Origin: Acetanaerobacterium elongatum | GTDB taxonomy: Bacteria > Bacillota > Clostridia > Oscillospirales > Ruminococcaceae | Assembly (NCBI RefSeq): GCF_900103835.1 | Contig: NZ_FNID01000009.1 | Coordinates: forward strand, 1 to 64,000 | Direction: 5' to 3' | Length of the DNA stretch: 64,000 nucleotides | Part shown: positions 1 through 64,000 of the stretch, in pieces | Position numbering within the stretch: position 1 is the first letter of the stretch | Layout of the letters: each line of letters opens with the position of its first letter | Program-made: the position numbers and the translations under genes | The notes under the pieces: model-generated | Seen by the model: only the letters and a program-made list of their open reading frames with translations | Database searches by the model: none | Told to the model about the DNA's origin: nothing

Positions 1-50
1 TTCATCATTCTATCACTGGAGGACCTCTTTTCGCTATAAGCGTTCTAATT

Positions 51-75
51 CCACCAGCAGAGCTGGTGGTTTTTT
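51..75 (+). terminator. Intrinsic terminator of a gene upstream of the window
   Basis: An 8-bp perfect stem (CCACCAGC / GCTGGTGG) with a 3-nt loop is followed by six T residues. It presumably ends a transcription unit that lies left of the window. Confidence 0.8.
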
Positions 76-91
76 GCGCTGAAGCTACAAC

Positions 92-125
92 AAAAAACGG
101 GCAGGCGCAAGCCTGTCCGTTTTTT
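92..125. terminator. Bidirectional intrinsic terminator
   Basis: A-tract, 10-bp stem with one G.T wobble around a GCAA loop, then a T-tract. It can act in both directions and separates the left flank from the XRE operon. Confidence 0.7.
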
Positions 126-164
126 CATGGGGTGCCGTTCCCGACAAGAGGGTAAAACGCAGAA

Positions 165-242
165 TGTAGGGGCGCGCATTGCGCTCCGTGCTTGCACCAC
201 CGCCCTTATAGATACCCGCGGACGGCCGATGGCCGCCCCTAC
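165..242. repeat. Modular hairpin repeat, copy 1
   Basis: Starts with TGTAGGGGCGCGCATTGCGC and ends with a GGACGGCCGATGGCCGCCCC unit running into CCTACC. The same two modules recur at 46.8 kb and elsewhere. Between them is a CCGCGG-containing spacer. No coding potential is credible here. Confidence 0.75.
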
Positions 243-283
243 CCATTCTACTCAAGCCCCCTACATTTTAAACCCCAAAATTT

Positions 284-338
284 TTGCAAAGTCCGCTTGA
301 CAAAACTTGCAAAGTATACTATACTAAATTTGCAAAGT
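284..338 (+). promoter_or_regulatory. Promoter with three 9-bp direct repeats (operator) for the XRE operon
   Basis: TTGACA (297-302) and TATACT (320-325) are separated by 17 bp. The sequence TTGCAAAGT occurs three times, at 284-292, 307-315 and 330-338, exactly 23 bp apart, so the copies bracket the -35 and -10 boxes. This suits an autoregulatory operator for the XRE protein encoded 34 bp downstream. The repeats are seen directly; the regulator assignment is inferred. Confidence 0.75.
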
Positions 339-371
339 TAACTATGCATTATATGTTTGAGGAGGTCGGCT

Positions 372-578
372 TTGAATACGAAAATAAAAGAGCTGCGCAA
401 GGAGCACAAGCTCTCGCAGGAAGAACTGGCACTGGCCGTAGGCACCACCCGCCAGACCATCACCTCCATCGAGGTGGGGAAATATACCGCATCCCTCGTG
501 CTGGCCTACAGAATCGCTCACTATTTCGGCTTGACCATCGAAGAGGTTTTTGATTTTTCAGACGTGGAGGAATTATAA
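372..578 (+). CDS. XRE-family helix-turn-helix transcriptional regulator
   Basis: A 68-residue single-domain DNA-binding protein made almost entirely of a Cro/C1-type helix-turn-helix (LSQEELALAVGTTRQTITSI, about residues 14-33). Start chosen at TTG 372, because AGGAGG at 360-365 sits 6 nt upstream and the protein then begins MNTKIKELRKEHKLSQEEL, the usual start of this family; the earlier TTG at 357 overlaps the ribosome site. It is followed after 1 bp by a membrane protein gene. Small XRE regulators beside 3-4 TM proteins are common in Clostridia, with unknown signals. Probably autoregulated through the TTGCAAAGT repeats. Confidence 0.9.
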   Translation: MNTKIKELRKEHKLSQEELALAVGTTRQTITSIEVGKYTASLVLAYRIAHYFGLTIEEVFDFSDVEEL

Positions 579-579
579 C

Positions 580-1023
580 ATGGAACAGTTCAAAAAATTA
601 CTGCGCACAAGAATCGCCGTCAATCTATTCGGCGGTTTATTTATTCTGGCCTGCGTCATCATCGGCGCAGTAACCGTATGGCCTGCCGCCACTAATTTTT
701 CATCCTTCCATCTGGGCTTTCAGGTAGGGTTAACCACCGTGGTTGAGTTCTTCTTAATCTGGGGCTCTATAAAATATCTGCGGGTGCTTGGCAAGGAAGC
801 GGAGCTCAAGAAGCTGTATTATGAAGAGAATGACGAGCGCACCCGCGCAATCAACGAAAAAACCGGCGGTAATGTGTTGAATGCCTGCTCGCTTATCATC
901 TTAACCGCGGGCATTCTTGCAGGTTATTTTAACGCGGTTGTATTCTTCACCCTGGTTGCCTGCTGTGTATTTTTATCGGTAACCCATAAAATTTTATATA
1001 TCTACTACTCAAAAAAGCTATAG
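580..1023 (+). CDS. Membrane protein co-transcribed with the XRE regulator
   Basis: A 147-residue protein with four predicted membrane segments (about residues 14-34, 48-66, 102-121 and 123-141) and a charged cytoplasmic loop, ELKKLYYEENDERTRAI, between segments 2 and 3. ATG at 580 is preceded by GGAGG. It overlaps nothing but is separated from the regulator by one base, so the two are surely one operon. Similar proteins are found next to XRE regulators in many clostridia; I know of no established biochemical function and assign none. Confidence 0.8.
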   Translation: MEQFKKLLRTRIAVNLFGGLFILACVIIGAVTVWPAATNFSSFHLGFQVGLTTVVEFFLIWGSIKYLRVLGKEAELKKLYYEENDERTRAINEKTGGNVLNACSLIILTAGILAGYFNAVVFFTLVACCVFLSVTHKILYIYYSKKL

Positions 1024-1036
1024 GAGTGCACCGGAT

Positions 1037-1255
1037 ATGAAATGCTGTAATAGCAAACTCAACCCGCCGCTGAGAGCCGGCCTTGTACTGGGCAGCTTAT
1101 TGCTGTTTACCCACCACTTGTATTTTGTACCCGAGATGCTAAAAGGCTTTTTGGCCGGGCTAGCATTTGTCGGATATATCCTTGGTATCTACGGCCTGCG
1201 GCACGACCTATCCAAGCTTACTGCATGGAAAAAGAGGCTTATTAAGAGAGCATGA
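1037..1255 (+). CDS. Small two-helix membrane protein
   Basis: A 72-residue protein with two hydrophobic segments (about 14-30 and 38-55) and a basic C-terminus (KKRLIKRA). ATG 1037 has a GGAG site about 10 nt upstream, and the gene lies 13 bp after the previous gene as the last member of the XRE operon. No recognised family. A strong terminator follows at 1312. Confidence 0.65.
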   Translation: MKCCNSKLNPPLRAGLVLGSLLLFTHHLYFVPEMLKGFLAGLAFVGYILGIYGLRHDLSKLTAWKKRLIKRA

Positions 1256-1311
1256 CACTCCATCTTCAGGCGGCTTTACGGGCTGCCCGCTTACAATCCC
1301 AACCAGCCAAA

Positions 1312-1346
1312 AACCGGGGCAGCTTTACAGGTCTGCCCCGGTTTTT
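1312..1346 (+). terminator. Terminator of the XRE operon
   Basis: 11-bp perfect stem (AACCGGGGCAG / CTGCCCCGGTT) with a 10-nt loop and a T5 tail. Confidence 0.85.
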
Positions 1347-1356
1347 CATTCAGGTA

Positions 1357-1818
1357 CTATTTTATATACAGCTTCACAAACTCCACCGGGTGCATCGTCC
1401 TGGCCGCAACCTCCTCAACACTCATCCCCTGTGAAGCAAAGCGCTTGAACAGGCTCTCCATGCTCTCGCCCACCTCAATGATGTGCCCGTCAGGGTCGTA
1501 AAACCGCACCACGCGCTGCCCCCACGGGTACTCCTTGGCCTTGTGAACGTAAGCAATCTCGCCAAAGGTGTTCAGCCGCTCAATAAAGCTGTCGAAGTCT
1601 TCTTCGTCAAAATACAGCTCATGGTCGTTTCCCTTTGGGGTGATGGTAAGGCCCTCCACGCCCATTAGCCCGGCGTAATCCTCCTGTAGCGCAAACCTGC
1701 CGTTCATGGTAACGTTCTGCCCAAGGTCGAGGGTAACCTCTTGCCCCAGCACGTTTTCATAGAAAGCGCGCGCCGTCTTCATGTCCTTTACCGCAATCAG
1801 CGGAGCCACAAAATTCAT
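1357..1818 (-). CDS. VOC-superfamily (glyoxalase/bleomycin-resistance fold) protein
   Basis: 153 residues with the vicinal-oxygen-chelate fold: an N-terminal beta-strand and helix (MNFVAPLIAVKDMKTARAFY) and the C-terminal strand RVVRFYDPDGHIIEVGESM, where the final Glu is a usual metal ligand. ATG at 1818 is preceded by AAGGAAGG. A C-terminal helical extension (about 120-153) goes beyond the minimal VOC domain. Substrate cannot be told; members range from glyoxalases to antibiotic-binding proteins. Its leader is unusually rich in small hairpins and carries a 16-bp palindrome at 1995. Confidence 0.8.
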   Translation of the reverse strand: MNFVAPLIAVKDMKTARAFYENVLGQEVTLDLGQNVTMNGRFALQEDYAGLMGVEGLTITPKGNDHELYFDEEDFDSFIERLNTFGEIAYVHKAKEYPWGQRVVRFYDPDGHIIEVGESMESLFKRFASQGMSVEEVAARTMHPVEFVKLYIK

Positions 1819-1839
1819 GTTTATTCCTTCCTTTCCGGC

Positions 1840-2010
1840 ATTTGTGCCGGAAAGCACAAATAGCCATAAAAAATAGCGATGCGGCTTTGCCGCAGGAGGA
1901 GTTGTACTCCGACAGCAATTTTCCATAGTTTGAAAATTTATTTTCAAACTTTTGTCCTTTCGCAGTTGTTACTTTGATAATATCACACACTCTGTGACAT
2001 CTGTATGTCA
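1840..2010 (-). promoter_or_regulatory. Palindromic operator and hairpin-rich leader of the VOC gene
   Basis: TGACAT-CTGT-ATGTCA at 1995-2010 is a perfect 6-4-6 inverted repeat, the likely operator of the VOC gene. Between it and the start codon are four small perfect hairpins: TTTGAAAA/TTTTCAAA (1929-1948), GGAGT/ACTCC (1898-1910), a GCGGC stem near 1880-1893, and TTTGTGC/GCACAAA (1840-1859). None has a strong T-tract directly behind it. Confidence 0.45.
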
Positions 2011-2174
2011 GGTTCATTCATGGCTGCATTCTCTTTTGCTGTTCATAGCTTTTTAAACTCCTATTCGCACTTTTTCAACAGTAAATTAACATTATGTATC
2101 CTTGTATATCCAACAGGGTTATGTTAATATTGTAGGTATAGAATTATCTGGATGCAGATAAGGAGGCCCTTTGA

Positions 2175-3509
2175 ATGTACGACAGCTACGAGAAAAATAC
2201 CATACAAGACGAAACCCTGTCCTCCGGCGACAGCATGGCTGAGGCTGAAGTTAATGTGGATACCGCCTCCGCGTCCGAGCCCTCGGATGAGGAGCTTCGC
2301 GGCGGCAGCCAGCCTGTACCAGAGCCTGTAGATACCTCGGTGGAGGGGCTTCCGATGCCCGAAAGCACACCGAAGGAACAACCCTTCCCCGCAAACCCCG
2401 ATGCCGCAGCCGCTCAGGCCGGTATGCCCGAAAGCGACGAAAAACCGGCCGTGGAGGAGAATACTCCCCCGCAGGCAGATATGCCAAAGCAGGAAAGCTT
2501 TACCGTCTGCCCGCGCTGCCGCAACACCGTCCCGAACCAGAACTTCTGCCTGGTGTGCGCGTTCAGCCTTCGCGGATTAGAACCTGCGCGCCCGCAGCCG
2601 AAACCGCCTGTAATACCCTACGGTATGCCGCCCGTTGCGGCCATGGGGCAGGCTGCTTATCAGCCCCCTGTTTACCGTCCGCAGCCGCCGGTAACACCGG
2701 CAGCCCCGCCCGTAACACCGCCTCCGGCACCACAGGTACCGCCTGCCGCCCCGATGAATCATCACTGGCAGCAGCCGGTTATGCCCCCCATGCCGCAGCA
2801 AGCGCCGCCTCCCCCGCCCCCACCGCCGCAAAACTATCAACCCGCCGGCACGGGGTATATTCCTCCCTCGGCACAACCCCCCTACGGTGTGCCCTATCGG
2901 TACCGCAAGCCCGAACAAAACGGGCATGGCCTGGCCATTGCGGGTATTATCCTCGGCGGCTTCGCGGCCCTGTGCATGGTGGTGGTTTTAATCTTTACCA
3001 TCCTCATCTACTCCGATATCCGCAACGGCAATTACCAGAGCGAAAAGTCCTTCCCCGATTCCTACGGCAATTCCGATGAATTTATCCCGCCTTTTAACGA
3101 CGGTGGTGACAGTAAGCAGAACAACGCACTGCCGCAGCACTTTGTGGGGGAAACGGTAAACAACAACGATATCGCCTACGATTTCAACTCCTCCCGCATT
3201 GAGCAGAAGGCAGGCACCAAGTATATCGTCATCGGCATCACGGTGCATAACAACTCCAGCGAGAGCTTCACGCTCACACCCAGTCTCTTCAGGCTGGAGG
3301 ATGCCACCGGCGGCACCTACCAATACTACGGCAAGCCGGATTCCTTCCACAACCCGCTGGAACAGGCGGTGCTGATGCCGGGTGAGAAAACCACCAAGGA
3401 CCTCACCTACATCTACACCGGCAACTCCGATTCCGACTATATCCCCCTGTATGTGATGGATAACAAGGGCAACGACCTGTTCTTTGTTTACATGCAGCTG
3501 TATAGCTAA
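2175..3509 (+). CDS. Zinc-ribbon, proline-rich single-pass membrane protein with C-terminal DUF4352-like domain
   Basis: 444 residues. An acidic N-terminus is followed by a CxxC-x9-CxxC zinc ribbon (Cys112, 115, 125, 128), a Pro/Gln-rich linker (about 135-245, including an eight-proline run), one membrane helix (about 250-278) and an extracellular beta-rich domain (about 315-444) of the DUF4352/telokin-like type, seen in IEQKAGTKYIVIGITVHNN and the LMPGEKTTKDLTYIY strand. ATG 2175 follows TAAGGAGG. DUF4352 domains are extracytoplasmic and usually of unknown ligand, so the architecture suggests an envelope protein; function unknown. It faces the K+ transporter across a shared terminator. Confidence 0.8.
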   Translation: MYDSYEKNTIQDETLSSGDSMAEAEVNVDTASASEPSDEELRGGSQPVPEPVDTSVEGLPMPESTPKEQPFPANPDAAAAQAGMPESDEKPAVEENTPPQADMPKQESFTVCPRCRNTVPNQNFCLVCAFSLRGLEPARPQPKPPVIPYGMPPVAAMGQAAYQPPVYRPQPPVTPAAPPVTPPPAPQVPPAAPMNHHWQQPVMPPMPQQAPPPPPPPPQNYQPAGTGYIPPSAQPPYGVPYRYRKPEQNGHGLAIAGIILGGFAALCMVVVLIFTILIYSDIRNGNYQSEKSFPDSYGNSDEFIPPFNDGGDSKQNNALPQHFVGETVNNNDIAYDFNSSRIEQKAGTKYIVIGITVHNNSSESFTLTPSLFRLEDATGGTYQYYGKPDSFHNPLEQAVLMPGEKTTKDLTYIYTGNSDSDYIPLYVMDNKGNDLFFVYMQLYS

Positions 3510-3540
3510 TTTAAGTAAAATTATATTCTCAATAGACTAT

Positions 3541-3567
3541 AAAGGAGCAGCCGCGGCTGCTCCTTTT
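3541..3567. terminator. Bidirectional terminator between convergent genes
   Basis: Near-perfect 12-bp stem (AAAGGAGCAGCC / GGCTGCTCCTTT, 2-nt loop) with A- and T-tracts on both sides. It serves the zinc-ribbon gene and the TrkH-type transporter gene. Confidence 0.85.
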
Positions 3568-3576
3568 AAATATCCG

Positions 3577-4935
3577 TTATCCAACCAGAATCTTGCCCTC
3601 GGGAATCACCTCATGGCGGTTCTGCTGCTTAAACGCCAGCGCCAGCGGCAGCGAAACGGGGCCCACACGCCCAAGGAACATGGTCAGTATCATGGCAATC
3701 TTCGAGGCGGCACTCGCCTTGGGCGAGATACCCACCGAAAGCCCCACGGTACCAAACGCCGAGGTGGCCTCAAACAGCGCGTCGATGCTGTCCACCTTAT
3801 CCGGCATGGTAAAGTAGATGATAAAGGTGGTTATCAGCACCACAACCCCTGCCAAAAAGAAGATAGCAAGCGCCTTGTAAACCGTCTGCCTGTCAATACG
3901 GCGCTTGGCAATCACGGTATCCTCCCGCCCGCGTACTACACTTGCCACGGTAAGCAGCAGCACCGTGAAGGTGGTTACCTTAATACCGCCGCCGGTAGAG
4001 CCCGGGCATGCACCTATGAACATCAGCAGCACCGTTAAAAGCTTAGAAACGCTGCCCATCACAGCATTATCAATCGAGTTAAACCCTGCGGTACGCGTTG
4101 TTACCGACTGAAAATAAGCGGCAATAAAACGCTGCGGCACCTCAAGCCCGCCCAATGTTTTGGGGTTGCCCCACTCCAGCAGCAAAAAGCCTATCATACC
4201 TGTTACAATCAGCGCCGCCGTTCCAAACAACACAATCTTGGTGTGTAGCATCAGCCTTCGGTTCTTTTTATACTGCGCAACATCCTTCCAAACCACAAAG
4301 CCAAGGCCGCCCAGTATAATCAGGCTGGAGATGATAATCAGCACATAGGGGTCGTTGTTGTAGTTGCAAAGGCTTACATAGGGGGCCTCCCGCCCCAGAA
4401 TGTCAAAGCCCGCGTTGCAAAACGCCGAAACCGCCAGGAATACCGAAATCCATATCCCCTCCGCGCCGTAACGCGGGATAAAAGCAAACATCAGCAGCAG
4501 TGCGCCGGTTGCTTCGCACAAAAGCGAAACCTTCATAATGGTTTTCAGCAGCCTGGGGGTGTCCGGCAGCTCCATGGAACTGGTCGATTCCGATGCCAGA
4601 TGCGCACCGCGCAGCCCCAGCTTGCGCCCGAGAACCACGTTAAAAAACGAGGTGATGGTTAATAAGCCCAACCCGCCTATCTGTATAAGCATCAGGATAA
4701 TCGCCTGCCCGATGGGGTTGAACTTTTGGTAGGTATCGTATACCACAAGGCCGGTTACACAGGTGGCCGAAGTGGCTGTAAAGAATGCGTCCAGTATAGG
4801 CAAAAAGGTTCCGTCTTTTGAGCAAAAGGGCATCGTCAGCAAAAATCCGCCCACCACTATTACCAACACAAAGCTGATGCAGATGGTCTGTACCGGCTGC
4901 TGCACAAAATGGTGCCGCTTTTCGGTATGAAACAC
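3577..4935 (-). CDS. TrkH/KtrB-family potassium uptake channel subunit
   Basis: 452 residues with four repeated M1-P-M2 units. The selectivity-filter regions are visible as TSATCVTGL, SAFCNAGF, TTRTAGFN and SAFGTVGLS, each with the expected filter Gly. Length fits KtrB (about 450) better than the longer TrkH. Start is GTG 4935, preceded by AAGGGAAGGGA. These channels need a cytoplasmic RCK-type gating subunit (KtrA/TrkA); none is encoded within this window, so the partner must lie elsewhere or the gene stands alone. Integral membrane, K+ uptake possibly coupled to Na+. Confidence 0.9.
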   Translation of the reverse strand: MFHTEKRHHFVQQPVQTICISFVLVIVVGGFLLTMPFCSKDGTFLPILDAFFTATSATCVTGLVVYDTYQKFNPIGQAIILMLIQIGGLGLLTITSFFNVVLGRKLGLRGAHLASESTSSMELPDTPRLLKTIMKVSLLCEATGALLLMFAFIPRYGAEGIWISVFLAVSAFCNAGFDILGREAPYVSLCNYNNDPYVLIIISSLIILGGLGFVVWKDVAQYKKNRRLMLHTKIVLFGTAALIVTGMIGFLLLEWGNPKTLGGLEVPQRFIAAYFQSVTTRTAGFNSIDNAVMGSVSKLLTVLLMFIGACPGSTGGGIKVTTFTVLLLTVASVVRGREDTVIAKRRIDRQTVYKALAIFFLAGVVVLITTFIIYFTMPDKVDSIDALFEATSAFGTVGLSVGISPKASAASKIAMILTMFLGRVGPVSLPLALAFKQQNRHEVIPEGKILVG

Positions 4936-5156
4936 AAAATCCCTTCCCTTAAATAGTATTCGTCCCTGTCTCTTTTGTTTGTGCTAAAAGCTAAACTGTA
5001 TTATATCAAACTGCATACGATATTGCAAACAGCACCCTGATCATTACCCAGTATATTGATTTAAAACATTATTACTGCATACACGATTATAGTGCCTGCT
5101 GCCTGAAGCATTTAGAAACGCTTAGGGCAGCATTTCAGATTTATTCAGCGGGCTTA

Positions 5157-5561
5157 TTAAAACAAATACTCCTTGGCCTTTTGAATAAGCCGTTTGTCGT
5201 TCTCGTGGGTAACAATCTCCTCCGCTGATGAAAACGGCACCCACTGGATATCCATGATCTCCTTTTCCTGCTTATGCACCTCTCCGGGGAGTGCCTCGCC
5301 GATAAAGTAAACCACCTTCTTGCTCAGGTTGGGGTGCGGGCAGTACTGCACGCTTTCGCGAAAGCCGCTCTTCAGCTCTATATCCAGGCCTGTCTCTTCC
5401 TTCACCTCGCGCAGCGCGGTCTGCCGCTCGGTTTCGCCCTGCTCCACATGCCCCTTGGGGAACGACCAGTGCCCGCCTAAGCGGTGTTTAATCAGCAGCA
5501 GCTCGAAGGTATTGTTATGAATGCGGTACACCAGCGCACCGCATGATTTTTCATGTTTCAT
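5157..5561 (-). CDS. NUDIX hydrolase (Ap4A pyrophosphatase-like)
   Basis: 134 residues with a complete Nudix box from GHVEQGE through REVKEETGL (consensus GX5EX7REUXEEXGU). The N-terminus MKHEKSCGALVYR and the motif WSFPKGHVE resemble diadenosine-tetraphosphate (MutT/Ap4A) hydrolases. The enzyme would hydrolyse nucleoside-diphosphate-linked substrates with Mg2+; exact substrate unknown. ATG 5561; the best ribosome site (GGAAGGA) is about 12 nt upstream, which is loose. Single gene. Confidence 0.85.
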   Translation of the reverse strand: MKHEKSCGALVYRIHNNTFELLLIKHRLGGHWSFPKGHVEQGETERQTALREVKEETGLDIELKSGFRESVQYCPHPNLSKKVVYFIGEALPGEVHKQEKEIMDIQWVPFSSAEEIVTHENDKRLIQKAKEYLF

Positions 5562-5751
5562 CTGGCAACATGTCCTTCCTTCCGGTGTTCTAACCTATAA
5601 AAACAGTGTGCTTACCAATTGTTCTATGTTGGGATAGACATTATTTTATCACAAGAATAGCACAAAGTCATCAACATCCTTGCAGGTTGCGTGTAATTTT
5701 ATCGTTCCCCTGCTTGCGCCCTACATACCATGTGCTGACGCGAATGCGCGG

Positions 5752-5780
5752 TTGACAAAGAGAGGGTTTTGGTGTAACAT
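5752..5780 (+). promoter_or_regulatory. Promoter of tRNA-Arg
   Basis: TTGACA at 5752-5757 and TAACAT at 5775-5780 with 17-bp spacing, about 65 bp upstream of the tRNA. Confidence 0.65.
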
Positions 5781-5844
5781 AAATACTGCTTTTATGGGCA
5801 CTTGCCTATTGCCGGGGGAATTTCCCGCATATAAAAAGTCATCT

Positions 5845-5921
5845 GTTTCCGTAGCTCAGCTGGATAGAGCGACCGCCTCCTAAGCGGTAGGTCGGGTGTT
5901 CGAATCACCTCGGGAACGCCA
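5845..5921 (+). tRNA. tRNA-Arg (anticodon CCU)
   Basis: A full cloverleaf can be folded: acceptor GTTTCCG/CGGGAAC, D-stem GCTC/GAGC, anticodon stem ACCGC/GCGGT with loop CTCCTAA (anticodon CCT, reading AGG), T-arm loop TTCGAAT, encoded 3' CCA. 77 nt. It is followed by a strong terminator at 5931. Confidence 0.95.
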
Positions 5922-5930
5922 ATAGCGATG

Positions 5931-5969
5931 ATAAAAGGATTCGAACCGTCACAGTTCGAATCCTTTTAT
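5931..5969 (+). terminator. Terminator of tRNA-Arg
   Basis: 16-bp perfect stem with a 7-nt loop and a T4 tract inside the right arm. The right arm contains GTTCGAATC, the same 9-mer as the T-loop of the tRNA just upstream. Confidence 0.8.
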
Positions 5970-6052
5970 TCGTTTGCGCTTTGTGATATACTCAGTTGGA
6001 ATTATTTATATAATCCGAGGGGTTGACAAACCAGAATTTGTGGGGGACTGCA

Positions 6053-6835
6053 ATGATAGGGATATATGATTGCTTTGGTTATGGTGCAAGTTATGATGTG
6101 CCTTTTGAGGAAAGATATAAATTGATAAAAAAAGCTGGCTTTGATTGCGTAATGCTGTGGTGGAGTGACAAGTTCGGCAGAGGCATTGGTTATCAGAAAG
6201 ATGTTCAATTTGCAAGAAATGCAGGATTGCATATAGAAAACATTCACACGCCAGTTCATGAACAAAACTGTTTGTCATTAGACAATTGGGATGGAGAAAG
6301 TGTCTTTCAAAGTTATTTGCAATGCGTAAAAGATTGCTTCGAAAACAATATTGCAACAATGGTTATTCATTTACCAGATGATGGGCATCCTATAAACAAA
6401 TTAGGTATTAAAAGATTGGAAAATATTATTAGTGAGGCAGAAAGAAAGAATGTTCAAGTTGCTTTCGAAAATCTGAGTAATACTAATAATTTGGCGTTGA
6501 TATTAGGTACATTCCAATCGAAAAATGTAGGATATTGTTATGATAGTTGTCATCACCAAAATTACGCCCCTAATGATGATTTGTTGAAACTATACGGGAA
6601 TCGATTAATAGCTCTGCATTTACAAGATAATGGCGGAAAGCATAATCAACATCGGTTGCCCTTTGATGGCAGTATAGATTGGATTAGTGTCATGAGGAAA
6701 ATAGCAATTACCGGATATCAAGGTGCTACATCCTTAGAGCCGATGAATTGGGATTATGAACATCTATCGATTCAGCAGTTTTTGAATTTGGCTTATCAAA
6801 AGGCAAAGAAAATAGACGAAATGAGAAAAATATAA
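6053..6835 (+). CDS. Sugar phosphate isomerase/epimerase-like TIM-barrel protein
   Basis: 260 residues of the xylose isomerase-like/AP-endonuclease-2 TIM-barrel family. Likely metal ligands are the Glu in VAFENLSN, the Asp and His in YCYDSCHH, the His in IALHLQDN and the Glu in SLEPMNWD, in the order usual for the family. ATG 6053 is preceded by GGGGG. The gene is clearly more AT-rich than its surroundings and sits just after a tRNA gene, which is compatible with horizontal acquisition, though no integrase or att repeat is seen. Substrate unknown. Single gene with a TATAAT box at 6009-6014. Confidence 0.75.
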   Translation: MIGIYDCFGYGASYDVPFEERYKLIKKAGFDCVMLWWSDKFGRGIGYQKDVQFARNAGLHIENIHTPVHEQNCLSLDNWDGESVFQSYLQCVKDCFENNIATMVIHLPDDGHPINKLGIKRLENIISEAERKNVQVAFENLSNTNNLALILGTFQSKNVGYCYDSCHHQNYAPNDDLLKLYGNRLIALHLQDNGGKHNQHRLPFDGSIDWISVMRKIAITGYQGATSLEPMNWDYEHLSIQQFLNLAYQKAKKIDEMRKI

Positions 6836-6992
6836 ACTTCTATTTGTCGGGGAAATTATAATCTTTATGTGCATAGCGCAACGCTGAATGCCTGAAGGCG
6901 AAAGCGATAACCGATCCATTGCCATAGATTTTATAGATAAACTCCTATAATAAAATAGTGTTGCTTAAACAGATATGAGAGGTCGTGATGCT

Positions 6993-7883
6993 ATGAATAA
7001 GCCTAAAAGCCCCGCGGCGGTGCAGATTGTATTCTTCTCGGGAACCGGCGGAACCGAAAGGATTGCCCGCTGCTTTGAACAAGCCCTGAATTCCCGCAAA
7101 ATTCAAACCGAGCTGTTGAATTTAGATTGCTCCTCGCCGGACTATTGCGGTGCGAATGCGTCAGCTAACAGCTCCGCCGAGCTGATAATCCTCCTCTTCG
7201 CCGTTCACGCGTTTGATGCCCCGCTGCCTGTTTACACCTGGCTCGAGCAGCTGCCCGCCTCGAAGAAGCGCGCAGTGGTGCTCTCGGTTTCGGGCGGCGG
7301 AGAGACCTGGCCAAACACCGGCTGCCGAAACGCCTGCTGTAAGGCACTAGAGGAAAAGGGGCTGACGGTGGTATATGACGGCATGCTGTGCATGCCCTCC
7401 AACTGGGTTACCCCGGTAAACGACCATCTCGCCATGCACCTGATTCAAGCGGTGCCCCGAAAGGTGGAACAGATTCTGAGCGATGTGCTTTCCGGCAGAA
7501 GCGTTCGTACATACAACAAAAAAAGCCCTCTTCGCGCCTGTATCACCAAAGCCGAAAAGCAAAATGCCAAGCGTTTTCCCGAATCAATTACCGTTGATGA
7601 AAGCTGCAAAGGCTGCGGCTGGTGCGCGGATCATTGCCCAACAAAGAATATCGAAATTCAAAACGGCAGGCCGGTTTTCAAGGATAGTTGTGTGATGTGC
7701 TTCCGCTGCATCTATGCCTGCCCCGTTCACGCCATGCATTCCACCAACTTCATGGTGCTCAAGGGCGGTTACGATCTGAATGCTGTTGAAAAGCGTATGC
7801 AGGGCGTGCCCCTGCAGCCCATTCAAGAGTGCTGCCGCGGGCTTGCGTGGAGCGCTGTAAGAAAATATCTATTAATAGACTAG
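6993..7883 (+). CDS. EFR1-type flavodoxin/ferredoxin fusion protein
   Basis: 296 residues. The N-terminal two-thirds is a flavodoxin-like fold (FMN loop IVFFSGTGGTERIA, residues 11-24 or so; LSVSGGGETWPN in the second FMN-contacting region). The C-terminus has two 4Fe-4S motifs, CKGCGWCADHCP and CVMCFRCIYACP. The family (EFR1) is common in anaerobes and assumed to move electrons between ferredoxin and unknown partners. ATG 6993 was preferred over 6975 because AGAGG lies about 10 nt upstream. Single gene sharing a terminator with the convergent cyclase gene. Confidence 0.85.
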   Translation: MNKPKSPAAVQIVFFSGTGGTERIARCFEQALNSRKIQTELLNLDCSSPDYCGANASANSSAELIILLFAVHAFDAPLPVYTWLEQLPASKKRAVVLSVSGGGETWPNTGCRNACCKALEEKGLTVVYDGMLCMPSNWVTPVNDHLAMHLIQAVPRKVEQILSDVLSGRSVRTYNKKSPLRACITKAEKQNAKRFPESITVDESCKGCGWCADHCPTKNIEIQNGRPVFKDSCVMCFRCIYACPVHAMHSTNFMVLKGGYDLNAVEKRMQGVPLQPIQECCRGLAWSAVRKYLLID

Positions 7884-7914
7884 ATGATTTAAGCGACTAA
7901 CTGCAATATTACAA

Positions 7915-7946
7915 AGCCGCCCTCCCCCACTCGGGAAAGGGCGGCT
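7915..7946. terminator. Convergent terminator hairpin
   Basis: 9-bp stem (AGCCGCCCT / AGGGCGGCT) with a 14-nt loop, between two convergent genes. The T-tract is weak on both strands. Confidence 0.55.
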
Positions 7947-7956
7947 CATTATTTAG

Positions 7957-9423
7957 TTATACGTTCGCAACCTCAACCTCTTCCTCATACACCGTAATAC
8001 GGTTGCGCCCGTCCTTCTTAGAGCGGTACAGCGCCTGATCGGCCCGTTTTACCGCTTCCTCTATGCTCATCTTTCCGCTCAGCTCGGCGATACCCACACT
8101 CACCGTCACGTTATAGCGGTCATCCTTCTCCTCGTTCTTAACAGCCTCCATAAACCGGGCAATAATCTGCTGCGCCGTTTCGGTGTCTGCCGTTAAGATG
8201 CCAAGGAATTCATCGCCGCCCCAGCGAACCGCTATGCCGTGCCCGTCTATCGTCTTGCGCAGCTCTTCGCCCACCATGCTTAAAACGGCGTTGCCGAACA
8301 GGTGCCCGTAGGTATCGTTTACGGTTTTAAAATGGTCGATATCAAACATAAACAGCGTCTTTTTCTGCTCGGGGCGCCTGCGAATAATTGACGGATACTG
8401 CTTGGTAAACAGCTTGCGGTTGAGCAGCCCGGTTAATTCGTCGGTGTTTTCCACCACAATCATCCGGCGGTTGTAGTTACAAAATACCCCCGTCGTCACC
8501 AGTATGCACACCGCGAGCGAAATAAGCATAAAGAGGATATTGCTCTTTAACCGCTTCTGGAACGAGCTGCTGATCGAGCTGGTCTCCTTCTCCAGCACCA
8601 GATACCAGCGCAGCGTTTTGTCATACTTGGTAATCAGGCACTTCCGCTCGGCGCCCGAGGTAAACCACTGCATCTTCGATTCCTCCGATTGGTCCATCGC
8701 AATCGCTTCGTCGATGCCGGTTCGTTTGGCAAGGTCCTCCCGGTTGATAAAGATATCGGTGTCGCCGGTAAAGGAGTTCTGCGAGCCGCCCTCGTTGATG
8801 ATATAAACCGAAAGGCCGTAGTCCTTCTCATACGAGCGGATGGTCTTCTCCACAAAATCCACCTGCAGCCCCACCCCGATGATGCCCAAAAGGCTGCCGT
8901 CGTCGCCCTCTACGCGGAAGTTCACAAACACGGCAATATTATCGTTGTTTGCCTGATTGGTGTCGATCTCCAGATCGTATTCGTGCTTTGAATTGACAAA
9001 ATTATAGTACCACACGTCATGCGGGTCGCTTTTTGAAACGGTCTTGTTCAAGCCGTCCTGATAATAATAGTTCCCGGATTTGGCCGAAACGCAGAACACC
9101 GTGGTGTAGTCGTACTTTGTCTGATAAGCCTTGAGGTAGTCGTACAACTGCTTCAGCCTTGCATCATCGGCGGTATTTTCCTGCACAAGCCACGCCTTTA
9201 AAAACTCGTCGTTTGCCATGGTTTTGGAAACCATCACCGGCTTTGACATCGAATTCTCGATATGCTTAGAAATATCCACATCGGCAAGGCTTAGCGTGTT
9301 CTCCAGATTGTTTTCCGCAAGGTTCTGATAGGTTTGCGTATCGGTGTACGCCATCCCTAAAAAACCCACCATAATGGAAAGGATAATAATCAGATTGCTG
9401 ATGAGCAGCATATGCTTCTTCAC
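7957..9423 (-). CDS. Membrane-bound diguanylate cyclase with extracytoplasmic Cache sensor
   Basis: 488 residues. A membrane helix near the N-terminus, a Cache-type extracytoplasmic domain (about 45-290, with the motif VWYYNFVNS), a second helix (about 300-325) and a C-terminal GGDEF domain (TDELTGLLNR start; active site RWGGDEF; ends with the family's ADQALYRSKKDGRN). It would make cyclic di-GMP from GTP in response to an external ligand. There is no RxxD inhibition motif at the expected place before GGDEF (KTIDGHGIAVRW), so product feedback may be absent. Start is GTG 9423 with GGGAAGG about 11 nt upstream; the ATG at 9486 has no ribosome site. Confidence 0.9.
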   Translation of the reverse strand: MKKHMLLISNLIIILSIMVGFLGMAYTDTQTYQNLAENNLENTLSLADVDISKHIENSMSKPVMVSKTMANDEFLKAWLVQENTADDARLKQLYDYLKAYQTKYDYTTVFCVSAKSGNYYYQDGLNKTVSKSDPHDVWYYNFVNSKHEYDLEIDTNQANNDNIAVFVNFRVEGDDGSLLGIIGVGLQVDFVEKTIRSYEKDYGLSVYIINEGGSQNSFTGDTDIFINREDLAKRTGIDEAIAMDQSEESKMQWFTSGAERKCLITKYDKTLRWYLVLEKETSSISSSFQKRLKSNILFMLISLAVCILVTTGVFCNYNRRMIVVENTDELTGLLNRKLFTKQYPSIIRRRPEQKKTLFMFDIDHFKTVNDTYGHLFGNAVLSMVGEELRKTIDGHGIAVRWGGDEFLGILTADTETAQQIIARFMEAVKNEEKDDRYNVTVSVGIAELSGKMSIEEAVKRADQALYRSKKDGRNRITVYEEEVEVANV

Positions 9424-9602
9424 TGTACAACCACACCTTCCCGGCGCTTGCGCCAAAAAGGCACAATCCACCGATGTCATCGCCATTATTCTTTTTTTGA
9501 ATCTGCACCCATGATGTCTGTGCTAAAGGGGCGGTAAATCATCGTCAAACTCATTTTACAATAGCCGACTAAAAAATACAAAATATTTTTTGCTTTCAAC
9601 TA

Positions 9603-9629
9603 AAAAAACCGCCTGGAAAGCGGTTTTTT
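9603..9629. terminator. Bidirectional terminator
   Basis: 10-bp stem AAAAAACCGC / GCGGTTTTTT with a 7-nt loop, A-tract and T-tract. It lies between the cyclase promoter region and the methyltransferase gene end. Confidence 0.75.
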
Positions 9630-9675
9630 GGTGTTTTGAATTGGAAAAAGATATAGTAGAATCATGAATACTAAA

Positions 9676-10476
9676 TTAAAGGATCGGTTGCGAAATCCTG
9701 TTTTTGCATGAAGCAAGGCTTTTGCGTGAGTACACCATCAGCTGCATCTGCTTAAAGCTGTCGGGGCTCCCGTCATAGTCGCTCCAGGTTTTAAGCAGCT
9801 TCATCCCTCTCTGCGCAAGGATGTCCGCAAGCTCCTGCTTGTGATACAACCTTGTGCAGGAATGCGGGCAGATTTCGGCGGGCGGCTGTGCTACCTTGCC
9901 AAACGGCAGTTCAAACCCGCCGTACAGCATGCGCTTGCTTTCGCTGTTCCACGAAAACTCCGCCAGTGAAACCGAGCTGCTCCCAACCTCCCAGTGCCGC
10001 TTGGGAAAGCAGCTCTCGGCATGCTCGCGGTTGCAGATATCCATAAAGTGCTTGCCGCCGGGCTTGAGCGCCGCCGCTATCCGGTCAAAGATTTTTAAGT
10101 TTTCCTGCTCGTTTTCAAGGTAGCCGATGGCGCCGTCAGCCATATTCAGCACCACATCAAACTCCGCATCAAAGCGAATATCCCGTATATCCGAGCAGAT
10201 AAACGTTGCCTCTACCCCTTCGCTTTTGGCGGTTTTTACGGCGTCGCTAATATAGTCGGGTGTGATATCCACCCCCACCACCCGAAACCCGCGCTTTGCC
10301 AAGGCAATGCTGTGCCTGCCAAACCCGCAGGCTAAATCCAGTATCCGCTCGGAGCCGTTCAGCCCCATCTCACGAACCAGAAAATCCACCTGTCGCCCGG
10401 TTTCCTCCACCCACGACATCTGCTTGATATCCAGCGTCCAGATGCGCTTGTACCAGTCGGGTTTTACCTCTTTCAT
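9676..10476 (-). CDS. Class I SAM-dependent methyltransferase
   Basis: 266 residues with motif I ILDLACGFGRHS (about 45-56), the acidic end of strand 2 VVGVDITPDY, and the motif DVVLNMADGAIGY at strand 4. Rossmann-type SAM methyltransferase, probably cytoplasmic; substrate unknown. The C-terminus MQLMVYSRK is usual for small-molecule methyltransferases. Single gene with a weak ribosome site (AGAAGTG) before ATG 10476. Confidence 0.85.
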   Translation of the reverse strand: MKEVKPDWYKRIWTLDIKQMSWVEETGRQVDFLVREMGLNGSERILDLACGFGRHSIALAKRGFRVVGVDITPDYISDAVKTAKSEGVEATFICSDIRDIRFDAEFDVVLNMADGAIGYLENEQENLKIFDRIAAALKPGGKHFMDICNREHAESCFPKRHWEVGSSSVSLAEFSWNSESKRMLYGGFELPFGKVAQPPAEICPHSCTRLYHKQELADILAQRGMKLLKTWSDYDGSPDSFKQMQLMVYSRKSLASCKNRISQPIL

Positions 10477-10618
10477 GCTTTACACTTCTTTTCTGTTAGA
10501 ATGCCTCCATTATAGAAAATCTGCCGCAGGAAGTAAAACGCCGTTTTCTCTGCTGACGAACCATATGGATTAAAAAGAGCACATTCGTTGTGTTTTTGAA
10601 GCTTACATCCATTTATTG

Positions 10619-10647
10619 TTGACAGTCCGGCAATTTTATCCTATACT
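10619..10647 (+). promoter_or_regulatory. Consensus sigma-A promoter of the SAP/homocysteine methyltransferase operon
   Basis: TTGACA 10619-10624 and TATACT 10642-10647, spacing 17 bp. It lies 124 bp before the first start codon, leaving a leader that contains a terminator-like hairpin. Confidence 0.75.
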
Positions 10648-10698
10648 ATTGATTAAGGTGTGAGCAGATTTCACCAGTAATATCAGGTATAATCAGAG

Positions 10699-10728
10699 AG
10701 CCGGTTGCGGTAGGCAATCGACTTTTTT
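10699..10728 (+). terminator. Leader terminator (possible attenuator) upstream of the SAP/DUF6434 gene
   Basis: A 10-bp stem AGCCGGTTGC / GCAATCGACT with one C/A mismatch and one wobble, a 5-nt loop, and a T6 tract. It lies between the promoter at 10619 and the start codon at 10771, so it must be read through for expression. The anti-terminating signal, if any, is unknown. Confidence 0.55.
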
Positions 10729-10770
10729 CTTTATAGAATAGAGTTTCCGTATGAAAGCGAGCAATTGAAG

Positions 10771-11358
10771 ATGACTGACAGACCCGCACTAACCGTTACT
10801 CTTGACAGCGATACCTTCAAGGCATTTTACTACCTGAAAGAAGAACTGACAGCGTTCTGCCGTCAGGAGGGCTTGCAGGCTACGGGCAGTAAAGCAGCGC
10901 TTACACAGCGTATCTGCGTTTATTTAAGTGCCGGCAAAAAAGAGAGCGCCAAGGCGGAAAAACGATATGCCGCCGATATCGGCGAGCTTACCGCCGAGAG
11001 TATCATCGAGCCGAATATCGTCTGTTCCGAAAAGCACCGCGCCTTCTTTAAAAGGGAACTTGGCCGCCAGTTTTCATTCAATGTGCTGTTTCAGAACTGG
11101 CTGAAGGAAAACGCAGGCAAAACCTATGGCGACGCCCTTGAGGCATACCGAAAGATCCTTGCAGACAAAAAGGCCAACCCCACCAAGATTGATAAGCAGT
11201 TTGAATACAACACCTATATCCGCGATTTCTTCTCCGATAATCAGGGCAAAACCCTGCAGGACGCAATCCGGTGCTGGAACTATAAAAAGGCCCTGCCGGG
11301 GCACCACCGATATGAGCGTACCGACTTGGCGGCTCTTTACGAGGAGGTAAGCCTATGA
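10771..11358 (+). CDS. SAP domain and DUF6434 protein
   Basis: 195 residues. Residues about 18-55 form a SAP-like helix-extended loop-helix (LKEELTAFCRQEGLQATGSK), a fold often used to bind nucleic acid. The rest resembles DUF6434 (FFKRELGRQFSFNVLFQNWL and AIRCWNYKKALPG). ATG 10771 was preferred over TTG 10765, although neither has a good ribosome site. The stop overlaps the start of the next gene by four bases (ATGA), so translation is coupled. Function unknown; its link to homocysteine methylation is only by position. Confidence 0.75.
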   Translation: MTDRPALTVTLDSDTFKAFYYLKEELTAFCRQEGLQATGSKAALTQRICVYLSAGKKESAKAEKRYAADIGELTAESIIEPNIVCSEKHRAFFKRELGRQFSFNVLFQNWLKENAGKTYGDALEAYRKILADKKANPTKIDKQFEYNTYIRDFFSDNQGKTLQDAIRCWNYKKALPGHHRYERTDLAALYEEVSL

Positions 11359-12308
11359 GCTTTCTCACCTGCTATGAACAACGCCCCACCCTGCTTATGG
11401 AAGGAGCCCTGGGAGAACGGCTGAAAAGAGAATATCATCTTAAGCCCGATGAGAACGCGGCGCTTGCGGGCATACTCTATCAACAGGGCGGCAGGCAGGC
11501 CCTGCTTGAGCTTTGGAGCCAATACATTGCCTGCGCACGGCAATACAATCTGCCCTTTATCGCCACCACCCCCACCCGGCGCGCAAATAAGGCCCGTACG
11601 GCTCAAGGCGGGTTTGATGAATCGATTATTCTTGACAACACGGCGTTTTTGAAGGAAATCCGAGACCGTTCGGGCATTGAGATGTATGTTGGCGGGCTGA
11701 TGGGCTGTAAGGGCGACGCCTACAAGGCCACCGAGGTGCTGCAGCCCGATGAGGCGTTTACATTCCACTCGTGGCAGGCCGGCCTGTTTTTACAGGCGGG
11801 GGCAGACTTTCTGTTTGCGGGAATCATGCCCGCTCTGCCCGAAGCCATCGGCATGGCGAAAGCAATGGAGCAAACCAGGCTTCCTTACATCATCAGCTTC
11901 ATGCTGCGCGAAAACGGCAGGCTGATTGACGGCACAACCATCCACGACGCTGTTGCGGCGATTGACGGCAGTGTTGCGCAAAAGCCCGTCTGCTACATGG
12001 CCAACTGCGTTCATCCCAACATCCTCTATAAGGCGTTGAGCCGTGACTTTAACCGAACCGCGCTTGTGCGCGAACGCTTTCACGGCATACAGGCCAACAC
12101 CGCCGACCTGCCCCCCGAGGCGCTGGATAACGCCGCCGAGTTAAAAACCTCCGACTGCATCGAGCTTGCACAATCTATCCGAAAGCTGTCGGAGCTGATC
12201 GATTTAAAGATTATCGGCGGCTGCTGCGGAACGGACGATACCCATATCCGCCGTATTGCGCAGGAGTTCGCCTCCCCAAAGCAGGTAGTTTGTTCTTCAA
12301 CACCATAA
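11355..12308 (+). CDS. Homocysteine S-methyltransferase family protein
   Basis: 317 residues of the Zn-dependent homocysteine S-methyltransferase TIM barrel. Zinc ligands are the Cys in MANCVHP (about 215) and the Cys-Cys in IIGGCCGTDDTHI near the C-terminus. It opens TLLMEGALGERLKREY, the usual TDGG/EGAL start. Family members transfer a methyl group from SAM, S-methylmethionine or betaine to homocysteine. It lacks cobalamin and folate domains, so it is not full MetH. Coupled to the upstream SAP gene and followed by a methyltransferase gene. Confidence 0.9.
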   Translation: MSFLTCYEQRPTLLMEGALGERLKREYHLKPDENAALAGILYQQGGRQALLELWSQYIACARQYNLPFIATTPTRRANKARTAQGGFDESIILDNTAFLKEIRDRSGIEMYVGGLMGCKGDAYKATEVLQPDEAFTFHSWQAGLFLQAGADFLFAGIMPALPEAIGMAKAMEQTRLPYIISFMLRENGRLIDGTTIHDAVAAIDGSVAQKPVCYMANCVHPNILYKALSRDFNRTALVRERFHGIQANTADLPPEALDNAAELKTSDCIELAQSIRKLSELIDLKIIGGCCGTDDTHIRRIAQEFASPKQVVCSSTP

Positions 12309-12332
12309 ATCTATTGATTAGGGGATGACATA

Positions 12333-12941
12333 ATGAAATCGTTCACCGAGAAATCAAAAGCCGCCTACAATAAGATGGCGGCAGACTACGACAATAACTA
12401 TGAAGGACGGTTTACACAGCCCTTTAAGGAGCATCTTTTACAGGTGATAGCACTGCGTGACGGCGACATGGTTTTAGACGTTGCCTGCGGAACCGGTTCG
12501 CTGCTTAGGATGCTGGCAGGCAAAGCGGATATCAGCGGCTTTGGCGCCGATCTCTCGGACGAGATGGTGCGCGTTGCGTCTAAGGCCAACCCGTCCATGA
12601 CGTTTGTATCAGCCGGATGCGAGCATATCCCGCTAAAGGCCGGGCAGTTTGATATCATCACCGTCTGCTGCGCCTACCACCACTTTCCCGATGTTCAGGC
12701 CTTCGCCAAAGAGGCACAGCGCCTGCTAAAGCCCGGCGGCAGGCTGTACATCGCCGAGATTTACCTTCCCACCTTCTGCAGGGTTGTGCTAAACCCCTTT
12801 GTGCCGCTGCTGCCAGATGGGGATGTGCGGTTCTATTCCGCAAAGCAGATTCTCCGCAACTTTGAGCCGTTTGGCTTTAAGCGTGTTGACGTACAGATAG
12901 CCGAAAACAGGCAGATTATCTGCATGGAGAAAGAAGCCTGA
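12333..12941 (+). CDS. Class I SAM-dependent methyltransferase (UbiE-like)
   Basis: 202 residues. Motif I MVLDVACGTGSLL (about 46-58), strand 2 end GFGADLSDEM, and the post-motif FDIITVCCAYHHFPD, with a following GGRLYIAEIY strand, as in UbiE/COQ5-like enzymes. Starts 24 bp after the homocysteine methyltransferase gene with GGGGA upstream, so probably the last gene of the operon. Substrate unknown. Confidence 0.85.
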   Translation: MKSFTEKSKAAYNKMAADYDNNYEGRFTQPFKEHLLQVIALRDGDMVLDVACGTGSLLRMLAGKADISGFGADLSDEMVRVASKANPSMTFVSAGCEHIPLKAGQFDIITVCCAYHHFPDVQAFAKEAQRLLKPGGRLYIAEIYLPTFCRVVLNPFVPLLPDGDVRFYSAKQILRNFEPFGFKRVDVQIAENRQIICMEKEA

Positions 12942-13050
12942 TGCTGTTTTCTAATTAAAACTTTATAAATTATCTTTGCATATCACTATAAGCCAGAGTT
13001 TATGCCCGATTGTTCAAGATATTCTAATAAGATAAGTATCAAGCACTTTC

Positions 13051-13084
13051 AGAGCAGGGGGATCTTAAACCTCCTGCTCTTTTT
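13051..13084 (+). terminator. Terminator after the methyltransferase operon
   Basis: 11-bp stem (AGAGCAGGGGG / CCTCCTGCTCT with one wobble), 8-nt loop, T5 tail, about 110 bp after the last stop codon. The stretch 12942-13050 holds nothing else I can identify. Confidence 0.8.
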
Positions 13085-13167
13085 CAATTTTGTTCGTGTA
13101 TTTTGTACATGTTCTGTGCCGATTTCTGCTTTTTTTGACAATTTTCTTTTTAAAATTCCAAACCCCT

Positions 13168-13195
13168 TGAATTTGAAATAAAAACCCTATACAAT
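13168..13195 (+). promoter_or_regulatory. Promoter of the glycine riboswitch/AGCS unit
   Basis: TTGAAT 13168-13173 and TACAAT 13190-13195 with 16-bp spacing; transcription would start just before the riboswitch. Confidence 0.6.
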
Positions 13196-13204
13196 ATAAA
13201 CTGT

Positions 13205-13375
13205 TCGGCAGAAGTGCCGGGCTCCTCTGGAGAGTTCCATCATGGACGCCGAAGGTGTAAGTCGCTTTAGTGCCGCTGGCTTTAAAACGACGATCTCTCA
13301 GGCAAAAGGACAGAGCGGTTTATAGCTTATGTCTCTCTCTGGAAGTCGATAATTTATCGACTTTATTTTTTTTGT
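13205..13375 (+). promoter_or_regulatory. Glycine riboswitch (single aptamer) with terminator expression platform
   Basis: The aptamer contains the class hallmarks in order: GGAGAG (about 13229), GCCGAAGG (about 13248) and CTCTCAGGCAAAAGGACAG (about 13295). Only one aptamer is visible, so it is of the singleton type. It is followed by a 9-bp terminator stem, AAGTCGATA / TATCGACTT (13343-13363), and a T8 tract. It precedes an AGCS amino acid symporter, a common glycine-riboswitch target. In this context it may switch import of glycine/alanine. Confidence 0.93.
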
Positions 13376-13395
13376 AAAGAGGGATAACGTAAAAA

Positions 13396-14796
13396 ATGGA
13401 ACAGCTGAACAACTTTCTAACATGGGCCGATGATCTGGTTTGGGGCATCCCCCTCATCTCACTGGTTTTACTGGTCGGCTTGCTGCTCACGGTACGCACC
13501 GGTTTTCTGCAGGTCATTCATCTGCCCAAGGCGCTACGCTTCATGGTGCAGAACGAGGAGGGCGGCAAGGGCGAGGTAACCAGCTTCGGTGCCCTTTGCA
13601 CGGCGCTTTCGGCAACTATCGGTACGGGTAACATCGTTGGCGTAGCCACTGCAATCGTTGCCGGTGGGCCGGGCGCGTTGTTCTGGATGTGGCTTGCCGC
13701 CTTTTTAGGCATGGCAACAAAATACGCGGAGGGCTTTCTCGCCGTAAAATACCGCCATATAGAGGAAGACGGCCATGTGCTGGGCGGGCCGTTTTACTAT
13801 ATCGAAAAAGGCATGGGCCCCAAGTGGAAGTGGCTTGCCAAGCTCTTCGCCTTTTTAGGCATGGTGGTGGGTATGATGGGGATCGGTACCTTCACACAGG
13901 TAAACGGCATCACCACCGCAGCCAACAGCTTTTTCGACCCGAATAATCAGTTTGCCGTTACACTGTTCGGCAAGCCCTATTCCTGGAGCGTGATCATTAC
14001 CGGGCTGATTGTCGCGGTCTGCGCCGGGCTGGTAATCATCGGCGGGCTTAAACGCATCGCCAAGGTTGCCGAGTTTGTGGTGCCGTTCATGGCAATTCTT
14101 TATGTAGGTGTCTGCTTGATTCTGCTCATCTGCAACTACAAGGCCATTCCCGGGGCAATCTCAGAGGTTATTGCCGGAGCGTTCGGGCTTCGTGCCGCGG
14201 CGGGCGGAGCATTGGGTGCGATGATTGTCGCCATGCAAAAGGGTATCGCGCGCGGCATCTTCTCCAACGAATCGGGCCTCGGCAGCGCGCCGATTGCGGC
14301 CGCGGCAGCCAAAACCAATTCTCCGGTTCGTCAGGGCCTGGTTTCGATGACCGGCACCTTTATCGATACCATCATCATCTGCACCATGACCGGCCTGTGC
14401 ATTGTCATCACGGGTGCCTGGAACATCGGGCTGGAGGGGGTTAACGTAACCACCCGCGCCTTTCAGCAGGGGTTGCCGTTTGCGCCGGAAGTATCCTCCT
14501 TCCTGCTTATGCTAAGCCTTGTTTTCTTTGCATTTACCACCATCCTCGGGTGGGATTATTACAGCGAACGCTGCATTGAATACCTTGCGCGCGGTAAACG
14601 CACGCCGGTAATTATCTACCGCTGGCTGTATATCCTTGCGGTTTTCATCGGGCCGTACATGACGGTAAAGGCCGTATGGAACATCGCCGACATCTTTAAC
14701 GGTATGATGGCCTTCCCCAACCTGGTAGCACTCTTCGTGCTGAGCGGCGTGGTGGCGCGCGAGACCAAGGCGTACTTTAAGTCCCCCGGCCTCTAA
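13396..14796 (+). CDS. AGCS-family sodium:alanine/glycine symporter
   Basis: 466 residues with about ten membrane segments and the family signatures ALSATIGTGNIVGVATAI and FSNESGLGSAPIAAAAA. Imports glycine or alanine with Na+. The riboswitch in the leader makes glycine the probable regulated substrate. ATG 13396 is preceded by GAGGGA. Single gene between the riboswitch and a strong terminator. Confidence 0.95.
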   Translation: MEQLNNFLTWADDLVWGIPLISLVLLVGLLLTVRTGFLQVIHLPKALRFMVQNEEGGKGEVTSFGALCTALSATIGTGNIVGVATAIVAGGPGALFWMWLAAFLGMATKYAEGFLAVKYRHIEEDGHVLGGPFYYIEKGMGPKWKWLAKLFAFLGMVVGMMGIGTFTQVNGITTAANSFFDPNNQFAVTLFGKPYSWSVIITGLIVAVCAGLVIIGGLKRIAKVAEFVVPFMAILYVGVCLILLICNYKAIPGAISEVIAGAFGLRAAAGGALGAMIVAMQKGIARGIFSNESGLGSAPIAAAAAKTNSPVRQGLVSMTGTFIDTIIICTMTGLCIVITGAWNIGLEGVNVTTRAFQQGLPFAPEVSSFLLMLSLVFFAFTTILGWDYYSERCIEYLARGKRTPVIIYRWLYILAVFIGPYMTVKAVWNIADIFNGMMAFPNLVALFVLSGVVARETKAYFKSPGL

Positions 14797-14822
14797 CCCA
14801 CAATAAACAGGCATAAACTTAC

Positions 14823-14849
14823 GGGCACCTGCACAGGTGCCCATTTTTT
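14823..14849 (+). terminator. Terminator of the AGCS gene
   Basis: 9-bp perfect stem GGGCACCTG / CAGGTGCCC with a 2-nt loop and a T6 tail. Confidence 0.85.
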
Positions 14850-14872
14850 CTAACTATTTGTATTTTTTACTC

Positions 14873-14930
14873 TTGACAGCATAGGTTTACTCTGATAAAC
14901 TTATCTTGCAGGTTTATTGAAGTAAACCTA
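14873..14930 (+). promoter_or_regulatory. Promoter with two BlaI-type operators
   Basis: TTGACA 14873-14878 and TAAACT 14896-14901 (17 bp). Two related inverted repeats of the form AGGTTTA-n6-TAAACYT lie at 14883-14902, over the -10 box, and 14910-14929, just after it, 27 bp apart. This is the arrangement expected of a BlaI/MecI-type repressor, encoded next. Confidence 0.75.
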
Positions 14931-15015
14931 TCATCTCTTTGGCGGAATGATTCGTGTGAAGGTTGTTTCGCCCGATTATTCTTATCGCCGCCTTGGGCGG
15001 CGGAATGGAGTTTAT

Positions 15016-15375
15016 ATGGAACCGTTCAAGCTGTTTGAAGCGGAGCTGCGATTTTTAGACATCATCTGGGGCGTCGAGCCTGTCAACTCCACCGAGCTTT
15101 GCAAGCTGTGCGATCAAAAGCTAGGGTGGAAGAAGCCCACCACCTACACCATGATTCGCAAGCTGTGCGAGCGCGGCATTTTAAAAAACGAAAACGCCAC
15201 CGTTACCGCACTTGTAAAGCGCGAGGAGGTGCAGCGCTATGAAAGCGAAGCGCTGGTGGAAAAGTCCTTCGACGGTTCCCTTCCCGCCTTTGTGGCGGCT
15301 TTCTTAAAGGATAAACGCCTTACCAAGGAGGAGGCCGCCAAGCTTCGCCGCATGATCGAGGAGGCCGAAGAATGA
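15016..15375 (+). CDS. BlaI/MecI/CopY-family winged-helix repressor
   Basis: 119 residues with the BlaI winged helix (ELRFLDIIWGVEPVNSTEL then TTYTMIRKLCERGIL). ATG 15016 is chosen because TGGAGT is just upstream and the protein then has normal family length; the longer frame from 14947 would overlap the operator region. Its stop overlaps the start of the M56 peptidase gene (ATGA). In this family, repressor cleavage by the partner peptidase relieves repression; the paired operators upstream suggest autoregulation. Confidence 0.9.
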   Translation: MEPFKLFEAELRFLDIIWGVEPVNSTELCKLCDQKLGWKKPTTYTMIRKLCERGILKNENATVTALVKREEVQRYESEALVEKSFDGSLPAFVAAFLKDKRLTKEEAAKLRRMIEEAEE

Positions 15376-17432
15376 CAGCACTATTCAACACCGTTTTATC
15401 CATGAGCCTAACCGCCGGCTATGCGGCATTTGGGGTGCTGCTCATTCGGCTGCTGCTTAAAAAAGCGCCCAAGGTATTCTCCTATGCGCTGTGGGCGGTG
15501 GTCTGGTTTCGGCTTGTCTGCCCCGTTAGCTTTGAAAGCATGTTCAGCCTGATTCCGTCCGGTATTCCTAAGGCTTCGCAGGCCATATCGAAGCCCTCGT
15601 TCATCAACAGTACGGTAATCAACCCTGCTCTCTCTACCGAATTGGTGTATCAGCAAACCTTTTCACCGCAGTTTTCCCCTATTATGCATACCCCACCCAC
15701 CTGGCGCGAGGTTCTTGCGGTGGTTTGGCTTGCAGGCGTTTTTCTGCTGCTGTGCTACTCGGCTGTAAGCTATCTGCGCCTAAGGCACCGTCTCGCAACC
15801 GCCGTACGGGTGCGGGATAATCTCTATGAAACCGACCGCATCCAAACCGCCTTTGTGATGGGCTTTATCAGGCCGAAAATCTATCTGCCCGCCGGCGTTT
15901 CGCCTAATGAGCTTGATTATATCCTGAAGCATGAAAAGGTGCACCTCAAACGGGTAGACCATCTCATCAAGCCAATAGCCTTTCTCGCCGTCTGCGTGCA
16001 CTGGTTCAACCCGCTCGTGTGGGTATGCTGGTACCTGATGTGCAGGGACATGGAGATGTCCTGCGACGAAAGCGTCATCAAGCGTCTTGGCGGCGACATA
16101 AAAAAGGATTACTCCGGCTCGCTGCTCACCTTCTCCGAGCGTCAAAGCGGCCTGTTTACCCCCCTGGCCTTCGGCGAAACCGGCGTAAAAGCGCGCATCA
16201 AGAATATTCTCAGCTACAAAAAGCCCGCCTTCTGGGTGCTGATTCTCTGCGTTGCGGCGGTGGCAGCTGTCACTGTGGGCTTTATGGCAAACCCACGCAC
16301 GGCATTCGATCTTGAAAAGGCGGAAGCCTCTGCCAAGCAGTTCACTACGCAGGAAACTGACCTTGTGAAGATTGGCGAGCAGGCGGCAATGCATTATTAC
16401 AGTGCCTTCATGGGCGAAAACATACCGGAGGAGCACCGTATCACGGAGCTCTCGGTTACCAATGTCAGACTGGTAGCCGGGGATGCCGCGGAGTTCTGCG
16501 TAAGCATAAATATCGACTTCACTACCCCCACCGCCCAAACCTATTTCACCCGCTCTAACGGCAAATCCGAGCCCGCCAAAGACGGCAAGGGTGTGCGGTG
16601 TTACGATCGTTATATGGAGTTCCGAGTGAAAAGTCTCGGCAATAGCGACTACCTGATTACAGAAGTCGGCACTGGCGGGGCGGCCTATGGGCTGGCGCCC
16701 GTTGCGGATAACAACGAAGGGATTGAGCAGCAATCCGGCACAGACAATAACCAAAACCCGCTCACCACCGCCTACCTGTTTGACACTAAAAACCCTCAGT
16801 ATGATGCCAACGGCTCACCCATCCCTCTGGCTCAGTACAACTTAAGTAAAGAGGATAGCGACGGGCTTTATGCGCTGATGGGCAATAAAGAGGATTGGGA
16901 AGCCCTGCCCGAGGGGGAATATCCAAGCCTGAACCTGCCGCGGGATATCAGCCTGCAGGGCACGGTTATGGCAGGGCCGGTCTATGAGATATTCGGTGAT
17001 GTAAACGGTAAAACCCTTATCACGTTTACCAAAAGCCTGCTCCTTTCCAAGATGCCGTCAGAGTATTACGCACCAAAAGAGGTATATAGCAAGATTAAAG
17101 AGTATCTTCAAAAGCTTACGCCTGTACAACCCCAATCCAAGTCAGAAATCATAGAGCAGCTTGAACAAGAGATTGCCGATGTAGAGGTTTCTTTATCCGC
17201 CCGCTCGAAGGAACTTACCAACACACAACGTAAGTTACAAGAGGTTCAGACTGAACAGAATAAAGCCTCTTCACAGAACGAAACAATCATAACCGAGCTT
17301 CAGAAGGAACAGTCCCGTCTTGTAAAGGAAATAAAAGATCTTCAGAGCAAGATAGAAAACAAGAAAAAGGACTTAGCGCGCGCAAAGCAGGATAAATCAT
17401 TGGAGGATATCGCCGCAAACCAATCAAAGTAG
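15372..17432 (+). CDS. BlaR1-type M56 membrane metallopeptidase with C-terminal coiled coil
   Basis: 686 residues. Membrane segments at about 5-25, 35-52 and 115-135, a cytoplasmic zinc-peptidase domain with HEKVH (the HExxH motif, in YILKHEKVHLKRVDH) and the downstream SCDES motif, then another helix (about 285-305). The extracytoplasmic C-terminus is not a penicillin-binding domain: it has a DUF-like region and ends in a long charged coiled coil (about 590-680, heptads from SEIIEQLEQEIADVEVSL). So this is a BlaR1-like sensor protease with a different sensor part, most likely cleaving the partner BlaI repressor. Signal unknown. Confidence 0.88.
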   Translation: MTALFNTVLSMSLTAGYAAFGVLLIRLLLKKAPKVFSYALWAVVWFRLVCPVSFESMFSLIPSGIPKASQAISKPSFINSTVINPALSTELVYQQTFSPQFSPIMHTPPTWREVLAVVWLAGVFLLLCYSAVSYLRLRHRLATAVRVRDNLYETDRIQTAFVMGFIRPKIYLPAGVSPNELDYILKHEKVHLKRVDHLIKPIAFLAVCVHWFNPLVWVCWYLMCRDMEMSCDESVIKRLGGDIKKDYSGSLLTFSERQSGLFTPLAFGETGVKARIKNILSYKKPAFWVLILCVAAVAAVTVGFMANPRTAFDLEKAEASAKQFTTQETDLVKIGEQAAMHYYSAFMGENIPEEHRITELSVTNVRLVAGDAAEFCVSINIDFTTPTAQTYFTRSNGKSEPAKDGKGVRCYDRYMEFRVKSLGNSDYLITEVGTGGAAYGLAPVADNNEGIEQQSGTDNNQNPLTTAYLFDTKNPQYDANGSPIPLAQYNLSKEDSDGLYALMGNKEDWEALPEGEYPSLNLPRDISLQGTVMAGPVYEIFGDVNGKTLITFTKSLLLSKMPSEYYAPKEVYSKIKEYLQKLTPVQPQSKSEIIEQLEQEIADVEVSLSARSKELTNTQRKLQEVQTEQNKASSQNETIITELQKEQSRLVKEIKDLQSKIENKKKDLARAKQDKSLEDIAANQSK

Positions 17433-17458
17433 AACCAATAATCCATAACCAACAAAAA

Positions 17459-17491
17459 GCTCAGCCCCCATCGTAAAAGATGGGGGCTGAG
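17459..17491 (-). terminator. Terminator of the ferredoxin gene
   Basis: 13-14 bp stem CTCAGCCCCCATC / GATGGGGGCTGAG with a 6-nt loop; a T5 tract follows on the minus strand only. It may also help stop the convergent M56 transcript. Confidence 0.8.
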
Positions 17492-17506
17492 TGTATTGTA
17501 TTCAGT

Positions 17507-17746
17507 CTATTCCAGCACCAGCGCGCGCATGGGGCAGAAGTTCACACATTTGCCGCACTTGATGCACTTCTCTGCGTTTACATCGGGTGCCGCCATGCCC
17601 TTCTGCGTCAGCGCCCCTACCGGGCAAACGCGCACCGAGGGGCAGGGATGGTTCTGCGGGCAGCGCGCCGCCTTTACCACCAGTGTCTTGTCTGTTTTGT
17701 TCTCGGTACCCTTGCTGGTGCCGAAAAAATTCGAAAAAGCACTCAT
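17507..17746 (-). CDS. Small 4Fe-4S ferredoxin
   Basis: 79 residues. One complete 4Fe-4S motif, CIKCGKCVNFCP, near the C-terminus, and a Cys-containing first half (CPQNHPCPSVRVCPVGAL) that keeps the CP ends but has an altered spacing, a form seen in clostridial ferredoxin-like proteins. ATG 17746 is preceded by AAAGGAG. Cytoplasmic electron carrier; partner unknown. Its promoter region carries a palindrome at the same distance from the -10 box as an RNA-like locus upstream. Confidence 0.85.
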   Translation of the reverse strand: MSAFSNFFGTSKGTENKTDKTLVVKAARCPQNHPCPSVRVCPVGALTQKGMAAPDVNAEKCIKCGKCVNFCPMRALVLE

Positions 17747-17798
17747 TTTATTGTTCTCCTTTATACTAATAGGTTTTTTAGAATAAGGGCCGGTATAG

Positions 17799-17840
17799 AA
17801 TATAACACAGCCGCCCAACATTCTCGGTGACAAAATCACC
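17799..17840 (-). promoter_or_regulatory. Ferredoxin promoter with GTGA-N5-TCAC palindrome
   Basis: On the minus strand GGTGATTTTGTCACC (17826-17840) is followed after 21 nt by a -10 box TATATT (17799-17804). No -35 box is recognisable at the normal distance. The palindrome would be centred near -41, the position of a class II activator site. Confidence 0.5.
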
Positions 17841-17849
17841 TTTACAAAA

Positions 17850-18077
17850 GAAAAGACGCCCTAAACAGAGCATCTATGCGTCCCCTAGAAAGGCCTTATC
17901 GGAGAATGTGATTGTGCAGCAGCTTTAGCCGTTTAAATCTGCAACCGTTGGAACAGTTCGTACTAAATCTTTGGTACAGCGCAAGTTCATTTCAGCGGTA
18001 CGATTCATCCGATATATAGTCGTAGGATATGTACGGAAACTAGAATGCAATCCTGTTATGACTTCCCATAAGGCCTA
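17850..18077 (-). ncRNA. Candidate structured RNA B (184-nt closed domain plus terminator)
   Basis: No open frame with a ribosome site is present. On the minus strand the segment 18075-17892 starts GGCCTTAT and ends ATAAGGCC, giving an 8-bp closing stem, continued by GGA/TCC and GATTG/CAATC pairings. Two GTAC-closed hairpins lie inside. It ends with a GACGC/GCGTC hairpin and T-rich tail (about 17880-17850). Size and shape (long interrupted closing stem, open middle, about 185 nt) recall 6S RNA, but I could not match a 6S consensus, so the identity is left open. Confidence 0.45.
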
Positions 18078-18082
18078 TATAC

Positions 18083-18124
18083 ACTATATCAGCATAGTAG
18101 AAAACCGTCGGTGATAAAGTCACA
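18083..18124 (-). promoter_or_regulatory. Promoter of RNA B with GTGA-N5-TCAC palindrome
   Basis: TGTGACTTTATCACC (18110-18124, minus strand) is followed after 21 nt by TATAGT (18083-18088), the same geometry as at the ferredoxin promoter (17799-17840). Transcription would begin at about 18077, right at the closing stem of RNA B. Confidence 0.5.
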
Positions 18125-18130
18125 TAACCT

Positions 18131-18279
18131 CAAAAAAAGGCACCCGCAAACGCGAGCGCCTTTTTGGTGCCTGCTTGGATATTGGCAGGGCGGTGTATCC
18201 TGCATCTCAGGTACTTCATTAGAAGTGCGTCGGGAACCATTTCCGACCTCAATATCCAACCATAATATATTCATTTCAC
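18131..18279 (-). ncRNA. Candidate structured RNA A with consensus promoter and terminator
   Basis: Minus strand. A 10-bp perfect closing stem TTGGATATTG / CAATATCCAA encloses three hairpins: GTCGG/CCGAC, ACTTC-TAAT-GAAGT and CCTG-AGATG-CAGG. A terminator with T7 follows (about 18165-18131). Directly upstream is a perfect sigma-A promoter. The RNA is about 150 nt and no downstream gene is close enough to make it an obvious riboswitch: the next item is RNA B. I recognise no known family. Confidence 0.6.
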
Positions 18280-18285
18280 ACCTAC

Positions 18286-18314
18286 ATTATACAATCAGCC
18301 CTACAAACTGTCAA
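18286..18314 (-). promoter_or_regulatory. Consensus sigma-A promoter of RNA A
   Basis: TTGACA (plus 18309-18314) and TATAAT (plus 18286-18291) with exactly 17 bp between them, both perfect matches. The -35 box lies inside the 3' end of the small gene at 18301-18699. Confidence 0.8.
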
Positions 18315-18699
18315 GAGCACCCGGTAACAACCTTTTCAATCTTCCGGTAAACAATCGGCGTTCAATCTTTCCCTGACTTATATCAAATAGTGAAGCTACA
18401 TAAAGGTAATTGTGGTCGATGTCAAGCTTTACAGCCAACAGAATATTTTTATCATATATCTTTACAAACTCTATGCTGTCCGGTTCATCTGAATTTGTTC
18501 CTACAAAATCAGGGCAGGAAATAATCTCTGGTATTTTAGATAAATACTGCATACATTCGGGATGACGTTTATAAATATGCACCTGTAAACCTTCTGATTG
18601 ATAAATGCTTGTACAAGGTAAGTTGATATGAAGCAATTCATTATAGATTGATCTATATTGGCCTACTGCTTTCATTTTTTCAAGCGGAGCATTATCCAT
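18301..18699 (-). CDS. Small protein resembling PBECR-type nuclease domains
   Basis: 132 residues. The core has the pattern HIYKRHPECMQYLSKIPEII, then PDFVGTNSDEPDSIEFVK, then LLAVKLDIDHNYLYVASL and a basic C-terminus RRLFTGRLKRLLPG. This order resembles phage-associated barnase/EndoU/colicin-like (PBECR3) domains, which are usually parts of phage polyvalent proteins or standalone genes; catalytic role is not shown. More AT-rich than neighbours. ATG 18699 with AAGGATG about 8 nt upstream. Medium certainty on family, none on function. Confidence 0.55.
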   Translation of the reverse strand: MDNAPLEKMKAVGQYRSIYNELLHINLPCTSIYQSEGLQVHIYKRHPECMQYLSKIPEIISCPDFVGTNSDEPDSIEFVKIYDKNILLAVKLDIDHNYLYVASLFDISQGKIERRLFTGRLKRLLPGALDSL

Positions 18700-18779
18700 G
18701 CTGTCACATCCTTAATGTTGTCATCTTCCATGATACTACACTTATTTACATATAACAACACTAATCGGCACGGATATAA

Positions 18780-18804
18780 AGCGGGCAGGAAAAACCTGCC
18801 CGCT
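18780..18804 (-). terminator. Terminator of the trpB2 unit
   Basis: 10-bp perfect stem AGCGGGCAGG / CCTGCCCGCT with a 5-nt loop, 10 bp after the trpB2 stop codon. Confidence 0.7.
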
Positions 18805-18814
18805 CAAGTTCAGC

Positions 18815-20200
18815 TTACAGCAGCCCCTCATTCACCGGCAGCTTCCTCAGCGATTCAAACCCTACCTCAAGGTCTGCGTCGGTGGGGATATAGTCGGTCA
18901 TGCGGCCCTCGTTGTACTGCTGGTATGCGGTCATATCAAAGTAGCCGGTGCCGGTGAGGTTAAACAGGATAGTCTTGGCCTCGCCCGTCTCCTTGCACTT
19001 GAGCGCCTCGTCGATAGCCACACGAATGGCGTGGGAGCTTTCGGGCGCGGGCAGAATCTGCTCCACCCGAGAGAAAGTAATCGCCGCGTCAAACACCGAG
19101 GTCTGGCTTACGGCGCGCGCTTCCAGCATCCCGTCATGGTACAGCTTGCTTAAAATCGGCGACATGCCGTGGTAGCGCAGCCCGCCCGCGTGAATCGGCG
19201 AGGGCATAAAGTCGCTGCCCAAGGTGTACATCTTGGCAAGCGGGGTCATGCGGCCGGTATCGCAAAAGTCGTAGGCGTACTTGCCTCGGGTAAACGAGGG
19301 GCAGGAGGCAGGCTCCACCGCGATAAAGCGGATGTTGTTCTTGCCCTGCAGGCGCTCGCCCATGTATTCCGAGATAAACCCGCCAAGGTTGGAGCCGCCG
19401 CCCGCGCAGCCAATCATGATGTCGGGCTGCTCGCCTAAAAGCTCCATCGCCGCCTTGCATTCACTGCCGATAATGGCCTGATGCAGCAGCACCTGATCGA
19501 GCACCGAGCCGAGCACATAGCGGCTGTTTGGGGTGGTTACCGCCTTTTCCACCGCCTCCGAGATGGCGCAGCCAAGGCTGCCGCCCGTTTCGGGGTTCTC
19601 GGCAAGGATTTTGCGGCCTGCCTCGGTGGTGTCGCTGGGGCTGGGGATTACCTTGCCGCCGAATGTCTCGATAATCGCCTTGCGGTAGGGCTTCTGCTGG
19701 GAGCTTACCTTTACCATGTAAACGGTAAGCGGAATCTTAAAGTAAGCTGCTGCCATCGAAAGCGCGGTGCCCCACTGGCCCGCTCCGGTTTCGGTGGTCA
19801 GGCTGGTAATGCCCTGCTCCTTGGCGTAGTACACCTGCGCCACCGCCGAGTTAAGCTTGTGGCTGCCCGAGGTGTTGTTGCCTTCGAACTTGTAGTAGAT
19901 CTTCGCGGGGGTGCCCAGTTCCTTCTCCAGGTTGTAGGCACGAATCAGCGGCGCGGGGCGGTAGGTGCGGTAGAACTCGCGCACCTGCTCGGGGATTTCG
20001 ATGTACCGGTCGGTGGTGTTCATCTCCTGATTCACCAGCTCCTCGCAGAATACGGGCAGCAGGTCTTCCTTCACCGCGGGCTTCATCGTGCCCGGATGGA
20101 TGAACGGGTCGTGCTGCTGCTTCATATCCGCGCGCATATTGTACCAATACTTCGGCATCTGCTCCTCGGTAAGATAGGTTCTGTACGGAATGTTTGCCAT
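18815..20200 (-). CDS. trpB: Tryptophan synthase beta-chain-like protein, TrpB2 type
   Basis: 461 residues, longer than classical TrpB (about 400), with the N-terminal extension of the TrpB2 group. PLP Lys is in GNNTSGSHKLNSA, the glycine-rich phosphate-binding loop is GCAGGGSNLGG, and the substrate-binding loop is TTETGAGQWG. It condenses indole with serine (or O-phosphoserine) to tryptophan. There is no trpA neighbour, as is usual for TrpB2. ATG 20200 is preceded by AAAAGGAG; the upstream in-frame ATG at 20353 lies inside the T-box and is not used. Regulation by the tryptophan T-box is strongly implied. Confidence 0.93.
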   Translation of the reverse strand: MANIPYRTYLTEEQMPKYWYNMRADMKQQHDPFIHPGTMKPAVKEDLLPVFCEELVNQEMNTTDRYIEIPEQVREFYRTYRPAPLIRAYNLEKELGTPAKIYYKFEGNNTSGSHKLNSAVAQVYYAKEQGITSLTTETGAGQWGTALSMAAAYFKIPLTVYMVKVSSQQKPYRKAIIETFGGKVIPSPSDTTEAGRKILAENPETGGSLGCAISEAVEKAVTTPNSRYVLGSVLDQVLLHQAIIGSECKAAMELLGEQPDIMIGCAGGGSNLGGFISEYMGERLQGKNNIRFIAVEPASCPSFTRGKYAYDFCDTGRMTPLAKMYTLGSDFMPSPIHAGGLRYHGMSPILSKLYHDGMLEARAVSQTSVFDAAITFSRVEQILPAPESSHAIRVAIDEALKCKETGEAKTILFNLTGTGYFDMTAYQQYNEGRMTDYIPTDADLEVGFESLRKLPVNEGLL

Positions 20201-20225
20201 AATACTCTCGCTCCTTTTAATATAT

Positions 20226-20560
20226 TTTTTTACAAAACAAAAAACTCCTGCCCCTGTAATAACAGGGACAAGAGTTATTATTTCTCCTGCGGTACCACCC
20301 ACGTTGGCAAGGAATTGTTCATCCCATTGCCCGCTTTCTCCATGCACCATCATGCACGCTTCCTTTGTAACGGGTGAAGCTCCCGTTGGCTACTACTGAA
20401 CAACATCATTACCATGATGTATGCCTTTCGGCCACCCTCATAAGTCCATTCGGTAAAGCAAACGGCACCGCATTCACACCAGGCAGCGGCTCTCTGTAAC
20501 CATTAAAGGATTACCTACTCTTCTTACTCGTCGGTTTCATCGCTATTCATTTAGAACGAT
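20226..20560 (-). promoter_or_regulatory. T-box leader, tryptophan-specific (UGG specifier)
   Basis: Minus strand. Stem I begins near 20557 (GACGAGTA), followed by AGAGAG-like and specifier elements; the specifier loop reads GAATGGAC with UGG at plus 20446-20448. The T-box sequence GGGTGGTACCGC is at 20289-20300. The terminator ACTCTTGTCCCTG / CAGGGGCAGGAGT with a T6 tail is at 20236-20275. Uncharged tRNA-Trp would stabilise the antiterminator and switch on trpB2. Confidence 0.95.
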
Positions 20561-20664
20561 TGCTTAACCAGATAATAGCATACCTGCTCGCTCATGTCAA
20601 TTACTTTATGAAAATATTATTGTAACGCTTTAAACTGTGTAAGCGCTCTGTACCCGCTATTCAA

Positions 20665-20699
20665 TAAAACCGGAGCACCCATAAAGGCAGGTGCCCCGG
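20665..20699 (-). terminator. Terminator of the 29-residue peptide gene
   Basis: 10-bp stem (CCGGGGCACC / GGTGCTCCGG, one mismatch) with a T4-A-TT tail on the minus strand, 45 bp after the peptide stop codon. Confidence 0.7.
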
Positions 20700-20744
20700 C
20701 TATATCAATAATTCAAGGGCCGTTAAACGCTTACGGTATATAAA

Positions 20745-20834
20745 TCACCTGAGAATCGGCCCACAGCAGCAGCGCCAGCCGCGGCCGTCCCAAGCCCAGC
20801 CGCATCGCCAGTTTCGGCAACGATTACAACACAT
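20745..20834 (-). CDS. 29-residue Cys/Trp/Arg-rich micro-protein
   Basis: ATG at 20834 is preceded by AAAGGAGG with an 8-nt spacer, one of the best ribosome sites in the window. The frame is 30 codons and gives 7 Cys (2, 3, 6, 11, 22, 23, 24), 4 Trp (9, 13, 15, 20) and 6 Arg. It has its own extended -10 promoter (TGATATACT, about plus 20906-20914) and its own terminator. No family is recognised. Cys-rich spore-coat peptide, metal-binding peptide or modified peptide precursor are all possible; no maturation genes adjoin it. Confidence 0.6.
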   Translation of the reverse strand: MCCNRCRNWRCGWAWDGRGWRCCCGPILR

Positions 20835-20992
20835 CAGGTATACCTCCTTTCATTGAGATATGTACCCTGTATATAAAACCGTTGCAGTATATCATATTCA
20901 TGCAAAGACTATTCCGTTCCTTTCACTCAAGCAGAGCCTGTGTTGTAAAGTTCCGGCGCGATAGAATCAGCCAAGGCTATACCATCAGCAGC

Positions 20993-21020
20993 AAAAAAGG
21001 TGAGGAATCCTCCTCACCTT
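20993..21020 (-). terminator. Terminator of the polyamine cluster (after speB)
   Basis: 10-bp stem AAGGTGAGGA / TCCTCACCTT with a 4-nt loop and T6 on the minus strand. Confidence 0.85.
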
Positions 21021-21068
21021 AAAACACCATTCTATATCACTATGTTATCCGTTGCAAGAAAATGGGCT

Positions 21069-21935
21069 TTATTCTGCCGCCTGTGAATCCACCGCCAGCA
21101 GCAGCTCCCGCAGCACCTTGCAGGCCACCGCAGTGGAAACCCCGCTCTGGTCATACACCGGGCAGAGCTCGTTTACATCCATGCCCACGATGTTTAGCGG
21201 CGCAACCGCAAGTATCGCGCTTAGCAGCTGTGTAAAGCTCACCCCGCCCGCCTCGGGGGTTCCCGTGCCGGGGAAGACAGAAGGGTCAAGCACGTCTAAA
21301 TCAATGGTCAGGTACACCGGCTTGCCCTTGAGCTTCTGCACCGTTTCGGTGAGCCCGGTGAAATCAAACCTCTGGGTAAAAACATGCTCCTTGCCCCACA
21401 GAAACTCCTCGCGGTCGCCCGAGCGGATGCCGAACTGGTAGATGGTGTCATCCCCCGTCAGCTCCCACACGCGGCGGATGACGCTCGCGTGGGAAAGGTC
21501 TTCTCCAAGATAGCCCTCCCGCAGGTCGGCGTGTGCGTCAAAATGAATGATGTGCAGCCCGGGGTATCTCTTCACCGCCGCGCGCACCGCACCGAGCGTT
21601 ACCAAATGCTCGCCGCCGATCATACAGGGCAGCTTGCCGTCGCCCAGCACCTCGGCCGCATAACGCTCAATCTCCTCCAATGCCTTCGCGGGGCTGCCGA
21701 ACGGAAGCTCCAAGTCGCCGCCGTCAAACACCGCTAGGTCGAGCAGGTCCTTGTCCTGATACGGGCTGTAGGTCTCTATCCCGAACGATTCGTTCCGCAT
21801 GGCCGAGGAGGCAAACCGCGTGCCGGGGCGGTAGGAGGTGGTGGCGTCAAAGGGTGCTCCGAACAGCACAATCTTCGCCGCGTCATATTCGCTGTCGCAG
21901 CCTATAAAGGTGTGAACGTTTCTATTCCTCGTCAC
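21069..21935 (-). CDS. speB: Agmatinase (ureohydrolase family)
   Basis: 288 residues with the binuclear Mn-site motifs GGEHLVTLG, FDAHADLREGY and TIDLDVLDPS. Converts agmatine to putrescine and urea. Start GTG 21935 lies inside speE, giving a 14-base overlap and translational coupling. Its pairing with arginine decarboxylase and spermidine synthase supports agmatinase rather than arginase. Confidence 0.92.
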   Translation of the reverse strand: MTRNRNVHTFIGCDSEYDAAKIVLFGAPFDATTSYRPGTRFASSAMRNESFGIETYSPYQDKDLLDLAVFDGGDLELPFGSPAKALEEIERYAAEVLGDGKLPCMIGGEHLVTLGAVRAAVKRYPGLHIIHFDAHADLREGYLGEDLSHASVIRRVWELTGDDTIYQFGIRSGDREEFLWGKEHVFTQRFDFTGLTETVQKLKGKPVYLTIDLDVLDPSVFPGTGTPEAGGVSFTQLLSAILAVAPLNIVGMDVNELCPVYDQSGVSTAVACKVLRELLLAVDSQAAE

Positions 21936-22776
21936 CGGCCAGCAGCTCCTTTACATAGGTGGGGATGGCAAAGCTCCCCGTGTGGATATCGGTATTGTAG
22001 TAGCGCATGGCAAGGCCGAGCGCGTTCCACCGGTCGGCATCCAAGTCCCTGATGGGGTCAAATTTCTTCGAGGCAAAGCCGAACAGCCAGTGCCCCGAGG
22101 GGTAGGTGGGGATATGCGCCTGATACACGCGGCAAACGGGGAAGAACTCCTTAATGCGCTTGTGCGCGCGCTTCATGCTCTTGGCATAGGTGCTGTAATA
22201 GGGGGTTTCGTGCTGATTCACCAGGATGCCGTCCTCGGTGAGCGCCTTAAAGCAGTTGCCGTAAAACTCGCGGGTAAACAAGCCCTCGCCGGGGCCGAAC
22301 GGGTCGGTGGAGTCCACGATAATCAGGTCGTACTCGTTTTCCTTGCTGCGCACGAACTTTAAGCCGTCCTCAAACCGCAGCGATACGCGCGGGTCGTCCA
22401 GCTTGCAGGCGGTCTGCGGCAGCAGCTCGCGGCAAACGTTTACCACCTCTTCGTCAATCTCCACCATGTCAATATGCTCGATGGTGCTGTAGCGGGTAAG
22501 CTCGCGCACGGTACCGCCGTCGCCCGCGCCGATTACCAGCACGCGCCTGATGTTCGGGTTGGTGGCCATCGGCACATGCACAATCATCTCGTGGTAGATA
22601 AACTCGTCCTTCTCGGTGAGCATCATCAGCCCGTCAAGGGTGAAGAACCGCCCGAATTCGGGGGATTCAAATACATCAATGCGCTGAAACCGGCTCTGCT
22701 TCGAGCAGAGCTGCTTGTCTACCTTAATCGAAAAGCGCACATGCTCGCTGTGCTCCTCGGTATACCATAACTCCAT
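21922..22776 (-). CDS. speE: Spermidine synthase (polyamine aminopropyltransferase)
   Basis: 284 residues with the family motifs VLVIGAGDGGTVREL, MVEIDEEVV, DSTDPFGPGEGLFT and the substrate loop IYHEMIVHVP. Transfers aminopropyl from decarboxylated SAM to putrescine. ATG 22776 has AAAGGACAG upstream and gives normal length; the frame from 22839 is an unneeded extension. Overlaps speB. Confidence 0.95.
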   Translation of the reverse strand: MELWYTEEHSEHVRFSIKVDKQLCSKQSRFQRIDVFESPEFGRFFTLDGLMMLTEKDEFIYHEMIVHVPMATNPNIRRVLVIGAGDGGTVRELTRYSTIEHIDMVEIDEEVVNVCRELLPQTACKLDDPRVSLRFEDGLKFVRSKENEYDLIIVDSTDPFGPGEGLFTREFYGNCFKALTEDGILVNQHETPYYSTYAKSMKRAHKRIKEFFPVCRVYQAHIPTYPSGHWLFGFASKKFDPIRDLDADRWNALGLAMRYYNTDIHTGSFAIPTYVKELLAGDEE

Positions 22777-22884
22777 GATGAACTGTCCTTTCTTTTTTGA
22801 GGATATATCTAAAAACGATACTATATGCAAAACGGTCACGATGTTTCCTGCGAGATGTCGGCACTCAAAGGCGGCAGGGAGGAA

Positions 22885-23070
22885 TGTACGGGGACTTCGC
22901 CCCCGTACGGGTACCCTTACCTCCGTCCACCAAGGGTTTGGGTGCAGGGGAGGCCATCGGCCGTCCGCGGTATTTATATAGCGCTCGGTTAGTCCTCAGA
23001 CGCGCAATGCGCGCCCCTACAGCGACTATCGCGTTTTCTTTGTAGGGGCGAACTGTGTTCGCCCGCATTC
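22885..23070. repeat. Modular hairpin repeat, copy 2 (between speA and speE)
   Basis: Contains the GTACGGGGACTTCGCCCCCGT module (22885 on), a CATCGGCCGTCCGCGG unit, a CGCGCAATGCGCGCCCCTAC unit (23001-23020) and TGTAGGGGCGAACTGTGTTC followed by GCCCGC (23041-23066). It separates two halves of the polyamine cluster in an otherwise gene-free 367-bp gap. Confidence 0.75.
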
Positions 23071-23143
23071 AAAACCAGCCCGACATATAATATCCACGGC
23101 AGACCACAGGGCTGACCTGCAGGGCGTCTCAGGCCGCGCGATT

Positions 23144-24589
23144 TCACACCGTCATAATATGCTCAATCTCCGCGTCCTGCGTGCCGGTTAAGAAGCAGCC
23201 CTTCGCCTTGGCATAGGCCACATACTCCACAATCTCACTCGTAATGCGTTCACCGGGGGCCAGCACCGGAATACCCGGCGGGTAGCTCATTACAAACTCG
23301 CCGCTGATAAGCCCCGCCGACTGCGCAATCGGCACCGGGCGCTTCTCGGCGTAAAAGGCGTCCTGCGGCGTCATCTCCACCAGCGGGTTAATATACTCAT
23401 GGTCAAACAGCCCTATTTTATCCTTAGCGTATATGCGCTTGATCTCGGACAGCGCCGAAATCAGGCGCTCGAGCATCAGCTCGGTATCCCCCACCGAGAT
23501 AATTGCCAGCATGTTGCCAAGGTCGCCGAACTCTATCTGTATGCCGTAATCGTCGCGCAGAATGTCGTACACCTCAATGCCCGCAAGGCCGATATCGCGC
23601 GTATGAACCGAAAGCTTGGTCACGTCAAAATCCGCCACCGCGGGGTGACGGGTAAGCTCGCGCGAAAAGGCATTATAGCCGCCGATCTTGTTGATCTCGG
23701 CACGCGCGTATTCGGCAAACCGCACCACCTTGTCAAAAATCTCTTTGCCGTGCAGCGCAAGATTGCGGCGTGAGATATCCAGCGACGAAAGCAGCAGATA
23801 CGAGCCGCTGGTGGTCTGGGTGAGGTTGATAATCTGCCGCACATAGCCCTCGCTCATCGAGGGGCCGGTTAATAAAAACGAGCTCTGCGTCAGCGACCCG
23901 CCCGTTTTGTGCATGCTCACCGCCGCCATGTCCGCGCCCGCGGCCATCGCCGAAAGGGGCAGCCCCTCGCCGAAGTAGAAGTGGGTGCCGTGGGCCTCGT
24001 CTGCCAGCACCTTCATCCCCGCTTGGTGTGCAAGGCCTACAATCGCCTTTAAATCAGAGCACACGCCGTAGTAGGTGGGGTTGTTCACCAGCACCGCCTT
24101 TGCGTCGGGGTGCGCCTCGATGGCACGCTTTACATCCTCGGTGGTCATCCCTAGCGGGATGCCAAGGCTCTTTTCCACGCCGGGGTTCACATACACGGGC
24201 ACAGCTCCGCACACCACCAGCGCGTTGATGGCGCTGCGGTGTACGTTTCGGGGCAGTATAATCTTTTCTCCGCGTTTGCAGCAGCTCATCACCATCGCCT
24301 GTACTGCGGAGGAGGTTCCGTTTACAATAAAGAACGCATGGCTTGCCCCAAACGCCTGGGCGGCAAGCTGCTCGGCCTGCCGTATCACCGAAACGGGGTG
24401 GCAAAGGTTATCCAGCGGCTTCATCGAGTTTACGTCCACCGAAAGGCAGTCCTTGCCCAAGAACTCGGTAAGCTCGGGGTTGCCGCGCCCCTGCTTGTGC
24501 CCCGGCACGTCAAACGGCACGATGCGCGCGGCACGGTAGGCCTTAAGCGCCTCAAAGATCGGTGCCCTGCTTTGATTTAATCCCGCCAT
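23144..24589 (-). CDS. speA: Orn/Lys/Arg decarboxylase, probably arginine decarboxylase
   Basis: 481 residues, aspartate-aminotransferase-fold PLP decarboxylase of the compact Firmicutes type. PLP Lys is in AVSMHKTGGSLTQSS; the preceding LADEAHGTHFYF holds the Asp and His that contact the cofactor; the substrate region is VPGHKQGRG. Agmatinase in the same cluster makes arginine the likely substrate; lysine cannot be excluded by sequence alone. ATG 24589 has GGGAAGGA upstream and is 4 bp from the speD stop codon. Confidence 0.88.
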   Translation of the reverse strand: MAGLNQSRAPIFEALKAYRAARIVPFDVPGHKQGRGNPELTEFLGKDCLSVDVNSMKPLDNLCHPVSVIRQAEQLAAQAFGASHAFFIVNGTSSAVQAMVMSCCKRGEKIILPRNVHRSAINALVVCGAVPVYVNPGVEKSLGIPLGMTTEDVKRAIEAHPDAKAVLVNNPTYYGVCSDLKAIVGLAHQAGMKVLADEAHGTHFYFGEGLPLSAMAAGADMAAVSMHKTGGSLTQSSFLLTGPSMSEGYVRQIINLTQTTSGSYLLLSSLDISRRNLALHGKEIFDKVVRFAEYARAEINKIGGYNAFSRELTRHPAVADFDVTKLSVHTRDIGLAGIEVYDILRDDYGIQIEFGDLGNMLAIISVGDTELMLERLISALSEIKRIYAKDKIGLFDHEYINPLVEMTPQDAFYAEKRPVPIAQSAGLISGEFVMSYPPGIPVLAPGERITSEIVEYVAYAKAKGCFLTGTQDAEIEHIMTV

Positions 24590-24593
24590 GCGC

Positions 24594-25424
24594 TTAGTCC
24601 TTCCCCGTGGCGTAGATGTTGCTGCCGCTGAAGATCTCTATCATCTCCTTGCGCAGGCTGTCGGTAATAGCCAGGCGCTGCTTGGGGGGGAATTCGTATA
24701 CATCGTTGTTAAACAGGTAGTTCTGCAGGTCGATCTCCTTAATCAGCATCTTGGTGTGAAAAAGGTTGGCCTGGTACACATTTATATCCACCGCGTCGTA
24801 CTTTCTAAGGGTATCGTCCGCGATATAGTTTTGAATCGAATCCATCCGATGGTCCATGTAAAGCTTGTTGCCGTCCTCGTCGCGCGTAAAGCCGCGCACG
24901 CGGTAATCTATTGTAATAATGTCGGAATCAAAGCTGCCAATCAGGTAATCCAGCGCATTCAGCGGCGAAATCCGCCCGCAGGTGGAAACATCTATATCTA
25001 CCCGAAAGGTAGCAATAGCGTTGCCGGGGTGGTATTCGGGGTAGGTGTGCACCGTCACATGGCTTTTATCCAGGTGCGCCACCACCGTTTCGCGCGTTTC
25101 AAGCACCGAAATCTCTCCGCGGTTGCAGGATTTATCAATTACCTCCGCAGGCAGCGCCTCCTCGGTAATTAAAAGGGTAACGCTTGCGCCCTGGGGGTCG
25201 TAATCCTGCTTCGAGATGTTGAGCACATGAGCCCCGATCATCTCGGTAACCGTGCAAAGAATCTTTGTAAGCCGCTCGGAGTTGTACTGCTCGTCGATGT
25301 AGGCAATATAGTCCTTTTGTTCCCGCTCACTTTTTGCATAGCACACATCGTAGATGTTAAAGCTAAGTGTTTTTGTGAGGTTGTTAAAGCCGTAAAGTTT
25401 CAGCTTGTTCTCCAACCCTGCCAT
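24594..25424 (-). CDS. speD: S-adenosylmethionine decarboxylase proenzyme
   Basis: 276 residues, the long bacterial form. The self-cleavage site is HLDKSHVTVHTYPE, with Ser121 as the future pyruvoyl group. Provides decarboxylated SAM for SpeE. ATG 25424 has AAAGG 5 nt upstream. First gene of the cluster, so the order is speD-speA-(repeat)-speE-speB, a complete arginine-to-spermidine route. Confidence 0.93.
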   Translation of the reverse strand: MAGLENKLKLYGFNNLTKTLSFNIYDVCYAKSEREQKDYIAYIDEQYNSERLTKILCTVTEMIGAHVLNISKQDYDPQGASVTLLITEEALPAEVIDKSCNRGEISVLETRETVVAHLDKSHVTVHTYPEYHPGNAIATFRVDIDVSTCGRISPLNALDYLIGSFDSDIITIDYRVRGFTRDEDGNKLYMDHRMDSIQNYIADDTLRKYDAVDINVYQANLFHTKMLIKEIDLQNYLFNNDVYEFPPKQRLAITDSLRKEMIEIFSGSNIYATGKD

Positions 25425-25707
25425 CACAACCTTTCAATAAGTTCGTTATGTTCGTAAGTTTATTCAAACTCGAACATTACAATACAGTAAAAACTTGAAT
25501 ATGTCAATGAATTTTGTGAAATATCTTAATAATCTTATATTTGTTCACTTTAACTGCGGGCTTAACACTGTTTTTCTCTTTATAACTTTGGTTTTCTTTC
25601 ATTTCCTATCGTTGCTTTCCAAAAATCCAACTATCTGTTTATGAAAAAATATAGGCCTTCACAATTAGTTTTTGTAGGAAACGATAGTATATGCGGCCGG
25701 GTATTTC

Positions 25708-25736
25708 GTATAAATATCTCCCTGCTAGAAATACTA
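25708..25736 (+). promoter_or_regulatory. Possible forespore (sigma-G type) promoter of the ger operon
   Basis: GTATA (25708-25712), 17-bp spacer, AATACTA (25730-25736), close to the sigma-G pattern (GNATA-n17-CATANTA) known for germination genes. The rest of the 358-bp gap between speD and the ger operon holds AT-rich sequence with an inverted CTATCGTT/AACGATAG pair and no gene. Confidence 0.45.
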
Positions 25737-25785
25737 CTATTTATTCCTTTTGTTTGTTTCGCTCTTGTGAAGGGAGGTTCACACC

Positions 25786-27387
25786 ATGCTCAAGAATATG
25801 CTTAACAAGCTGTCGCTTTATTTAATGAACAAGCAGCTTAATGCCGAACAAAACAAGAATAACCCCGACGCAAGCAAGATAAACGAGGCGCTGAGCAAAT
25901 CGCTGCAAACCAACCTGAATAATCTTAAAACGATTATGAGCAGCAGCAACGACTTTATTGTGCGTGAATTTTCGCTTGGTCTTAATCAGGGTATCCACGC
26001 GGGGCTGGTTTATGTAGATGGCCTTACCAATTCCCAAACCATCAACGAGAGTATTATTGAACCGCTGATGTATAAATCCCAGATGGTACCGTTGCCAAAG
26101 GATAAGAATATCGGCATCGAGCAGGTGATGCAGTCGCTGCTCTCGGTAGGCGAGGTAAAAGAGATTGCCCAGATAGACGAAGCCATCGACGCCTTTTTAA
26201 ACGGCGATACGGTGCTTATGGTCGACGGCTGCCCGAAGGCGCTTCAGATCAGCACCCGCGGGTGGGAAAAGCGCGGCATTACCGAGCCGAGCACCGAAAC
26301 GGTGGTAAAGGGCCCGCGGGAAGGCTTTACCGAAAGCATACGCGTGAACACCTCGCTGCTGCGCCGCAAGCTAAAAAACCCCGACTTTACCCTAGAGGCC
26401 TTGACGATCGGGCGAAAAACCCGCACCGTTATAATGATTGCCTACATGAAAAATCTTGCGGATGAGAATATTGTACAGATGGTGCGCGACCGTCTGAAAA
26501 AGATTGATACCGACAGTATATTTGCAGCCGGCTATATTCAAGAGTATATCGGCGATGCGCCCTTTTCCCCCTTTCCCACTACCCATTACAGCGAAAAGCC
26601 GGATGTTATCGCGGCTCGTCTGCTGGAAGGGCGGGTTGCTGTGCTTACCGACGGTACCCCCTTTGTGGTGAGTGTACCCATGTTCTTTATGGAATGCTTT
26701 CAAACCGGCGAGGATTACTATGTTAGCTACTTCTTTGCCTCGGTTATGCGTGTGCTGCGCTATGTTTCCTTTGGCATCAGCGTTCTGGCGCCCGCCATCT
26801 ATGTGGCGCTTACCACCTTTCATCAGGAGCTTGTTCCAACCAAGCTGCTAATCTCCATGGCCTCGGCGCGTGAAGGCGTGCCCTTTCCCGCCGCACTGGA
26901 GGCGATAGTGCTGCTGCTGGCGTTTGAGATTATCCGCGAGGCCGGTATTCGTCTGCCGCGGCCTGTCGGTCAGGCCATCAGCATCGTCGGCGCATTGGTT
27001 ATGGGCCAATCCGCCGTTCAGGCGGGCCTGGTGGGCGCGCCGCTGGTTATTGTGGTAGCGATTACCGCAGTTTCAAACTTCGTAGTACCTACCCTGTCCG
27101 ATGTAGCAACCCAGGTACGCTTCCTGCTGCTCTTGCTGGCCGCTTCTATGGGCGGGTACGGCATTGTTATCGGCCTGCTGCTGATGCTGGTTCACCTCTC
27201 CTCCCTCACCTCCTACGGTGTGCCGTATCTGTCACCCTATGCTCCGCTGCACCCGCGGGATTTAAAGGACAGCTTTATACGCGCACCCCTGTGGATGATG
27301 ATCAGCCGCCCCACCGCCCTTGCGGGCAAAGACCGCAAACGCCGCAACATCACCGCACCGGTGAAGGACCCCACCTCAAAACCCTAA
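25786..27387 (+). CDS. GerA-family spore germination receptor subunit A
   Basis: 533 residues. A large N-terminal hydrophilic region (1-290) with family motifs NDFIVREFSLG and GWEKRGITEPSTETVVKGPREGF, followed by about five membrane helices (290-490) and a cytoplasmic tail. It is the A subunit of a nutrient germinant receptor in the spore inner membrane. ATG 25786 has GAAGGGAGG upstream. First gene of the operon A-C-B-B-small protein. Confidence 0.93.
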   Translation: MLKNMLNKLSLYLMNKQLNAEQNKNNPDASKINEALSKSLQTNLNNLKTIMSSSNDFIVREFSLGLNQGIHAGLVYVDGLTNSQTINESIIEPLMYKSQMVPLPKDKNIGIEQVMQSLLSVGEVKEIAQIDEAIDAFLNGDTVLMVDGCPKALQISTRGWEKRGITEPSTETVVKGPREGFTESIRVNTSLLRRKLKNPDFTLEALTIGRKTRTVIMIAYMKNLADENIVQMVRDRLKKIDTDSIFAAGYIQEYIGDAPFSPFPTTHYSEKPDVIAARLLEGRVAVLTDGTPFVVSVPMFFMECFQTGEDYYVSYFFASVMRVLRYVSFGISVLAPAIYVALTTFHQELVPTKLLISMASAREGVPFPAALEAIVLLLAFEIIREAGIRLPRPVGQAISIVGALVMGQSAVQAGLVGAPLVIVVAITAVSNFVVPTLSDVATQVRFLLLLLAASMGGYGIVIGLLLMLVHLSSLTSYGVPYLSPYAPLHPRDLKDSFIRAPLWMMISRPTALAGKDRKRRNITAPVKDPTSKP

Positions 27388-27405
27388 GGAACAGGAGGCA
27401 GCCTT

Positions 27406-28587
27406 GTGAATACACATGCTGTACGGCACTTTGGCATTCGTATTGCCGCCATACTTCTTTCGCTGCTGCTGCTCTGCGGCTGCTGGAACCGGCGGGAGCT
27501 CGATACCATGTCGATTGTACTGGGCTGCGGCATTGATAAGGGAGAAAAGCCCGGCGAGATCAATTTAATCTGTCAGATAGAAAAACCCTCGCCGGCCGGC
27601 GGTGAGGGCGGAGCAGGCGCACCTGCAGCCAAATTTCTCAATGTTGTCAACAAGGGCACTGATGTGTTTACCATACTGCGCGACTGCAACAGTCAGTTGG
27701 GGCGCAAGCTGTACTTTCCGCACAATCAGGTTCTCATCTTCGGCGAGGATTTTGCCAAGGAAGGCATACGAAAACAGCTCGACTTCTTTTTGCGCGACCC
27801 GGAAACCCGCATGACGGTTATGGTTTTTGTGGCGATGGGCAAGGCCTCTGAGGCTATGAACCAGCCGACGGTTATGGAGGGGGCGCCGGTAATAGATATT
27901 GTCAATATGCTGCAGTCGCAGGAAAACACCTCCGAGGCCCCTCAAATTGAGGTTTTAGACCTGCTAACGGCACTGATAAGCCCCACCACCTCTGCGGTTG
28001 CCCCGTTGGTTTCGATTGAAAAGGATGGCGACAAAACCAAGTCGGTGGTGGCGGGTACCGGCATCTTTAAGGGGGACAAGCTCGTCAGTGCCCTAAACGG
28101 CGTGGAAACCCGCGGTTTTTTATGGGTAAAGGGCAAGGTTAAAAGCGGTATTATCAACTTTCCTTTTATGGACGGAGATGTTTCGCTCGAGATTATCAAG
28201 GCTAAAAGCAAGGTAAAGCCCATTCTGCTCCCCGACGGCACCCCGATGGTAAAGGTGGAGGTTACCGAGACCAGCAATCTTGGTGCCCAGAACAGTATGA
28301 TTGATATGAGCTCGGTAGAAATGATGAACATGCTTGAAAACCGTTCCGCCGAGGTAATAAAGTCTGAGATTTTATATACCCTGCAAAAAACCAAGGTGCT
28401 TGGCACCGATATCTACGGCTTCGGCGATCTTTTCCACCAGCACTATCACAAGGAATGGAAGGCTATGGAGGACAAATGGAAAGACCTCTACCGGGATTTG
28501 AAGGTAGAGGTTACGGTAAAAACCCAGCTGAATGCAACGGGGAAGGTTACAAGGCCGGCCTATCCGCCGGTGCAGAAACAAGGATAG
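27406..28587 (+). CDS. GerC-family spore germination lipoprotein
   Basis: 393 residues with a lipoprotein signal (LLSLLLLCGC, lipobox LCGC) and the family start CWNRRELDTMSIVLGCGID. C subunit of the germinant receptor, anchored to the outer face of the spore inner membrane. GTG 27406 with GGAGG upstream; 18 bp after gerA. Confidence 0.93.
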   Translation: MNTHAVRHFGIRIAAILLSLLLLCGCWNRRELDTMSIVLGCGIDKGEKPGEINLICQIEKPSPAGGEGGAGAPAAKFLNVVNKGTDVFTILRDCNSQLGRKLYFPHNQVLIFGEDFAKEGIRKQLDFFLRDPETRMTVMVFVAMGKASEAMNQPTVMEGAPVIDIVNMLQSQENTSEAPQIEVLDLLTALISPTTSAVAPLVSIEKDGDKTKSVVAGTGIFKGDKLVSALNGVETRGFLWVKGKVKSGIINFPFMDGDVSLEIIKAKSKVKPILLPDGTPMVKVEVTETSNLGAQNSMIDMSSVEMMNMLENRSAEVIKSEILYTLQKTKVLGTDIYGFGDLFHQHYHKEWKAMEDKWKDLYRDLKVEVTVKTQLNATGKVTRPAYPPVQKQG

Positions 28588-28716
28588 CCGGTTAAAGCCC
28601 TCGCTTGCCCTGACTTTTTTATCCAAGCGGGTTATTTCTGCCGCTTGATTCTATGCCCCACCCCATTAAGCTCAAAACAACCTCGTTAATTTGCAGTTCA
28701 CCGAGGAGGATCCGCT

Positions 28717-29826
28717 ATGAATACCGCTGCCAAAGACCAAATATCCTCGCGAGATCTGCTTTTTTCTGCGGCTGCTTATGTACAGGCCTCTTCCCTGTTA
28801 ACGGCCTTTATCACGGGTACTTTAAGGCAAAGCTCCTGGGTTGGTACGGTTGCCGCCTATGCTCTGGCGCTTATTTTACTGGCCATACTTCTTTTTTTAT
28901 TCAAAAGGCACCCGGGTATGGGGTTGGTACAGCTTAACGATGCGGTTTTTGGCAAGGTAGCGGGCAGGATTGTTTCTTTTTGTTACTTCTTCTTTATCTT
29001 CACCCTCGTTTCACTAAATATCGGGGACCTAAACGGGTTTCTTAACAGCTACATCCTATCCGACACCCCGCCTATTGCCATCGTTGTGCCCCTGATGCTT
29101 GTTTGTGTTATAGCGGTACGCAAAGGGATTGATTCCGTTTTTAGGCTTGGCCCACTGTTCAGTGCTTTGCAGATTATTACGTTAATCCTGTTTACGGTTA
29201 TGCTTATACCAAATATGAAGCCTGCAAATATGCTGCCTGTTTTAGATTTAACCCCAAAGGAATTTTGGCAGGGAACCAACACGCTTTACTCACTGCCCTT
29301 CGGGGATCTGTTTATCGTAATACTGGCCATCCCCGCCGTAAGCAACATCAAAAACTATAAAAGTATTATTTTTAAGGGGTTTACCATTGGTGCTGTGATT
29401 ACGCTGCTGATTGTTATTACAGACACCCTGGTGCTTGGCCCGCTGCTAAGCAACATCACTCTGCCCCGCTTTTTATCCATTCGGCTGATTAATGTCGCCG
29501 ATGTTTTTACCCGCATGGATATCGTGTATGCATATGTACTGATTGTGCTGCGTTATTTTAAGCTCTGCGTCCTGCTGTACGTCTGCTCCTTACTTCTGGC
29601 GCAGATCTTTGAATTAAAAAGCTATGTCCCTTTAGTTTCCACGCTCGGCATACTTACCGCCATCTATTCGTTGTTTCTCTTTCGTTCCGGCTCCGAGAGT
29701 TCAGAATGGGCAGCAAACACCGCCGGAATATACGGTACGTTCTTTAATACGTTGCTGCCTCTATTAACCTTTATCGTATATCTGATTCAACTACTACTCA
29801 AAAAGCTTAAGGCAAAAACGTCCTAA
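28717..29826 (+). CDS. GerB-family germination permease 1
   Basis: 369 residues, ten or so membrane helices of the GerAB/APC-like family (FSAAAYVQASSLLTAFITG at the start; GLVQLNDAVFGKVAGRIVS). The ligand-binding B subunit of germinant receptors. 129 bp separate it from gerC, with a CAAGCGG/CCGCTTG hairpin (28624-28647) in between that may adjust stoichiometry. Paralogous to the next gene. Confidence 0.9.
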   Translation: MNTAAKDQISSRDLLFSAAAYVQASSLLTAFITGTLRQSSWVGTVAAYALALILLAILLFLFKRHPGMGLVQLNDAVFGKVAGRIVSFCYFFFIFTLVSLNIGDLNGFLNSYILSDTPPIAIVVPLMLVCVIAVRKGIDSVFRLGPLFSALQIITLILFTVMLIPNMKPANMLPVLDLTPKEFWQGTNTLYSLPFGDLFIVILAIPAVSNIKNYKSIIFKGFTIGAVITLLIVITDTLVLGPLLSNITLPRFLSIRLINVADVFTRMDIVYAYVLIVLRYFKLCVLLYVCSLLLAQIFELKSYVPLVSTLGILTAIYSLFLFRSGSESSEWAANTAGIYGTFFNTLLPLLTFIVYLIQLLLKKLKAKTS

Positions 29827-29850
29827 AGCTGTCACTCCAAGGAGCGGCCT

Positions 29851-30969
29851 ATGAAAGCATCTGATAAGATTGTCCCGCGCGAGCTGTTTTTCTCGGCTGC
29901 TGCATTCGTGCAGGGGTCTTCTCTGCTTACCTCTTTTTTTGTAGGCGGCTTAAAGCAAAACAGCTGGATCGGGGTGTTGATAGCCTACCTTGTTTCACTC
30001 GCCACCTTTTCGCTATACCTTTTTTTGTTAAGCAAACACCCAAACAAGAGTTTGGTTCAGCTGAACGAGGCCGTCTTTGGCAAAATAGCGGGGAAGGCAA
30101 TTTCATTCTTATATTTCTTTTACTTTCTCTCGCTGGTTCCGCTGAACACGGCGGATGTTGTTGCATTTATCGATAATTACATGATGCCCGAAACCCCACC
30201 TGTTGCCATCAGCATACTGTGCTTAGTGGTGGTCATCTTTGCCGTTAGAAAAGGGATTGATGCCGTCTTTCGGCTTGGCCCCTTTTTCAGCATTATGCAG
30301 CTAATCGTCACAATAAGCTTTGCATTGCTGCTGCTTCCGAACATGAAGCCCTATAACATGCTTCCGCTTTTTGATATAACCCCTAAAGCCTTCCTTCAAG
30401 GCGTTAATACCATCGTTGCACTGCCCTTTAACGAGCTGATTATCCTTATGATGTTTATGCCGCTGGTTACCGAGCAGAACAAGGTGAAGCGTTCCCTTTT
30501 CGGCGGCTTTACTCTGGGCGCTTCTGTCATGCTTATGATTGTACTGACCGATACCGCGGTGCTCGGCCCATTGCTCGAGTATTTCACCATACCCCGCTTT
30601 GAATCGGCTCGACTTATTGATGTATATGATGTCATCAGCCGTATGGATACTATATTTGGGCTTATACTCATCGTCCTGCGTTTTTTCAAAATCAGCATTC
30701 TTTTATATGGGGCGGCGCTTTGTCTGGCACAGATTTTTGAGTTTAATGATTATGTCCCTCTTGTTTCAACCCTTGGCATATTGGCGGCTTTCTTTGCGCT
30801 GTTTGCATTTGAATCAGCCTCCGAAAGCTACGACTGGGGGCAGCATACCGCCGCCGTGTATTCCAGCTTTTTTAACATTCTGTTGCCGCTGCTAACGCTT
30901 TTAATTTACCTGTTACGGGCACTTATTGCCAAGCTGAAGAGTAAAAAGGCTAAAAAGGGGTATGCATAG
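29851..30969 (+). CDS. GerB-family germination permease 2
   Basis: 372 residues, closely similar throughout to the preceding gene (ELFFSAAAFVQGSSLLTSF, then SLVQLNEAVFGKIAGKAIS), so the pair arose by tandem duplication and has diverged. Starts 24 bp after permease 1, with CAAGGAG upstream. Two B subunits in one operon can allow receptors with different germinant specificity. Confidence 0.9.
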   Translation: MKASDKIVPRELFFSAAAFVQGSSLLTSFFVGGLKQNSWIGVLIAYLVSLATFSLYLFLLSKHPNKSLVQLNEAVFGKIAGKAISFLYFFYFLSLVPLNTADVVAFIDNYMMPETPPVAISILCLVVVIFAVRKGIDAVFRLGPFFSIMQLIVTISFALLLLPNMKPYNMLPLFDITPKAFLQGVNTIVALPFNELIILMMFMPLVTEQNKVKRSLFGGFTLGASVMLMIVLTDTAVLGPLLEYFTIPRFESARLIDVYDVISRMDTIFGLILIVLRFFKISILLYGAALCLAQIFEFNDYVPLVSTLGILAAFFALFAFESASESYDWGQHTAAVYSSFFNILLPLLTLLIYLLRALIAKLKSKKAKKGYA

Positions 30970-31053
30970 GAAGCTGTCGTTAGCATCACCGCTCCTGAAG
31001 CAAAGCGTCATTGGTTACACTAAAATCAGTTTGTGAAAGGACAGAAGCTTAAA

Positions 31054-31272
31054 ATGGTATGGTTTGTCGTCGCCGTTTTTGCCCTTATCGGCTTTACCGA
31101 AACCCCGGCGCTCATTCAAAAGAAGATGTGGCGCGAGCTTGTTGTTTTTTCGGTGCTGTTTGTTTTCTCCTTCGTGGTATGTCTTTTGTACGCCATGGGG
31201 GTGGATGTTCCCAGCCCGATCCGCGGCATTAAATACCTGCTTGAGAATGTGCTTAAGCTTACCTACCGTTAA
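31054..31272 (+). CDS. Small membrane protein at the end of the ger operon
   Basis: 72 residues, two hydrophobic segments (about 1-20 and 28-48), short C-terminal tail. ATG 31054 is chosen: AAAGGA lies about 11 nt upstream, while the alternative GTG 31033 has no ribosome site. Small two-helix D-type subunits accompany many ger operons; the position suggests that role but similarity is not diagnostic. Confidence 0.6.
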   Translation: MVWFVVAVFALIGFTETPALIQKKMWRELVVFSVLFVFSFVVCLLYAMGVDVPSPIRGIKYLLENVLKLTYR

Positions 31273-31315
31273 ATATTCTTTCCTTTTAGGCTATATACCG
31301 ATTTTAACAAGAAAA

Positions 31316-31354
31316 CTCCGCGGATAAGCCTTCTTCAAGGTTCCATCCGCGGAG
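31316..31354 (-). terminator. Terminator between the ger operon and the convergent gene
   Basis: 10-bp stem CTCCGCGGAT / ATCCGCGGAG; a T4-C-TT tail follows on the minus strand. Confidence 0.75.
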
Positions 31355-31409
31355 CAGTATATTTATGTATCGCTTGTATTCATGCACGGTGTAAAGCCAT
31401 AGGCCACAA

Positions 31410-31793
31410 TCAGCCTTCCACCTCAAGCTGCTGCGCGTAGGCGCGAATCTGCTCGATGGTGGGCAGCTGCTCCAGTGTCTCTGCCTTGCTGTCTAAGGCC
31501 ACCAGTGCTGCAATCTCCTTGCCCTGCTGCTTGGTAAGGGTGGCGTTGCTGCCCATCGCCTTACGGTATACAAAGCCGAGGCTGCCCTCTTTTAAATACT
31601 GCTTTTTTCCGGCGATAAAGCAGATCAGCAGGTCGATCTGGTCTATCTTCTTCGAATCAATCTCCTTAAGCAATGCCTCGATTTTTGCGCGCTGCCCGTC
31701 GCCCAGCGGAAAAACCAGCCTTCCAAGCTCCTCGGTTTCCTCCTTCAGTTCCTGCTCGCTTTTGCGGGGTTTAAACAGGTTATCTAAAAACAT
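31410..31793 (-). CDS. Conserved-looking hypothetical protein
   Basis: 127 residues, soluble, highly charged and helical, starting MFLDNLFKPRKSEQELKEET. ATG 31793 chosen for its GAGG site 7 nt upstream; the frame from 31844 would run into the aldo/keto reductase gene. Codon use is normal. I do not recognise a family. It follows the aldo/keto reductase gene on the same strand by 40 bp and may be cotranscribed. Confidence 0.6.
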   Translation of the reverse strand: MFLDNLFKPRKSEQELKEETEELGRLVFPLGDGQRAKIEALLKEIDSKKIDQIDLLICFIAGKKQYLKEGSLGFVYRKAMGSNATLTKQQGKEIAALVALDSKAETLEQLPTIEQIRAYAQQLEVEG

Positions 31794-31833
31794 GGCTGAA
31801 CCTCTAATCTGCAATATATTTTTAACTAAAGCG

Positions 31834-32796
31834 TTAAATGGCACCTACGATTTTATGCGGAATATATAATTCCTCAAGATAGGCTACATCCTCCGACGCA
31901 AGCTTTACATCGAAGGCCCCAACCGCATCATCAAAGTATTTTGCCTTGGTTGCTCCGATAATGGGGGCTGTAACCCCCTTGGCAAACTGCCATGCAAGAG
32001 AAACCTGCGTCATTGTGGCTCCATATTTCTGTGCGATTTCATGTACACGAAGAACAATAGTATAGTCCGTTTCCTGTGTGCTGTCATATTTAGAAATGGC
32101 CGTTTTATCGGTTTGGCTGCGTTTTGTATCCGTATTCCACTCGAGGCGCGAAAGCCTGCCCGCCGCAAGGGGGCTGTATGGAGTAAGCGCGACCTTCTGC
32201 TGTGTGCAGATGGGAATCAGTTCCCGCTCGTCCTCACGGTAAAGCAGATTATAGTGGTTTTGCATGGAAACAAATGGCGTCCAACCATTCTTCTCTGCAG
32301 CAATCTGCATATTATAAAACTGGTATCCGTACATTGCGGAAGCACCAAGGGCTCGCACCTTGCCTGCCTTTACAAGACTATTCAGCGCCTCCATCGTCTC
32401 CTCAATCGGGGTATCATAATCGAAGCGGTGAATGATATAAAGGTCAACATAGTCGGTGCCCAGCCTTTTAAGTGACCCGTCAATCTCATGCAGTATTGCC
32501 GACTTTGAAAGCTTACCCTCATTAAAATAAACCTTTGTTGCGAGTACTACCTTATCCCGTGCAATATTGTTCTTGATCGCCCGGCCCAGATATTCCTCAC
32601 TGGTTCCGGCTGAATAGATGTTGGCGGTGTCAAAAAAATTAATACCCCGGTCAAGCGCGTGTTTAACAAGATTTTCGCTTTCCCCGGCACTTAATGTCCA
32701 TGCGTGGAAATTGCTTTCGGGGTCACCAAAGCTCATACAGCCTACGCAAAGACGTGAAACCTGAAGAGTTGAATTTCCTAACTGTGAATATTCCAT
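31834..32796 (-). CDS. Aldo/keto reductase
   Basis: 320 residues, TIM-barrel NAD(P)H-dependent reductase. The catalytic tetrad is visible: Asp and Tyr in FFDTANIYSAG, Lys in LATKVYF, His in YIIHRFDYD. Cofactor-binding end APIIGATKAKYFDDAVGAF. Reduces an aldehyde or ketone, substrate unknown. ATG 32796 with GGAGGA upstream; its start lies inside the end of the preceding zinc-ribbon gene (19-base overlap). Confidence 0.92.
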   Translation of the reverse strand: MEYSQLGNSTLQVSRLCVGCMSFGDPESNFHAWTLSAGESENLVKHALDRGINFFDTANIYSAGTSEEYLGRAIKNNIARDKVVLATKVYFNEGKLSKSAILHEIDGSLKRLGTDYVDLYIIHRFDYDTPIEETMEALNSLVKAGKVRALGASAMYGYQFYNMQIAAEKNGWTPFVSMQNHYNLLYREDERELIPICTQQKVALTPYSPLAAGRLSRLEWNTDTKRSQTDKTAISKYDSTQETDYTIVLRVHEIAQKYGATMTQVSLAWQFAKGVTAPIIGATKAKYFDDAVGAFDVKLASEDVAYLEELYIPHKIVGAI

Positions 32797-33131
32797 TTTT
32801 GTTCCTCCTGCCGAGCTGCTGTATTATAAATGGATGAATCGTTTTCAAATCGCACCCCGCAGGTGGGGCACACCTTGTCGCCCTGCTTTAACCTTGTGCT
32901 CCCGCAGTGCTGACATTCGTATCTGCCGTCTGAAAGCGGCAGCGCCCGGTTTTGGTGCTTTTCATAGTAGCGGGCTATACGCTTATCCTGCCTAAGCTCT
33001 GTCATCAGCAGCACCGCCAGAAACACCGCCAGCAGCCCGCCGATCATCAGCGAAACCGTAAGCAGCACCCAGAACACCGGCAGCGGCCAAAACCACCGCA
33101 GCAGCAGTATCACGCACGGCAGCACAACCAA
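32778..33131 (-). CDS. Two-helix membrane protein with C-terminal zinc ribbon
   Basis: 117 residues from TTG 33131: two hydrophobic helices (about 1-16 and 20-45), then a CxxC...CxxC zinc ribbon (CQHCGSTRLKQGDKVCPTCG). No ribosome site precedes this TTG. The frame stays open another 60 bases upstream to a stop, and translation from an ATC at 33191 would give the natural-looking start KKINSIGYGYKLVLAILLF, but that codon is not a standard initiator. Function unknown. Overlaps the aldo/keto reductase start. Confidence 0.6.
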   Translation of the reverse strand: MVVLPCVILLLRWFWPLPVFWVLLTVSLMIGGLLAVFLAVLLMTELRQDKRIARYYEKHQNRALPLSDGRYECQHCGSTRLKQGDKVCPTCGVRFENDSSIYNTAARQEEQKWNIHS

Positions 33132-33243
33132 AAACAGCAGGATTGCTAAAACAAGCTTATACCCATAGCCGATGGAGTTAATCTTCTTGATACTTTACGC
33201 CCCCGTTCGGCTGTTGTCGTTTCAATAATCGTAATACAAAACC

Positions 33244-33277
33244 CTGCCGCCGTCAAGGCTTAAACCGAGGGCGGCAG
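33244..33277 (-). terminator. Terminator of the HicB-like gene
   Basis: 8-bp stem CTGCCGCC / GGCGGCAG with T4 on the minus strand; the HicB-like stop codon lies in the loop. Confidence 0.65.
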
Positions 33278-33646
33278 CGCCTCGGTTTCTCTAGCTTCCT
33301 TCAGCCCGTTATGATATCCAATCCGCTGTGCAACCGCGTCGCTGATAAACTGGTTTACGGTGATATTCTCTCTTTCCGCATAACGCATAAGCTGCCGGTG
33401 CAGGGTTTTAGAAAGCCGTATTGTCAGCTTGCCGTTATACTCTTCGGGCGGCGCCCCCTGCTCGGGTATAGGAATGCCGTGCTTCTGCGCAGAGCTCAGC
33501 CACTCCCGCTCGTTTACCTCCAGCCGCGCAATCGCCTCGGCCAGTGTTTCCCCCTGCGCCGCACAGCCCTTGAGCACCGTGCTTTCCGCCGACCAATAGT
33601 ACTGTCCGTCCACCTGCGTGGGGGTAATCTGAAACGCGTAGTTCAT
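33260..33646 (-). CDS. HicB-like antitoxin-type protein (orphan)
   Basis: 128 residues. N-terminal HicB fold (YYWSAESTVLKGCAAQGETLAEAI) and C-terminal ribbon-helix-helix (KLTIRLSKTLHRQLMRYAE then NITVNQFISDAVAQRI), the standard two-part architecture of HicB antitoxins. No HicA toxin (about 60-residue dsRBD-like) is found on either side, so it may act as a lone regulator. ATG 33646 with AGGAGG upstream. Confidence 0.8.
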   Translation of the reverse strand: MNYAFQITPTQVDGQYYWSAESTVLKGCAAQGETLAEAIARLEVNEREWLSSAQKHGIPIPEQGAPPEEYNGKLTIRLSKTLHRQLMRYAERENITVNQFISDAVAQRIGYHNGLKEARETEALPPSV

Positions 33647-33740
33647 CCCGCAAGCCTCCTATGTTTTCCGATTCACTGATATACACCATTAGGATACCCA
33701 CAGAGCGCACGGCTATGAATGCAGACGACAATCTATCCCC

Positions 33741-33779
33741 GCAATAAAAAGATTACCCGCCGGATGATATACCGACGGG
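33741..33779 (-). terminator. Terminator of the TetR/Cys-rich gene pair
   Basis: 8-bp stem (CCCGTCGG / CCGGCGGG on the minus strand with one mismatch) and a T5 tail. Confidence 0.6.
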
Positions 33780-33921
33780 CTTTAGCTATTATATATATTT
33801 ATCTTATTCCTCTCCTTGTTTCATCATCTGCTTATACTAATACCCGATTAAGAAGTATATAAGAATAAAACCAAAACCTTTTGTTTATAATTTTTGATTC
33901 AGATTATTATCAATAATTTCA

Positions 33922-34374
33922 TCAAAGATTAGTATTAACCCACCTGTTGACTAATCGCTTGCCGGCCGCCGAATTCCAATCCTTTTCAATATCCTCATGA
34001 CATTTCTGCCCCAGCCCTTTTCGCTCGTGATGACAGAAAAGGCATTCCAGCGGTTCAAAGCCTGTTCCGTGTAACTCGCACAGACCGTTTCTCATAAAAT
34101 TACATCCGTTGTTTGCATATTCCTGCAATGCAAAATTCCCTTCGCAGCCTTTGAATGCGGGGGAAAGCACCCCAAACGTCATATCGGGGGCTATTTCCAG
34201 CATCATTCGCCCACCATAGCCTGCCCTGATTGCCTGTGCCGCCTCTTCTACAGTCCACCAGCCGGGACGAGCGCAGTATGATCTGCATATTTCACAGCTG
34301 CACGGCTCGGAGGAAGGATATTTTTCTTTTAAAGACCTATTCTTCTTTCTTTTCATTGCAGTCACCGGTGTCAT
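33922..34374 (-). CDS. Cys-rich putative metal-binding protein
   Basis: 150 residues with about eleven Cys: CSCEICRSYC near the N-terminus, then CEG, CNF, GLCELHG, LECLFCHHERKGLGQKC. The pattern recalls YkgJ-type zinc/iron-chelating proteins but is not a clear match. ATG 34374 lies inside the 3' end of the TetR gene (38-base overlap), so the two are cotranscribed; a downstream ATG at 34356 is possible. Function unknown. Confidence 0.6.
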   Translation of the reverse strand: MTPVTAMKRKKNRSLKEKYPSSEPCSCEICRSYCARPGWWTVEEAAQAIRAGYGGRMMLEIAPDMTFGVLSPAFKGCEGNFALQEYANNGCNFMRNGLCELHGTGFEPLECLFCHHERKGLGQKCHEDIEKDWNSAAGKRLVNRWVNTNL

Positions 34375-35005
34375 TCTTCATCAGTCCACAGAAGAACTTT
34401 AATGTCTTAACCATATACGCCACAACGGCATGGATATCTGCAAAGCCATACCGTGCCATGATGAATTCCTTTGTCAACGCAACTGATATATAGTTGTACT
34501 GCTCTGCTATTAAGCGTGCGTCAACAGGCTTCACCATCTTTCGGTCAATCATCTTGTTAATCAGGCGCTCATAATATCCGGCAGGCTCATTTATTACATA
34601 TTGATAGTACATCTCGGCAGCGCGTTGATTCCGAAACTTCTCATAGTTTATAATCATTGCCGTGTTAGAGAGCGTTCCGTTTACGCTTTTTCCTACATGA
34701 AAAAGTATGGCCTTAAATACCTCTTCCGGCTCCATCATCATAAGCATGTTGTCAAGCTCTTGGTCAGATGGCCTTGTTTCGGGAACATGCCGTATAAAAT
34801 CGTCAAAGAGTGTTTCAAGAATATCCGATTTACTCTTAAAATGGTTGTACAGCGAGCTTTCCTTAATCCCGACCTTTTCCGCAATCTCCCGTACCGAGAC
34901 ACCCTCATATCCGTTTCGTGCAAATAAATCTGAGGCTGCTTCTAGGATTTGCTGCTGCGTTTCTAGTCCCTTTTTTCTTTTGTTTGTATTTTTGTTTTCT
35001 AGCAT
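34337..35005 (-). CDS. TetR/AcrR-family transcriptional regulator
   Basis: 222 residues with the N-terminal TetR helix-turn-helix (ILEAASDLFARNGYEGVSVREIA then ESSLYNHFKSKSDIL, about 19-66) and a helical ligand domain. Transcribed from a consensus promoter whose -35 box abuts an inverted repeat, suggesting autoregulation. It is cotranscribed with the Cys-rich gene; ligand unknown. Confidence 0.92.
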   Translation of the reverse strand: MLENKNTNKRKKGLETQQQILEAASDLFARNGYEGVSVREIAEKVGIKESSLYNHFKSKSDILETLFDDFIRHVPETRPSDQELDNMLMMMEPEEVFKAILFHVGKSVNGTLSNTAMIINYEKFRNQRAAEMYYQYVINEPAGYYERLINKMIDRKMVKPVDARLIAEQYNYISVALTKEFIMARYGFADIHAVVAYMVKTLKFFCGLMKNDTGDCNEKKEE

Positions 35006-35031
35006 ATTAAGTATTTTCTCCCCTTTTTAAT

Positions 35032-35077
35032 ATTATACTATCATTCCATAGTTTTTTCAATACATAAATTAATGTAT
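35032..35077 (-). promoter_or_regulatory. Promoter and palindromic operator of the TetR gene
   Basis: TTGAAA (plus 35055-35060) and TATAAT (plus 35032-35037), spacing 17 bp. ATACAT-n6-ATGTAT (35060-35077) is a perfect inverted repeat touching the -35 box. Confidence 0.7.
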
Positions 35078-35103
35078 GTTAGTTTATAACCGTGGAATAA
35101 AAA

Positions 35104-35140
35104 GCCGCCCGCATACAAACAACGCTTCTATGCGGGCGGT
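35104..35140 (-). terminator. Terminator hairpin
   Basis: 11-bp stem CCGCCCGCATA / TATGCGGGCGG with T5 on the minus strand, downstream of the TM2 gene and a second terminator. Confidence 0.75.
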
Positions 35141-35157
35141 AAAGAAACGGCAAAGCA

Positions 35158-35195
35158 AAAAGCAGCCGACTCTGCCTGCGCAAAATCAGCTGCTT
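35158..35195 (-). terminator. First terminator after the TM2 gene
   Basis: 7-bp stem AAGCAGC / GCTGCTT, long loop, T5 tail on the minus strand; about 55 bp after the stop codon. Confidence 0.55.
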
Positions 35196-35251
35196 GAATA
35201 ACTATTCTATTGCCGTTACCTAACGGTGCGTCTCTCTGTGATAGCAGCGGC

Positions 35252-35668
35252 TTACTCCTTGAGCGGAACGCCGTTTGCGTCAAAACTCATACTGCCGGTC
35301 AGGATCATAATGCCCTCAACAAACCCCCAGATGCCCGAAACCACACCCAGAGCGCCGCAGGATAATACGGTGATGAGCAGCTGGGCAATTGCCTTGTTGG
35401 TAAAGCCAAGGTAGAAGTTATGTATGCCCAACGATCCCAGCAGGATACCCAGAAGGCCCGCAGCAATCTTGCTCTTCTGCTCGGTGCCGTAGGCAGGGAT
35501 CGGTCGGCCGGTAAGCTGATAGCCGCATTTTACGCATACAACGGCAAGCGGATCAGTCTGCTGGCCGCAGTTGGGGCAAAAGTTACCGCCTGCGCCTACC
35601 TGCGCACCGCACTTTGTACAAACGCTTGCGCCCCGAAACAGTTCGTTGCCACAGTTCTTGCAATACAT
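35252..35668 (-). CDS. Zinc-ribbon and TM2 domain protein
   Basis: 138 residues. Three zinc-ribbon half-pairs at the N-terminus (MYCKNCGNELF, VCTKCGA, FCPNCGQ, VCVKCGYQ), then a TM2 domain (KSKIAAGLLGILLGSLGIHNFYLGF) with two membrane helices. A common architecture in Firmicutes, function not established. ATG 35668 at the normal start. Confidence 0.85.
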   Translation of the reverse strand: MYCKNCGNELFRGASVCTKCGAQVGAGGNFCPNCGQQTDPLAVVCVKCGYQLTGRPIPAYGTEQKSKIAAGLLGILLGSLGIHNFYLGFTNKAIAQLLITVLSCGALGVVSGIWGFVEGIMILTGSMSFDANGVPLKE

Positions 35669-35966
35669 GATTCATCATCCAATCCGCCGTTATATATCGG
35701 CATAAATTTTATAAGTAGCGGCTGTTCCCACTGTAATATGGCAGGTTATAGCCACTGATTTACATTTTTGTGCTTTACATCTTGAAGTATAACATAACGA
35801 TGCTTGTCTTTCAACAGCGGCAAGTAAATGTTTTCCATCCGGCTGTTTTCAAAAGACTAACCTCATATTTTATATCTGTATACTCTTTTCTTTACATATA
35901 TGATACGATACAGCAGAATAATTAACTTCAACATTACAAAAGTGAGTTCTGCTGCAACATAAACAA

Positions 35967-36002
35967 GCCGCCCGCACCGAAGCAATCTACGGTGCGGGCG
36001 GC
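35967..36002 (-). terminator. Terminator of ppdK
   Basis: 13-bp perfect stem GCCGCCCGCACCG / CGGTGCGGGCGGC with a 10-nt loop. The interval 35669-36124 also holds a GATTGAAAGA/TCTTTCAATC hairpin (36021-36043) and a GCCGC/GCGGC hairpin (36079-36092), both closer to the ppdK stop, and no gene. Confidence 0.7.
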
Positions 36003-36124
36003 CCATTATTTCAGGCAGTAGATTGAAAGAACATCTTTCAATCCTTGTAAAAATGTCTGTCGCGGTAAAACCACTCCTGCCGCTAAAGCGGCAACGACAC
36101 TTTTCAAATCGGTTTTGTTATTGA

Positions 36125-38761
36125 TTAGCGGGGATATTTGATTGCGGCCTGTGCAGCGGCAAGGCGGGCAATCGGCACGCGGAAGGGCGAGCAGGAAACG
36201 TAGGTGAGCCCAACCTTGTGGCAGAACTCGATGGTGGAAGGATCACCGCCGTGCTCGCCGCAGATGCCCAGCTTGATGTCGGGGCGGGTCTGCTTGCCGA
36301 GGTCGGAAGCCATCTTCACCAGCTTGCCTACGCCGATCTGGTCGAGTTTAGCAAACGGATCGTTCTCGTAGATCTTCTTTGCATAGTAAGCCTCCAGGAA
36401 CTTACCGGCGTCGTCACGGCTGAAGCCGAAGGTCATCTGGGTAAGATCGTTGGTGCCGAAGCTGAAGAACTCAGCCTCTTTTGCAATCTCGTCAGCGGTA
36501 AGGGCAGCACGCGGAATCTCGATCATGGTACCAACCTTGTAGTGCAGGCTGGAACCGCTCTTGGCGATGATAGCGTCTGCGGTGGTGGTTACCACGTTCT
36601 TAACATACTGCAGCTCCTTGATATCGCCAACCAGCGGAATCATAATCTCGGGCACGATATCCCAATCGGAGTGCTTCTTCTTAACGTTGATAGCAGCCTC
36701 GATAACGGCAGTGGTCTGCATCTCGGCAATTTCGGGGTAGGAAACAGCCAGACGGCAGCCGCGGTGACCCATCATCGGGTTGAACTCGTGCAGGGATGCA
36801 ATAACATCCTTCAGAGCCTGAACGCTCATCTTCATCTCGCCGGCAAGGGCAACAATGTCATCCTCGGCGGTGGGCAGGAACTCGTGGAGCGGCGGGTCAA
36901 GGAAGCGGATGGTTACGGCATAGCCGCCCATTGCCTCATACAGCGCCTCGAAGTCGCCTCTCTGCATCGGCAGAAGCTTTGCAAGAGCGGTTCTTCTCTG
37001 CTCCTCGGTCTCGGAAACGATCATCTCGCGCATAGCGGCGATACGGTCGGTATCAAAGAACATATGCTCGGTACGGCACAGGCCAATGCCCTCCGCGCCG
37101 AAGGAAGCAGCCTGCTTCGCATCCTTGGGGGTATCGGCGTTGGTGCGAACCTTCAGCTGTCTGAACTCGTCGGCCCAGCCCATCAGGGTGCCGAAGTAGC
37201 CCGAGATCGAAGCGGGAACGGTGGGGATTGCTTCGCCGTAAATCTTACCGGTAGAGCCGTCGAGCGAGATATAATCGCCCTCGCTGATGGTCTTGCCGCC
37301 AAGGGTGAACTTCTTGTTTGCTTCATCCATCTTAATGTCGCCGCAGCCGGATACACAGCAGGTGCCCATGCCGCGCGCAACAACAGCGGCGTGAGAGGTC
37401 ATACCGCCGCGAACGGTGAGGATACCCTGCGAGTAGTGCATACCCTCGATGTCCTCAGGAGAGGTCTCAAGGCGGCAGAGAACAACCTTCTCGCCTCTCT
37501 TGGCCCACTCGGTAGCATCTTCGGCGGTGAATACCACACGGCCGCAGGCAGCGCCCGGGGAAGCGGGAAGAGCGGAACCGATGGGCTGTGCCTTCTTCAG
37601 GGCAGCGGCATCAAACTGCGGGTGCAGCAGCGCATCAAGCTGCTTGGGGTCTACCATGCAAACAGCCTCTTGCTTTGTAATCATGCCTTCCTCTACAAGG
37701 TCGCAGGCAATCTTTAAAGCGGCGGCAGCGGTGCGCTTGCCGTTACGGGTCTGAAGCATATAGAGCTTTTTATCTTCAATGGTGAATTCCATGTCCTGCA
37801 TATCGCGGTAGTGGTTTTCCAGAATGCCGCAGATCTTAACAAACTGGTTGTAAGCGTCGGGCATGATCTTTGCAAGCTGGTCGATGGTTTGAGGGGTTCT
37901 AACACCTGCAACCACGTCCTCGCCCTGTGCGTTCATCAAGAACTCGCCGTACAGCTTCTTTTCGCCGGTGGAGGGGTTACGGGTGAACGCAACGCCGGTG
38001 CCGGAGGTATCGCCCATGTTGCCGAATACCATTGCCTGTACGTTAACGGCAGTACCCCAAGAGGAGGGGATGTCGTTCATGCGGCGGTAGTAGATAGCGC
38101 GGGGGTTATCCCACGAACGGAACACAGCCTTAACTGCGCCCATCAGCTGCTCAACCGGATCAGAGGGGAACTCTACGCCCTTGGCCTTTTTATACTCAGC
38201 CTTAAACTGTTTTGCCAGCTCCTTCAGGTCGTCGGCATCCAGCTCGGTATCAAGCTTAACGCCCTTCTCTTCCTTCATCTTGTCGATGAGCTCTTCGAAG
38301 TATTTCTTGCCAACCTCCATAACAACGTCGGAGTACATCTGGATGAAACGACGGTAGGAGTCGTAGGCGAAACGGGGGTTGTTGGTAAGCTTTGCAAAGC
38401 TCTCAACCACCTCTTCGTTTAAGCCGAGGTTTAAGATGGTGTCCATCATGCCGGGCATCGAAGCACGAGCGCCGGAACGAACGGAAACCAGCAGGGGGTT
38501 CTTGGGGTCGCCGAACTTTTTGCCCGAGATTTTCTCAAGCTCAGTAATATACTTGAGGATCTCTGCCTGAATCTCGTCGTTAATCTTGCCGCCGTCAGCA
38601 TAATACTGGGTGCAGGCCTCGGTGGTTACGGTAAAGCCCTGAGGAACCGGCAGACCAAGGTTGGTCATTTCTGCAAGGTTAGCACCTTTGCCGCCCAGCA
38701 GTTCTCTCATTTTTCCGTTACCTTCGGAAAAAAGGTAAACAAACTTTTTGCTCACTATCAT
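36125..38761 (-). CDS. ppdK: Pyruvate, phosphate dikinase
   Basis: 878 residues, normal length. N-terminal nucleotide-binding domain (LLGGKGANLAEMTNLGLPVP), central phosphohistidine domain with the catalytic His in GGMTSHAAVVARGMGTCCV, and C-terminal PEP/pyruvate barrel (FGTNDLTQMTFGFSRDD and GICGEHGGDP with the catalytic Cys). Interconverts pyruvate + ATP + Pi and PEP + AMP + PPi; in clostridia central to glycolysis and gluconeogenesis. ATG 38761 with AGGAGG upstream; the ORF start at 38785 is not needed. No PPDK regulatory protein is adjacent. Confidence 0.97.
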   Translation of the reverse strand: MIVSKKFVYLFSEGNGKMRELLGGKGANLAEMTNLGLPVPQGFTVTTEACTQYYADGGKINDEIQAEILKYITELEKISGKKFGDPKNPLLVSVRSGARASMPGMMDTILNLGLNEEVVESFAKLTNNPRFAYDSYRRFIQMYSDVVMEVGKKYFEELIDKMKEEKGVKLDTELDADDLKELAKQFKAEYKKAKGVEFPSDPVEQLMGAVKAVFRSWDNPRAIYYRRMNDIPSSWGTAVNVQAMVFGNMGDTSGTGVAFTRNPSTGEKKLYGEFLMNAQGEDVVAGVRTPQTIDQLAKIMPDAYNQFVKICGILENHYRDMQDMEFTIEDKKLYMLQTRNGKRTAAAALKIACDLVEEGMITKQEAVCMVDPKQLDALLHPQFDAAALKKAQPIGSALPASPGAACGRVVFTAEDATEWAKRGEKVVLCRLETSPEDIEGMHYSQGILTVRGGMTSHAAVVARGMGTCCVSGCGDIKMDEANKKFTLGGKTISEGDYISLDGSTGKIYGEAIPTVPASISGYFGTLMGWADEFRQLKVRTNADTPKDAKQAASFGAEGIGLCRTEHMFFDTDRIAAMREMIVSETEEQRRTALAKLLPMQRGDFEALYEAMGGYAVTIRFLDPPLHEFLPTAEDDIVALAGEMKMSVQALKDVIASLHEFNPMMGHRGCRLAVSYPEIAEMQTTAVIEAAINVKKKHSDWDIVPEIMIPLVGDIKELQYVKNVVTTTADAIIAKSGSSLHYKVGTMIEIPRAALTADEIAKEAEFFSFGTNDLTQMTFGFSRDDAGKFLEAYYAKKIYENDPFAKLDQIGVGKLVKMASDLGKQTRPDIKLGICGEHGGDPSTIEFCHKVGLTYVSCSPFRVPIARLAAAQAAIKYPR

Positions 38762-39047
38762 TCTACCTCCTGAAATAATATACAACTTATATTAAACTGC
38801 GAAAACGCAGTGTTAAGCCATTTATGCAGTTATCAATTTATTATAGCAAATCCTTTTTTATTTTTCCAGAATTATTTTTAAATATTTCATAAGATTAAAG
38901 TAAATCTTGATATTATACCCCAGAATCTGCTTAGGCATAATCTACCCTTTCCGCCTGTTATGCCGAATACAAGCAACGCCCGTCTGCCTATACCGATATT
39001 AGGGTGCCTTCTATTTGTATAGTATATACCGCAAAGATAAAAACAAC

Positions 39048-39083
39048 GTAAAAGCGGCCGCCCATCACAGCAGCCGCTTTTAC
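39048..39083 (-). terminator. Terminator of amt
   Basis: 11-bp stem GTAAAAGCGGC / GCCGCTTTTAC with a T5 on the minus strand. The rest of 38762-39160 is ppdK upstream DNA with a TATAAT box near 38840 and no gene. Confidence 0.75.
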
Positions 39084-39160
39084 GCATCATTTTATGGTAA
39101 ACAGGGATAAAAAGAAGTAAGCAGAGTAGTAAGGGTAACCTCTAAACAATCAATTGTCTG

Positions 39161-40861
39161 CTATTCGTCCTGCAGGGCGTCGTAGCCCTCCTCGCCGGTA
39201 CGAACCTTTATCACATTCTCAACATCATATACGAATATCTTACCGTCGCCGATACGGCCGGTGTACAGCGTCTTCTTGGCGGTTTCAACCACCTGGGCAA
39301 CAGGCACCTTGCACACAACAACCTCCACCTTAATCTTGGGCAGCAGCGTCATCTCCATCGGCACGCCTCTATAGTACTCCGGGGCACCCTTCTGCTGGCC
39401 GCAGCCAAGCACCTGGGTTACGGTAATACCGGTTACGCCAATTTCGTTAAGCGCCGCCTTCAGGGCTTCAAATCGGTTCTGGTTCATCAGAATCACTACG
39501 TTTGACATCTTTACGCCGTCAACCGGGGTACTGTCGATTACCTTTACGGGTACAGCCTTCTCTATCGGCACATTGCCGCTTACCGCCGAAGCCTCTGCAG
39601 GTTCGCTGCCGATGGATTCAACTGCGGGCATAAAGTCAGCATATGCGCTAACCAGTCCGTGCTCCTCCACGTCAAGGCCAACAATCTCTTCCGCCTTGGT
39701 AACGCGCAGGCCAACTGTCTTTTTAATTACAAAGAAGATGATGGTCATGGTAACAACTACCCACGCCATTACCGAGAACACACCCAGCGCCTGCTTGCCA
39801 AGGTAGGCAAAGCCGCCGCCGTAGAACAGGCCGCCGTCTGTTGCGAACAGGCCCACGCACAGGGTGCCGAAGGCACCGCACACGCCGTGAACGCTGATAG
39901 CGCCAACCGGGTCGTCAATCTTAACTACCTTGTCAAAGAACTCAACTGCCAGCACAACTATAATACCGGCAAGAAGGCCGATAATCGCAGCGCCTGCGGG
40001 AGAAACCGCGTCGCAGCCTGCCGTAATGGCAACCAGTCCTGCAAGGGCGCCGTTAAGCGTCATCGAAACATCGGGTTTTTTATAGCGGATCCATGTAAAG
40101 ATCATGGTGGCACATGCAGCTACCGCCGCAGCGATGTTGGTAGTTACGAATATATGGCCCATTAAGCCTTCAAAGCCTTCCGCCGCAATGGTGGAGGCGG
40201 GGTTGAACCCGAACCAGCCGAACCAAAGGATGAATACGCCCAAAGCGCCAAGGGTAATGCTGTGGCCGGGAATCGCCTTCGGCTTGCCCTGCTTATCGTA
40301 TTTCCCGATACGCGGGCCAAGAAACGCCGCGCCAATCAGCGCCGAAACGCCGCCTACCATATGTACCGCGGTGGAACCGGCAAAATCATGGAAGCCGAGC
40401 TGAGCCAGCCAGCCGCCGCCCCAGATCCAGTGGCCGGAAATCGGGTAAACCACGGCGCTGATCATAAAGCTGTAGATACAGTAAGAGATAAACTTGGTTC
40501 TCTCTGCCATCGCGCCGGATACAATCGTCGCGGCGGTGGCACAGAACATCGTCTGGAATACCAGATACGCGAGTGTCGGCACCTGATACCCGGCAACCAC
40601 ATGAGAGTAGTCGCCGCGGCTGAAAAAGTCTATCCAGCCAAAGAAGCCGTTGCCGGCACCGAACATAATGCCGAAGCCCAGAATCCAGAAGATCGGTGTG
40701 CCGATACAAAAGTCCATCAGGTTCTTCATTACGATGTTACCGGCGTTTTTGGCGCGGGTAAAGCCTGTTTCTACCATTGCAAAGCCGGCTTGCATAAAGA
40801 ATACGAGCGCGGCGCCAACCAGTAGCCAAATCGTGTTGGAAGTTGAAAAAACCTCCGACAT
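39161..40861 (-). CDS. amt: Ammonium transporter fused to a PII signalling domain
   Basis: 566 residues. Residues about 1-400 are an Amt channel with eleven helices and typical motifs (FQTMFCATAATIVSGAMAER, the conserved His pair region HMVGGVSALIGAAFLGPRIG). A linker leads to a C-terminal PII/GlnB domain (about 455-566, VVILMNQNRFEALKAALNEI, T-loop GAPEYYRGVPME with the usual modifiable Tyr, ending TGRIGDGKIFVYDVE). Fused PII likely gates the channel directly by sensing ATP/ADP and 2-oxoglutarate. Follows glnN by 131 bp. Confidence 0.95.
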   Translation of the reverse strand: MSEVFSTSNTIWLLVGAALVFFMQAGFAMVETGFTRAKNAGNIVMKNLMDFCIGTPIFWILGFGIMFGAGNGFFGWIDFFSRGDYSHVVAGYQVPTLAYLVFQTMFCATAATIVSGAMAERTKFISYCIYSFMISAVVYPISGHWIWGGGWLAQLGFHDFAGSTAVHMVGGVSALIGAAFLGPRIGKYDKQGKPKAIPGHSITLGALGVFILWFGWFGFNPASTIAAEGFEGLMGHIFVTTNIAAAVAACATMIFTWIRYKKPDVSMTLNGALAGLVAITAGCDAVSPAGAAIIGLLAGIIVVLAVEFFDKVVKIDDPVGAISVHGVCGAFGTLCVGLFATDGGLFYGGGFAYLGKQALGVFSVMAWVVVTMTIIFFVIKKTVGLRVTKAEEIVGLDVEEHGLVSAYADFMPAVESIGSEPAEASAVSGNVPIEKAVPVKVIDSTPVDGVKMSNVVILMNQNRFEALKAALNEIGVTGITVTQVLGCGQQKGAPEYYRGVPMEMTLLPKIKVEVVVCKVPVAQVVETAKKTLYTGRIGDGKIFVYDVENVIKVRTGEEGYDALQDE

Positions 40862-40934
40862 AGTTACTCCTCCTCATACACACTTGCTGGTGTTACTTAT
40901 TTATTCTAACGCCCTCTATCCCCAGAAAGCATTA

Positions 40935-40990
40935 AAACCTTTTTTTACGGCGGCTGTGCGGCATCCCCTCCGCGCAGCTGCCAAGGCAGT
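40935..40990 (-). other. Intercistronic hairpin between glnN and amt
   Basis: On the minus strand GCTG-C-GCGG and CCGC-A-CAGC pair around an 8-nt loop, extended by GGC/GCC. It is followed by an A-run, not a T-run, so it is not an intrinsic terminator. It could stabilise the glnN mRNA 3' end. Confidence 0.4.
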
Positions 40991-40992
40991 GA

Positions 40993-43083
40993 TTATGCGT
41001 AAAACAGCAGGTCGCCGTAGGTCGGGAACGGCCAGTACTTCTTGGCGGTAAGGCCCTCCAGCTCGTCGGCAATCGCACGCAGCTCCACCATGGCGGGAAT
41101 TACGCTGCCCCTGTAGAACTTCGCAAGCTCCATGCCGTCGCTGTAGTTCTTTACATCCAGCATCACGGCATCCAGCGCCTCAATCTTCTTATACATGCAG
41201 GAAGCAAGGTTGGAAAGCTTGGTGATGAGCTTCTCCTCCACGTCGCAGGTAATGGCGCTCGAAACGCTCTTCTTGGCTGCGGCAGTGGTGCTCAGCTCGC
41301 TTACATAGCTCATAACGGCGGGCAGAATCTCCTTCTTCGCCATATCAACCATGGTAAGCGCCTCTATGTTGATAATCTTAGAGTAGCTCTCCAGCAGAAT
41401 CTCGTAGCGGGAGTGCATCTCAACCTCCGAGAATACCTTGTGCGCGGTAAACAGCGCGATATTCTTGGGGCTTATAAAGTAAGGCAGCGCCTCTACGGTG
41501 TTTTTGAGGTTTAAGAGGCCTCTCTTCTCGGCTTCCGCCACCCACTCTTCCGAGTAGTTGTTGCCGTTAAAGATAATGCGCCTGTGTTCTTTAATAGTAT
41601 CCTTAATAAGCTTGTTAAGGGTGCCGGTAAAGTCGGAGGTGTTCTCCAGCACATCGGCAAACTGCTTAAGCGCTTCGGCTACGATGGTGTTCAGGATGAT
41701 GTTCGGCCCCGCAATCGAGAACGCCGAGCCAAGGCTGCGGAATTCAAACTTATTGCCGGTAAAGGCAAAGGGCGAGGTGCGGTTTCTGTCGGTGGTGTCT
41801 TTCGGGAAGGTGGGCAGAACGTTTACGCCAATCTGCATCTGAACCTTCTCTTTTTTATCGTAGGCGGTGCCGTCAACAATCGAGTCAACAATCGCAGAAA
41901 GCTCCTCGCCAAGGAACATCGACATGATGGCGGGAGGGGCCTCGTTGGCGCCCAGACGGTGGTCGTTGGCAGCGCTGGATACCGAAATCCTCAGCAGATC
42001 CTGATACTCGTCAACCGCCTTGATTACGGCGCTTAAAATGGTTAAAAACTGTGCGTTCTCCAGCGGGGAATCTCCGGGCTCCAGCAGGTTTACGCCGGTA
42101 TCGGTAGACATCGACCAGTTGTTGTGCTTGCCCGAGCCGTTTACACCCGCAAAGGGCTTCTCGTGCAAAAGGCAAACCAGGCCATGGTGGGGTGCTATCT
42201 TTTTCATCAGCTCCATGGTCAGCTGGTTGTGGTCGGTGGCGATGTTGGTGGTGGTAAAGATCGGCGCAAGCTCGTGCTGGCAGGGTGCAACCTCGTTATG
42301 CTTGGTTTTTGCAAGGATGCCGAGCTTCCACAGCTCCTCGTCAAGCTCCTTCATAAATGCGGATACACGGGCGCGGATAGCGCCGAAGTAATGGTCATCC
42401 AGCTCCTGGCCCTTGGGGGGCTTTGCGCCAAACAGGGTTCTGCCGGTATAGATTAAGTCTTTTCTTTGGTTATAAAGCTTCTCATCTACAAGGAAGTACT
42501 CCTGCTCGGGGCCAACGGTGGTTCTTACATGCTTCGCCTTGTCGTTGCCGAACAGCCTTAGAATGCGCATGGCCTGCACGTCAATGGCGTCCATCGAGCG
42601 CAGCAGCGGGGTCTTCTTATCCAGTGCCTCGCCGCCGTAAGAGCAGAAGGCGGTGGGAATGCAGAGGGTGCCGTCCTTAATAAAGGCATAGGAGGTGGGA
42701 TCCCATGCGGTGTAGCCTCTCGCCTCAAAGGTGGCGCGCAGGCCGCCGGAGGGGAAGCTGGAGGCATCAGGCTCGCCCTTGATAAGCTCCTTGCCCGAAA
42801 ACTCCATAATAACCTCTCCGTCCTTGGTGGGGGAGATAAAGCTGTCGTGCTTCTCGGCGGTAATGCCGGTCATGGGCTGGAACCAGTGGGTGAAGTGGGT
42901 TGCGCCCTTCTCAATCGCCCAATCCTTCATGGCGTTTGCAATAACGCCTGCGGTTCCTACATCCAGCGGCTTGCCGTCTGCAACCGCTGCCTTAAAGGCC
43001 TTGTAGGTTTCCTTGGGAAGTCTGGCTTTCATGGTTTTGTCGTTAAACACCAAGCTTCCGAATAACTCTGGAACATTGCTCAT
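40993..43083 (-). CDS. glnN: Type III glutamine synthetase
   Basis: 696 residues, the length of GSIII (about 700), far longer than GSI. Family motifs: [21 protein letters not shown], the glutamate-binding region [24 protein letters not shown] and [14 protein letters not shown]. Makes glutamine from glutamate, ammonia and ATP. ATG 43083. It heads a unit with amt downstream and is preceded by an attenuator-like leader. Confidence 0.96.
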
Positions 43084-43148
43084 ACCATTTACCTCACATT
43101 CTAAAAAGTTTTCATCTCGGCTATCCCTGTAAAAATACCGATTAAAAC

Positions 43149-43191
43149 AAAAAAAGACACCGTGGGTTTATGCCCACAGCGCCTTCGCTGT
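43149..43191 (-). terminator. Attenuator in the glnN leader
   Basis: Minus strand, within about 45 nt of the predicted transcription start. First hairpin: ACAGC/GCTGT with the 6-nt loop GAAGGC (43176-43191). It overlaps the left arm of a terminator: GGCGC-T-GTGGG / CCCAC-G-GTGTC, loop 6 nt, T7 tail (43149-43183). The two cannot form together, so the first can act as antiterminator. Confidence 0.7.
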
Positions 43192-43201
43192 TGATATTAA
43201 C

Positions 43202-43230
43202 AGTATATACTTGGGCTTTTAATTTGTCAA
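43202..43230 (-). promoter_or_regulatory. glnN promoter
   Basis: TTGACA (plus 43225-43230) and TATACT (plus 43202-43207) with 17-bp spacing on the minus strand. Confidence 0.8.
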
Positions 43231-43368
43231 CCCCCTTTTTGCCAAAAATTTTGCAAGAACATAAAAACAATCTTGCATTATACAATTGTTAAAACACCGT
43301 AGCAGCGGCATGTCAGCGGTAAATATTTGTGTATATTGCAGTAAATTTAGTTTTCGCATTCAATTTGC

Positions 43369-43396
43369 TTGACATCAGGCCCGTATAATGTATAAT
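43369..43396 (+). promoter_or_regulatory. Promoter of the glutamate synthase operon
   Basis: TTGACA 43369-43374 and TATAAT 43391-43396, spacing 16 bp; a second TATAAT at 43384-43389 is too close. Transcription would start near 43403. Confidence 0.8.
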
Positions 43397-43404
43397 ATAA
43401 AGCA

Positions 43405-43476
43405 ATGAACAATGGCGTTCATCAAGGGGCACGAGGCGGCAAGCCACGCGTCCCCTTGGTGAACGCTATTTTTTTG
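43405..43476 (+). terminator. First attenuator of the glutamate synthase leader
   Basis: A 6-bp hairpin ATGAAC/GTTCAT with hexaloop AATGGC (43405-43422) overlaps the left arm of a roughly 22-bp terminator stem (43411-43433 with 43449-43470) followed by T7. The hexaloop has A at position 1 and G at position 4, the pattern described for ANTAR-protein RNA targets. Confidence 0.7.
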
Positions 43477-43482
43477 TCTTTT

Positions 43483-43537
43483 GCCTGACCGGTTACGGGC
43501 GGGCCGACAGCCGACACCTTTGCGGTCGGCTTCTTTT
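43483..43537 (+). terminator. Second attenuator of the glutamate synthase leader
   Basis: GCCTG/CGGGC hairpin with loop ACCGGTTA (43483-43500), then a terminator AGCCGAC/GTCGGCT (43509-43531) with a TTCTTTT tail. The left arm occurs twice in tandem (GCCGACAGCCGAC), giving alternative pairings. Further downstream (43573-43607) a GCATTGC/GCAATGC hairpin completes a leader of about 400 nt. Confidence 0.55.
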
Positions 43538-43801
43538 AGACCATGGCAATTCACAGGGGTAAAACTTTAAAGCATTGCATCAAACGCCGTGTGCGGGGAG
43601 CAATGCGCGAATGCCGCCTGCCAACGGGGCGGCTGCACCACGGGGTGCCGCTATCTAAACGTGCTTGATACAGCTTTTTATGGGCATCTTCTTTTTTTGC
43701 ACATTTCACAAGAAAAAGAGGGAACGCCGGCGAAAGGCCGCCGCTATGAAAGGCCGGTATTACCGCAGAACTATATCACGTTGGAGGAAAGAGAGAGTAC
43801 C

Positions 43802-44902
43802 ATGCAGACTATTCCAAGAGAAGGCGAGGTTAGAATCCCGTCGGGCTGCGCCATTTCGGGAATCTTCTCAAAAAGCGGCAAGCGCTTAAGCGGCGAGGGT
43901 GTCATCAAATCCATCGCCACCATGCACGACCGTTCTAACGGCCTGGGCGGCGGCTTTGCCGGCTACGGCATCTACCCGCAGCACAAGGATCTTTATGCGT
44001 TTCACATCTTTTACGAAAACAAGGCTGCCAAGCAAACCTGTGAGGAGTATCTTGCAAAAAGGTTTGAGATAGCCGATTGCGGCGAGATCCCCGTAAAAAA
44101 GATGCTGATTATCAAAAACGAGCCGCTCATCTGGCGGTATTTTATGCTGCCGCTGCCCAAGAAGCTGGAGCACAGCCTTGTGGATGAAAAGGAATTTGTG
44201 GCACAGGTGGTTACCGAAATCAACACCAAAATTCAGGGCGCCTTTGTGTTCTCCAGCGGCAAAAACATGGGCGTGTTCAAGGCCGTAGGCTTCCCCGAGG
44301 ATGTGGGCGAGTACTACCGTCTGGAGGAATACTCCGGCTATTGCTGGACAGCGCACGGCCGTTACCCCACAAACACCCCCGGCTGGTGGGGCGGCGCGCA
44401 CCCCTTTGCGCTGCTTGACTACTCCATCGTGCACAACGGCGAGATCTCGAGCTACGACGCCAACCGCCGCTGCATCGAGATGTTCGGCTACAAGTGCACC
44501 CTGTTAACCGATACCGAGGCCATTACCTATATCATCGACTATCTGGTGCGCAAGGTAGGGCTTACGCTGGAGGAGGTTGCGAGCGTAATCGCCGCCCCCT
44601 TCTGGAAAGAGATCGACCGCCTGCCCGAAGAGGAGAAGGCGCGCCTTACATACCTGCGCAACGCGTTTGCGGGCATGCTGATTACCGGGCCGTTTTCCAT
44701 CCTGCTGGGCTTTGAAGGCGGCATGATGGCGCTAAACGACCGCCTAAAGCTGCGCTCGATGGTAGTGGGCGAAAAGGATGATATGGTTTATATCGCGAGT
44801 GAGGAATGCGCCATCCGCGTAATTGAGCCGAATGTTGACCGTATCTGGGCGCCCAAGGGCGGCCAGCCGGTAATTGTAACCTTAAACGGAGGTGTGCGCT
44901 AG
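43802..44902 (+). CDS. Glutamate synthase glutamine amidotransferase subunit (GltB domain 1)
   Basis: 366 residues, class II glutaminase domain as a separate protein. The catalytic Cys is Cys16 in RIPSGCAISGIF, so a 15-residue propeptide must be removed for an N-terminal nucleophile. Other motifs: WTAHGRYPTNTPGWWGGAHP and the oxyanion-region LDYSIVHNGEISSYD. Releases ammonia from glutamine for the FMN subunit. ATG 43802; the longer frame from 43589 lies in the structured leader. One base before the next gene. Confidence 0.9.
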   Translation: MQTIPREGEVRIPSGCAISGIFSKSGKRLSGEGVIKSIATMHDRSNGLGGGFAGYGIYPQHKDLYAFHIFYENKAAKQTCEEYLAKRFEIADCGEIPVKKMLIIKNEPLIWRYFMLPLPKKLEHSLVDEKEFVAQVVTEINTKIQGAFVFSSGKNMGVFKAVGFPEDVGEYYRLEEYSGYCWTAHGRYPTNTPGWWGGAHPFALLDYSIVHNGEISSYDANRRCIEMFGYKCTLLTDTEAITYIIDYLVRKVGLTLEEVASVIAAPFWKEIDRLPEEEKARLTYLRNAFAGMLITGPFSILLGFEGGMMALNDRLKLRSMVVGEKDDMVYIASEECAIRVIEPNVDRIWAPKGGQPVIVTLNGGVR

Positions 44903-46414
44903 ATGGCTGTTAATTATATCTACCCAGAATACGAAGTAATCCGTAACCCAGACCGCTGCATCGCCTGCCGTGTGTGCGAGCGCCAGTGCGCCAACGAGGT
45001 GCACCGCTACGATGAAGACCTAAAGCGTATGAAGGCCGACGAAACCAAATGCGTAAACTGTCAGCGCTGCGTTTCGCTCTGCCCCACCCGCGCATTAAAG
45101 ATTGTTAAAACCGACAATACCTTTAAAGAGAGCGCCAACTGGAGCAACCAGACGATCTCCGAAATCTACAAGCAGGCCGAATCGGGCGGCGTACTGCTTT
45201 CCTCGATGGGCACCCCCAAGGCCTACCCCGTTTACTGGGATAAGATGCTCATCAACGCCTCGCAGGTAACCAACCCCCCCATCGACCCGCTGCGTGAGCC
45301 GATGGAAACCCGCACCTTCCTAGGCAAAAAGCCCGACGGCATTGTGCGCGATAAAGACGGTAAGCTTAAAAACAACCTCACCCCTCAGCTAGAGCTTTCG
45401 GTGCCGATTATGTTCTCGGCCATGAGCTACGGCTCCATCAGCTACAACGCGCACGAGAGCCTTGCGCGCGCCGCGCAGGAGCTGGGCATCTACTACAACA
45501 CCGGCGAGGGCGGCCTGCATAAGGACTTTTATCAGTACGGCAAAAACACCATCGTTCAGGTAGCCTCCGGCCGCTTCGGCGTGCACAAGGATTACCTCGA
45601 GGCTGCCGCCGCCATCGAAATCAAGATGGGCCAGGGTGCAAAGCCCGGCATCGGCGGGCATCTGCCCGGTGCCAAGATTGTAGGCGACGTTTCCGCCACC
45701 CGCATGATACCCGAGGGTGCCGATGCCATCTCCCCCGCCCCGCACCACGATATCTACTCCATCGAAGACCTCCGTCAGCTGGTTTACTCGCTGAAGGAAG
45801 CCACCGAGTATAAAAAGCCGGTTATCGTAAAGATTGCTGCGGTTCATAACGTGGCCGCCATCGCCAGCGGTATTGCCCGAAGCGGCGCCGATATCATCGC
45901 CATCGACGGCTTCCGCGGCGGCACGGGCGCTGCGCCCACCCGCATCCGCGATAACGTGGGCATCCCCATCGAGCTTGCACTGGCCAACGTAGACGAGCGC
46001 CTGCGTCAGGAGGGCATCCGCAACAACGTGTCCATCGTTGTGGGCGGCTCCATCCGCAGCAGCGCCGACGTTGTAAAGGCCGTGGCCCTTGGCGCCGACG
46101 CGGTATACATCGGCACCGGCGCGCTGCTGGCCCTCGGCTGCCACCTGTGCCGCAGCTGCCATGCGGGCAAATGCAACTGGGGTATCGCCACCCAGCGCCC
46201 CGAGCTTGTAAAGCGCCTAAACCCCGATGTGGGCTACAAGCGTCTGGTAAACCTCATTACCGCGTGGGACCACGAGGTAAAGGAGATCATGGGCGGCATG
46301 GGCATCAACTCGATTGAAGCATTAAGAGGCAACCGCCTGATGCTCAGAGGCGTAGGCTTAAACGAGAAAGAGCTGGAGATGCTCGGCATCAAGCATGCGG
46401 GCGAGGCGTTCTAA
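44903..46414 (+). CDS. Glutamate synthase FMN/Fe-S subunit (GltB domain 2) with ferredoxin domain
   Basis: 503 residues. Two N-terminal 4Fe-4S motifs (Cys19, 22, 25, 29 and Cys50, 53, 56, 60), then the FMN TIM barrel of glutamate synthase (SAMSYGSISYNAHESLARAA, GAKPGIGGHLPGAK, IDGFRGGTGAAPTR) and the 3Fe-4S region CHLCRSCHAGKCNWGIATQ. Reductively aminates 2-oxoglutarate to glutamate. This archaeal-like arrangement suggests ferredoxin-type or multi-subunit electron delivery. Start directly follows the amidotransferase stop. Confidence 0.93.
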   Translation: MAVNYIYPEYEVIRNPDRCIACRVCERQCANEVHRYDEDLKRMKADETKCVNCQRCVSLCPTRALKIVKTDNTFKESANWSNQTISEIYKQAESGGVLLSSMGTPKAYPVYWDKMLINASQVTNPPIDPLREPMETRTFLGKKPDGIVRDKDGKLKNNLTPQLELSVPIMFSAMSYGSISYNAHESLARAAQELGIYYNTGEGGLHKDFYQYGKNTIVQVASGRFGVHKDYLEAAAAIEIKMGQGAKPGIGGHLPGAKIVGDVSATRMIPEGADAISPAPHHDIYSIEDLRQLVYSLKEATEYKKPVIVKIAAVHNVAAIASGIARSGADIIAIDGFRGGTGAAPTRIRDNVGIPIELALANVDERLRQEGIRNNVSIVVGGSIRSSADVVKAVALGADAVYIGTGALLALGCHLCRSCHAGKCNWGIATQRPELVKRLNPDVGYKRLVNLITAWDHEVKEIMGGMGINSIEALRGNRLMLRGVGLNEKELEMLGIKHAGEAF

Positions 46415-46460
46415 TCTGTCTTTCTTCTGCCCCTGCAACCAACGCAGAAAATGGCCCGCC

Positions 46461-46925
46461 TGTAGGGGCGAACTGTGTTCGCCCGCAGTTTCACCGGTAG
46501 CCGCATGAATACCGCGTGGCATGGGGCGCCTGATAAGGCCCACCCCCAACCCCCTCCCGCATTTTAAGGCGGATATTGTCCAAGATTTCTTTATGCGGGA
46601 GGGGGAAAGATGTTCGGGGGCTTCGCCCCCGAACGGGTACCCCCGTATATTCACCGCATTCTGCGGTGGGATGTAGGGAGCGGCGTCCCCGATGCCCCAC
46701 GGATTTTGAACAGACGTGCGGTGAGGCATAGGGGCGGGGTTCTCCCGCCTGCGGTCTACAACCAAATCCACGACGGGAATGTAGGGGCGCGCATTGCGCG
46801 TCCGCGGTCTCACCGGCAGCCGCAGGAATACCGCGGACGGCCGATGGCCGCCCCTACAAGGGTTATTTCACATCGGCAGCGGATGAAACGTAAAAGGCGG
46901 AACGGTCAAGACCGTTCCCTACAAT
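46461..46925. repeat. Modular hairpin repeat, copy 3 (inside the glutamate synthase operon)
   Basis: A composite of at least seven modules: TGTAGGGGCGAACTGTGTTC-GCCCGC, a CCCCCAACCCCCTCCCGC / GCGGGAGGGGG pair, GTTCGGGGGCTTCGCCCCCG, a TGTAGGGAGCGGCG unit, GGGGCGGGGTTCTCCCGCC, TGTAGGGGCGCGCATTGCGC with GTCCGCGG, the GGACGGCCGATGGCCGCCCC unit and GGAACGGTCAAGACCGTTCC with CTACA. Fills the 568-bp gap. Frames here are repeat-derived, not genes. Confidence 0.85.
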
Positions 46926-46982
46926 ACCGGCAACAAGGTCATTTTTTGCAGTAAGGGATTAAACCGAAAGGATTTGTTACGA

Positions 46983-47414
46983 ATGAAGCGTATCTACGTC
47001 AATGAGAAATGGTGCCTCGGGTGCCATCTTTGCGAATATTACTGCGCTTTTGCCGCCTCCGGCGAGGACGACATGGCCAAGGCGCTTAAAGACATTACCA
47101 TCAACCCGCGCATTAAGATCGAGGAGCAGGGCGACATCTCGTTTGCCGTATCCTGCCGCCACTGTGACGAGCCACTTTGCGTAAAGGGCTGCATCACCGG
47201 CGCGCTCACGGTGGAAAACGGCGTCATCTCCATCGACCAGAACAAATGCGTGGGCTGCTACACCTGCATCCTCTCCTGCCCCTACGGTGCCGTAATGCCT
47301 TCAGAAACGGGCGCCGTGCAGAAGTGCGAGCTGTGCACCAAAAACGCCTGCGGCGAGCCCGCGTGCGTTAAGGGCTGCCCCAACCGCGCAATCGTATTTG
47401 AGGAAAGGGGTTAG
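46983..47414 (+). CDS. 4Fe-4S dicluster (HycB-type) electron-transfer subunit of the glutamate synthase
   Basis: 143 residues with four Cys motifs: CLGCHLCEYYC, CRHCDEPLCVKGC, CVGCYTCILSCP and CELCTKNACGEPACVKGCP, the pattern of HycB/DmsB-like proteins. Relays electrons between the flavoprotein encoded next and the FMN subunit. ATG 46983 with AAAGGA upstream. Six bp before the oxidoreductase gene. Confidence 0.88.
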   Translation: MKRIYVNEKWCLGCHLCEYYCAFAASGEDDMAKALKDITINPRIKIEEQGDISFAVSCRHCDEPLCVKGCITGALTVENGVISIDQNKCVGCYTCILSCPYGAVMPSETGAVQKCELCTKNACGEPACVKGCPNRAIVFEERG

Positions 47415-47419
47415 GCGAA

Positions 47420-48661
47420 ATGAAGAACTATGTAATACTCGGCAACTCCGCCGCCGCTGTCGGCTGCATCGAGGGCATCCGTCAGGTAGATAAAGAGGGT
47501 GTCATCACCGTAATCTCGAGCGAGCTGCACCACACCTACTCCCGCCCGCTGATCTCCTACCTTATATACGGCAAAACCGACGAGCAGCGCATGAAGTACC
47601 GCCCCGACGATTTCTACACGAAAAACGGCGTTACCGCCCTGCTGGGCAAAACCGCCGTGAAGATTGATAAAGACTTAAAGAAGGTAATGCTCGACGACGG
47701 CAGCGCCGTTGCCTACGACAAGCTGCTGGTTGCCACCGGTTCACGCCCGTTCGTGCCCCCCATGCAGGGGCTGGAGAAGGTGAAGAACCAGTTTACCTTC
47801 ATGACGCTCGATTCCGCCAAGGCCCTGCAGGCAGCGCTCACCAAGCAGAGCCGCGTGCTCATCATCGGCGCGGGCCTAATCGGCTTAAAATGCGCCGAGG
47901 GTATTCGCAAAGACGTTGCCTCCATCACGGTGGTAGACCTTGCCGACCGTATCCTCCCCAGCATCCTGGATACCGAGGGCTCTGCCATGATGCAGCGGCA
48001 CATTGAAAAAAGCGGCGTTGAGTTTATCTTAGGCGACAGCGTAAAGGAATTCTCCGAGCACTCCGCCGTTCTAAACAGCGGCAAGACAATAGATTTTGAT
48101 ATTCTGGTGATCGCCGTAGGCGTACGCCCCAACACCGAGCTTGTAAAAGAGGCTGGCGGCGTTGTAAACCGCGGCATTGCCACCAACGACCACTGCCAAA
48201 CCACCCTTGCGGATATCTATGCCGCGGGCGACTGCACCGAGAGCACCGACATCACCGACGACACCGTAAAGGTGCTGGCGCTTCTGCCCAACGCCTATAT
48301 GCAGGGCGAGTGCGCGGGTATCAACATGGCGGGCGGCGAAAAGCTGTATAACAAGGCTATCCCCATGAACGCCATCGGGTTCTTCGGGCTGCACATCATC
48401 ACCGCGGGCAGCTACAAGGGCGATGAAACCATCAGCAGGGGCAACGGCAGCTACAAGAAGCTGGTAACCAGAGACGGCCTTCTCAAGGGCTACATCCTCA
48501 TCGGCGAGGTTGCGCGCGCGGGCATCTACACCGCGCTCATCCGCGAGAAAACACCGCTTGATACCATAGACTTCGACCTGATTAAGGAAAAGCCCCAGCT
48601 CATGGCCTTCAGCAAAGCCGACCGTGCGCACAAGCTGGCGGAACACAGCCACAGCCTGTAG
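47420..48661 (+). CDS. FAD/NAD(P)-dependent oxidoreductase subunit of the glutamate synthase
   Basis: 413 residues, two-dinucleotide-fold flavoprotein of the nitrite-reductase/rubredoxin-reductase group: FAD motif YVILGNSAAAVGCIEGI (the usual GxGxxG is changed to GNSAAA), NAD(P) motif VLIIGAGLIGLKCAEGI and IYAAGDCTES near the C-terminal FAD site. Likely takes electrons from NAD(P)H for the neighbouring Fe-S subunits. Its stop codon TAG is part of a TGTAGGGG repeat start. Confidence 0.9.
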   Translation: MKNYVILGNSAAAVGCIEGIRQVDKEGVITVISSELHHTYSRPLISYLIYGKTDEQRMKYRPDDFYTKNGVTALLGKTAVKIDKDLKKVMLDDGSAVAYDKLLVATGSRPFVPPMQGLEKVKNQFTFMTLDSAKALQAALTKQSRVLIIGAGLIGLKCAEGIRKDVASITVVDLADRILPSILDTEGSAMMQRHIEKSGVEFILGDSVKEFSEHSAVLNSGKTIDFDILVIAVGVRPNTELVKEAGGVVNRGIATNDHCQTTLADIYAAGDCTESTDITDDTVKVLALLPNAYMQGECAGINMAGGEKLYNKAIPMNAIGFFGLHIITAGSYKGDETISRGNGSYKKLVTRDGLLKGYILIGEVARAGIYTALIREKTPLDTIDFDLIKEKPQLMAFSKADRAHKLAEHSHSL

Positions 48662-48778
48662 GGGCGCGCATTGCGCACCCGCGGTTTCACCGGAAGGCTT
48701 GGATTCGATGAGCCGCCAAATGCCCCTGCTTATCGGGAGGTTGTACGGATACCGCGGAAGGCCAATGGCCTTTCCTAC
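48657..48778. repeat. Modular hairpin repeat, copy 4
   Basis: TGTAGGGGCGCGCATTGCGC begins at the very end of the oxidoreductase gene and supplies its stop codon. It ends with a CCGCGGAAGGCCAATGGCCT unit followed by TTCCTACA. Sits inside the glutamate synthase operon. Confidence 0.8.
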
Positions 48779-48839
48779 AATCGTTCCCTGCAAGAAGGGG
48801 ATGGCGAGAGAAACAACTATTCATGAAGGGAATGGTATT

Positions 48840-49562
48840 ATGAAAATTACTGCAGGGCTTCTGCATTTTCAGCTTTTAAACGAACAGGTTCGCGAAACAA
48901 CAGATGCCGAGGTAGTTATCGACAACTGCATCGGGCAGCGGTATATCGGCAGCGGTCTCGGCAATAAGCACATCACCATCAACGGCGTGCCGGGCAACGC
49001 ACTGGGGGCCTACTTAAACGGCGCCACCATCGAGGTAAACGGCAACGCACAGGATGCCACCGGCGACACCATGAACGACGGGCGCATCATCATCCACGGC
49101 TCCTCCGGCGACGCCACCGGCTACGCCATGCGCGGCGGCAGAATCTATGTGCAGGGCAACGCGGGTTACCGCGCGGGCATTCACATGAAGGCGTACAAGG
49201 AGAAGCTGCCGGTGCTCATCATCGGCGGCAAGGCGGGCAGCTTCCTCGGCGAGTATCAGGCCGGCGGGCTGATTGTGGTGCTCGGCCTGCGCCAGACGCG
49301 CGATAAGGATTACTGCAGCTTCTGCGGCACCGGTATGCACGGCGGCAAGATCTTTCTGCGCACCGATACCCCGCCCGAGGGCCTGCCCAAGCAGGTAACC
49401 GTGCGCGAGGCAACGGTGGAGGATTTAAACGAAATCGCCCCGTATATCGATGAGTTCTGCGCAGCCTTCGGCGAGAGCAAGGAAGAGATCATTAAAGAGA
49501 AGTTCCTTGTGCTGGTGCCCGACACCAAAAACCCCTACAAGCAGCTTTACACCCACAACTAG
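48840..49562 (+). CDS. Glutamate synthase GXGXG subunit (GltB domain 3)
   Basis: 240 residues, the beta-helix GXGXG domain normally at the C-terminus of GltB (IGQRYIGSGLGNKHITINGVPG, GDTMNDGRIIIHGSSGDATG, RGGRIYVQGNAGYRAGIHMK). Structural domain of the synthase. ATG 48840 with GAAGGGAATGG upstream. With the four preceding genes it gives a five-protein glutamate synthase. Confidence 0.93.
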   Translation: MKITAGLLHFQLLNEQVRETTDAEVVIDNCIGQRYIGSGLGNKHITINGVPGNALGAYLNGATIEVNGNAQDATGDTMNDGRIIIHGSSGDATGYAMRGGRIYVQGNAGYRAGIHMKAYKEKLPVLIIGGKAGSFLGEYQAGGLIVVLGLRQTRDKDYCSFCGTGMHGGKIFLRTDTPPEGLPKQVTVREATVEDLNEIAPYIDEFCAAFGESKEEIIKEKFLVLVPDTKNPYKQLYTHN

Positions 49563-49587
49563 TTGCTGTACAATAAAAGGAATTATT

Positions 49588-49641
49588 CAGCGCGGCCATA
49601 ATACCAGTCTTTTTTCAAGACGGTATAGCCGCGCTGGTATT
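49588..49641 (+). terminator. Large hairpin after the GXGXG subunit gene
   Basis: 9-bp stem CAGCGCGGC / GCCGCGCTG outside a second paired region containing GTCTT/AAGAC. Tail is weak (GTATTT). It may reduce transcription into the cupin gene. Confidence 0.5.
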
Positions 49642-49668
49642 TAATCTGACATTAAGGATGATTGACTG

Positions 49669-49998
49669 ATGAAGATTGAGAATGTTCCGTTTTGTACCGT
49701 TGATTGGAGTGCCGTCTCCCAGACTGTTCACCCCGGCGTAACCGGAGAGGCAATCTGGAAAACCTTCGAGATGGGCAATATCCGTGTGCGGATGGTGGAG
49801 TATACGCCCGGCTACCTTGCCGACCATTGGTGCAGCCGCGGCCACGTTCTGCTTGTGCTGGAGGGGGAGCTTGTCACCGAGCTTTCCGACGGGCGCAGTT
49901 TTGTTTTAACCGCCGGAATGAGCTATCAGGTGTCTGACGAGCTGAACCCGCACCGCTCCCACACAAAAAACGGTGCCAAGCTGTTTATCGTAGACTAA
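49669..49998 (+). CDS. Small cupin-domain protein
   Basis: 109 residues, a single cupin barrel: TPGYLADHWCSRGHVLLVLEGEL (the DHWC variant of cupin motif 1) and a C-terminal HRSHTKNGAKLFIVD. Metal ligands are only partly kept. Function unknown; between the synthase genes and glnA. ATG 49669 with AAGGATG upstream. Confidence 0.8.
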   Translation: MKIENVPFCTVDWSAVSQTVHPGVTGEAIWKTFEMGNIRVRMVEYTPGYLADHWCSRGHVLLVLEGELVTELSDGRSFVLTAGMSYQVSDELNPHRSHTKNGAKLFIVD

Positions 49999-50043
49999 GA
50001 TTCTTGCATAAAGCCGGCAGCCACCATGCAGCCTCATCAGCCC

Positions 50044-50533
50044 CGCAGCAGGATGTAGAGGGCGGCGTCCCCGGCACCCCGCGGTCTGCAACCAAATCCG
50101 CGGCGGGAATGTGGGGGGCGATTATCAATCGAACGCAGAATTTCATCAGACTCGCGGCAGAAATGCAGGGGCGCGCATTGCGCGTCCGCGCTTCTAACAC
50201 AGCCGCATAATTTCCGCGGAACGGTCAAGACCGTTCCCTACGGCGTTTGCTTCTGCCCTCTCGAAACCTACCCCCAACCCCCTCCCGCAACGGCGCAGAC
50301 GAAAAATCCAAGCCAACCCATGCGGGAGGGGGAGAAATGTCCGGGGGCTTCGCCCCCGGACGGATACCCCCATATATTCGCTGCCCAGCGGCGGGATGTA
50401 GGGGGCTGCATCCCTGACGCCCGTGGCCTACAACCGAATCCTCGATGGGGATGTAGGGGCGCTTATTAAGCGCCCGCGGCTCCTACGCAACCGCAGATAA
50501 TCCCGTGCGAGGTTGATAACCTCTCCTACAAGG
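50044..50533. repeat. Modular hairpin repeat, copy 5 (upstream of glnA)
   Basis: About ten modules, including GGAACGGTCAAGACCGTTCC, GGGGCGCTTATTAAGCGCCC, a GTGCGAGGTTGATAACCTCT unit ending CCTACAAG, TGTAGAGGGCGGCGTCCCC, and the CCCCTCCCGC/GCGGGAGGGG pair with CCGGGGGCTTCGCCCCCGG. Occupies most of 49999-50600. Confidence 0.85.
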
Positions 50534-50607
50534 AAAGCCGCGGAATTTATCAGGTCTATCCACATCTGCGTAACTCGATTCTTTATGCAGAATTTGGCTT
50601 TGCACAG

Positions 50608-50636
50608 TTTATTGTTGAATAAAAAAGTAGTATAAT
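50608..50636 (+). promoter_or_regulatory. glnA promoter
   Basis: TATAAT at 50631-50636; the -35 region is weak (TTATTG at 50609-50614, 16-bp spacing). Start of transcription near 50643. Confidence 0.6.
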
Positions 50637-50655
50637 ACTATCAATAAGTATAAAA

Positions 50656-50714
50656 CCATTGGTGTCTGCCGGTGGGATTGGGCTTAATAAAAGGGTGCGT
50701 CGCGCCCTTTTTTT
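50656..50714 (+). terminator. Attenuator in the glnA leader
   Basis: A 7-bp hairpin CCATTGG/CCGGTGG with hexaloop TGTCTG (50656-50675) lies right after the promoter. A terminator AAGGGTGC/GCGCCCTT (50691-50709) with T7 follows, 23 bp before the start codon. The hexaloop lacks the A1/G4 pattern and the first hairpin does not overlap the terminator. Confidence 0.65.
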
Positions 50715-50736
50715 GAAAGAAAGGCGTGGATTAGCT

Positions 50737-52059
50737 ATGGACTACACGGCAACCGAGGTTCTGCAGTTTGTTCGCGAAAACGATGTGAAGTTTATACGGC
50801 TTGCGTTCTGCGATGTGTTCGGCACGCTCAAAAACATGTCTATTATGTCGGATGAGCTCTCCAGAGCGTTTGAACAGGGCATCTTCTTTGACGCATCTGC
50901 GGTAAACGGCTTTACCTATGTAGAGGAATCGGAGCTCTGCCTGTTCCCCGACCCCTCCACCCTCTCGGTGCTGCCGTGGCGCCCGCAGCAGGGCCGCGTG
51001 GTGCGCCTGTTCTGCGATATCAAGCACCAGGACGGCTCCCCCTTCGAGGGCGACGGCCGCTATATCCTGCGCAACGCAATACAAAAGGCCGAGGAGATGG
51101 GCTACACCTGCCGCATCGGCTCCGACTGCGAGTTTTATCTGTTCGAGGCCGACGACGACGGCCGCCCCACCAAAACGCCGCACGACAGCGCGCGTTATTT
51201 CGACGTAGCGCCGCTCGATAAGGGCGAAAATGTGCGGCGCGATATCTGCCTCACCCTGGAGGAGATGGATATCAAACCCGAAAGCTCTCATCATGAGATG
51301 GGGCCCGGGCAGAACGAGATCGACTTTAAAAGCGGTGCGGCCCTGCGCGCAGCCGATAACTTCGCCACCTTCAAATCGGTGGTAAAAACCATGGCCGCGC
51401 GAAACGGGCTGTTCGCCTCCTTTATGCCCAAGCCCATCCACGATGAATGCGGCAGCGGGCTGCATATCAAGATATCGCTGTACAAAAGCGGGTTTAACAT
51501 CTTTCACAGTGAGCAGGGCGAGATGAGCACCGAGGGTAAATCGTTTATCGCGGGCCTGCTCAAGTATGCGCGCGAAACCACCATCTTCTTAAATCCGCTC
51601 ACCAATTCCTACGCACGCCTGTGCAGCCCCGAGGGGTTAAAGTATGTGGGGTGGTCGTCCTCCAGCCTTTCGCAGATTCTGCGTGTACCGGGCAGCACAA
51701 GCCATACCCCTTTTGTAGAGCTGCGCTCCAGCGACCCCTCCTGCAACCCCTACATCGCGTTTGCGCTTGCGCTGCGCGCGGGGCTTTCGGGCATTGAAAA
51801 AAACCTGCCTCTTGCCGACACGCTGCACTATATTCCGTCGCAGGCTAACGTGAAGGTGCCCGAAAACAAGCTCAGCATCCTGCCCGAATCACTGTTTGAA
51901 GCGATTGTAGAAGCACAGAACAGCAGCTTTTTATCTACCGTGCTGCCTGCTAAAACCATCGACAACTTCCTTATGGCAAAGCGCCGCGAATGGGAAAAGT
52001 TCAGCGCGCACACCGATAAAGACGGCATCGAGCGCGATATGTACTTTAATACGATTTAA
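50737..52059 (+). CDS. glnA: Type I glutamine synthetase
   Basis: 440 residues. N-terminal beta-grasp (VKFIRLAFCDVFGTLKNMSI), then the catalytic domain with SHHEMGPGQNEIDF, GSGLHIKISLY and the strand RVPGSTSHTPFVELRS. The ATP/ammonia-site segments differ in places from standard GlnA (e.g. SSSSLSQILRV where most have SARNRSALIRI). ATG 50737 gives a normal N-terminus. Second GS of the locus, followed by the ANTAR regulator, the arrangement known from clostridial glnA-nitR clusters. Confidence 0.92.
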   Translation: MDYTATEVLQFVRENDVKFIRLAFCDVFGTLKNMSIMSDELSRAFEQGIFFDASAVNGFTYVEESELCLFPDPSTLSVLPWRPQQGRVVRLFCDIKHQDGSPFEGDGRYILRNAIQKAEEMGYTCRIGSDCEFYLFEADDDGRPTKTPHDSARYFDVAPLDKGENVRRDICLTLEEMDIKPESSHHEMGPGQNEIDFKSGAALRAADNFATFKSVVKTMAARNGLFASFMPKPIHDECGSGLHIKISLYKSGFNIFHSEQGEMSTEGKSFIAGLLKYARETTIFLNPLTNSYARLCSPEGLKYVGWSSSSLSQILRVPGSTSHTPFVELRSSDPSCNPYIAFALALRAGLSGIEKNLPLADTLHYIPSQANVKVPENKLSILPESLFEAIVEAQNSSFLSTVLPAKTIDNFLMAKRREWEKFSAHTDKDGIERDMYFNTI

Positions 52060-52119
52060 AACAACAACGCGAATCTCTATCGAGATAAGTATACGCTAAA
52101 GCGGATTGGTGGTGGTGGT

Positions 52120-52689
52120 ATGGATAGCGTGCTTCTCGTCTCAAGCACCGATAAGAGCATAGAGTTTATTTCACAGCTGCTCAAGGAGGACTCCGCGGCG
52201 CAGATTACCACCGCGCAGAGCGGAAGCGAGGCCCGGCGCATGTATTCCGGGCAGGATTACGACCTGATTATCATCAACGCCCCTCTTTCCGATGAATTCG
52301 GCCATGAGCTTGCGATTATCACCGCCGAAAAAACCATGTCGGGCGTCATCATGATGGTAAAAAGCGAGCTTGCCGACGATGTCGCAGCCAGGGTGGAAAA
52401 CTTCGGTGTGTTTGTCCTCCCCAAGCCCCTTTCCCGTCAGCTGTTTTTTCAAACCTTAAAGCTGGTTACCGCCGCCCGCCGGCGTTTGCAGATGCTCAAG
52501 CGCGAAAACCTCAAGCTGCAGAAGAATATCGAGGAGATTCGGCTCATCGACCGCGGCAAGTGCGCGCTGATACAATACTTAAGCATGACAGAGGAGCAGG
52601 CACACAAATACATCGAGCGTCAGGCCATGGATATGCGCATTACCAAAAAAGAGGTCGCCGAAGGCATCCTTCGCACCTATGAATGGTAA
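52120..52689 (+). CDS. ANTAR-domain response-regulator-like antiterminator (NitR-like)
   Basis: 189 residues. N-terminal receiver-like domain (1-118), coiled coil (about 115-138, RRRLQMLKRENLKLQKNIEE) and C-terminal ANTAR domain (about 140-186, LIDRGKCALIQYLSMTEEQA then ITKKEVAEGIL). The usual phosphoacceptor Asp is replaced by Asn53 (DLIIINAPLSDEF), so control is probably not by phosphorylation; the conserved Lys of VLPKPLS remains. ANTAR proteins bind paired-hairpin RNA and prevent termination. Located directly after glnA, as with nitR in clostridia. Confidence 0.9.
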   Translation: MDSVLLVSSTDKSIEFISQLLKEDSAAQITTAQSGSEARRMYSGQDYDLIIINAPLSDEFGHELAIITAEKTMSGVIMMVKSELADDVAARVENFGVFVLPKPLSRQLFFQTLKLVTAARRRLQMLKRENLKLQKNIEEIRLIDRGKCALIQYLSMTEEQAHKYIERQAMDMRITKKEVAEGILRTYEW

Positions 52690-52710
52690 ACGGCTATAAC
52701 AATACGGCTT

Positions 52711-53484
52711 TAGGGGCGGACCTGTGCGTCCGCCCTTTCATTATATTTAAACCGTCCACGGTTGCAGGGAATGGCTGCCGCTTCTACCCCTCTCCCCCGG
52801 TTTCTGCCCCGTTAGCCATCGAACGTTGGGATAAGAATTGTAGGGAAAGGTCTTGGCCGTTTTGCTAATCCACCTCATAGCCTGATACATGTAGGGGCGC
52901 GCATTACGCGTCCGCCGCTCTGATGCAATTACAGATAATACACGCGGGCGATTGATAATCGCCCCTACAAGGAGAAACGAGAACTGCAATCCCGTTGCCC
53001 ACCGTTTTCCGCAATCCCCATCGCAGGGGCGGGGTTCTCCCGCCCGCGGAAATTCATCAAACCCTCAACAGGATGCAGGGGCGCTTACTAAGCGCCCGCG
53101 ATTCTAACGCAGCCACATAATTTTTGCGGAATGGTCAAGACCATTCCCTGCAAAAAAGCTGCTATTTACCCACCCCCAGAGCTTCGCCGCAGCAAAGCTT
53201 TACCCTCATCCCACAACAGGATTGGTTCTGAATTTTAAGCAACCATATGCGGGAGGGGGAGAAATGTCCGGGGGCTTCGTCGCCAGACGATTGCCCCCGC
53301 TTATTTCCCGGGAAACACCTGTTGTTCCCCCTGTGATATTTCCACGGCAATTGTAGGGGCTTCATTGCGCGCCCGCGGTATTTGTACCATCCGATTATAA
53401 CCGCACAAGGGCTGATAATTGCCCCTCCCGTTTTGGTACGCTAAAAACTTCTCCCTTACCCAAAAAACGGGAGGGGTTGGGGTG
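52711..53484. repeat. Modular hairpin repeat, copy 6 (longest array)
   Basis: Near-continuous array filling the 926-bp gap 52690-53615. Includes TAGGGGCGGACCTGTGCGTC, TGTAGGGGCGCGCATTACGC, GGGCGATTGATAATCGCCCC, GGGGCGGGGTTCTCCCGCCC, GCAGGGGCGCTTACTAAGCG, GGAATGGTCAAGACCATTCC and both orientations of the CCCCAACCCC/GGGGTTGGGG module. No gene: frames on both strands are repeat-derived. Confidence 0.85.
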
Positions 53485-53615
53485 GGCTTTCAGAGGCTAA
53501 AGCACGCAGACAAAGGACAGAACGCAACACCTCGCTCCCCTTATTGTTTATTTAGCCTCAAGCCACTATAATGAATACAGCACTGTCAAATAAACAGGGA
53601 TTACGGAGCTTACCC

Positions 53616-54557
53616 ATGAACGATTTCATCTTCTCTTTAAACGCCGTCCTGCCCATCTTTTTAATCATGAGCGCGGGCTATCTGCTTTCGCGCTTAAAGG
53701 TTTTTACCCCGCCCTTTGTTGAAAAGGCCAACAACGTGTGCTTTACGGTCTTTCTGCCCGTACTGCTTTTTTATAATATCTCGTCTTCCGATTTTAAAAC
53801 CGCCTTTAACCTGAAAACTCTGCTGTTCGGCGTGGGCGGCACTACGCTGCTCTGTGTGTTAATGAGCGTGATCGTCCCCCTTATTATCAAACAAAACCCG
53901 CGCCGCGGGGTAATCATTCAGGCGTTGTTCCGCAGCAACTTCCTGCTGCTGGGCGTTCCGCTCTGCACACGCTTAACCGGTTGCGAGGGTACACAGGCCG
54001 CCTCGCTAATGGCCGCTTTTGTCATCCCCACCTTCAACCTGCTGGCTACCGTTGTGCTGGCACGCTATTCGTTTAACGGAAAGCCCAAATTCACTGCGGT
54101 AGCGAAAAAGGTACTGCTCAACCCCCTGATTATCGCAAGCGTTATCGGTCTTGCCTTCTCGCTTGCCGGCATCAGGCTGCCCGAAGCAGTAAATTCCGCC
54201 GTATCGGATGTGGCGGCTATCGCCACCCCGCTTGCCCTACTCATGCTCGGCGCGGGGTTTGAGTTCAAGGCCGTCCCGCACAACGCTCGCGCGCTTACCG
54301 CTGTATTGTTTCTTAAGCTGCTTGTTTTCCCCGCGCTCATGCTCTCTTTGGCGGCGCTCGCGGGCTTTGATAAAACCGGCTACGCGGTGCTGCTGTGCGT
54401 GTTCGGCACCCCCATCGCGGTTTCCAGCTATGTGATGGCAGTGCGTGAAAAAGCCGACGGCGAGCTTGCCGGGCAGCTGGTTGTCATCTCCTCGGCGGTG
54501 TCGGCGGTAACGATGTTTGTGCTCGTATACGTTTCAAGGCTCTTCGGGCTTTTATAA
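53616..54557 (+). CDS. AEC-family (auxin efflux carrier-like) transporter
   Basis: 313 residues with about ten helices in two inverted repeats, beginning LNAVLPIFLIMSAGYLLSRL and with PLALLMLGAGFEF in the middle, typical of AEC carriers that export organic acids or similar. ATG 53616 with GGAG 8 nt upstream. Substrate unknown. Single gene. Confidence 0.88.
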   Translation: MNDFIFSLNAVLPIFLIMSAGYLLSRLKVFTPPFVEKANNVCFTVFLPVLLFYNISSSDFKTAFNLKTLLFGVGGTTLLCVLMSVIVPLIIKQNPRRGVIIQALFRSNFLLLGVPLCTRLTGCEGTQAASLMAAFVIPTFNLLATVVLARYSFNGKPKFTAVAKKVLLNPLIIASVIGLAFSLAGIRLPEAVNSAVSDVAAIATPLALLMLGAGFEFKAVPHNARALTAVLFLKLLVFPALMLSLAALAGFDKTGYAVLLCVFGTPIAVSSYVMAVREKADGELAGQLVVISSAVSAVTMFVLVYVSRLFGLL

Positions 54558-54583
54558 ATACTGCAAACGTATAATGCGCACTC

Positions 54584-54730
54584 CTGCAGGGGCACACATA
54601 TAGTGCGGCGCCCTCGGCGCCCCACAGTCTACAGCCAAATCCACGATGGGGATGCAGGGGCGCTTGCTAAGCGCCCGCGGCCTAACGCATTCGCTGAAAT
54701 ACCGCGGGCGCGCAATGCGCGCCCCTACAT
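54584..54730. repeat. Modular hairpin repeat, copy 7
   Basis: Starts TGCAGGGGCAC, includes GCGGCGCCCTCGGCGCCCC, GCAGGGGCGCTTGCTAAGCG and CGGGCGCGCAATGCGCGCCC followed by CTACAT. Begins 27 bp after the AEC stop codon. Confidence 0.8.
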
Positions 54731-54879
54731 ATTACCGTAGACTGTGAATCATACATTCGGGCGGAATAACCCCGGCCCCACAGCGAACTGATGAACGGTT
54801 ATATAATCGCATGTTCCGCGATAGAGCACAGGTCTTTTATACAATCAACCCTGCGCTATCAATGCAGAAAGGACACCCC

Positions 54880-55491
54880 ATGATTTTCGACGGATTAAAA
54901 TTCGGGATGCTGCTGCAGCTTTCCGTCGGGCCGGTGTGCCTGTTTGTGTTCCAAACCTCCGGCAGCAGGGGGCTGCTGGCGGGGCTGTTGTGCGTGCTTG
55001 CCGCAGCGCTCGCCGATGCCGCCTATATCACCCTTGCGGGGTTTGGCGCCTCGGTATTTTTTAATCGCCCGCGCGTCCGGCTGTGTGTAAAGCTGTTCGG
55101 CTGCGTCATCCTCTGCCTGTTCGGGCTGAACATGGTGCTTAGCGTCTTCGGCCTTTCGCTGCTGCCCAAGCTCAGCCTGTTCGGGCAGGTGCCCGCGGGC
55201 GGTGTTTTCGTGCAGGGGCTGCTGCTTACCGCCTCAAACCCGCTCACCATCCTGTTCTGGGGCGGGGTGTTCTCGGCCAAGGCGGCGGAAAAGAATATGA
55301 GCAAGTCGGGGCTGTTCTTCTTCGGCCTAGGGTGCGTGCTTGCCACCCTCTTGTTTTTAACCGCGGTTGCTCTGCTGGGCAGTATTTTCAACACCTTCTT
55401 ACCCGCCATCGTGCTCACCGTACTCAATGCTGCCGTGGGGTGCCTGCTGGTGTTCTTCGGCATCCGGCTTATGATTAAAAAGGAAGGCTGA
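54880..55491 (+). CDS. LysE-family translocator
   Basis: 203 residues, six helices, family start FGMLLQLSVGPVCLFVFQTSG and the NPLTILFWGGVFS motif (LysE/RhtB NP-x-x-x-x-F). Amino acid or metabolite exporter. ATG 54880 with AAAGGACA upstream; the frame from 54811 adds an unlikely N-terminus. Confidence 0.87.
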   Translation: MIFDGLKFGMLLQLSVGPVCLFVFQTSGSRGLLAGLLCVLAAALADAAYITLAGFGASVFFNRPRVRLCVKLFGCVILCLFGLNMVLSVFGLSLLPKLSLFGQVPAGGVFVQGLLLTASNPLTILFWGGVFSAKAAEKNMSKSGLFFFGLGCVLATLLFLTAVALLGSIFNTFLPAIVLTVLNAAVGCLLVFFGIRLMIKKEG

Positions 55492-55526
55492 GGTCTAAAC
55501 CTCTTGTTGTCCTCCTAAATACCATA

Positions 55527-55566
55527 AAAAACTGGGAAGCATCCTTAAAGCATGCTTCCCAGTTTT
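55527..55566. terminator. Bidirectional terminator between convergent genes
   Basis: 15-bp near-perfect stem AAAACTGGGAAGCAT / ATGCTTCCCAGTTTT with T4 on both strands; it overlaps the end of the flavodoxin-family gene. Confidence 0.85.
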
Positions 55567-56156
55567 ACTGCAAGCTTGTAAACCCGCCTGATTTGCTTAT
55601 CGCTCACCTGTTCTTTGGAGTACGCACTCGTAACCTCAATTTTCTTTACCTTACTGCATCCAAACCCTCGGCAAAACATACCCAGAATATCTAAGGGATA
55701 TTTTGTAATGCCTTGTATTCTGTTCACAGGGAAAGGGGTTCCGCAGGATACCAGCACAACACCAACTTTTTTATCGTTCACTGCATTTCTGGGTACCGGC
55801 CCCGTTTCGCCCAGATACAGTATCGTCATCGACCTTTCTAAGAATCGCTTCAACAGGGCTGTCACCGCTTTTTCATAAACGGGGGATGCATAAACCAGGA
55901 TATCGCAATCAATCATATCCTGAAGGATTCCCTTTATCGCCGGGTAATCCGGCTGCGGGCATTCCGCAAGGCTTTTCCCGTCATTCTTAACACAACAGCC
56001 GCAGCCCTTACAAAGCTTTAGCGGCACCTGCGACAGGTTAACCTCTTCTACTTCAATACCGCTTTTGCTTTCTTTCAGGCCACGGATAAACTCGTGCACC
56101 ATAAGCGCCGTTACACCATTTTGATGATAGGAACCATTCACAATTACTGCTTTCAT
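55545..56156 (-). CDS. Flavodoxin-family NAD(P)H-dependent oxidoreductase with Cys cluster
   Basis: 203 residues. FMN-binding start KAVIVNGSYHQNGVT and LVYASPVYEKAVTALLKRFLER as in FMN reductases and iron-sulfur flavoproteins. The segment LCKGCGCCVKNDGKSLAECP (about 48-67) resembles the Fe-S binding part of Isf-type proteins. ATG 56156 with GGAGGG upstream. Controlled by a strong promoter overlapped by operators. Confidence 0.85.
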   Translation of the reverse strand: MKAVIVNGSYHQNGVTALMVHEFIRGLKESKSGIEVEEVNLSQVPLKLCKGCGCCVKNDGKSLAECPQPDYPAIKGILQDMIDCDILVYASPVYEKAVTALLKRFLERSMTILYLGETGPVPRNAVNDKKVGVVLVSCGTPFPVNRIQGITKYPLDILGMFCRGFGCSKVKKIEVTSAYSKEQVSDKQIRRVYKLAVKLGSML

Positions 56157-56186
56157 TTAGGCTTTACCCTCCGGTTGTCGTTCTTT

Positions 56187-56243
56187 TAATTACCACTGGT
56201 AATTACCATAGGTAATTATAGCAGAAAAGCTTTGTGAAGTCAA
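56187..56243 (-). promoter_or_regulatory. Promoter and overlapping palindromic operators of the flavodoxin-family gene
   Basis: TTGACT (plus 56238-56243) and TATAAT (plus 56215-56220), 17 bp apart. Two overlapping inverted repeats of the form TAATTACC-n3-GGTAATTA (56187-56205 and 56201-56218) cover the -10 box and start region. The cognate regulator is not in the window. Confidence 0.8.
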
Positions 56244-56485
56244 ATAGTTATCCGTAAAAAATATTGTCTGCCCGTTAAAAAGTAAAAGCAAGGGTTCAAG
56301 CCGTCGCTCTCTTTATCGCACATATCACTTTCTTTGTAATAAACGGCAAAAAACCGTAATATCCTGCCTCATAGTTTAGCGAAACGGCTTGTGGAAATAC
56401 TGAAATAATAGCAGTATAATAAAAAAGTATGATTTTTGCCGCATGAGTGCGCCATAAGCGCCTCGCATAGAAGGAGTAATATCGT

Positions 56486-58321
56486 TTGATAAGAGAAGAT
56501 TTGCGCAATATTGCAATCATCGCACATGTAGACCACGGTAAAACCACGCTGGTGGACGAGATGCTCAAGCAGGGCGGCGCGTTCCGTGAAAACCAGGTGG
56601 TAAACGACCGCGTAATGGATAGCAACGACCTCGAGCGCGAGCGCGGCATTACCATCCTTGCCAAAAACACCGCCGTTCGCTACAACGGCGTTAAGATCAA
56701 TATCGTAGACACCCCCGGCCATGCCGACTTCGGCGGCGAGGTAGAGCGTATTTTAAAGATGGTAAACGGCGTGCTGCTGCTGGTAGACGCGTTTGAAGGC
56801 CCCATGCCGCAAACCCGCTTTGTGCTGGAGCGCGCGCTGGCGCTAGGGCACAAGGTAATCGTGGTGGTAAACAAGATGGACCGCCCCGATGCCCGCCTGT
56901 ACGAGATCGGCGACGAGGTGCTCGAGCTGCTGCTTGACCTTGACGCCACCGAGGAGCAGCTTGAAAGCCCCGTAATCTTCTGCTCGGGCCGCGACGGCAC
57001 CGCCACCCTTTCCCCCGACTCACCCGGCACCGACCTGAAACCCCTGTTTGACATGATTCTTGACTATATCCCCGCCCCAGAGGGCGAGCCGGAACAGCCG
57101 TTGCAGATGCTGGTATCCTCCATCGACTACAACGAGTATGTGGGCAGAATCGCCATCGGGCGCGTAGAGCGCGGCGTTATCCGGCAGAACATGGACGTCA
57201 TGGTAGCCGACTACCACAACACCAAAACCCCCTACCGCTCCAAGGTCGTATCCCTCTATCAGATTGAGGGCCTTAGGCGCGAGCCGGTAACGGAAGCAAA
57301 GATCGGCGATATCGTCTGCCTCTCGGGCATCGAGGGCATCTCGATCGGCGACACCATCTGCGACCCGGCCGCCGTAGAGCCGCTGCCGTTTGTAAAGATT
57401 TCCGAGCCCACCGTGGAGATGACCTTCTCGGTAAACGACAGCCCGTTTGCGGGGCGCGAGGGCAAGTTTGTAACCAGCCGCCACCTGCGCGACCGCCTGT
57501 TTAAGGAGCTTTTAAAGGATGTATCCCTGCGCGTGGAGGAAACCGACTCCGCCGACAGCTTCAAGGTGTCCGGCCGCGGCGAGATGCACCTTTCCATCCT
57601 CATAGAAACCATGCGCCGCGAGGGCTACGAGTTTCAGGTGAGCACCCCGCACGTGCTCTACCATATGGTAGACGGCGAGCTGCACGAGCCGATGGAACGC
57701 CTGATTATCGACGTGCCCGAGGAGTCGCTCGGCTCGGTAATGGAGAAGATGGGCCTGCGCAAGGGCGAGCTTGTGCAGATGCACCCGCAGGGCAGCCGTA
57801 TGCGCGTGGAGTTTATCATTCCCGCCCGCGGCCTGTTCGGCTACCGCAGCGAGTTCTTAACCGATACCCGCGGCGAGGGCATTATGAACACCCTGTTCGA
57901 GGGCTACGCGCCGTATAAGGGCGATATCCCCAAGCGTTTAACCGGTTCGCTGATTGCCTATGAGTCGGGCGAAACCGTTACCTACGGCCTGTATAACGCA
58001 CAGGAGCGCGGTGCGCTGTTCCTTGGCCCGGGCGTTCCGGTTTACGAGGGCATGATTGTAGGCCAGTCCCCCAAGGCGGAGGATATTGTGGTAAACGTGT
58101 GCAAGCGCAAGCACATCACCAACATGCGTGCCTCCGGCAGCGACGAGGCCCTGCGCCTCACCCCCTGCAAGATCCTGAGCCTGGAGGACTCGCTTGAGTT
58201 CATCGCCGAGGACGAGCTTTTGGAGGTAACCCCCAAGACCATCCGCATCCGCAAGCGCATTCTGGATAACAACCTGCGCGCCAAGGCGGTTAATGCCAAA
58301 AAGGTAGCCGCAGAAAACTAA
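56486..58321 (+). CDS. typA: Translational GTPase TypA/BipA
   Basis: 611 residues. GTPase motifs [28 protein letters not shown] and [10 protein letters not shown], then domain II and the EF-G-like domains and the BipA-specific C-terminus ([16 protein letters not shown]). Ribosome-associated, involved in assembly and stress adaptation. Start TTG 56486 with AAGGAG 9 nt upstream. The 329 bp before it hold the divergent operators above and AT-rich DNA. Confidence 0.97.
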
Positions 58322-58347
58322 AATACTATATACGCTCAATAGATAGC

Positions 58348-58377
58348 ACCGGGCAGCGGCTATGCCGCTGACCGGTT
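58348..58377 (+). terminator. Terminator of typA
   Basis: CAGCGGC/GCCGCTG stem with 3-nt loop, extended by ACCGG/CCGGT, T4 tail. Confidence 0.8.
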
Positions 58378-58429
58378 TTATTACTGCCCTTACCAACTCG
58401 CTCTGCCCGCACACTGTGTAGAAATCCCC

Positions 58430-58459
58430 TAGACAACTTTTCATCAAATCAAGTATAAT
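58430..58459 (+). promoter_or_regulatory. Promoter of the small coiled-coil pseudogene
   Basis: TAGACA (58430-58435) and TATAAT (58454-58459), 18-bp spacing, 23 bp before the start codon. Confidence 0.6.
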
Positions 58460-58482
58460 GACAATTACAGGGAGAGTGTGCC

Positions 58483-58690
58483 ATGACGAATGAAGAGATG
58501 CTTAATCAGGTTGCGGAAATGCTAAAAGAGCATACAAGGCGAATTGAGATTAAGATTGAAAACGAAGTTACAAAACGGATTGATGCCCTCTTTGATGGCT
58601 ACAAGCCTACCCATGGAAAAGTAATGGGAGCTTGAGAAAAAGGTGGAATCCCTCGAAAAGCGTATTAAACGTTTAGAAAACGCCGGTTAA
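58483..58690 (+). pseudogene. Frameshifted small coiled-coil protein gene
   Basis: ATG 58483 with GGGAGAG upstream opens a 50-codon frame (MTNEEMLNQVAEMLKEHTRR onward) that stops at 58635. The continuation WELEKKVESLEKRIKRLEN is in the +2 frame and ends at 58690. One extra G near 58618, plus a TAA in place of an expected Gln codon, separate the halves. Intact relatives would be about 68 residues and helical. Promoter and terminator remain, so a truncated protein may still be made. Confidence 0.7.
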
Positions 58691-58703
58691 AATACAAGCA
58701 CCT

Positions 58704-58728
58704 AAAGCAGGGTTGTCCCCTGCTTTTT
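58704..58728 (+). terminator. Terminator of the coiled-coil pseudogene
   Basis: 9-bp stem AAAGCAGGG / CCCTGCTTT with a 5-nt loop and T5 tail. Confidence 0.8.
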
Positions 58729-58754
58729 ATTTACCAAAAATTTGAAAGTTCAAA

Positions 58755-58985
58755 TTACTCGTCAGTCTTTTTATCGAAAGAAGCAGCTGTATTTGTTTTA
58801 GTTTTGATATCAGGCGGGCACGCCGCCCGCTGCGCCGCAATAATCCCCAAGCCGTCCCCTATGGCGCAAAAAGGGCTGCTTAATATATTGATGTCCTCAA
58901 GGTCAAATACCTTCGCCAGTGCAACAGAAATCGTCGTAGCCGTGTACGCAAGCTGCTCCCCCGCTATACATTTAATCCCAGACAT
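58755..58985 (-). CDS. Small DUF6774-like protein
   Basis: 76 residues: two short hydrophobic helices (YTATTISVALAKVFDLED; AIGDGLGIIAAQRAAC). The pattern of a sensing-like first helix and an IGDxLxxIAAQ second helix is typical of a small clostridial family of unknown function. ATG 58985 with GAGGTGA upstream. Confidence 0.65.
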   Translation of the reverse strand: MSGIKCIAGEQLAYTATTISVALAKVFDLEDINILSSPFCAIGDGLGIIAAQRAACPPDIKTKTNTAASFDKKTDE

Positions 58986-59082
58986 CAATTCTCACCTCGC
59001 GCCATTATATGAGAAATCTAACGGAACGTCCCCAACGAATAGCCTAAAGCCGTACCGTTTCCCCTTATTCTCTGAAAAACAG

Positions 59083-59110
59083 AAAGGAGAGGGCTTTCAT
59101 CCTCTCCTTT
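59083..59110 (-). terminator. Terminator of ridA
   Basis: 10-bp perfect stem AAAGGAGAGG / CCTCTCCTTT with an 8-nt loop and a T-rich tail on the minus strand. Confidence 0.8.
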
Positions 59111-59126
59111 GTGATTATATAAAACC

Positions 59127-59510
59127 TTAATAAACCGCCACAGCCTCAATCTCCACCAGCGCCCCCTTGGGCAGCTTGGATACCTGAACGCAGCTGCGCG
59201 CGGGCGGTGTGCTGCCGGTAAAAAAGCTCGCGTACACCTCGTTTACCGCGGCAAAATCCTCAAGGCTTGCAAGGAACACGGTCGTCTTTACCACGCTGCT
59301 GCAGCTTAACTTCTCGCTTTCAAGGATTGCCCCGAGGTTTTTGAGCGCAAGGGCCGCCTGCTCCCGCACATCGGGGGCAAGCTCTCCGGTTGTCCTGTCC
59401 ACGCCTAACTGTCCGGATACATACAGCGCCCCGCCCGCCTTCACCGCCTGCGAATACGGCCCGATGGGCTTCGGCGCCGCTTCGGTAAATACCTGCTTCT
59501 TCTCTGTCAT
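59127..59510 (-). CDS. ridA: RidA/YjgF-family imine deaminase
   Basis: 127 residues with the family motifs IGPYSQAVKAGG, YVSGQLGVD, the active-site Arg in PPARSCVQV and Glu in VEIEAVAVY. Hydrolyses reactive enamine/imine intermediates (2-aminoacrylate) released by PLP enzymes. ATG 59510 with GAGGTGGAG upstream. Confidence 0.94.
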   Translation of the reverse strand: MTEKKQVFTEAAPKPIGPYSQAVKAGGALYVSGQLGVDRTTGELAPDVREQAALALKNLGAILESEKLSCSSVVKTTVFLASLEDFAAVNEVYASFFTGSTPPARSCVQVSKLPKGALVEIEAVAVY

Positions 59511-59574
59511 ACTACTCCACCTCTTAGCGTAAGGACGGTTTTTTCTTGCGTCTGCCTCGCCCTTTTCGCTGTCA

Positions 59575-59985
59575 TTATAATGTATCGGATTCTACTCGCT
59601 CTTTTAATGACAGGATGTTTCTCTCAATCTGCTTCATCACCTTTAAAAAGGCCTCGTCGTCCTTGCCGGTGGGGTCGTCCAGGCCCCAATCCTCGCGGTG
59701 GCTGCACGGCAAAAAAGGGCATTGCACGTTACAGCCCATCGTCACCACAATGTCTACCGGCGGGATGTCTGCAAGCAGCTTGGATCGCTGTGTCAGCTCC
59801 ATGTCAATCCCGTACCCCTTTTTCATCAGGCGTACGGCGTCCTGATTGATCTGAGGCCTGGTCTCGGTGCCCGCCGAATAGCTTTCAAACACGTCGGCGG
59901 CAAGCAACTTTCCCAGCGCCTCGGCCATCTGGCTCCGGCAGGAGTTGTGCACGCAGATAAACGCCACCTTCGGCTTTTGGTTCAT
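59575..59985 (-). CDS. arsC: Arsenate reductase, low-molecular-weight phosphatase (thioredoxin-linked) type
   Basis: 136 residues. P-loop CVHNSCRSQMAEA (CX5R), the Cys pair in MGCNVQCPFLPC that supplies the second and third redox Cys, and DDPTGKDDEAF. Reduces arsenate to arsenite. No arsR or efflux pump is adjacent. ATG 59985; GTG 59988 is an alternative. Confidence 0.9.
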   Translation of the reverse strand: MNQKPKVAFICVHNSCRSQMAEALGKLLAADVFESYSAGTETRPQINQDAVRLMKKGYGIDMELTQRSKLLADIPPVDIVVTMGCNVQCPFLPCSHREDWGLDDPTGKDDEAFLKVMKQIERNILSLKERVESDTL

Positions 59986-60113
59986 CACAAAAACACCCCG
60001 TTTCCCGCTTTTTATTTTTCTTATTATACCCCATCCTCAATAACATTGTACAGTCTGTTCAGCAGCCCGTAACGGTTGTGCATAAAAAAAGCCTTTCCCC
60101 GCTACAATTCTAT

Positions 60114-60142
60114 TTGAATTTACGCAGTAGGTATTGTATAAT
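60114..60142 (+). promoter_or_regulatory. Promoter of the solute-binding lipoprotein gene
   Basis: TTGAAT 60114-60119, 17-bp spacer, TATAAT 60137-60142. Confidence 0.7.
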
Positions 60143-60223
60143 TTAAAAAGCTTTATATCCAAGCTCTGCTCTCAGAATTAGCGGGCAGCTTGAGTTGATT
60201 CATTCTATGTGCGGAGGATGCTT

Positions 60224-61645
60224 ATGCGTAAACTGACAGCCTTGATCATGACCGTGGTGCTCATCGCGGCATTTTTAGTATCCTGTTCCTCTAAGCCGGT
60301 GCAAAAACCGGTAGCGGAAACCTCCTCCGAGGCGGCCTCTTCGTCTGCCCCGGCGGAAAAGGTTACCATCAACTTTTACAGCCTGCCCTATTTTGCCGCA
60401 GCCGACAATGAGAACGGCTCGTTCGAGCAGCAGCTCATTGCCGCCTTCAACCAGCTTCACCCCGAGATTACCGTAAACTACATCAAGCTGGAAACCGGCA
60501 CCTCGGGCGAGGAAGCGTTAAAGAAGGCGTTGGAAGCCAAAGAGCTCGACCTTCTTTACGACAGCGCCGAGCGTCTGGCGGGCTATGCGCGGGAGGGCAA
60601 GCTTGCCGACCTGAGCAGCCTTTTCACCGACGAGCTGAAAAAGAACCTGCCCGAGAATGTTGTTCTGGCGTGCGGCGTAAGCGGCAAGCCTTACATGATG
60701 CCGCTGAGCGTTTCCCCCTACCTGATGGCGTTTAACAAAGAGATGCTTGAAAAGGCCGGCATCCTCAACCTGCTGCCCTACGAACGCAACAAAGACCGCA
60801 GCTGGACGGTGGAGGAATACACCGCGCTGCTTGCAGCCATGAAGGAGAAGCTGCCCGCGGGGGCCTCCTCGGGTGTGCTTTACGCCAAAAGCTCCTCGGG
60901 TGACGGTGCCACCCGTTCGCTCATGGAAAACCTCTACGGCGCCGAGTTTGTAAACAACGAGTACTCCGCCTACACCATCGGCAGCTCGCAGGGCGAACAG
61001 GCCTTCGCGTGGCTGAACAAAACGGTGCAGGACGGCCTGCTGGCTGTCGATGCCTCAAAAACCGCCTCCGACACAGTAAAGGATTTTGCCGACGGAAAAA
61101 CGGCACACACCCTGCTTTACACCGTGGGGCTTAAAAACAACTACGCCCAGAGCAAAAAGGATAATTTCACCGAGCTTCTCATGCCCTACCCCGGGCAGAG
61201 CGGCAAGGCGCCTACCTTTGAATACGCCCTTTCGGGTGCCTCGGTGTTTGATAACGGCGACAACAAGCGCATCGAGGCCGCCAAGGTGTTTATTGATTTT
61301 TTGGCAAATAACCGCCAGTGGAGCCGTATTCTTGCCGTGAGCACCGGCGGGTTGAGCCCACAGCTTTCCAAGGACGAGCTGCGCTACGACACGGAGTTTG
61401 CCTACGCCGAATCGGTTCGCCCGCTGCTCGGGCGGCATGTGCCGCTCACCGAGGGCTACGATATGATGAAAACCTACTGGTTTTCCACCCTTGCCGCCGC
61501 CACGCAGAAGGACGCCAAAACCGCCGACCTGCTGAAAGCGTTTGTACAAACCGCCGACCAAACCGTTACCGACGCAATCAAGGCGCGTGAGAGTGCTGCC
61601 AAGAAGGGCGACGAAAACACCTCCAGCGCCGCAAGCAGTAAATAG
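60224..61645 (+). CDS. Extracellular solute-binding lipoprotein (ABC type 1)
   Basis: 473 residues. Lipoprotein signal with lipobox LVSC (MRKLTALIMTVVLIAAFLVS then Cys), Ser/Ala/Glu-rich linker, then a family 1 binding-protein fold (INFYSLPYFAAADNENGSFE, LIAAFNQLHPEITVNYIKL, a mid-chain PYMMPLSVSPYLMAFNKEML). ATG 60224 because GGAGG is 6 nt upstream. No permease or ATPase genes are adjacent, so the transporter partners are elsewhere. Ligand possibly a sugar, unproven. C-terminal Ser/Ala tail. Confidence 0.88.
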   Translation: MRKLTALIMTVVLIAAFLVSCSSKPVQKPVAETSSEAASSSAPAEKVTINFYSLPYFAAADNENGSFEQQLIAAFNQLHPEITVNYIKLETGTSGEEALKKALEAKELDLLYDSAERLAGYAREGKLADLSSLFTDELKKNLPENVVLACGVSGKPYMMPLSVSPYLMAFNKEMLEKAGILNLLPYERNKDRSWTVEEYTALLAAMKEKLPAGASSGVLYAKSSSGDGATRSLMENLYGAEFVNNEYSAYTIGSSQGEQAFAWLNKTVQDGLLAVDASKTASDTVKDFADGKTAHTLLYTVGLKNNYAQSKKDNFTELLMPYPGQSGKAPTFEYALSGASVFDNGDNKRIEAAKVFIDFLANNRQWSRILAVSTGGLSPQLSKDELRYDTEFAYAESVRPLLGRHVPLTEGYDMMKTYWFSTLAAATQKDAKTADLLKAFVQTADQTVTDAIKARESAAKKGDENTSSAASSK

Positions 61646-61724
61646 GGCAGTAAAAATTATTCCTAAGAATGCAGCAAATAGACGTAGTAATTATGTTTTG
61701 AAAAATAAGGAAAATTGAATCAAT

Positions 61725-63425
61725 ATGAGTCTCATCAATAATACTAATCCGTTACAGCAACTATCCCGTTTGTTTTTTAATCACGAAGACCATAATCCTA
61801 AATCTATCTCACTATTAACAAAACTTCTATTTATATTCTCTGGAACGGCAATGTCTGCCTTGTTATCCTTAAGGGGATCGTATTTTTCTGTTCTTATCAG
61901 TGTCGCATGTGCATTTCTTGTCTTTTGCATAATCACCTTTAGATACCGTTTTATTGAATTGCAATTTACGCACACAAATACAAAATTAGCTGTTATTACT
62001 GCCATTCTGACTGTATTTATGTGCGCTGAATTTACAAAATGGTTTTATTATCAAAATGCAAAAGCTTTTTATAATTTAAGTATTTATTTAAGGTTTCCCT
62101 CTAAGGAAGTTTTGGGTAAATGTATCGCGATATTCTGCGGTGTAATCTCTCTATTTGCTATTTATGTTTTTTTATATATCGGCAGCAGATATTTGATCCA
62201 ACTGTTTCGCGGCTGGTATAAAAGCACTGATACTATAGAAAAGAGCTTTTTAATAATTGCCGGCATAATTAGTGCTGTTGCGATTATTGTGGTTTATAAC
62301 TTTACTACCGCTTTTTACGCACCAAGCATTAACGGAAATTTGATAGATTATGATGTTGTTTATACCTCAGATTCAGCTAATCAACTGGCCACCAATGTTT
62401 ATCTCAACATCAACGCCCCCGAAAATGATTTCCGCCAGCCTTTGTTTGGTTTATTTGCAGCACCATTTGCAATTGTTGCCTTAATTATATCAAAGCTGTT
62501 ATTCTTTATACCTAATTGCTATCCTATTGCTATTGGTATTATTCAGGTTTTGCTTTTGCTTTTCTGTTTTACTCTTTTAGCACGGTTATTACAGTTAACG
62601 GGTGCTGTTAAAGTAATGTTTTTCATCATATTAACATTTACTTACCCGGTTTTACTTTACATGTTTAACATTGAGCAGTATATATTTGCGCTATTCTGGC
62701 TATTATTGTTTGTTTACGCATGTGAAAATAAAATACAAGATAATGATTATTTATTTATTGGAGCAACCGGTACTTTACTTACCAGCGGCATACTCTTCCC
62801 CTTACTGTTACGTCAATCGAAGCCAAATAAATGGGTTTCCATCTTAATTTCTACCGGAGCAAAGTTTTTTGCTGTCATTACTATCTTTGGTCAACTACCT
62901 CTGTTTTTTAATCCTGTTGCTACTTATAACAAATTAGTGCACTTTGCGGGAGCTAAAATATCGTTTGGCGGTAGAATGCTTCAATTCTTTAATTTTATCT
63001 CTTCTTGTATTATAAAGCCGCAGGCCGGTGTTAGCACAACTGCTTATACACATGTATCTTATCAATTAGCACCCGTAACCGGTATAAATATCATTGGTGT
63101 AATCCTTTTGGTTGTTGCTATTTTAGGATTTGTTCTTAATTACAAGAAGTATTTTGCACAAGTCTGTATGGGATGGATTATATTTTCATTCCTTCTTCTA
63201 TGCATTTTAGGATGGGGCACAGCCGAGAACGGACTAATACTATATACATTATATTTTTCATGGGCATATGTATCCCTTGCTTTTATGGCTATAGAAACAT
63301 TGTTTAGAAAATGGAGGATTGTTAAACATACCCTTTATACTATGTTTGCCGTACTTTTCGCTCTAATAAACGTCGTTGGAATCTATGATTTAATTAGCTT
63401 TGGAATCAGCTATTATACGGTGTAA
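61725..63425 (+). CDS. Polytopic membrane protein, GT-C glycosyltransferase-like
   Basis: 566 residues with about 13 hydrophobic helices. A hydrophilic loop near 205-235 (NGNLIDYDVVYTSDSANQLA, PENDFRQPLFG) sits where GT-C enzymes have their first periplasmic loop with acidic residues. AT-rich compared with upstream genes. Together with the UbiA-like gene 5 bp downstream it suggests a cell-wall or exopolysaccharide lipid-sugar pathway. Identification as glycosyltransferase is tentative. Confidence 0.6.
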   Translation: MSLINNTNPLQQLSRLFFNHEDHNPKSISLLTKLLFIFSGTAMSALLSLRGSYFSVLISVACAFLVFCIITFRYRFIELQFTHTNTKLAVITAILTVFMCAEFTKWFYYQNAKAFYNLSIYLRFPSKEVLGKCIAIFCGVISLFAIYVFLYIGSRYLIQLFRGWYKSTDTIEKSFLIIAGIISAVAIIVVYNFTTAFYAPSINGNLIDYDVVYTSDSANQLATNVYLNINAPENDFRQPLFGLFAAPFAIVALIISKLLFFIPNCYPIAIGIIQVLLLLFCFTLLARLLQLTGAVKVMFFIILTFTYPVLLYMFNIEQYIFALFWLLLFVYACENKIQDNDYLFIGATGTLLTSGILFPLLLRQSKPNKWVSILISTGAKFFAVITIFGQLPLFFNPVATYNKLVHFAGAKISFGGRMLQFFNFISSCIIKPQAGVSTTAYTHVSYQLAPVTGINIIGVILLVVAILGFVLNYKKYFAQVCMGWIIFSFLLLCILGWGTAENGLILYTLYFSWAYVSLAFMAIETLFRKWRIVKHTLYTMFAVLFALINVVGIYDLISFGISYYTV

Positions 63426-63430
63426 TTAAT

Positions 63431-64000
63431 ATGAAAAAATATTTAAAACTTATGCGCATCAAGCATTACGTTAAAAACGGGTTAATTTTTCTACCCCTTA
63501 TTTTCAGCGGACAGTTTTTTTATACGAACTTACTTGTAAAAGTGATGGAAGGCATCCTCTGTTTTAGTTTTCTTTCATCCGCCATCTATATCTTTAATGA
63601 TATTAAGGATGTTGATCACGATCGTTGTCACCCAATAAAAAAAGCACGACCTATTGCCAGTGGAGAAGTGTCTGTTTTCTCGGCAAGTTTGATTGCTTGC
63701 ATATTGTTGGCTTTATCTGTTATATTTAATTGCTTGGCTTTTGGCGCCGGGTGGCGTTCTTGGTTCATTTTAATACTATATTTACTATTGAATGTGGGTT
63801 ACAGTCTGGGGCTTAAAAATATACCGATTGTTGATGTTGCCATTTTGGTTTTGGGCTTTTTACTAAGAGTTCTCTATGGTTCGGTAATTACAAACATCGA
63901 AATTTCAAAATGGCTCTATTTAACTGTAATCTCAAGTTCGTTTTATTTAGCGCTTGGAAAACGCAGAAATGAATTATCCCGGGTTTCTGCCAGCGGAACA
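63431..64000 (+). CDS. UbiA-family prenyltransferase, decaprenyl-phosphate phosphoribosyltransferase-like (cut by window end)
   Basis: 190 codons are present and the frame is still open at 64000. Start MKKYLKLMRIKHYVKNGLIF is the typical opening of DPPR synthase-like proteins, and the Asp-rich motif FNDIKDVDHDRCHPIKKARP matches the NDxxDxxxD prenyl-diphosphate/phosphate site of UbiA enzymes. Would transfer phosphoribose or an aromatic group with a polyprenyl partner. Five bases after the previous gene, so same operon. Confidence 0.8.
   Translation, partial: MKKYLKLMRIKHYVKNGLIFLPLIFSGQFFYTNLLVKVMEGILCFSFLSSAIYIFNDIKDVDHDRCHPIKKARPIASGEVSVFSASLIACILLALSVIFNCLAFGAGWRSWFILILYLLLNVGYSLGLKNIPIVDVAILVLGFLLRVLYGSVITNIEISKWLYLTVISSSFYLALGKRRNELSRVSASGT

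Follow-up and report, generated by a model that had tools for sequence, protein, structure and literature searches.

GTAG-type REPs of Acetanaerobacterium elongatum and matched in-frame hairpins within the genes of their likely RAYT transposases

The hairpin repeats of the window (the whole 64,000-nt stretch of Acetanaerobacterium elongatum DNA that was analysed) are very probably GTAG-type REPs arranged in mosaic BIMEs; their spread in trans is most likely the work of REP-associated tyrosine transposases (RAYTs) of subclass 2.4 / group 4 encoded elsewhere in the genome. Their identity as GTAG-type REPs follows from the GTAG foot, the GGG/CCC stem base, the short loop, the inverted pairs and the use of the TAG of the foot as a stop codon. 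We also tentatively propose that this RAYT clade carries its own candidate substrate in the reading frame, as an inverted hairpin pair bracketing the HUH codons, which would serve as a cis recognition or self-control site that tracks the specificity of the enzyme. The window repeats themselves are of a known kind, and the two-site rule in the RAYT genes is the part worth following.

Results

REPs of the window

The REP unit has a GTAG foot, a stem of 8-9 bp with mostly a GGG/CCC base and a loop of 3-4 nt, and the foot lies directly at the base of the short palindrome both in the window (19 repeats) and in the genome (106 places). A sequence-only reading of this DNA had described hairpins of one grammar at seven places. 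All seven hold them, some of its coordinates pointing to where a larger mosaic block begins, about 60-120 nt ahead of the hairpin, and each stem sequence that it quoted was found in the window. The sequence TGTAGGGG occurs 16 times against 1.33 expected, a number that none of 100 shuffles reached. A scan for a foot G[TC]AGGG, GTAGGA, ATAGGG or TTAGGG followed by a stem of 8-9 bp with at most one mismatch gave 19 footed hairpins. The reversed window yielded two, and 50 base shuffles averaged 0.54 and never exceeded 2. Some of the 19 have GCAG or TTAG feet, not GTAG. The copies with two mismatches at 166, 22998, 52891 and 53353 fall outside this count, and the window holds at least 19. Types are named here by the inner stem (D, CGC; A, AAC; B, ATT; F, GCC; E, CTT), and the C-type combines the stem GGAACGGT/ACCGTTCC with a loop of 4 nt. 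The elements of the window are as follows.

166..242, inverted REP pair: decayed D-type (GCGC) at 166 on the plus strand, F-type (GGCC) at 220-242 on the minus strand
22944..23020, inverted REP pair: F-type with GCAG foot at 22944-22966 on the plus strand, imperfect D-type at 22998-23020 on the minus strand
23042..23064, plus strand: A-type REP GTAGGGGCGAACTGTGTTCGCCC, the hairpin of RAYT-A
46462..46484, plus strand: A-type REP (GAAC/GTTC stem), an identical hairpin lying within and after RAYT-A
46781..46857, inverted REP pair: D-type at 46781-46803 on the plus strand, F-type at 46835-46857 on the minus strand, 54 nt start to start
46899..46922, minus strand: C-type REP (4-nt loop), the hairpin of RAYT-C
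48658..48680, plus strand: D-type REP; the stop codon of ORF 47420-48661 is the TAG of its GTAG foot (48659-48661)
48756..48778, minus strand: F-like REP GTAGGAAAGGCCATTGGCCTTCC, partner of the copy at 48658
50165..50241, inverted REP pair: D-type with GCAG foot on the plus strand, C-type on the minus strand
50453..50529, inverted REP pair: E-type (GCTT/AAGC) on the plus strand, degenerate GGTT/AACC on the minus strand
52710..52735, plus strand: degenerate REP-like hairpin with TTAG foot
52891..52968, inverted REP pair: imperfect D-type at 52891-52913 on the plus strand, B-type (GATT/AATC) at 52946-52968 on the minus strand, the latter being the hairpin of RAYT-B
53023..53045, plus strand: REP-like hairpin with GCAG foot
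53075..53151, inverted REP pair: E-type with GCAG foot on the plus strand, C-type variant on the minus strand
53353..53375, plus strand: decayed D-like copy with GTAG foot
54654..54728, inverted REP pair: E-type with GCAG foot on the plus strand, D-type on the minus strand

The claim that units recombine in different orders is borne out by the inward-facing pairs read in the window, with plus-strand copies at 166, 22944, 46781, 48658, 50165, 50453, 52891, 53075 and 54654: all nine join two unlike stem types. The REP blocks are accompanied by another composite repeat (TGCGGGAGGGGG ... CGGGGGCTTCGCCCCCG), found next to them at 46593-46657, 50320-50384 and 53247-53311, and a hairpin similar to that of this repeat is found near 22890.

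The stems had also been described as compensated. Five covariation measures were computed for the 13 distinct window copies and compared with 500 shuffles. Indeed, 97.1% of the cells are paired, against 74.0% after shuffling, and 23 cells are doubly changed, against 7.3; no shuffle was as high on either measure. Two weaker measures, double-change pairs (5 against 3.4) and further pair types (10 against 7.6), were each reached by 35 of the 500 shuffles. This covariation is mostly between a few separate stem families rather than drift about one stem. The stronger evidence for selection of the hairpin comes from the RAYT genes of many species, in which the stem changed at fixed sites yet stayed paired.

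It is very unlikely that the REPs are only transcription terminators or stabilisers of mRNA 3' ends selected for RNA structure. The window copies are intergenic and form strong hairpins, one of them right at a stop codon (48658), as such a role would suggest, but the GTAG foot and the GGGCG base are conserved and the footed hairpin is also found in frame in transposase genes and in inverted pairs. Among Rfam families at the gathering threshold, only T-box, skipping-rope, tRNA and glycine riboswitch were matched in the window, and none at the REP hairpins. The skipping-rope RNA lies at 18177-18257 on the minus strand (77.3 bits).

REPs in the genome of A. elongatum

The pattern GTAGGGGCG-N9-CGYCC was found at 106 places in the genome (53+53), and its reversed control at none. 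Among the 100 listed of these 106 places, the inner stems are CGC (25), AAC (25), ATT (24), GCC (8), CTT (7), CAT (2) and GTT (1), with eight not fully paired; in the same list all nine inward pairs at 54-56 nt spacing are of unlike types, a set that overlaps in part with the nine pairs of the window. The genome thus has the high copy number and the inverted pairs and clusters by which GTAG REPs and BIMEs are recognised. Moreover, the TAG of a REP foot doubles as the stop codon in ORF 47420-48661, in RAYT-A and in RAYT-B.

The sequence-only reading had set one outcome against its own interpretation, namely that all copies are decayed pieces of one larger transposon. This is not what was found. 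Longer composite blocks do recur (families D1-D6), but the unit common to the genome is a 23-nt footed hairpin at 106 places, with varied spacings and partner types, and of the ten IS200-type loci looked at, one has such a hairpin, a D-type REP at a distance of about 800 nt from its transposase match. Descent from a single larger transposon is therefore highly improbable. The multi-copy Pfam Y1_Tnp matches of the genome (34, one of which is RAYT-A) were considered as the RAYT and rejected, as they score as IS200-type. The assembly is interrupted by this separate multi-copy IS200-type transposase: a contig end is the location of at least 25 of the 34 Y1_Tnp matches.

As to the rest of the earlier interpretation, it stands that the hairpin rather than its sequence is kept, that the units are modular and that the family looks mobilised; what it missed was the kind of repeat, GTAG-type REPs, and the matching transposases, namely three RAYTs encoded elsewhere in the genome.

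Three RAYTs outside the window

The genome search that had been suggested for a REP-associated tyrosine transposase found three RAYTs, and searches of the genome for Y1 or RAYT gave no match on C56, the contig of the window.

RAYT-A: contig C29, 39407-39946
RAYT-B: contig C29, 34956-35450
RAYT-C: contig C72, 7376-7876

They are mutually unlike and each is present in one copy in the genome, which, like the syntenic flanks seen in several relatives, speaks to a degree against an IS200/IS605 insertion sequence, a kind of element with a multi-copy TnpA gene and subterminal hairpins at its ends. RAYT-A scores 74.4 bits against NCBIfam REP_Tyr_transpos (NF047646), just below the cut-off of 80, and 21.4 bits against Pfam Y1_Tnp (cut-off 23). 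The best PDB match of its predicted structure (mean pLDDT 84.4) is 4er8 (E 4.6e-8), a RAYT bound to a REP hairpin. The RAYT alignment (40 aligned rows) contains the HUH motif and an invariant Tyr column, and most rows stop soon after the Tyr helix, a few having longer tails. These RAYTs most likely belong to subclass 2.4 / group 4, a placement made from features in the published description.

Each of the three genes carries a REP hairpin in frame. In RAYT-A the GAAC/GTTC (A) hairpin occurs twice in frame (encoding VGANCVRP and, inverted, GRTQFAPT) and once at the stop codon; both encoded stretches lie in coil between core elements of the predicted model, the first at low confidence. RAYT-B has the GATT/AATC (B) hairpin in frame at the second site, as well as before and after the gene, and at its first site a decayed D-like hairpin without GTAG foot. 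In RAYT-C the C hairpin is in frame at the second site and present in both flanks. Flanking REPs of the own type, a feature of REPtrons, are thus found on one flank of RAYT-A and on both flanks of RAYT-B and RAYT-C, and the A, B and C types of the three RAYTs are all present in the window. The D, E and F types are common, yet no intact matching RAYT was found in the assembly, the decayed hairpin of RAYT-B being what remains of a D-like one at site 1.

RAYT-A and RAYT-B, the starts of which are 4.5 kb apart, are 62% identical, have different hairpins and each adjoin a flagellin-like ORF (named by eye). Perhaps they are a tandem pair that split in REP type.

In-gene hairpins across relatives

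The best 80 of 162 loci found in relatives, together with the three of A. elongatum, gave 83 RAYT loci. The query of this search itself bears hairpins, and the hairpin-encoded peptides were left out of the search patterns. In the RAYT search of the own genome, the hits L019-L021 were rejected, as they look like peptide matches to the REP sequence itself. The gene is patchy in its distribution, with 5 of 60 relatives besides the own genome matched at 1e-10.

Internal GTRG-footed hairpins were found at all 83 loci (2.4 expected from shuffled coding sequence) and at 0 of 31 other RAYTs (1.2 expected). With two mismatches allowed, the counts were 83/83 (10.0 expected) and 2/31 (3.2 expected). A test free of any hairpin model gave the same picture, with inverted 13-mers within the gene at 55 of 83 loci against 1 of 31, and 13-mers common to gene and flanks at 31 of 83 against 2 of 31. 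The control set consists of E. coli rayT and 30 high-scoring NF047646 loci from the phylum of the genome of L048, located by match coordinates; these 30 had the highest scores in a longer list of NF047646 matches from 120 genomes and are not a random sample, and at least two matches beyond them (G005, contigs C33 and C48) bear hairpins, judged by their place. As the scanner demands near-perfect hairpins, bulged REPs are missed; it found flanking hairpins at only 6 of the 31 control loci and none near E. coli rayT.

Six of the 83 loci were dropped before the tree was built, five being truncated or frameshifted (L046, L070, L073, L089, L098) and one fused (L047), which left 77 usable genes, among them the partial L037, L088, L093 and L095. 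A plus-strand hairpin before the HUH codons (site 1) is present in 68 of the 77, a minus-strand hairpin after them (site 2) in 70, and both in 61. The copies at the two sites are inverted to each other, and the distance between them is mostly about 150-200 nt. Orientation is nearly uniform: before HUH, 69 hairpins are plus and 3 minus; after HUH, 70 are minus and 3 plus. The reading frame is common to 64 of 68 hairpins at site 1 and 65 of 70 at site 2. Three of the four exceptions at site 1 are at one syntenic locus (L058, L061, L076), so re-insertion or indels are possible there. Position, orientation and usual frame suggest one old insertion per site, the exceptions needing indels or re-insertion. 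In hairpins with a 3-nt loop, positions 1-3 of the stem are G-C in 53-55 of 55 and in 53-54 of 54; GGAAC stems, which have a 4-nt loop, are without this base.

An action in the mRNA, whereby the hairpins would lower the translation or stability of the transposase mRNA or offer the RAYT an autoregulatory binding site, is unlikely. Both sites do form hairpins in the transcript, and REP hairpins have been suggested to down-regulate RAYT messages, as seen for IS200 transposases, in the available part of Di Nocera 2013 (PMC3733652). Against this, the GTAG-first strand is present in mRNA from site 1 only, since 70 of the 73 hairpins after HUH are inverted, and an inverted REP is not bound by the characterised RAYTs covered in the accessible text of PMC8266576. 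Nor does a plain mRNA hairpin need matched arms.

In 32 of 45 cases a REP in the flanks has the arm of an internal hairpin, where permutation gives a mean of 3.6 and at most 14. As flanking REPs are found at just 26 of the 77 loci, the in-gene hairpins are the more constant partner.

Stem types mostly change together

The same stem arm is present at both sites in 47 of the 61 genes that have both (20,000 permutations: mean 6.0, largest 16), and in 52 of 68 over all 83 loci (permutation mean 6.7). In L063 the plus-strand hairpin counted as site 1 sits at the N-terminus; leaving this gene out gives 46 of 60. Stem changes were counted on a tree that excludes the hairpin codons and has weak support, 11 of its 74 inner branches being starred and 30 open. 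On this tree the 61 genes need at least 29 changes of stem type at site 1 and 33 at site 2 with the arms set in register, or 30 and 34 with the arms as cut. Of the 20 path-disjoint tip pairs compared, both sites had changed in 16. Every one of these shows better agreement between a gene's own sites than between crossed ones, and in 10 the agreement is full; in the other four pairs own and crossed agreement are equal. In the 14 mismatched genes of the 61 the two arms differ at 1.43 positions on average, where random unlike pairs give 2.91 (for GGGCG stems, 1.5 against 2.03). This looks as though a change of single base pairs begins at one site.

Pairing was kept throughout, being seen in 98.9% of cells at site 1 (33 distinct hairpins) and 99.6% at site 2 (32 distinct), percentages conditional on hairpin detection, as only detected hairpins were counted. 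Doubly changed cells number 51 and 55 at the two sites, against 13.9 and 13.8 after shuffling. Doubly changed pairs and further pair types do not stand out at site 1, where 59 and 256 of 500 shuffles were as high; at site 2 the figures are 12 and 33 of 500.

The main rival to a cis site is copying between the inverted in-gene copies: one hairpin would be a copy of the other, or both would derive from dispersed REPs, through template switching or gene conversion, and neither would need a function. Inverted copies at the usual distance of the two sites are a good substrate for template switching. Some copying is also hinted at by the loops, which are alike at both sites in 29 of the 47 same-arm genes against 22.9 by within-type permutation (P 0.005), and by the frame of site 1, which varies between groups at one syntenic locus. 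However, the loops differ in 18 of the 47, the mismatched genes are closer than random unlike pairs (a small difference among the GGGCG stems), and the presence of hairpins at 83 of 83 loci is left unexplained. We thus regard copying as a real possibility, if a rather doubtful one.

Syntenic loci and dispersed copies

The RAYT keeps its chromosomal place in related species, after a UvrB-like ORF in the L029 group and a RecF-like ORF in the L081 group (names given by eye). L029, L035, L040, L058, L061 and L076 have flanks in common, the aligned parts being 76.8-90.0% identical in nucleotides; downstream of L058, the one alignment obtained in this group is with L029 and covers 222 nt. Their stem types at the two sites are ACC/ACC (L029), GAT/GAT (L035 and L040), CAC/CAC (L058 and L061) and CGC/CGC (L076). 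Likewise, L081, with GGGCGGAT at both sites, has flanks common to seven genes that all have GGAACGCCG at both sites, and L052 (CAC/CAC) and L062 (AGC/ACC) have both flanks in common (86.5-86.8%). Unlike types at one locus may reflect replacement of the whole gene at the same place; such replacement is possible because the RAYT core, with 51-70% amino-acid identity between unlike-type pairs at one locus, is less conserved than many flanking proteins. Horizontally moving RAYTs that carry REPs as seeds were also considered, a reading weakened by the conservation of the flanks in several species groups.

Twelve other genomes were searched for REP types, eight being completely listed and four (G001, G009, G010, G011) in part. 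In seven of the eight, the type or types of the RAYT itself include the commonest dispersed type. REPs of the internal type(s) make up 15/16, 10/13, 4/8, 13/26, 33/63, 35/68 and 59/90 of the REPs in these seven genomes, and the types of the other six genomes, taken for comparison, on average 0-17%. These counts include the copies within the RAYT; minus two, the third and fourth become 2/6 and 11/24. The eighth genome, G006, is left out of them and gives no support: the type of its RAYT, with 3 of 7 listed REPs, is as common as AAC, and two of these three have the spacing of the in-gene pair. In G002, all 12 GCT-type REPs lie back to back with GAT-type ones, 47-54 nt start to start, and 5 of the 17 GAT-type REPs are without such a partner. 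REP pairs of the same type occur in G007.

Discussion

Inverted REP pairs are reportedly dispersed in Pseudomonas genomes with a RAYT, in work of Bertels and Rainey from 2011. A REPIN is a symmetric inverted pair of one REP type that acts as a mobile unit. A likeness to the REPIN-RAYT systems of Pseudomonas (PMC3116915) is that the RAYT keeps its place here in several groups of related species. The difference is that here the matched inverted pair lies inside the RAYT gene, and flanking REPs are found at few loci (26/77). The GTAG-tagged REP superfamily and its BIMEs (Di Nocera 2013, PMC3733652) resemble the present repeats, in the part of that account available, in the GTAG foot, the short palindrome, the inverted dimers and the mostly intergenic location, and also in the supply of TAG stop codons by the foot, in repeat-specific REPtrons and in some copies lying within genes. 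The host and the stem families are other ones here, and the inward pairs join two unlike types. The Rickettsia palindromic elements treated in the same partly available source (PMC3733652) are likewise palindromic repeats in frame within protein genes; they lie in various genes, whereas the hairpins described here are mostly at two sites of their own presumed transposase.

The closest likeness is to TnpAREP subclass 2.4, which is RAYT group 4 (Quentin 2018, PMC6006769). According to the part of that paper available, it shares in-frame REPs in the transposase gene between HUH and Tyr, three G-C pairs at the stem base, the lack of a C-terminal extension and a variable beta3-alphaC region. In-frame REPs within RAYT genes of subclass 2.4 were thus already published in 2018 (PMC6006769). 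The same part of the source places the insertions generally between HUH and Y, with a beta1-alphaA insertion for subclass 2.3 and one at the end of alphaB for 2.4. In contrast, the site before HUH is here about as common as the one after it (68/77 against 70/77), the two are oppositely oriented and their stems mostly switch together. No description of a second fixed site, of its opposite orientation or of concerted stem switching was found in the literature searched, which covered few subscription papers, and Figure S10 of the partly available PMC6006769 may show part of this.

How the pair might work can be outlined by likeness to other RAYT groups, in which the single-stranded REP is cut and its complement is not, and GTAG and parts of the stem and loop are recognised to differing degrees (accessible part of PMC8266576). 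The RAYTs described here would fold and cut a single-stranded REP at the GTAG foot, and would read the stem at least partly, the inner stem included. Such stem reading is an assumption, since the same partial source reports that E. coli TnpAREP tolerates a swapped upper stem and that stem changes in S. maltophilia have no drastic effect (PMC8266576). The two in-gene hairpins would then stay matched as cis recognition sites obliged to follow the specificity of the enzyme, and, with two copies in opposite orientation, a cis site would be present on either strand.

If the tentative cis-site reading is true, changes of specificity would leave a readable record, in which in-gene hairpins and dispersed REPs switch stem together with site and orientation, and usually frame, fixed. 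RAYT-A and RAYT-B, 62% identical, 4.5 kb apart and with unlike hairpins, are a ready test pair for specificity. For the questions of how RAYTs recognise REPs and why genomes keep RAYTs, the 83 loci are a natural series of presumed enzyme-substrate pairs, which could be mined for a specificity code and is suited to simple binding and cleavage assays.
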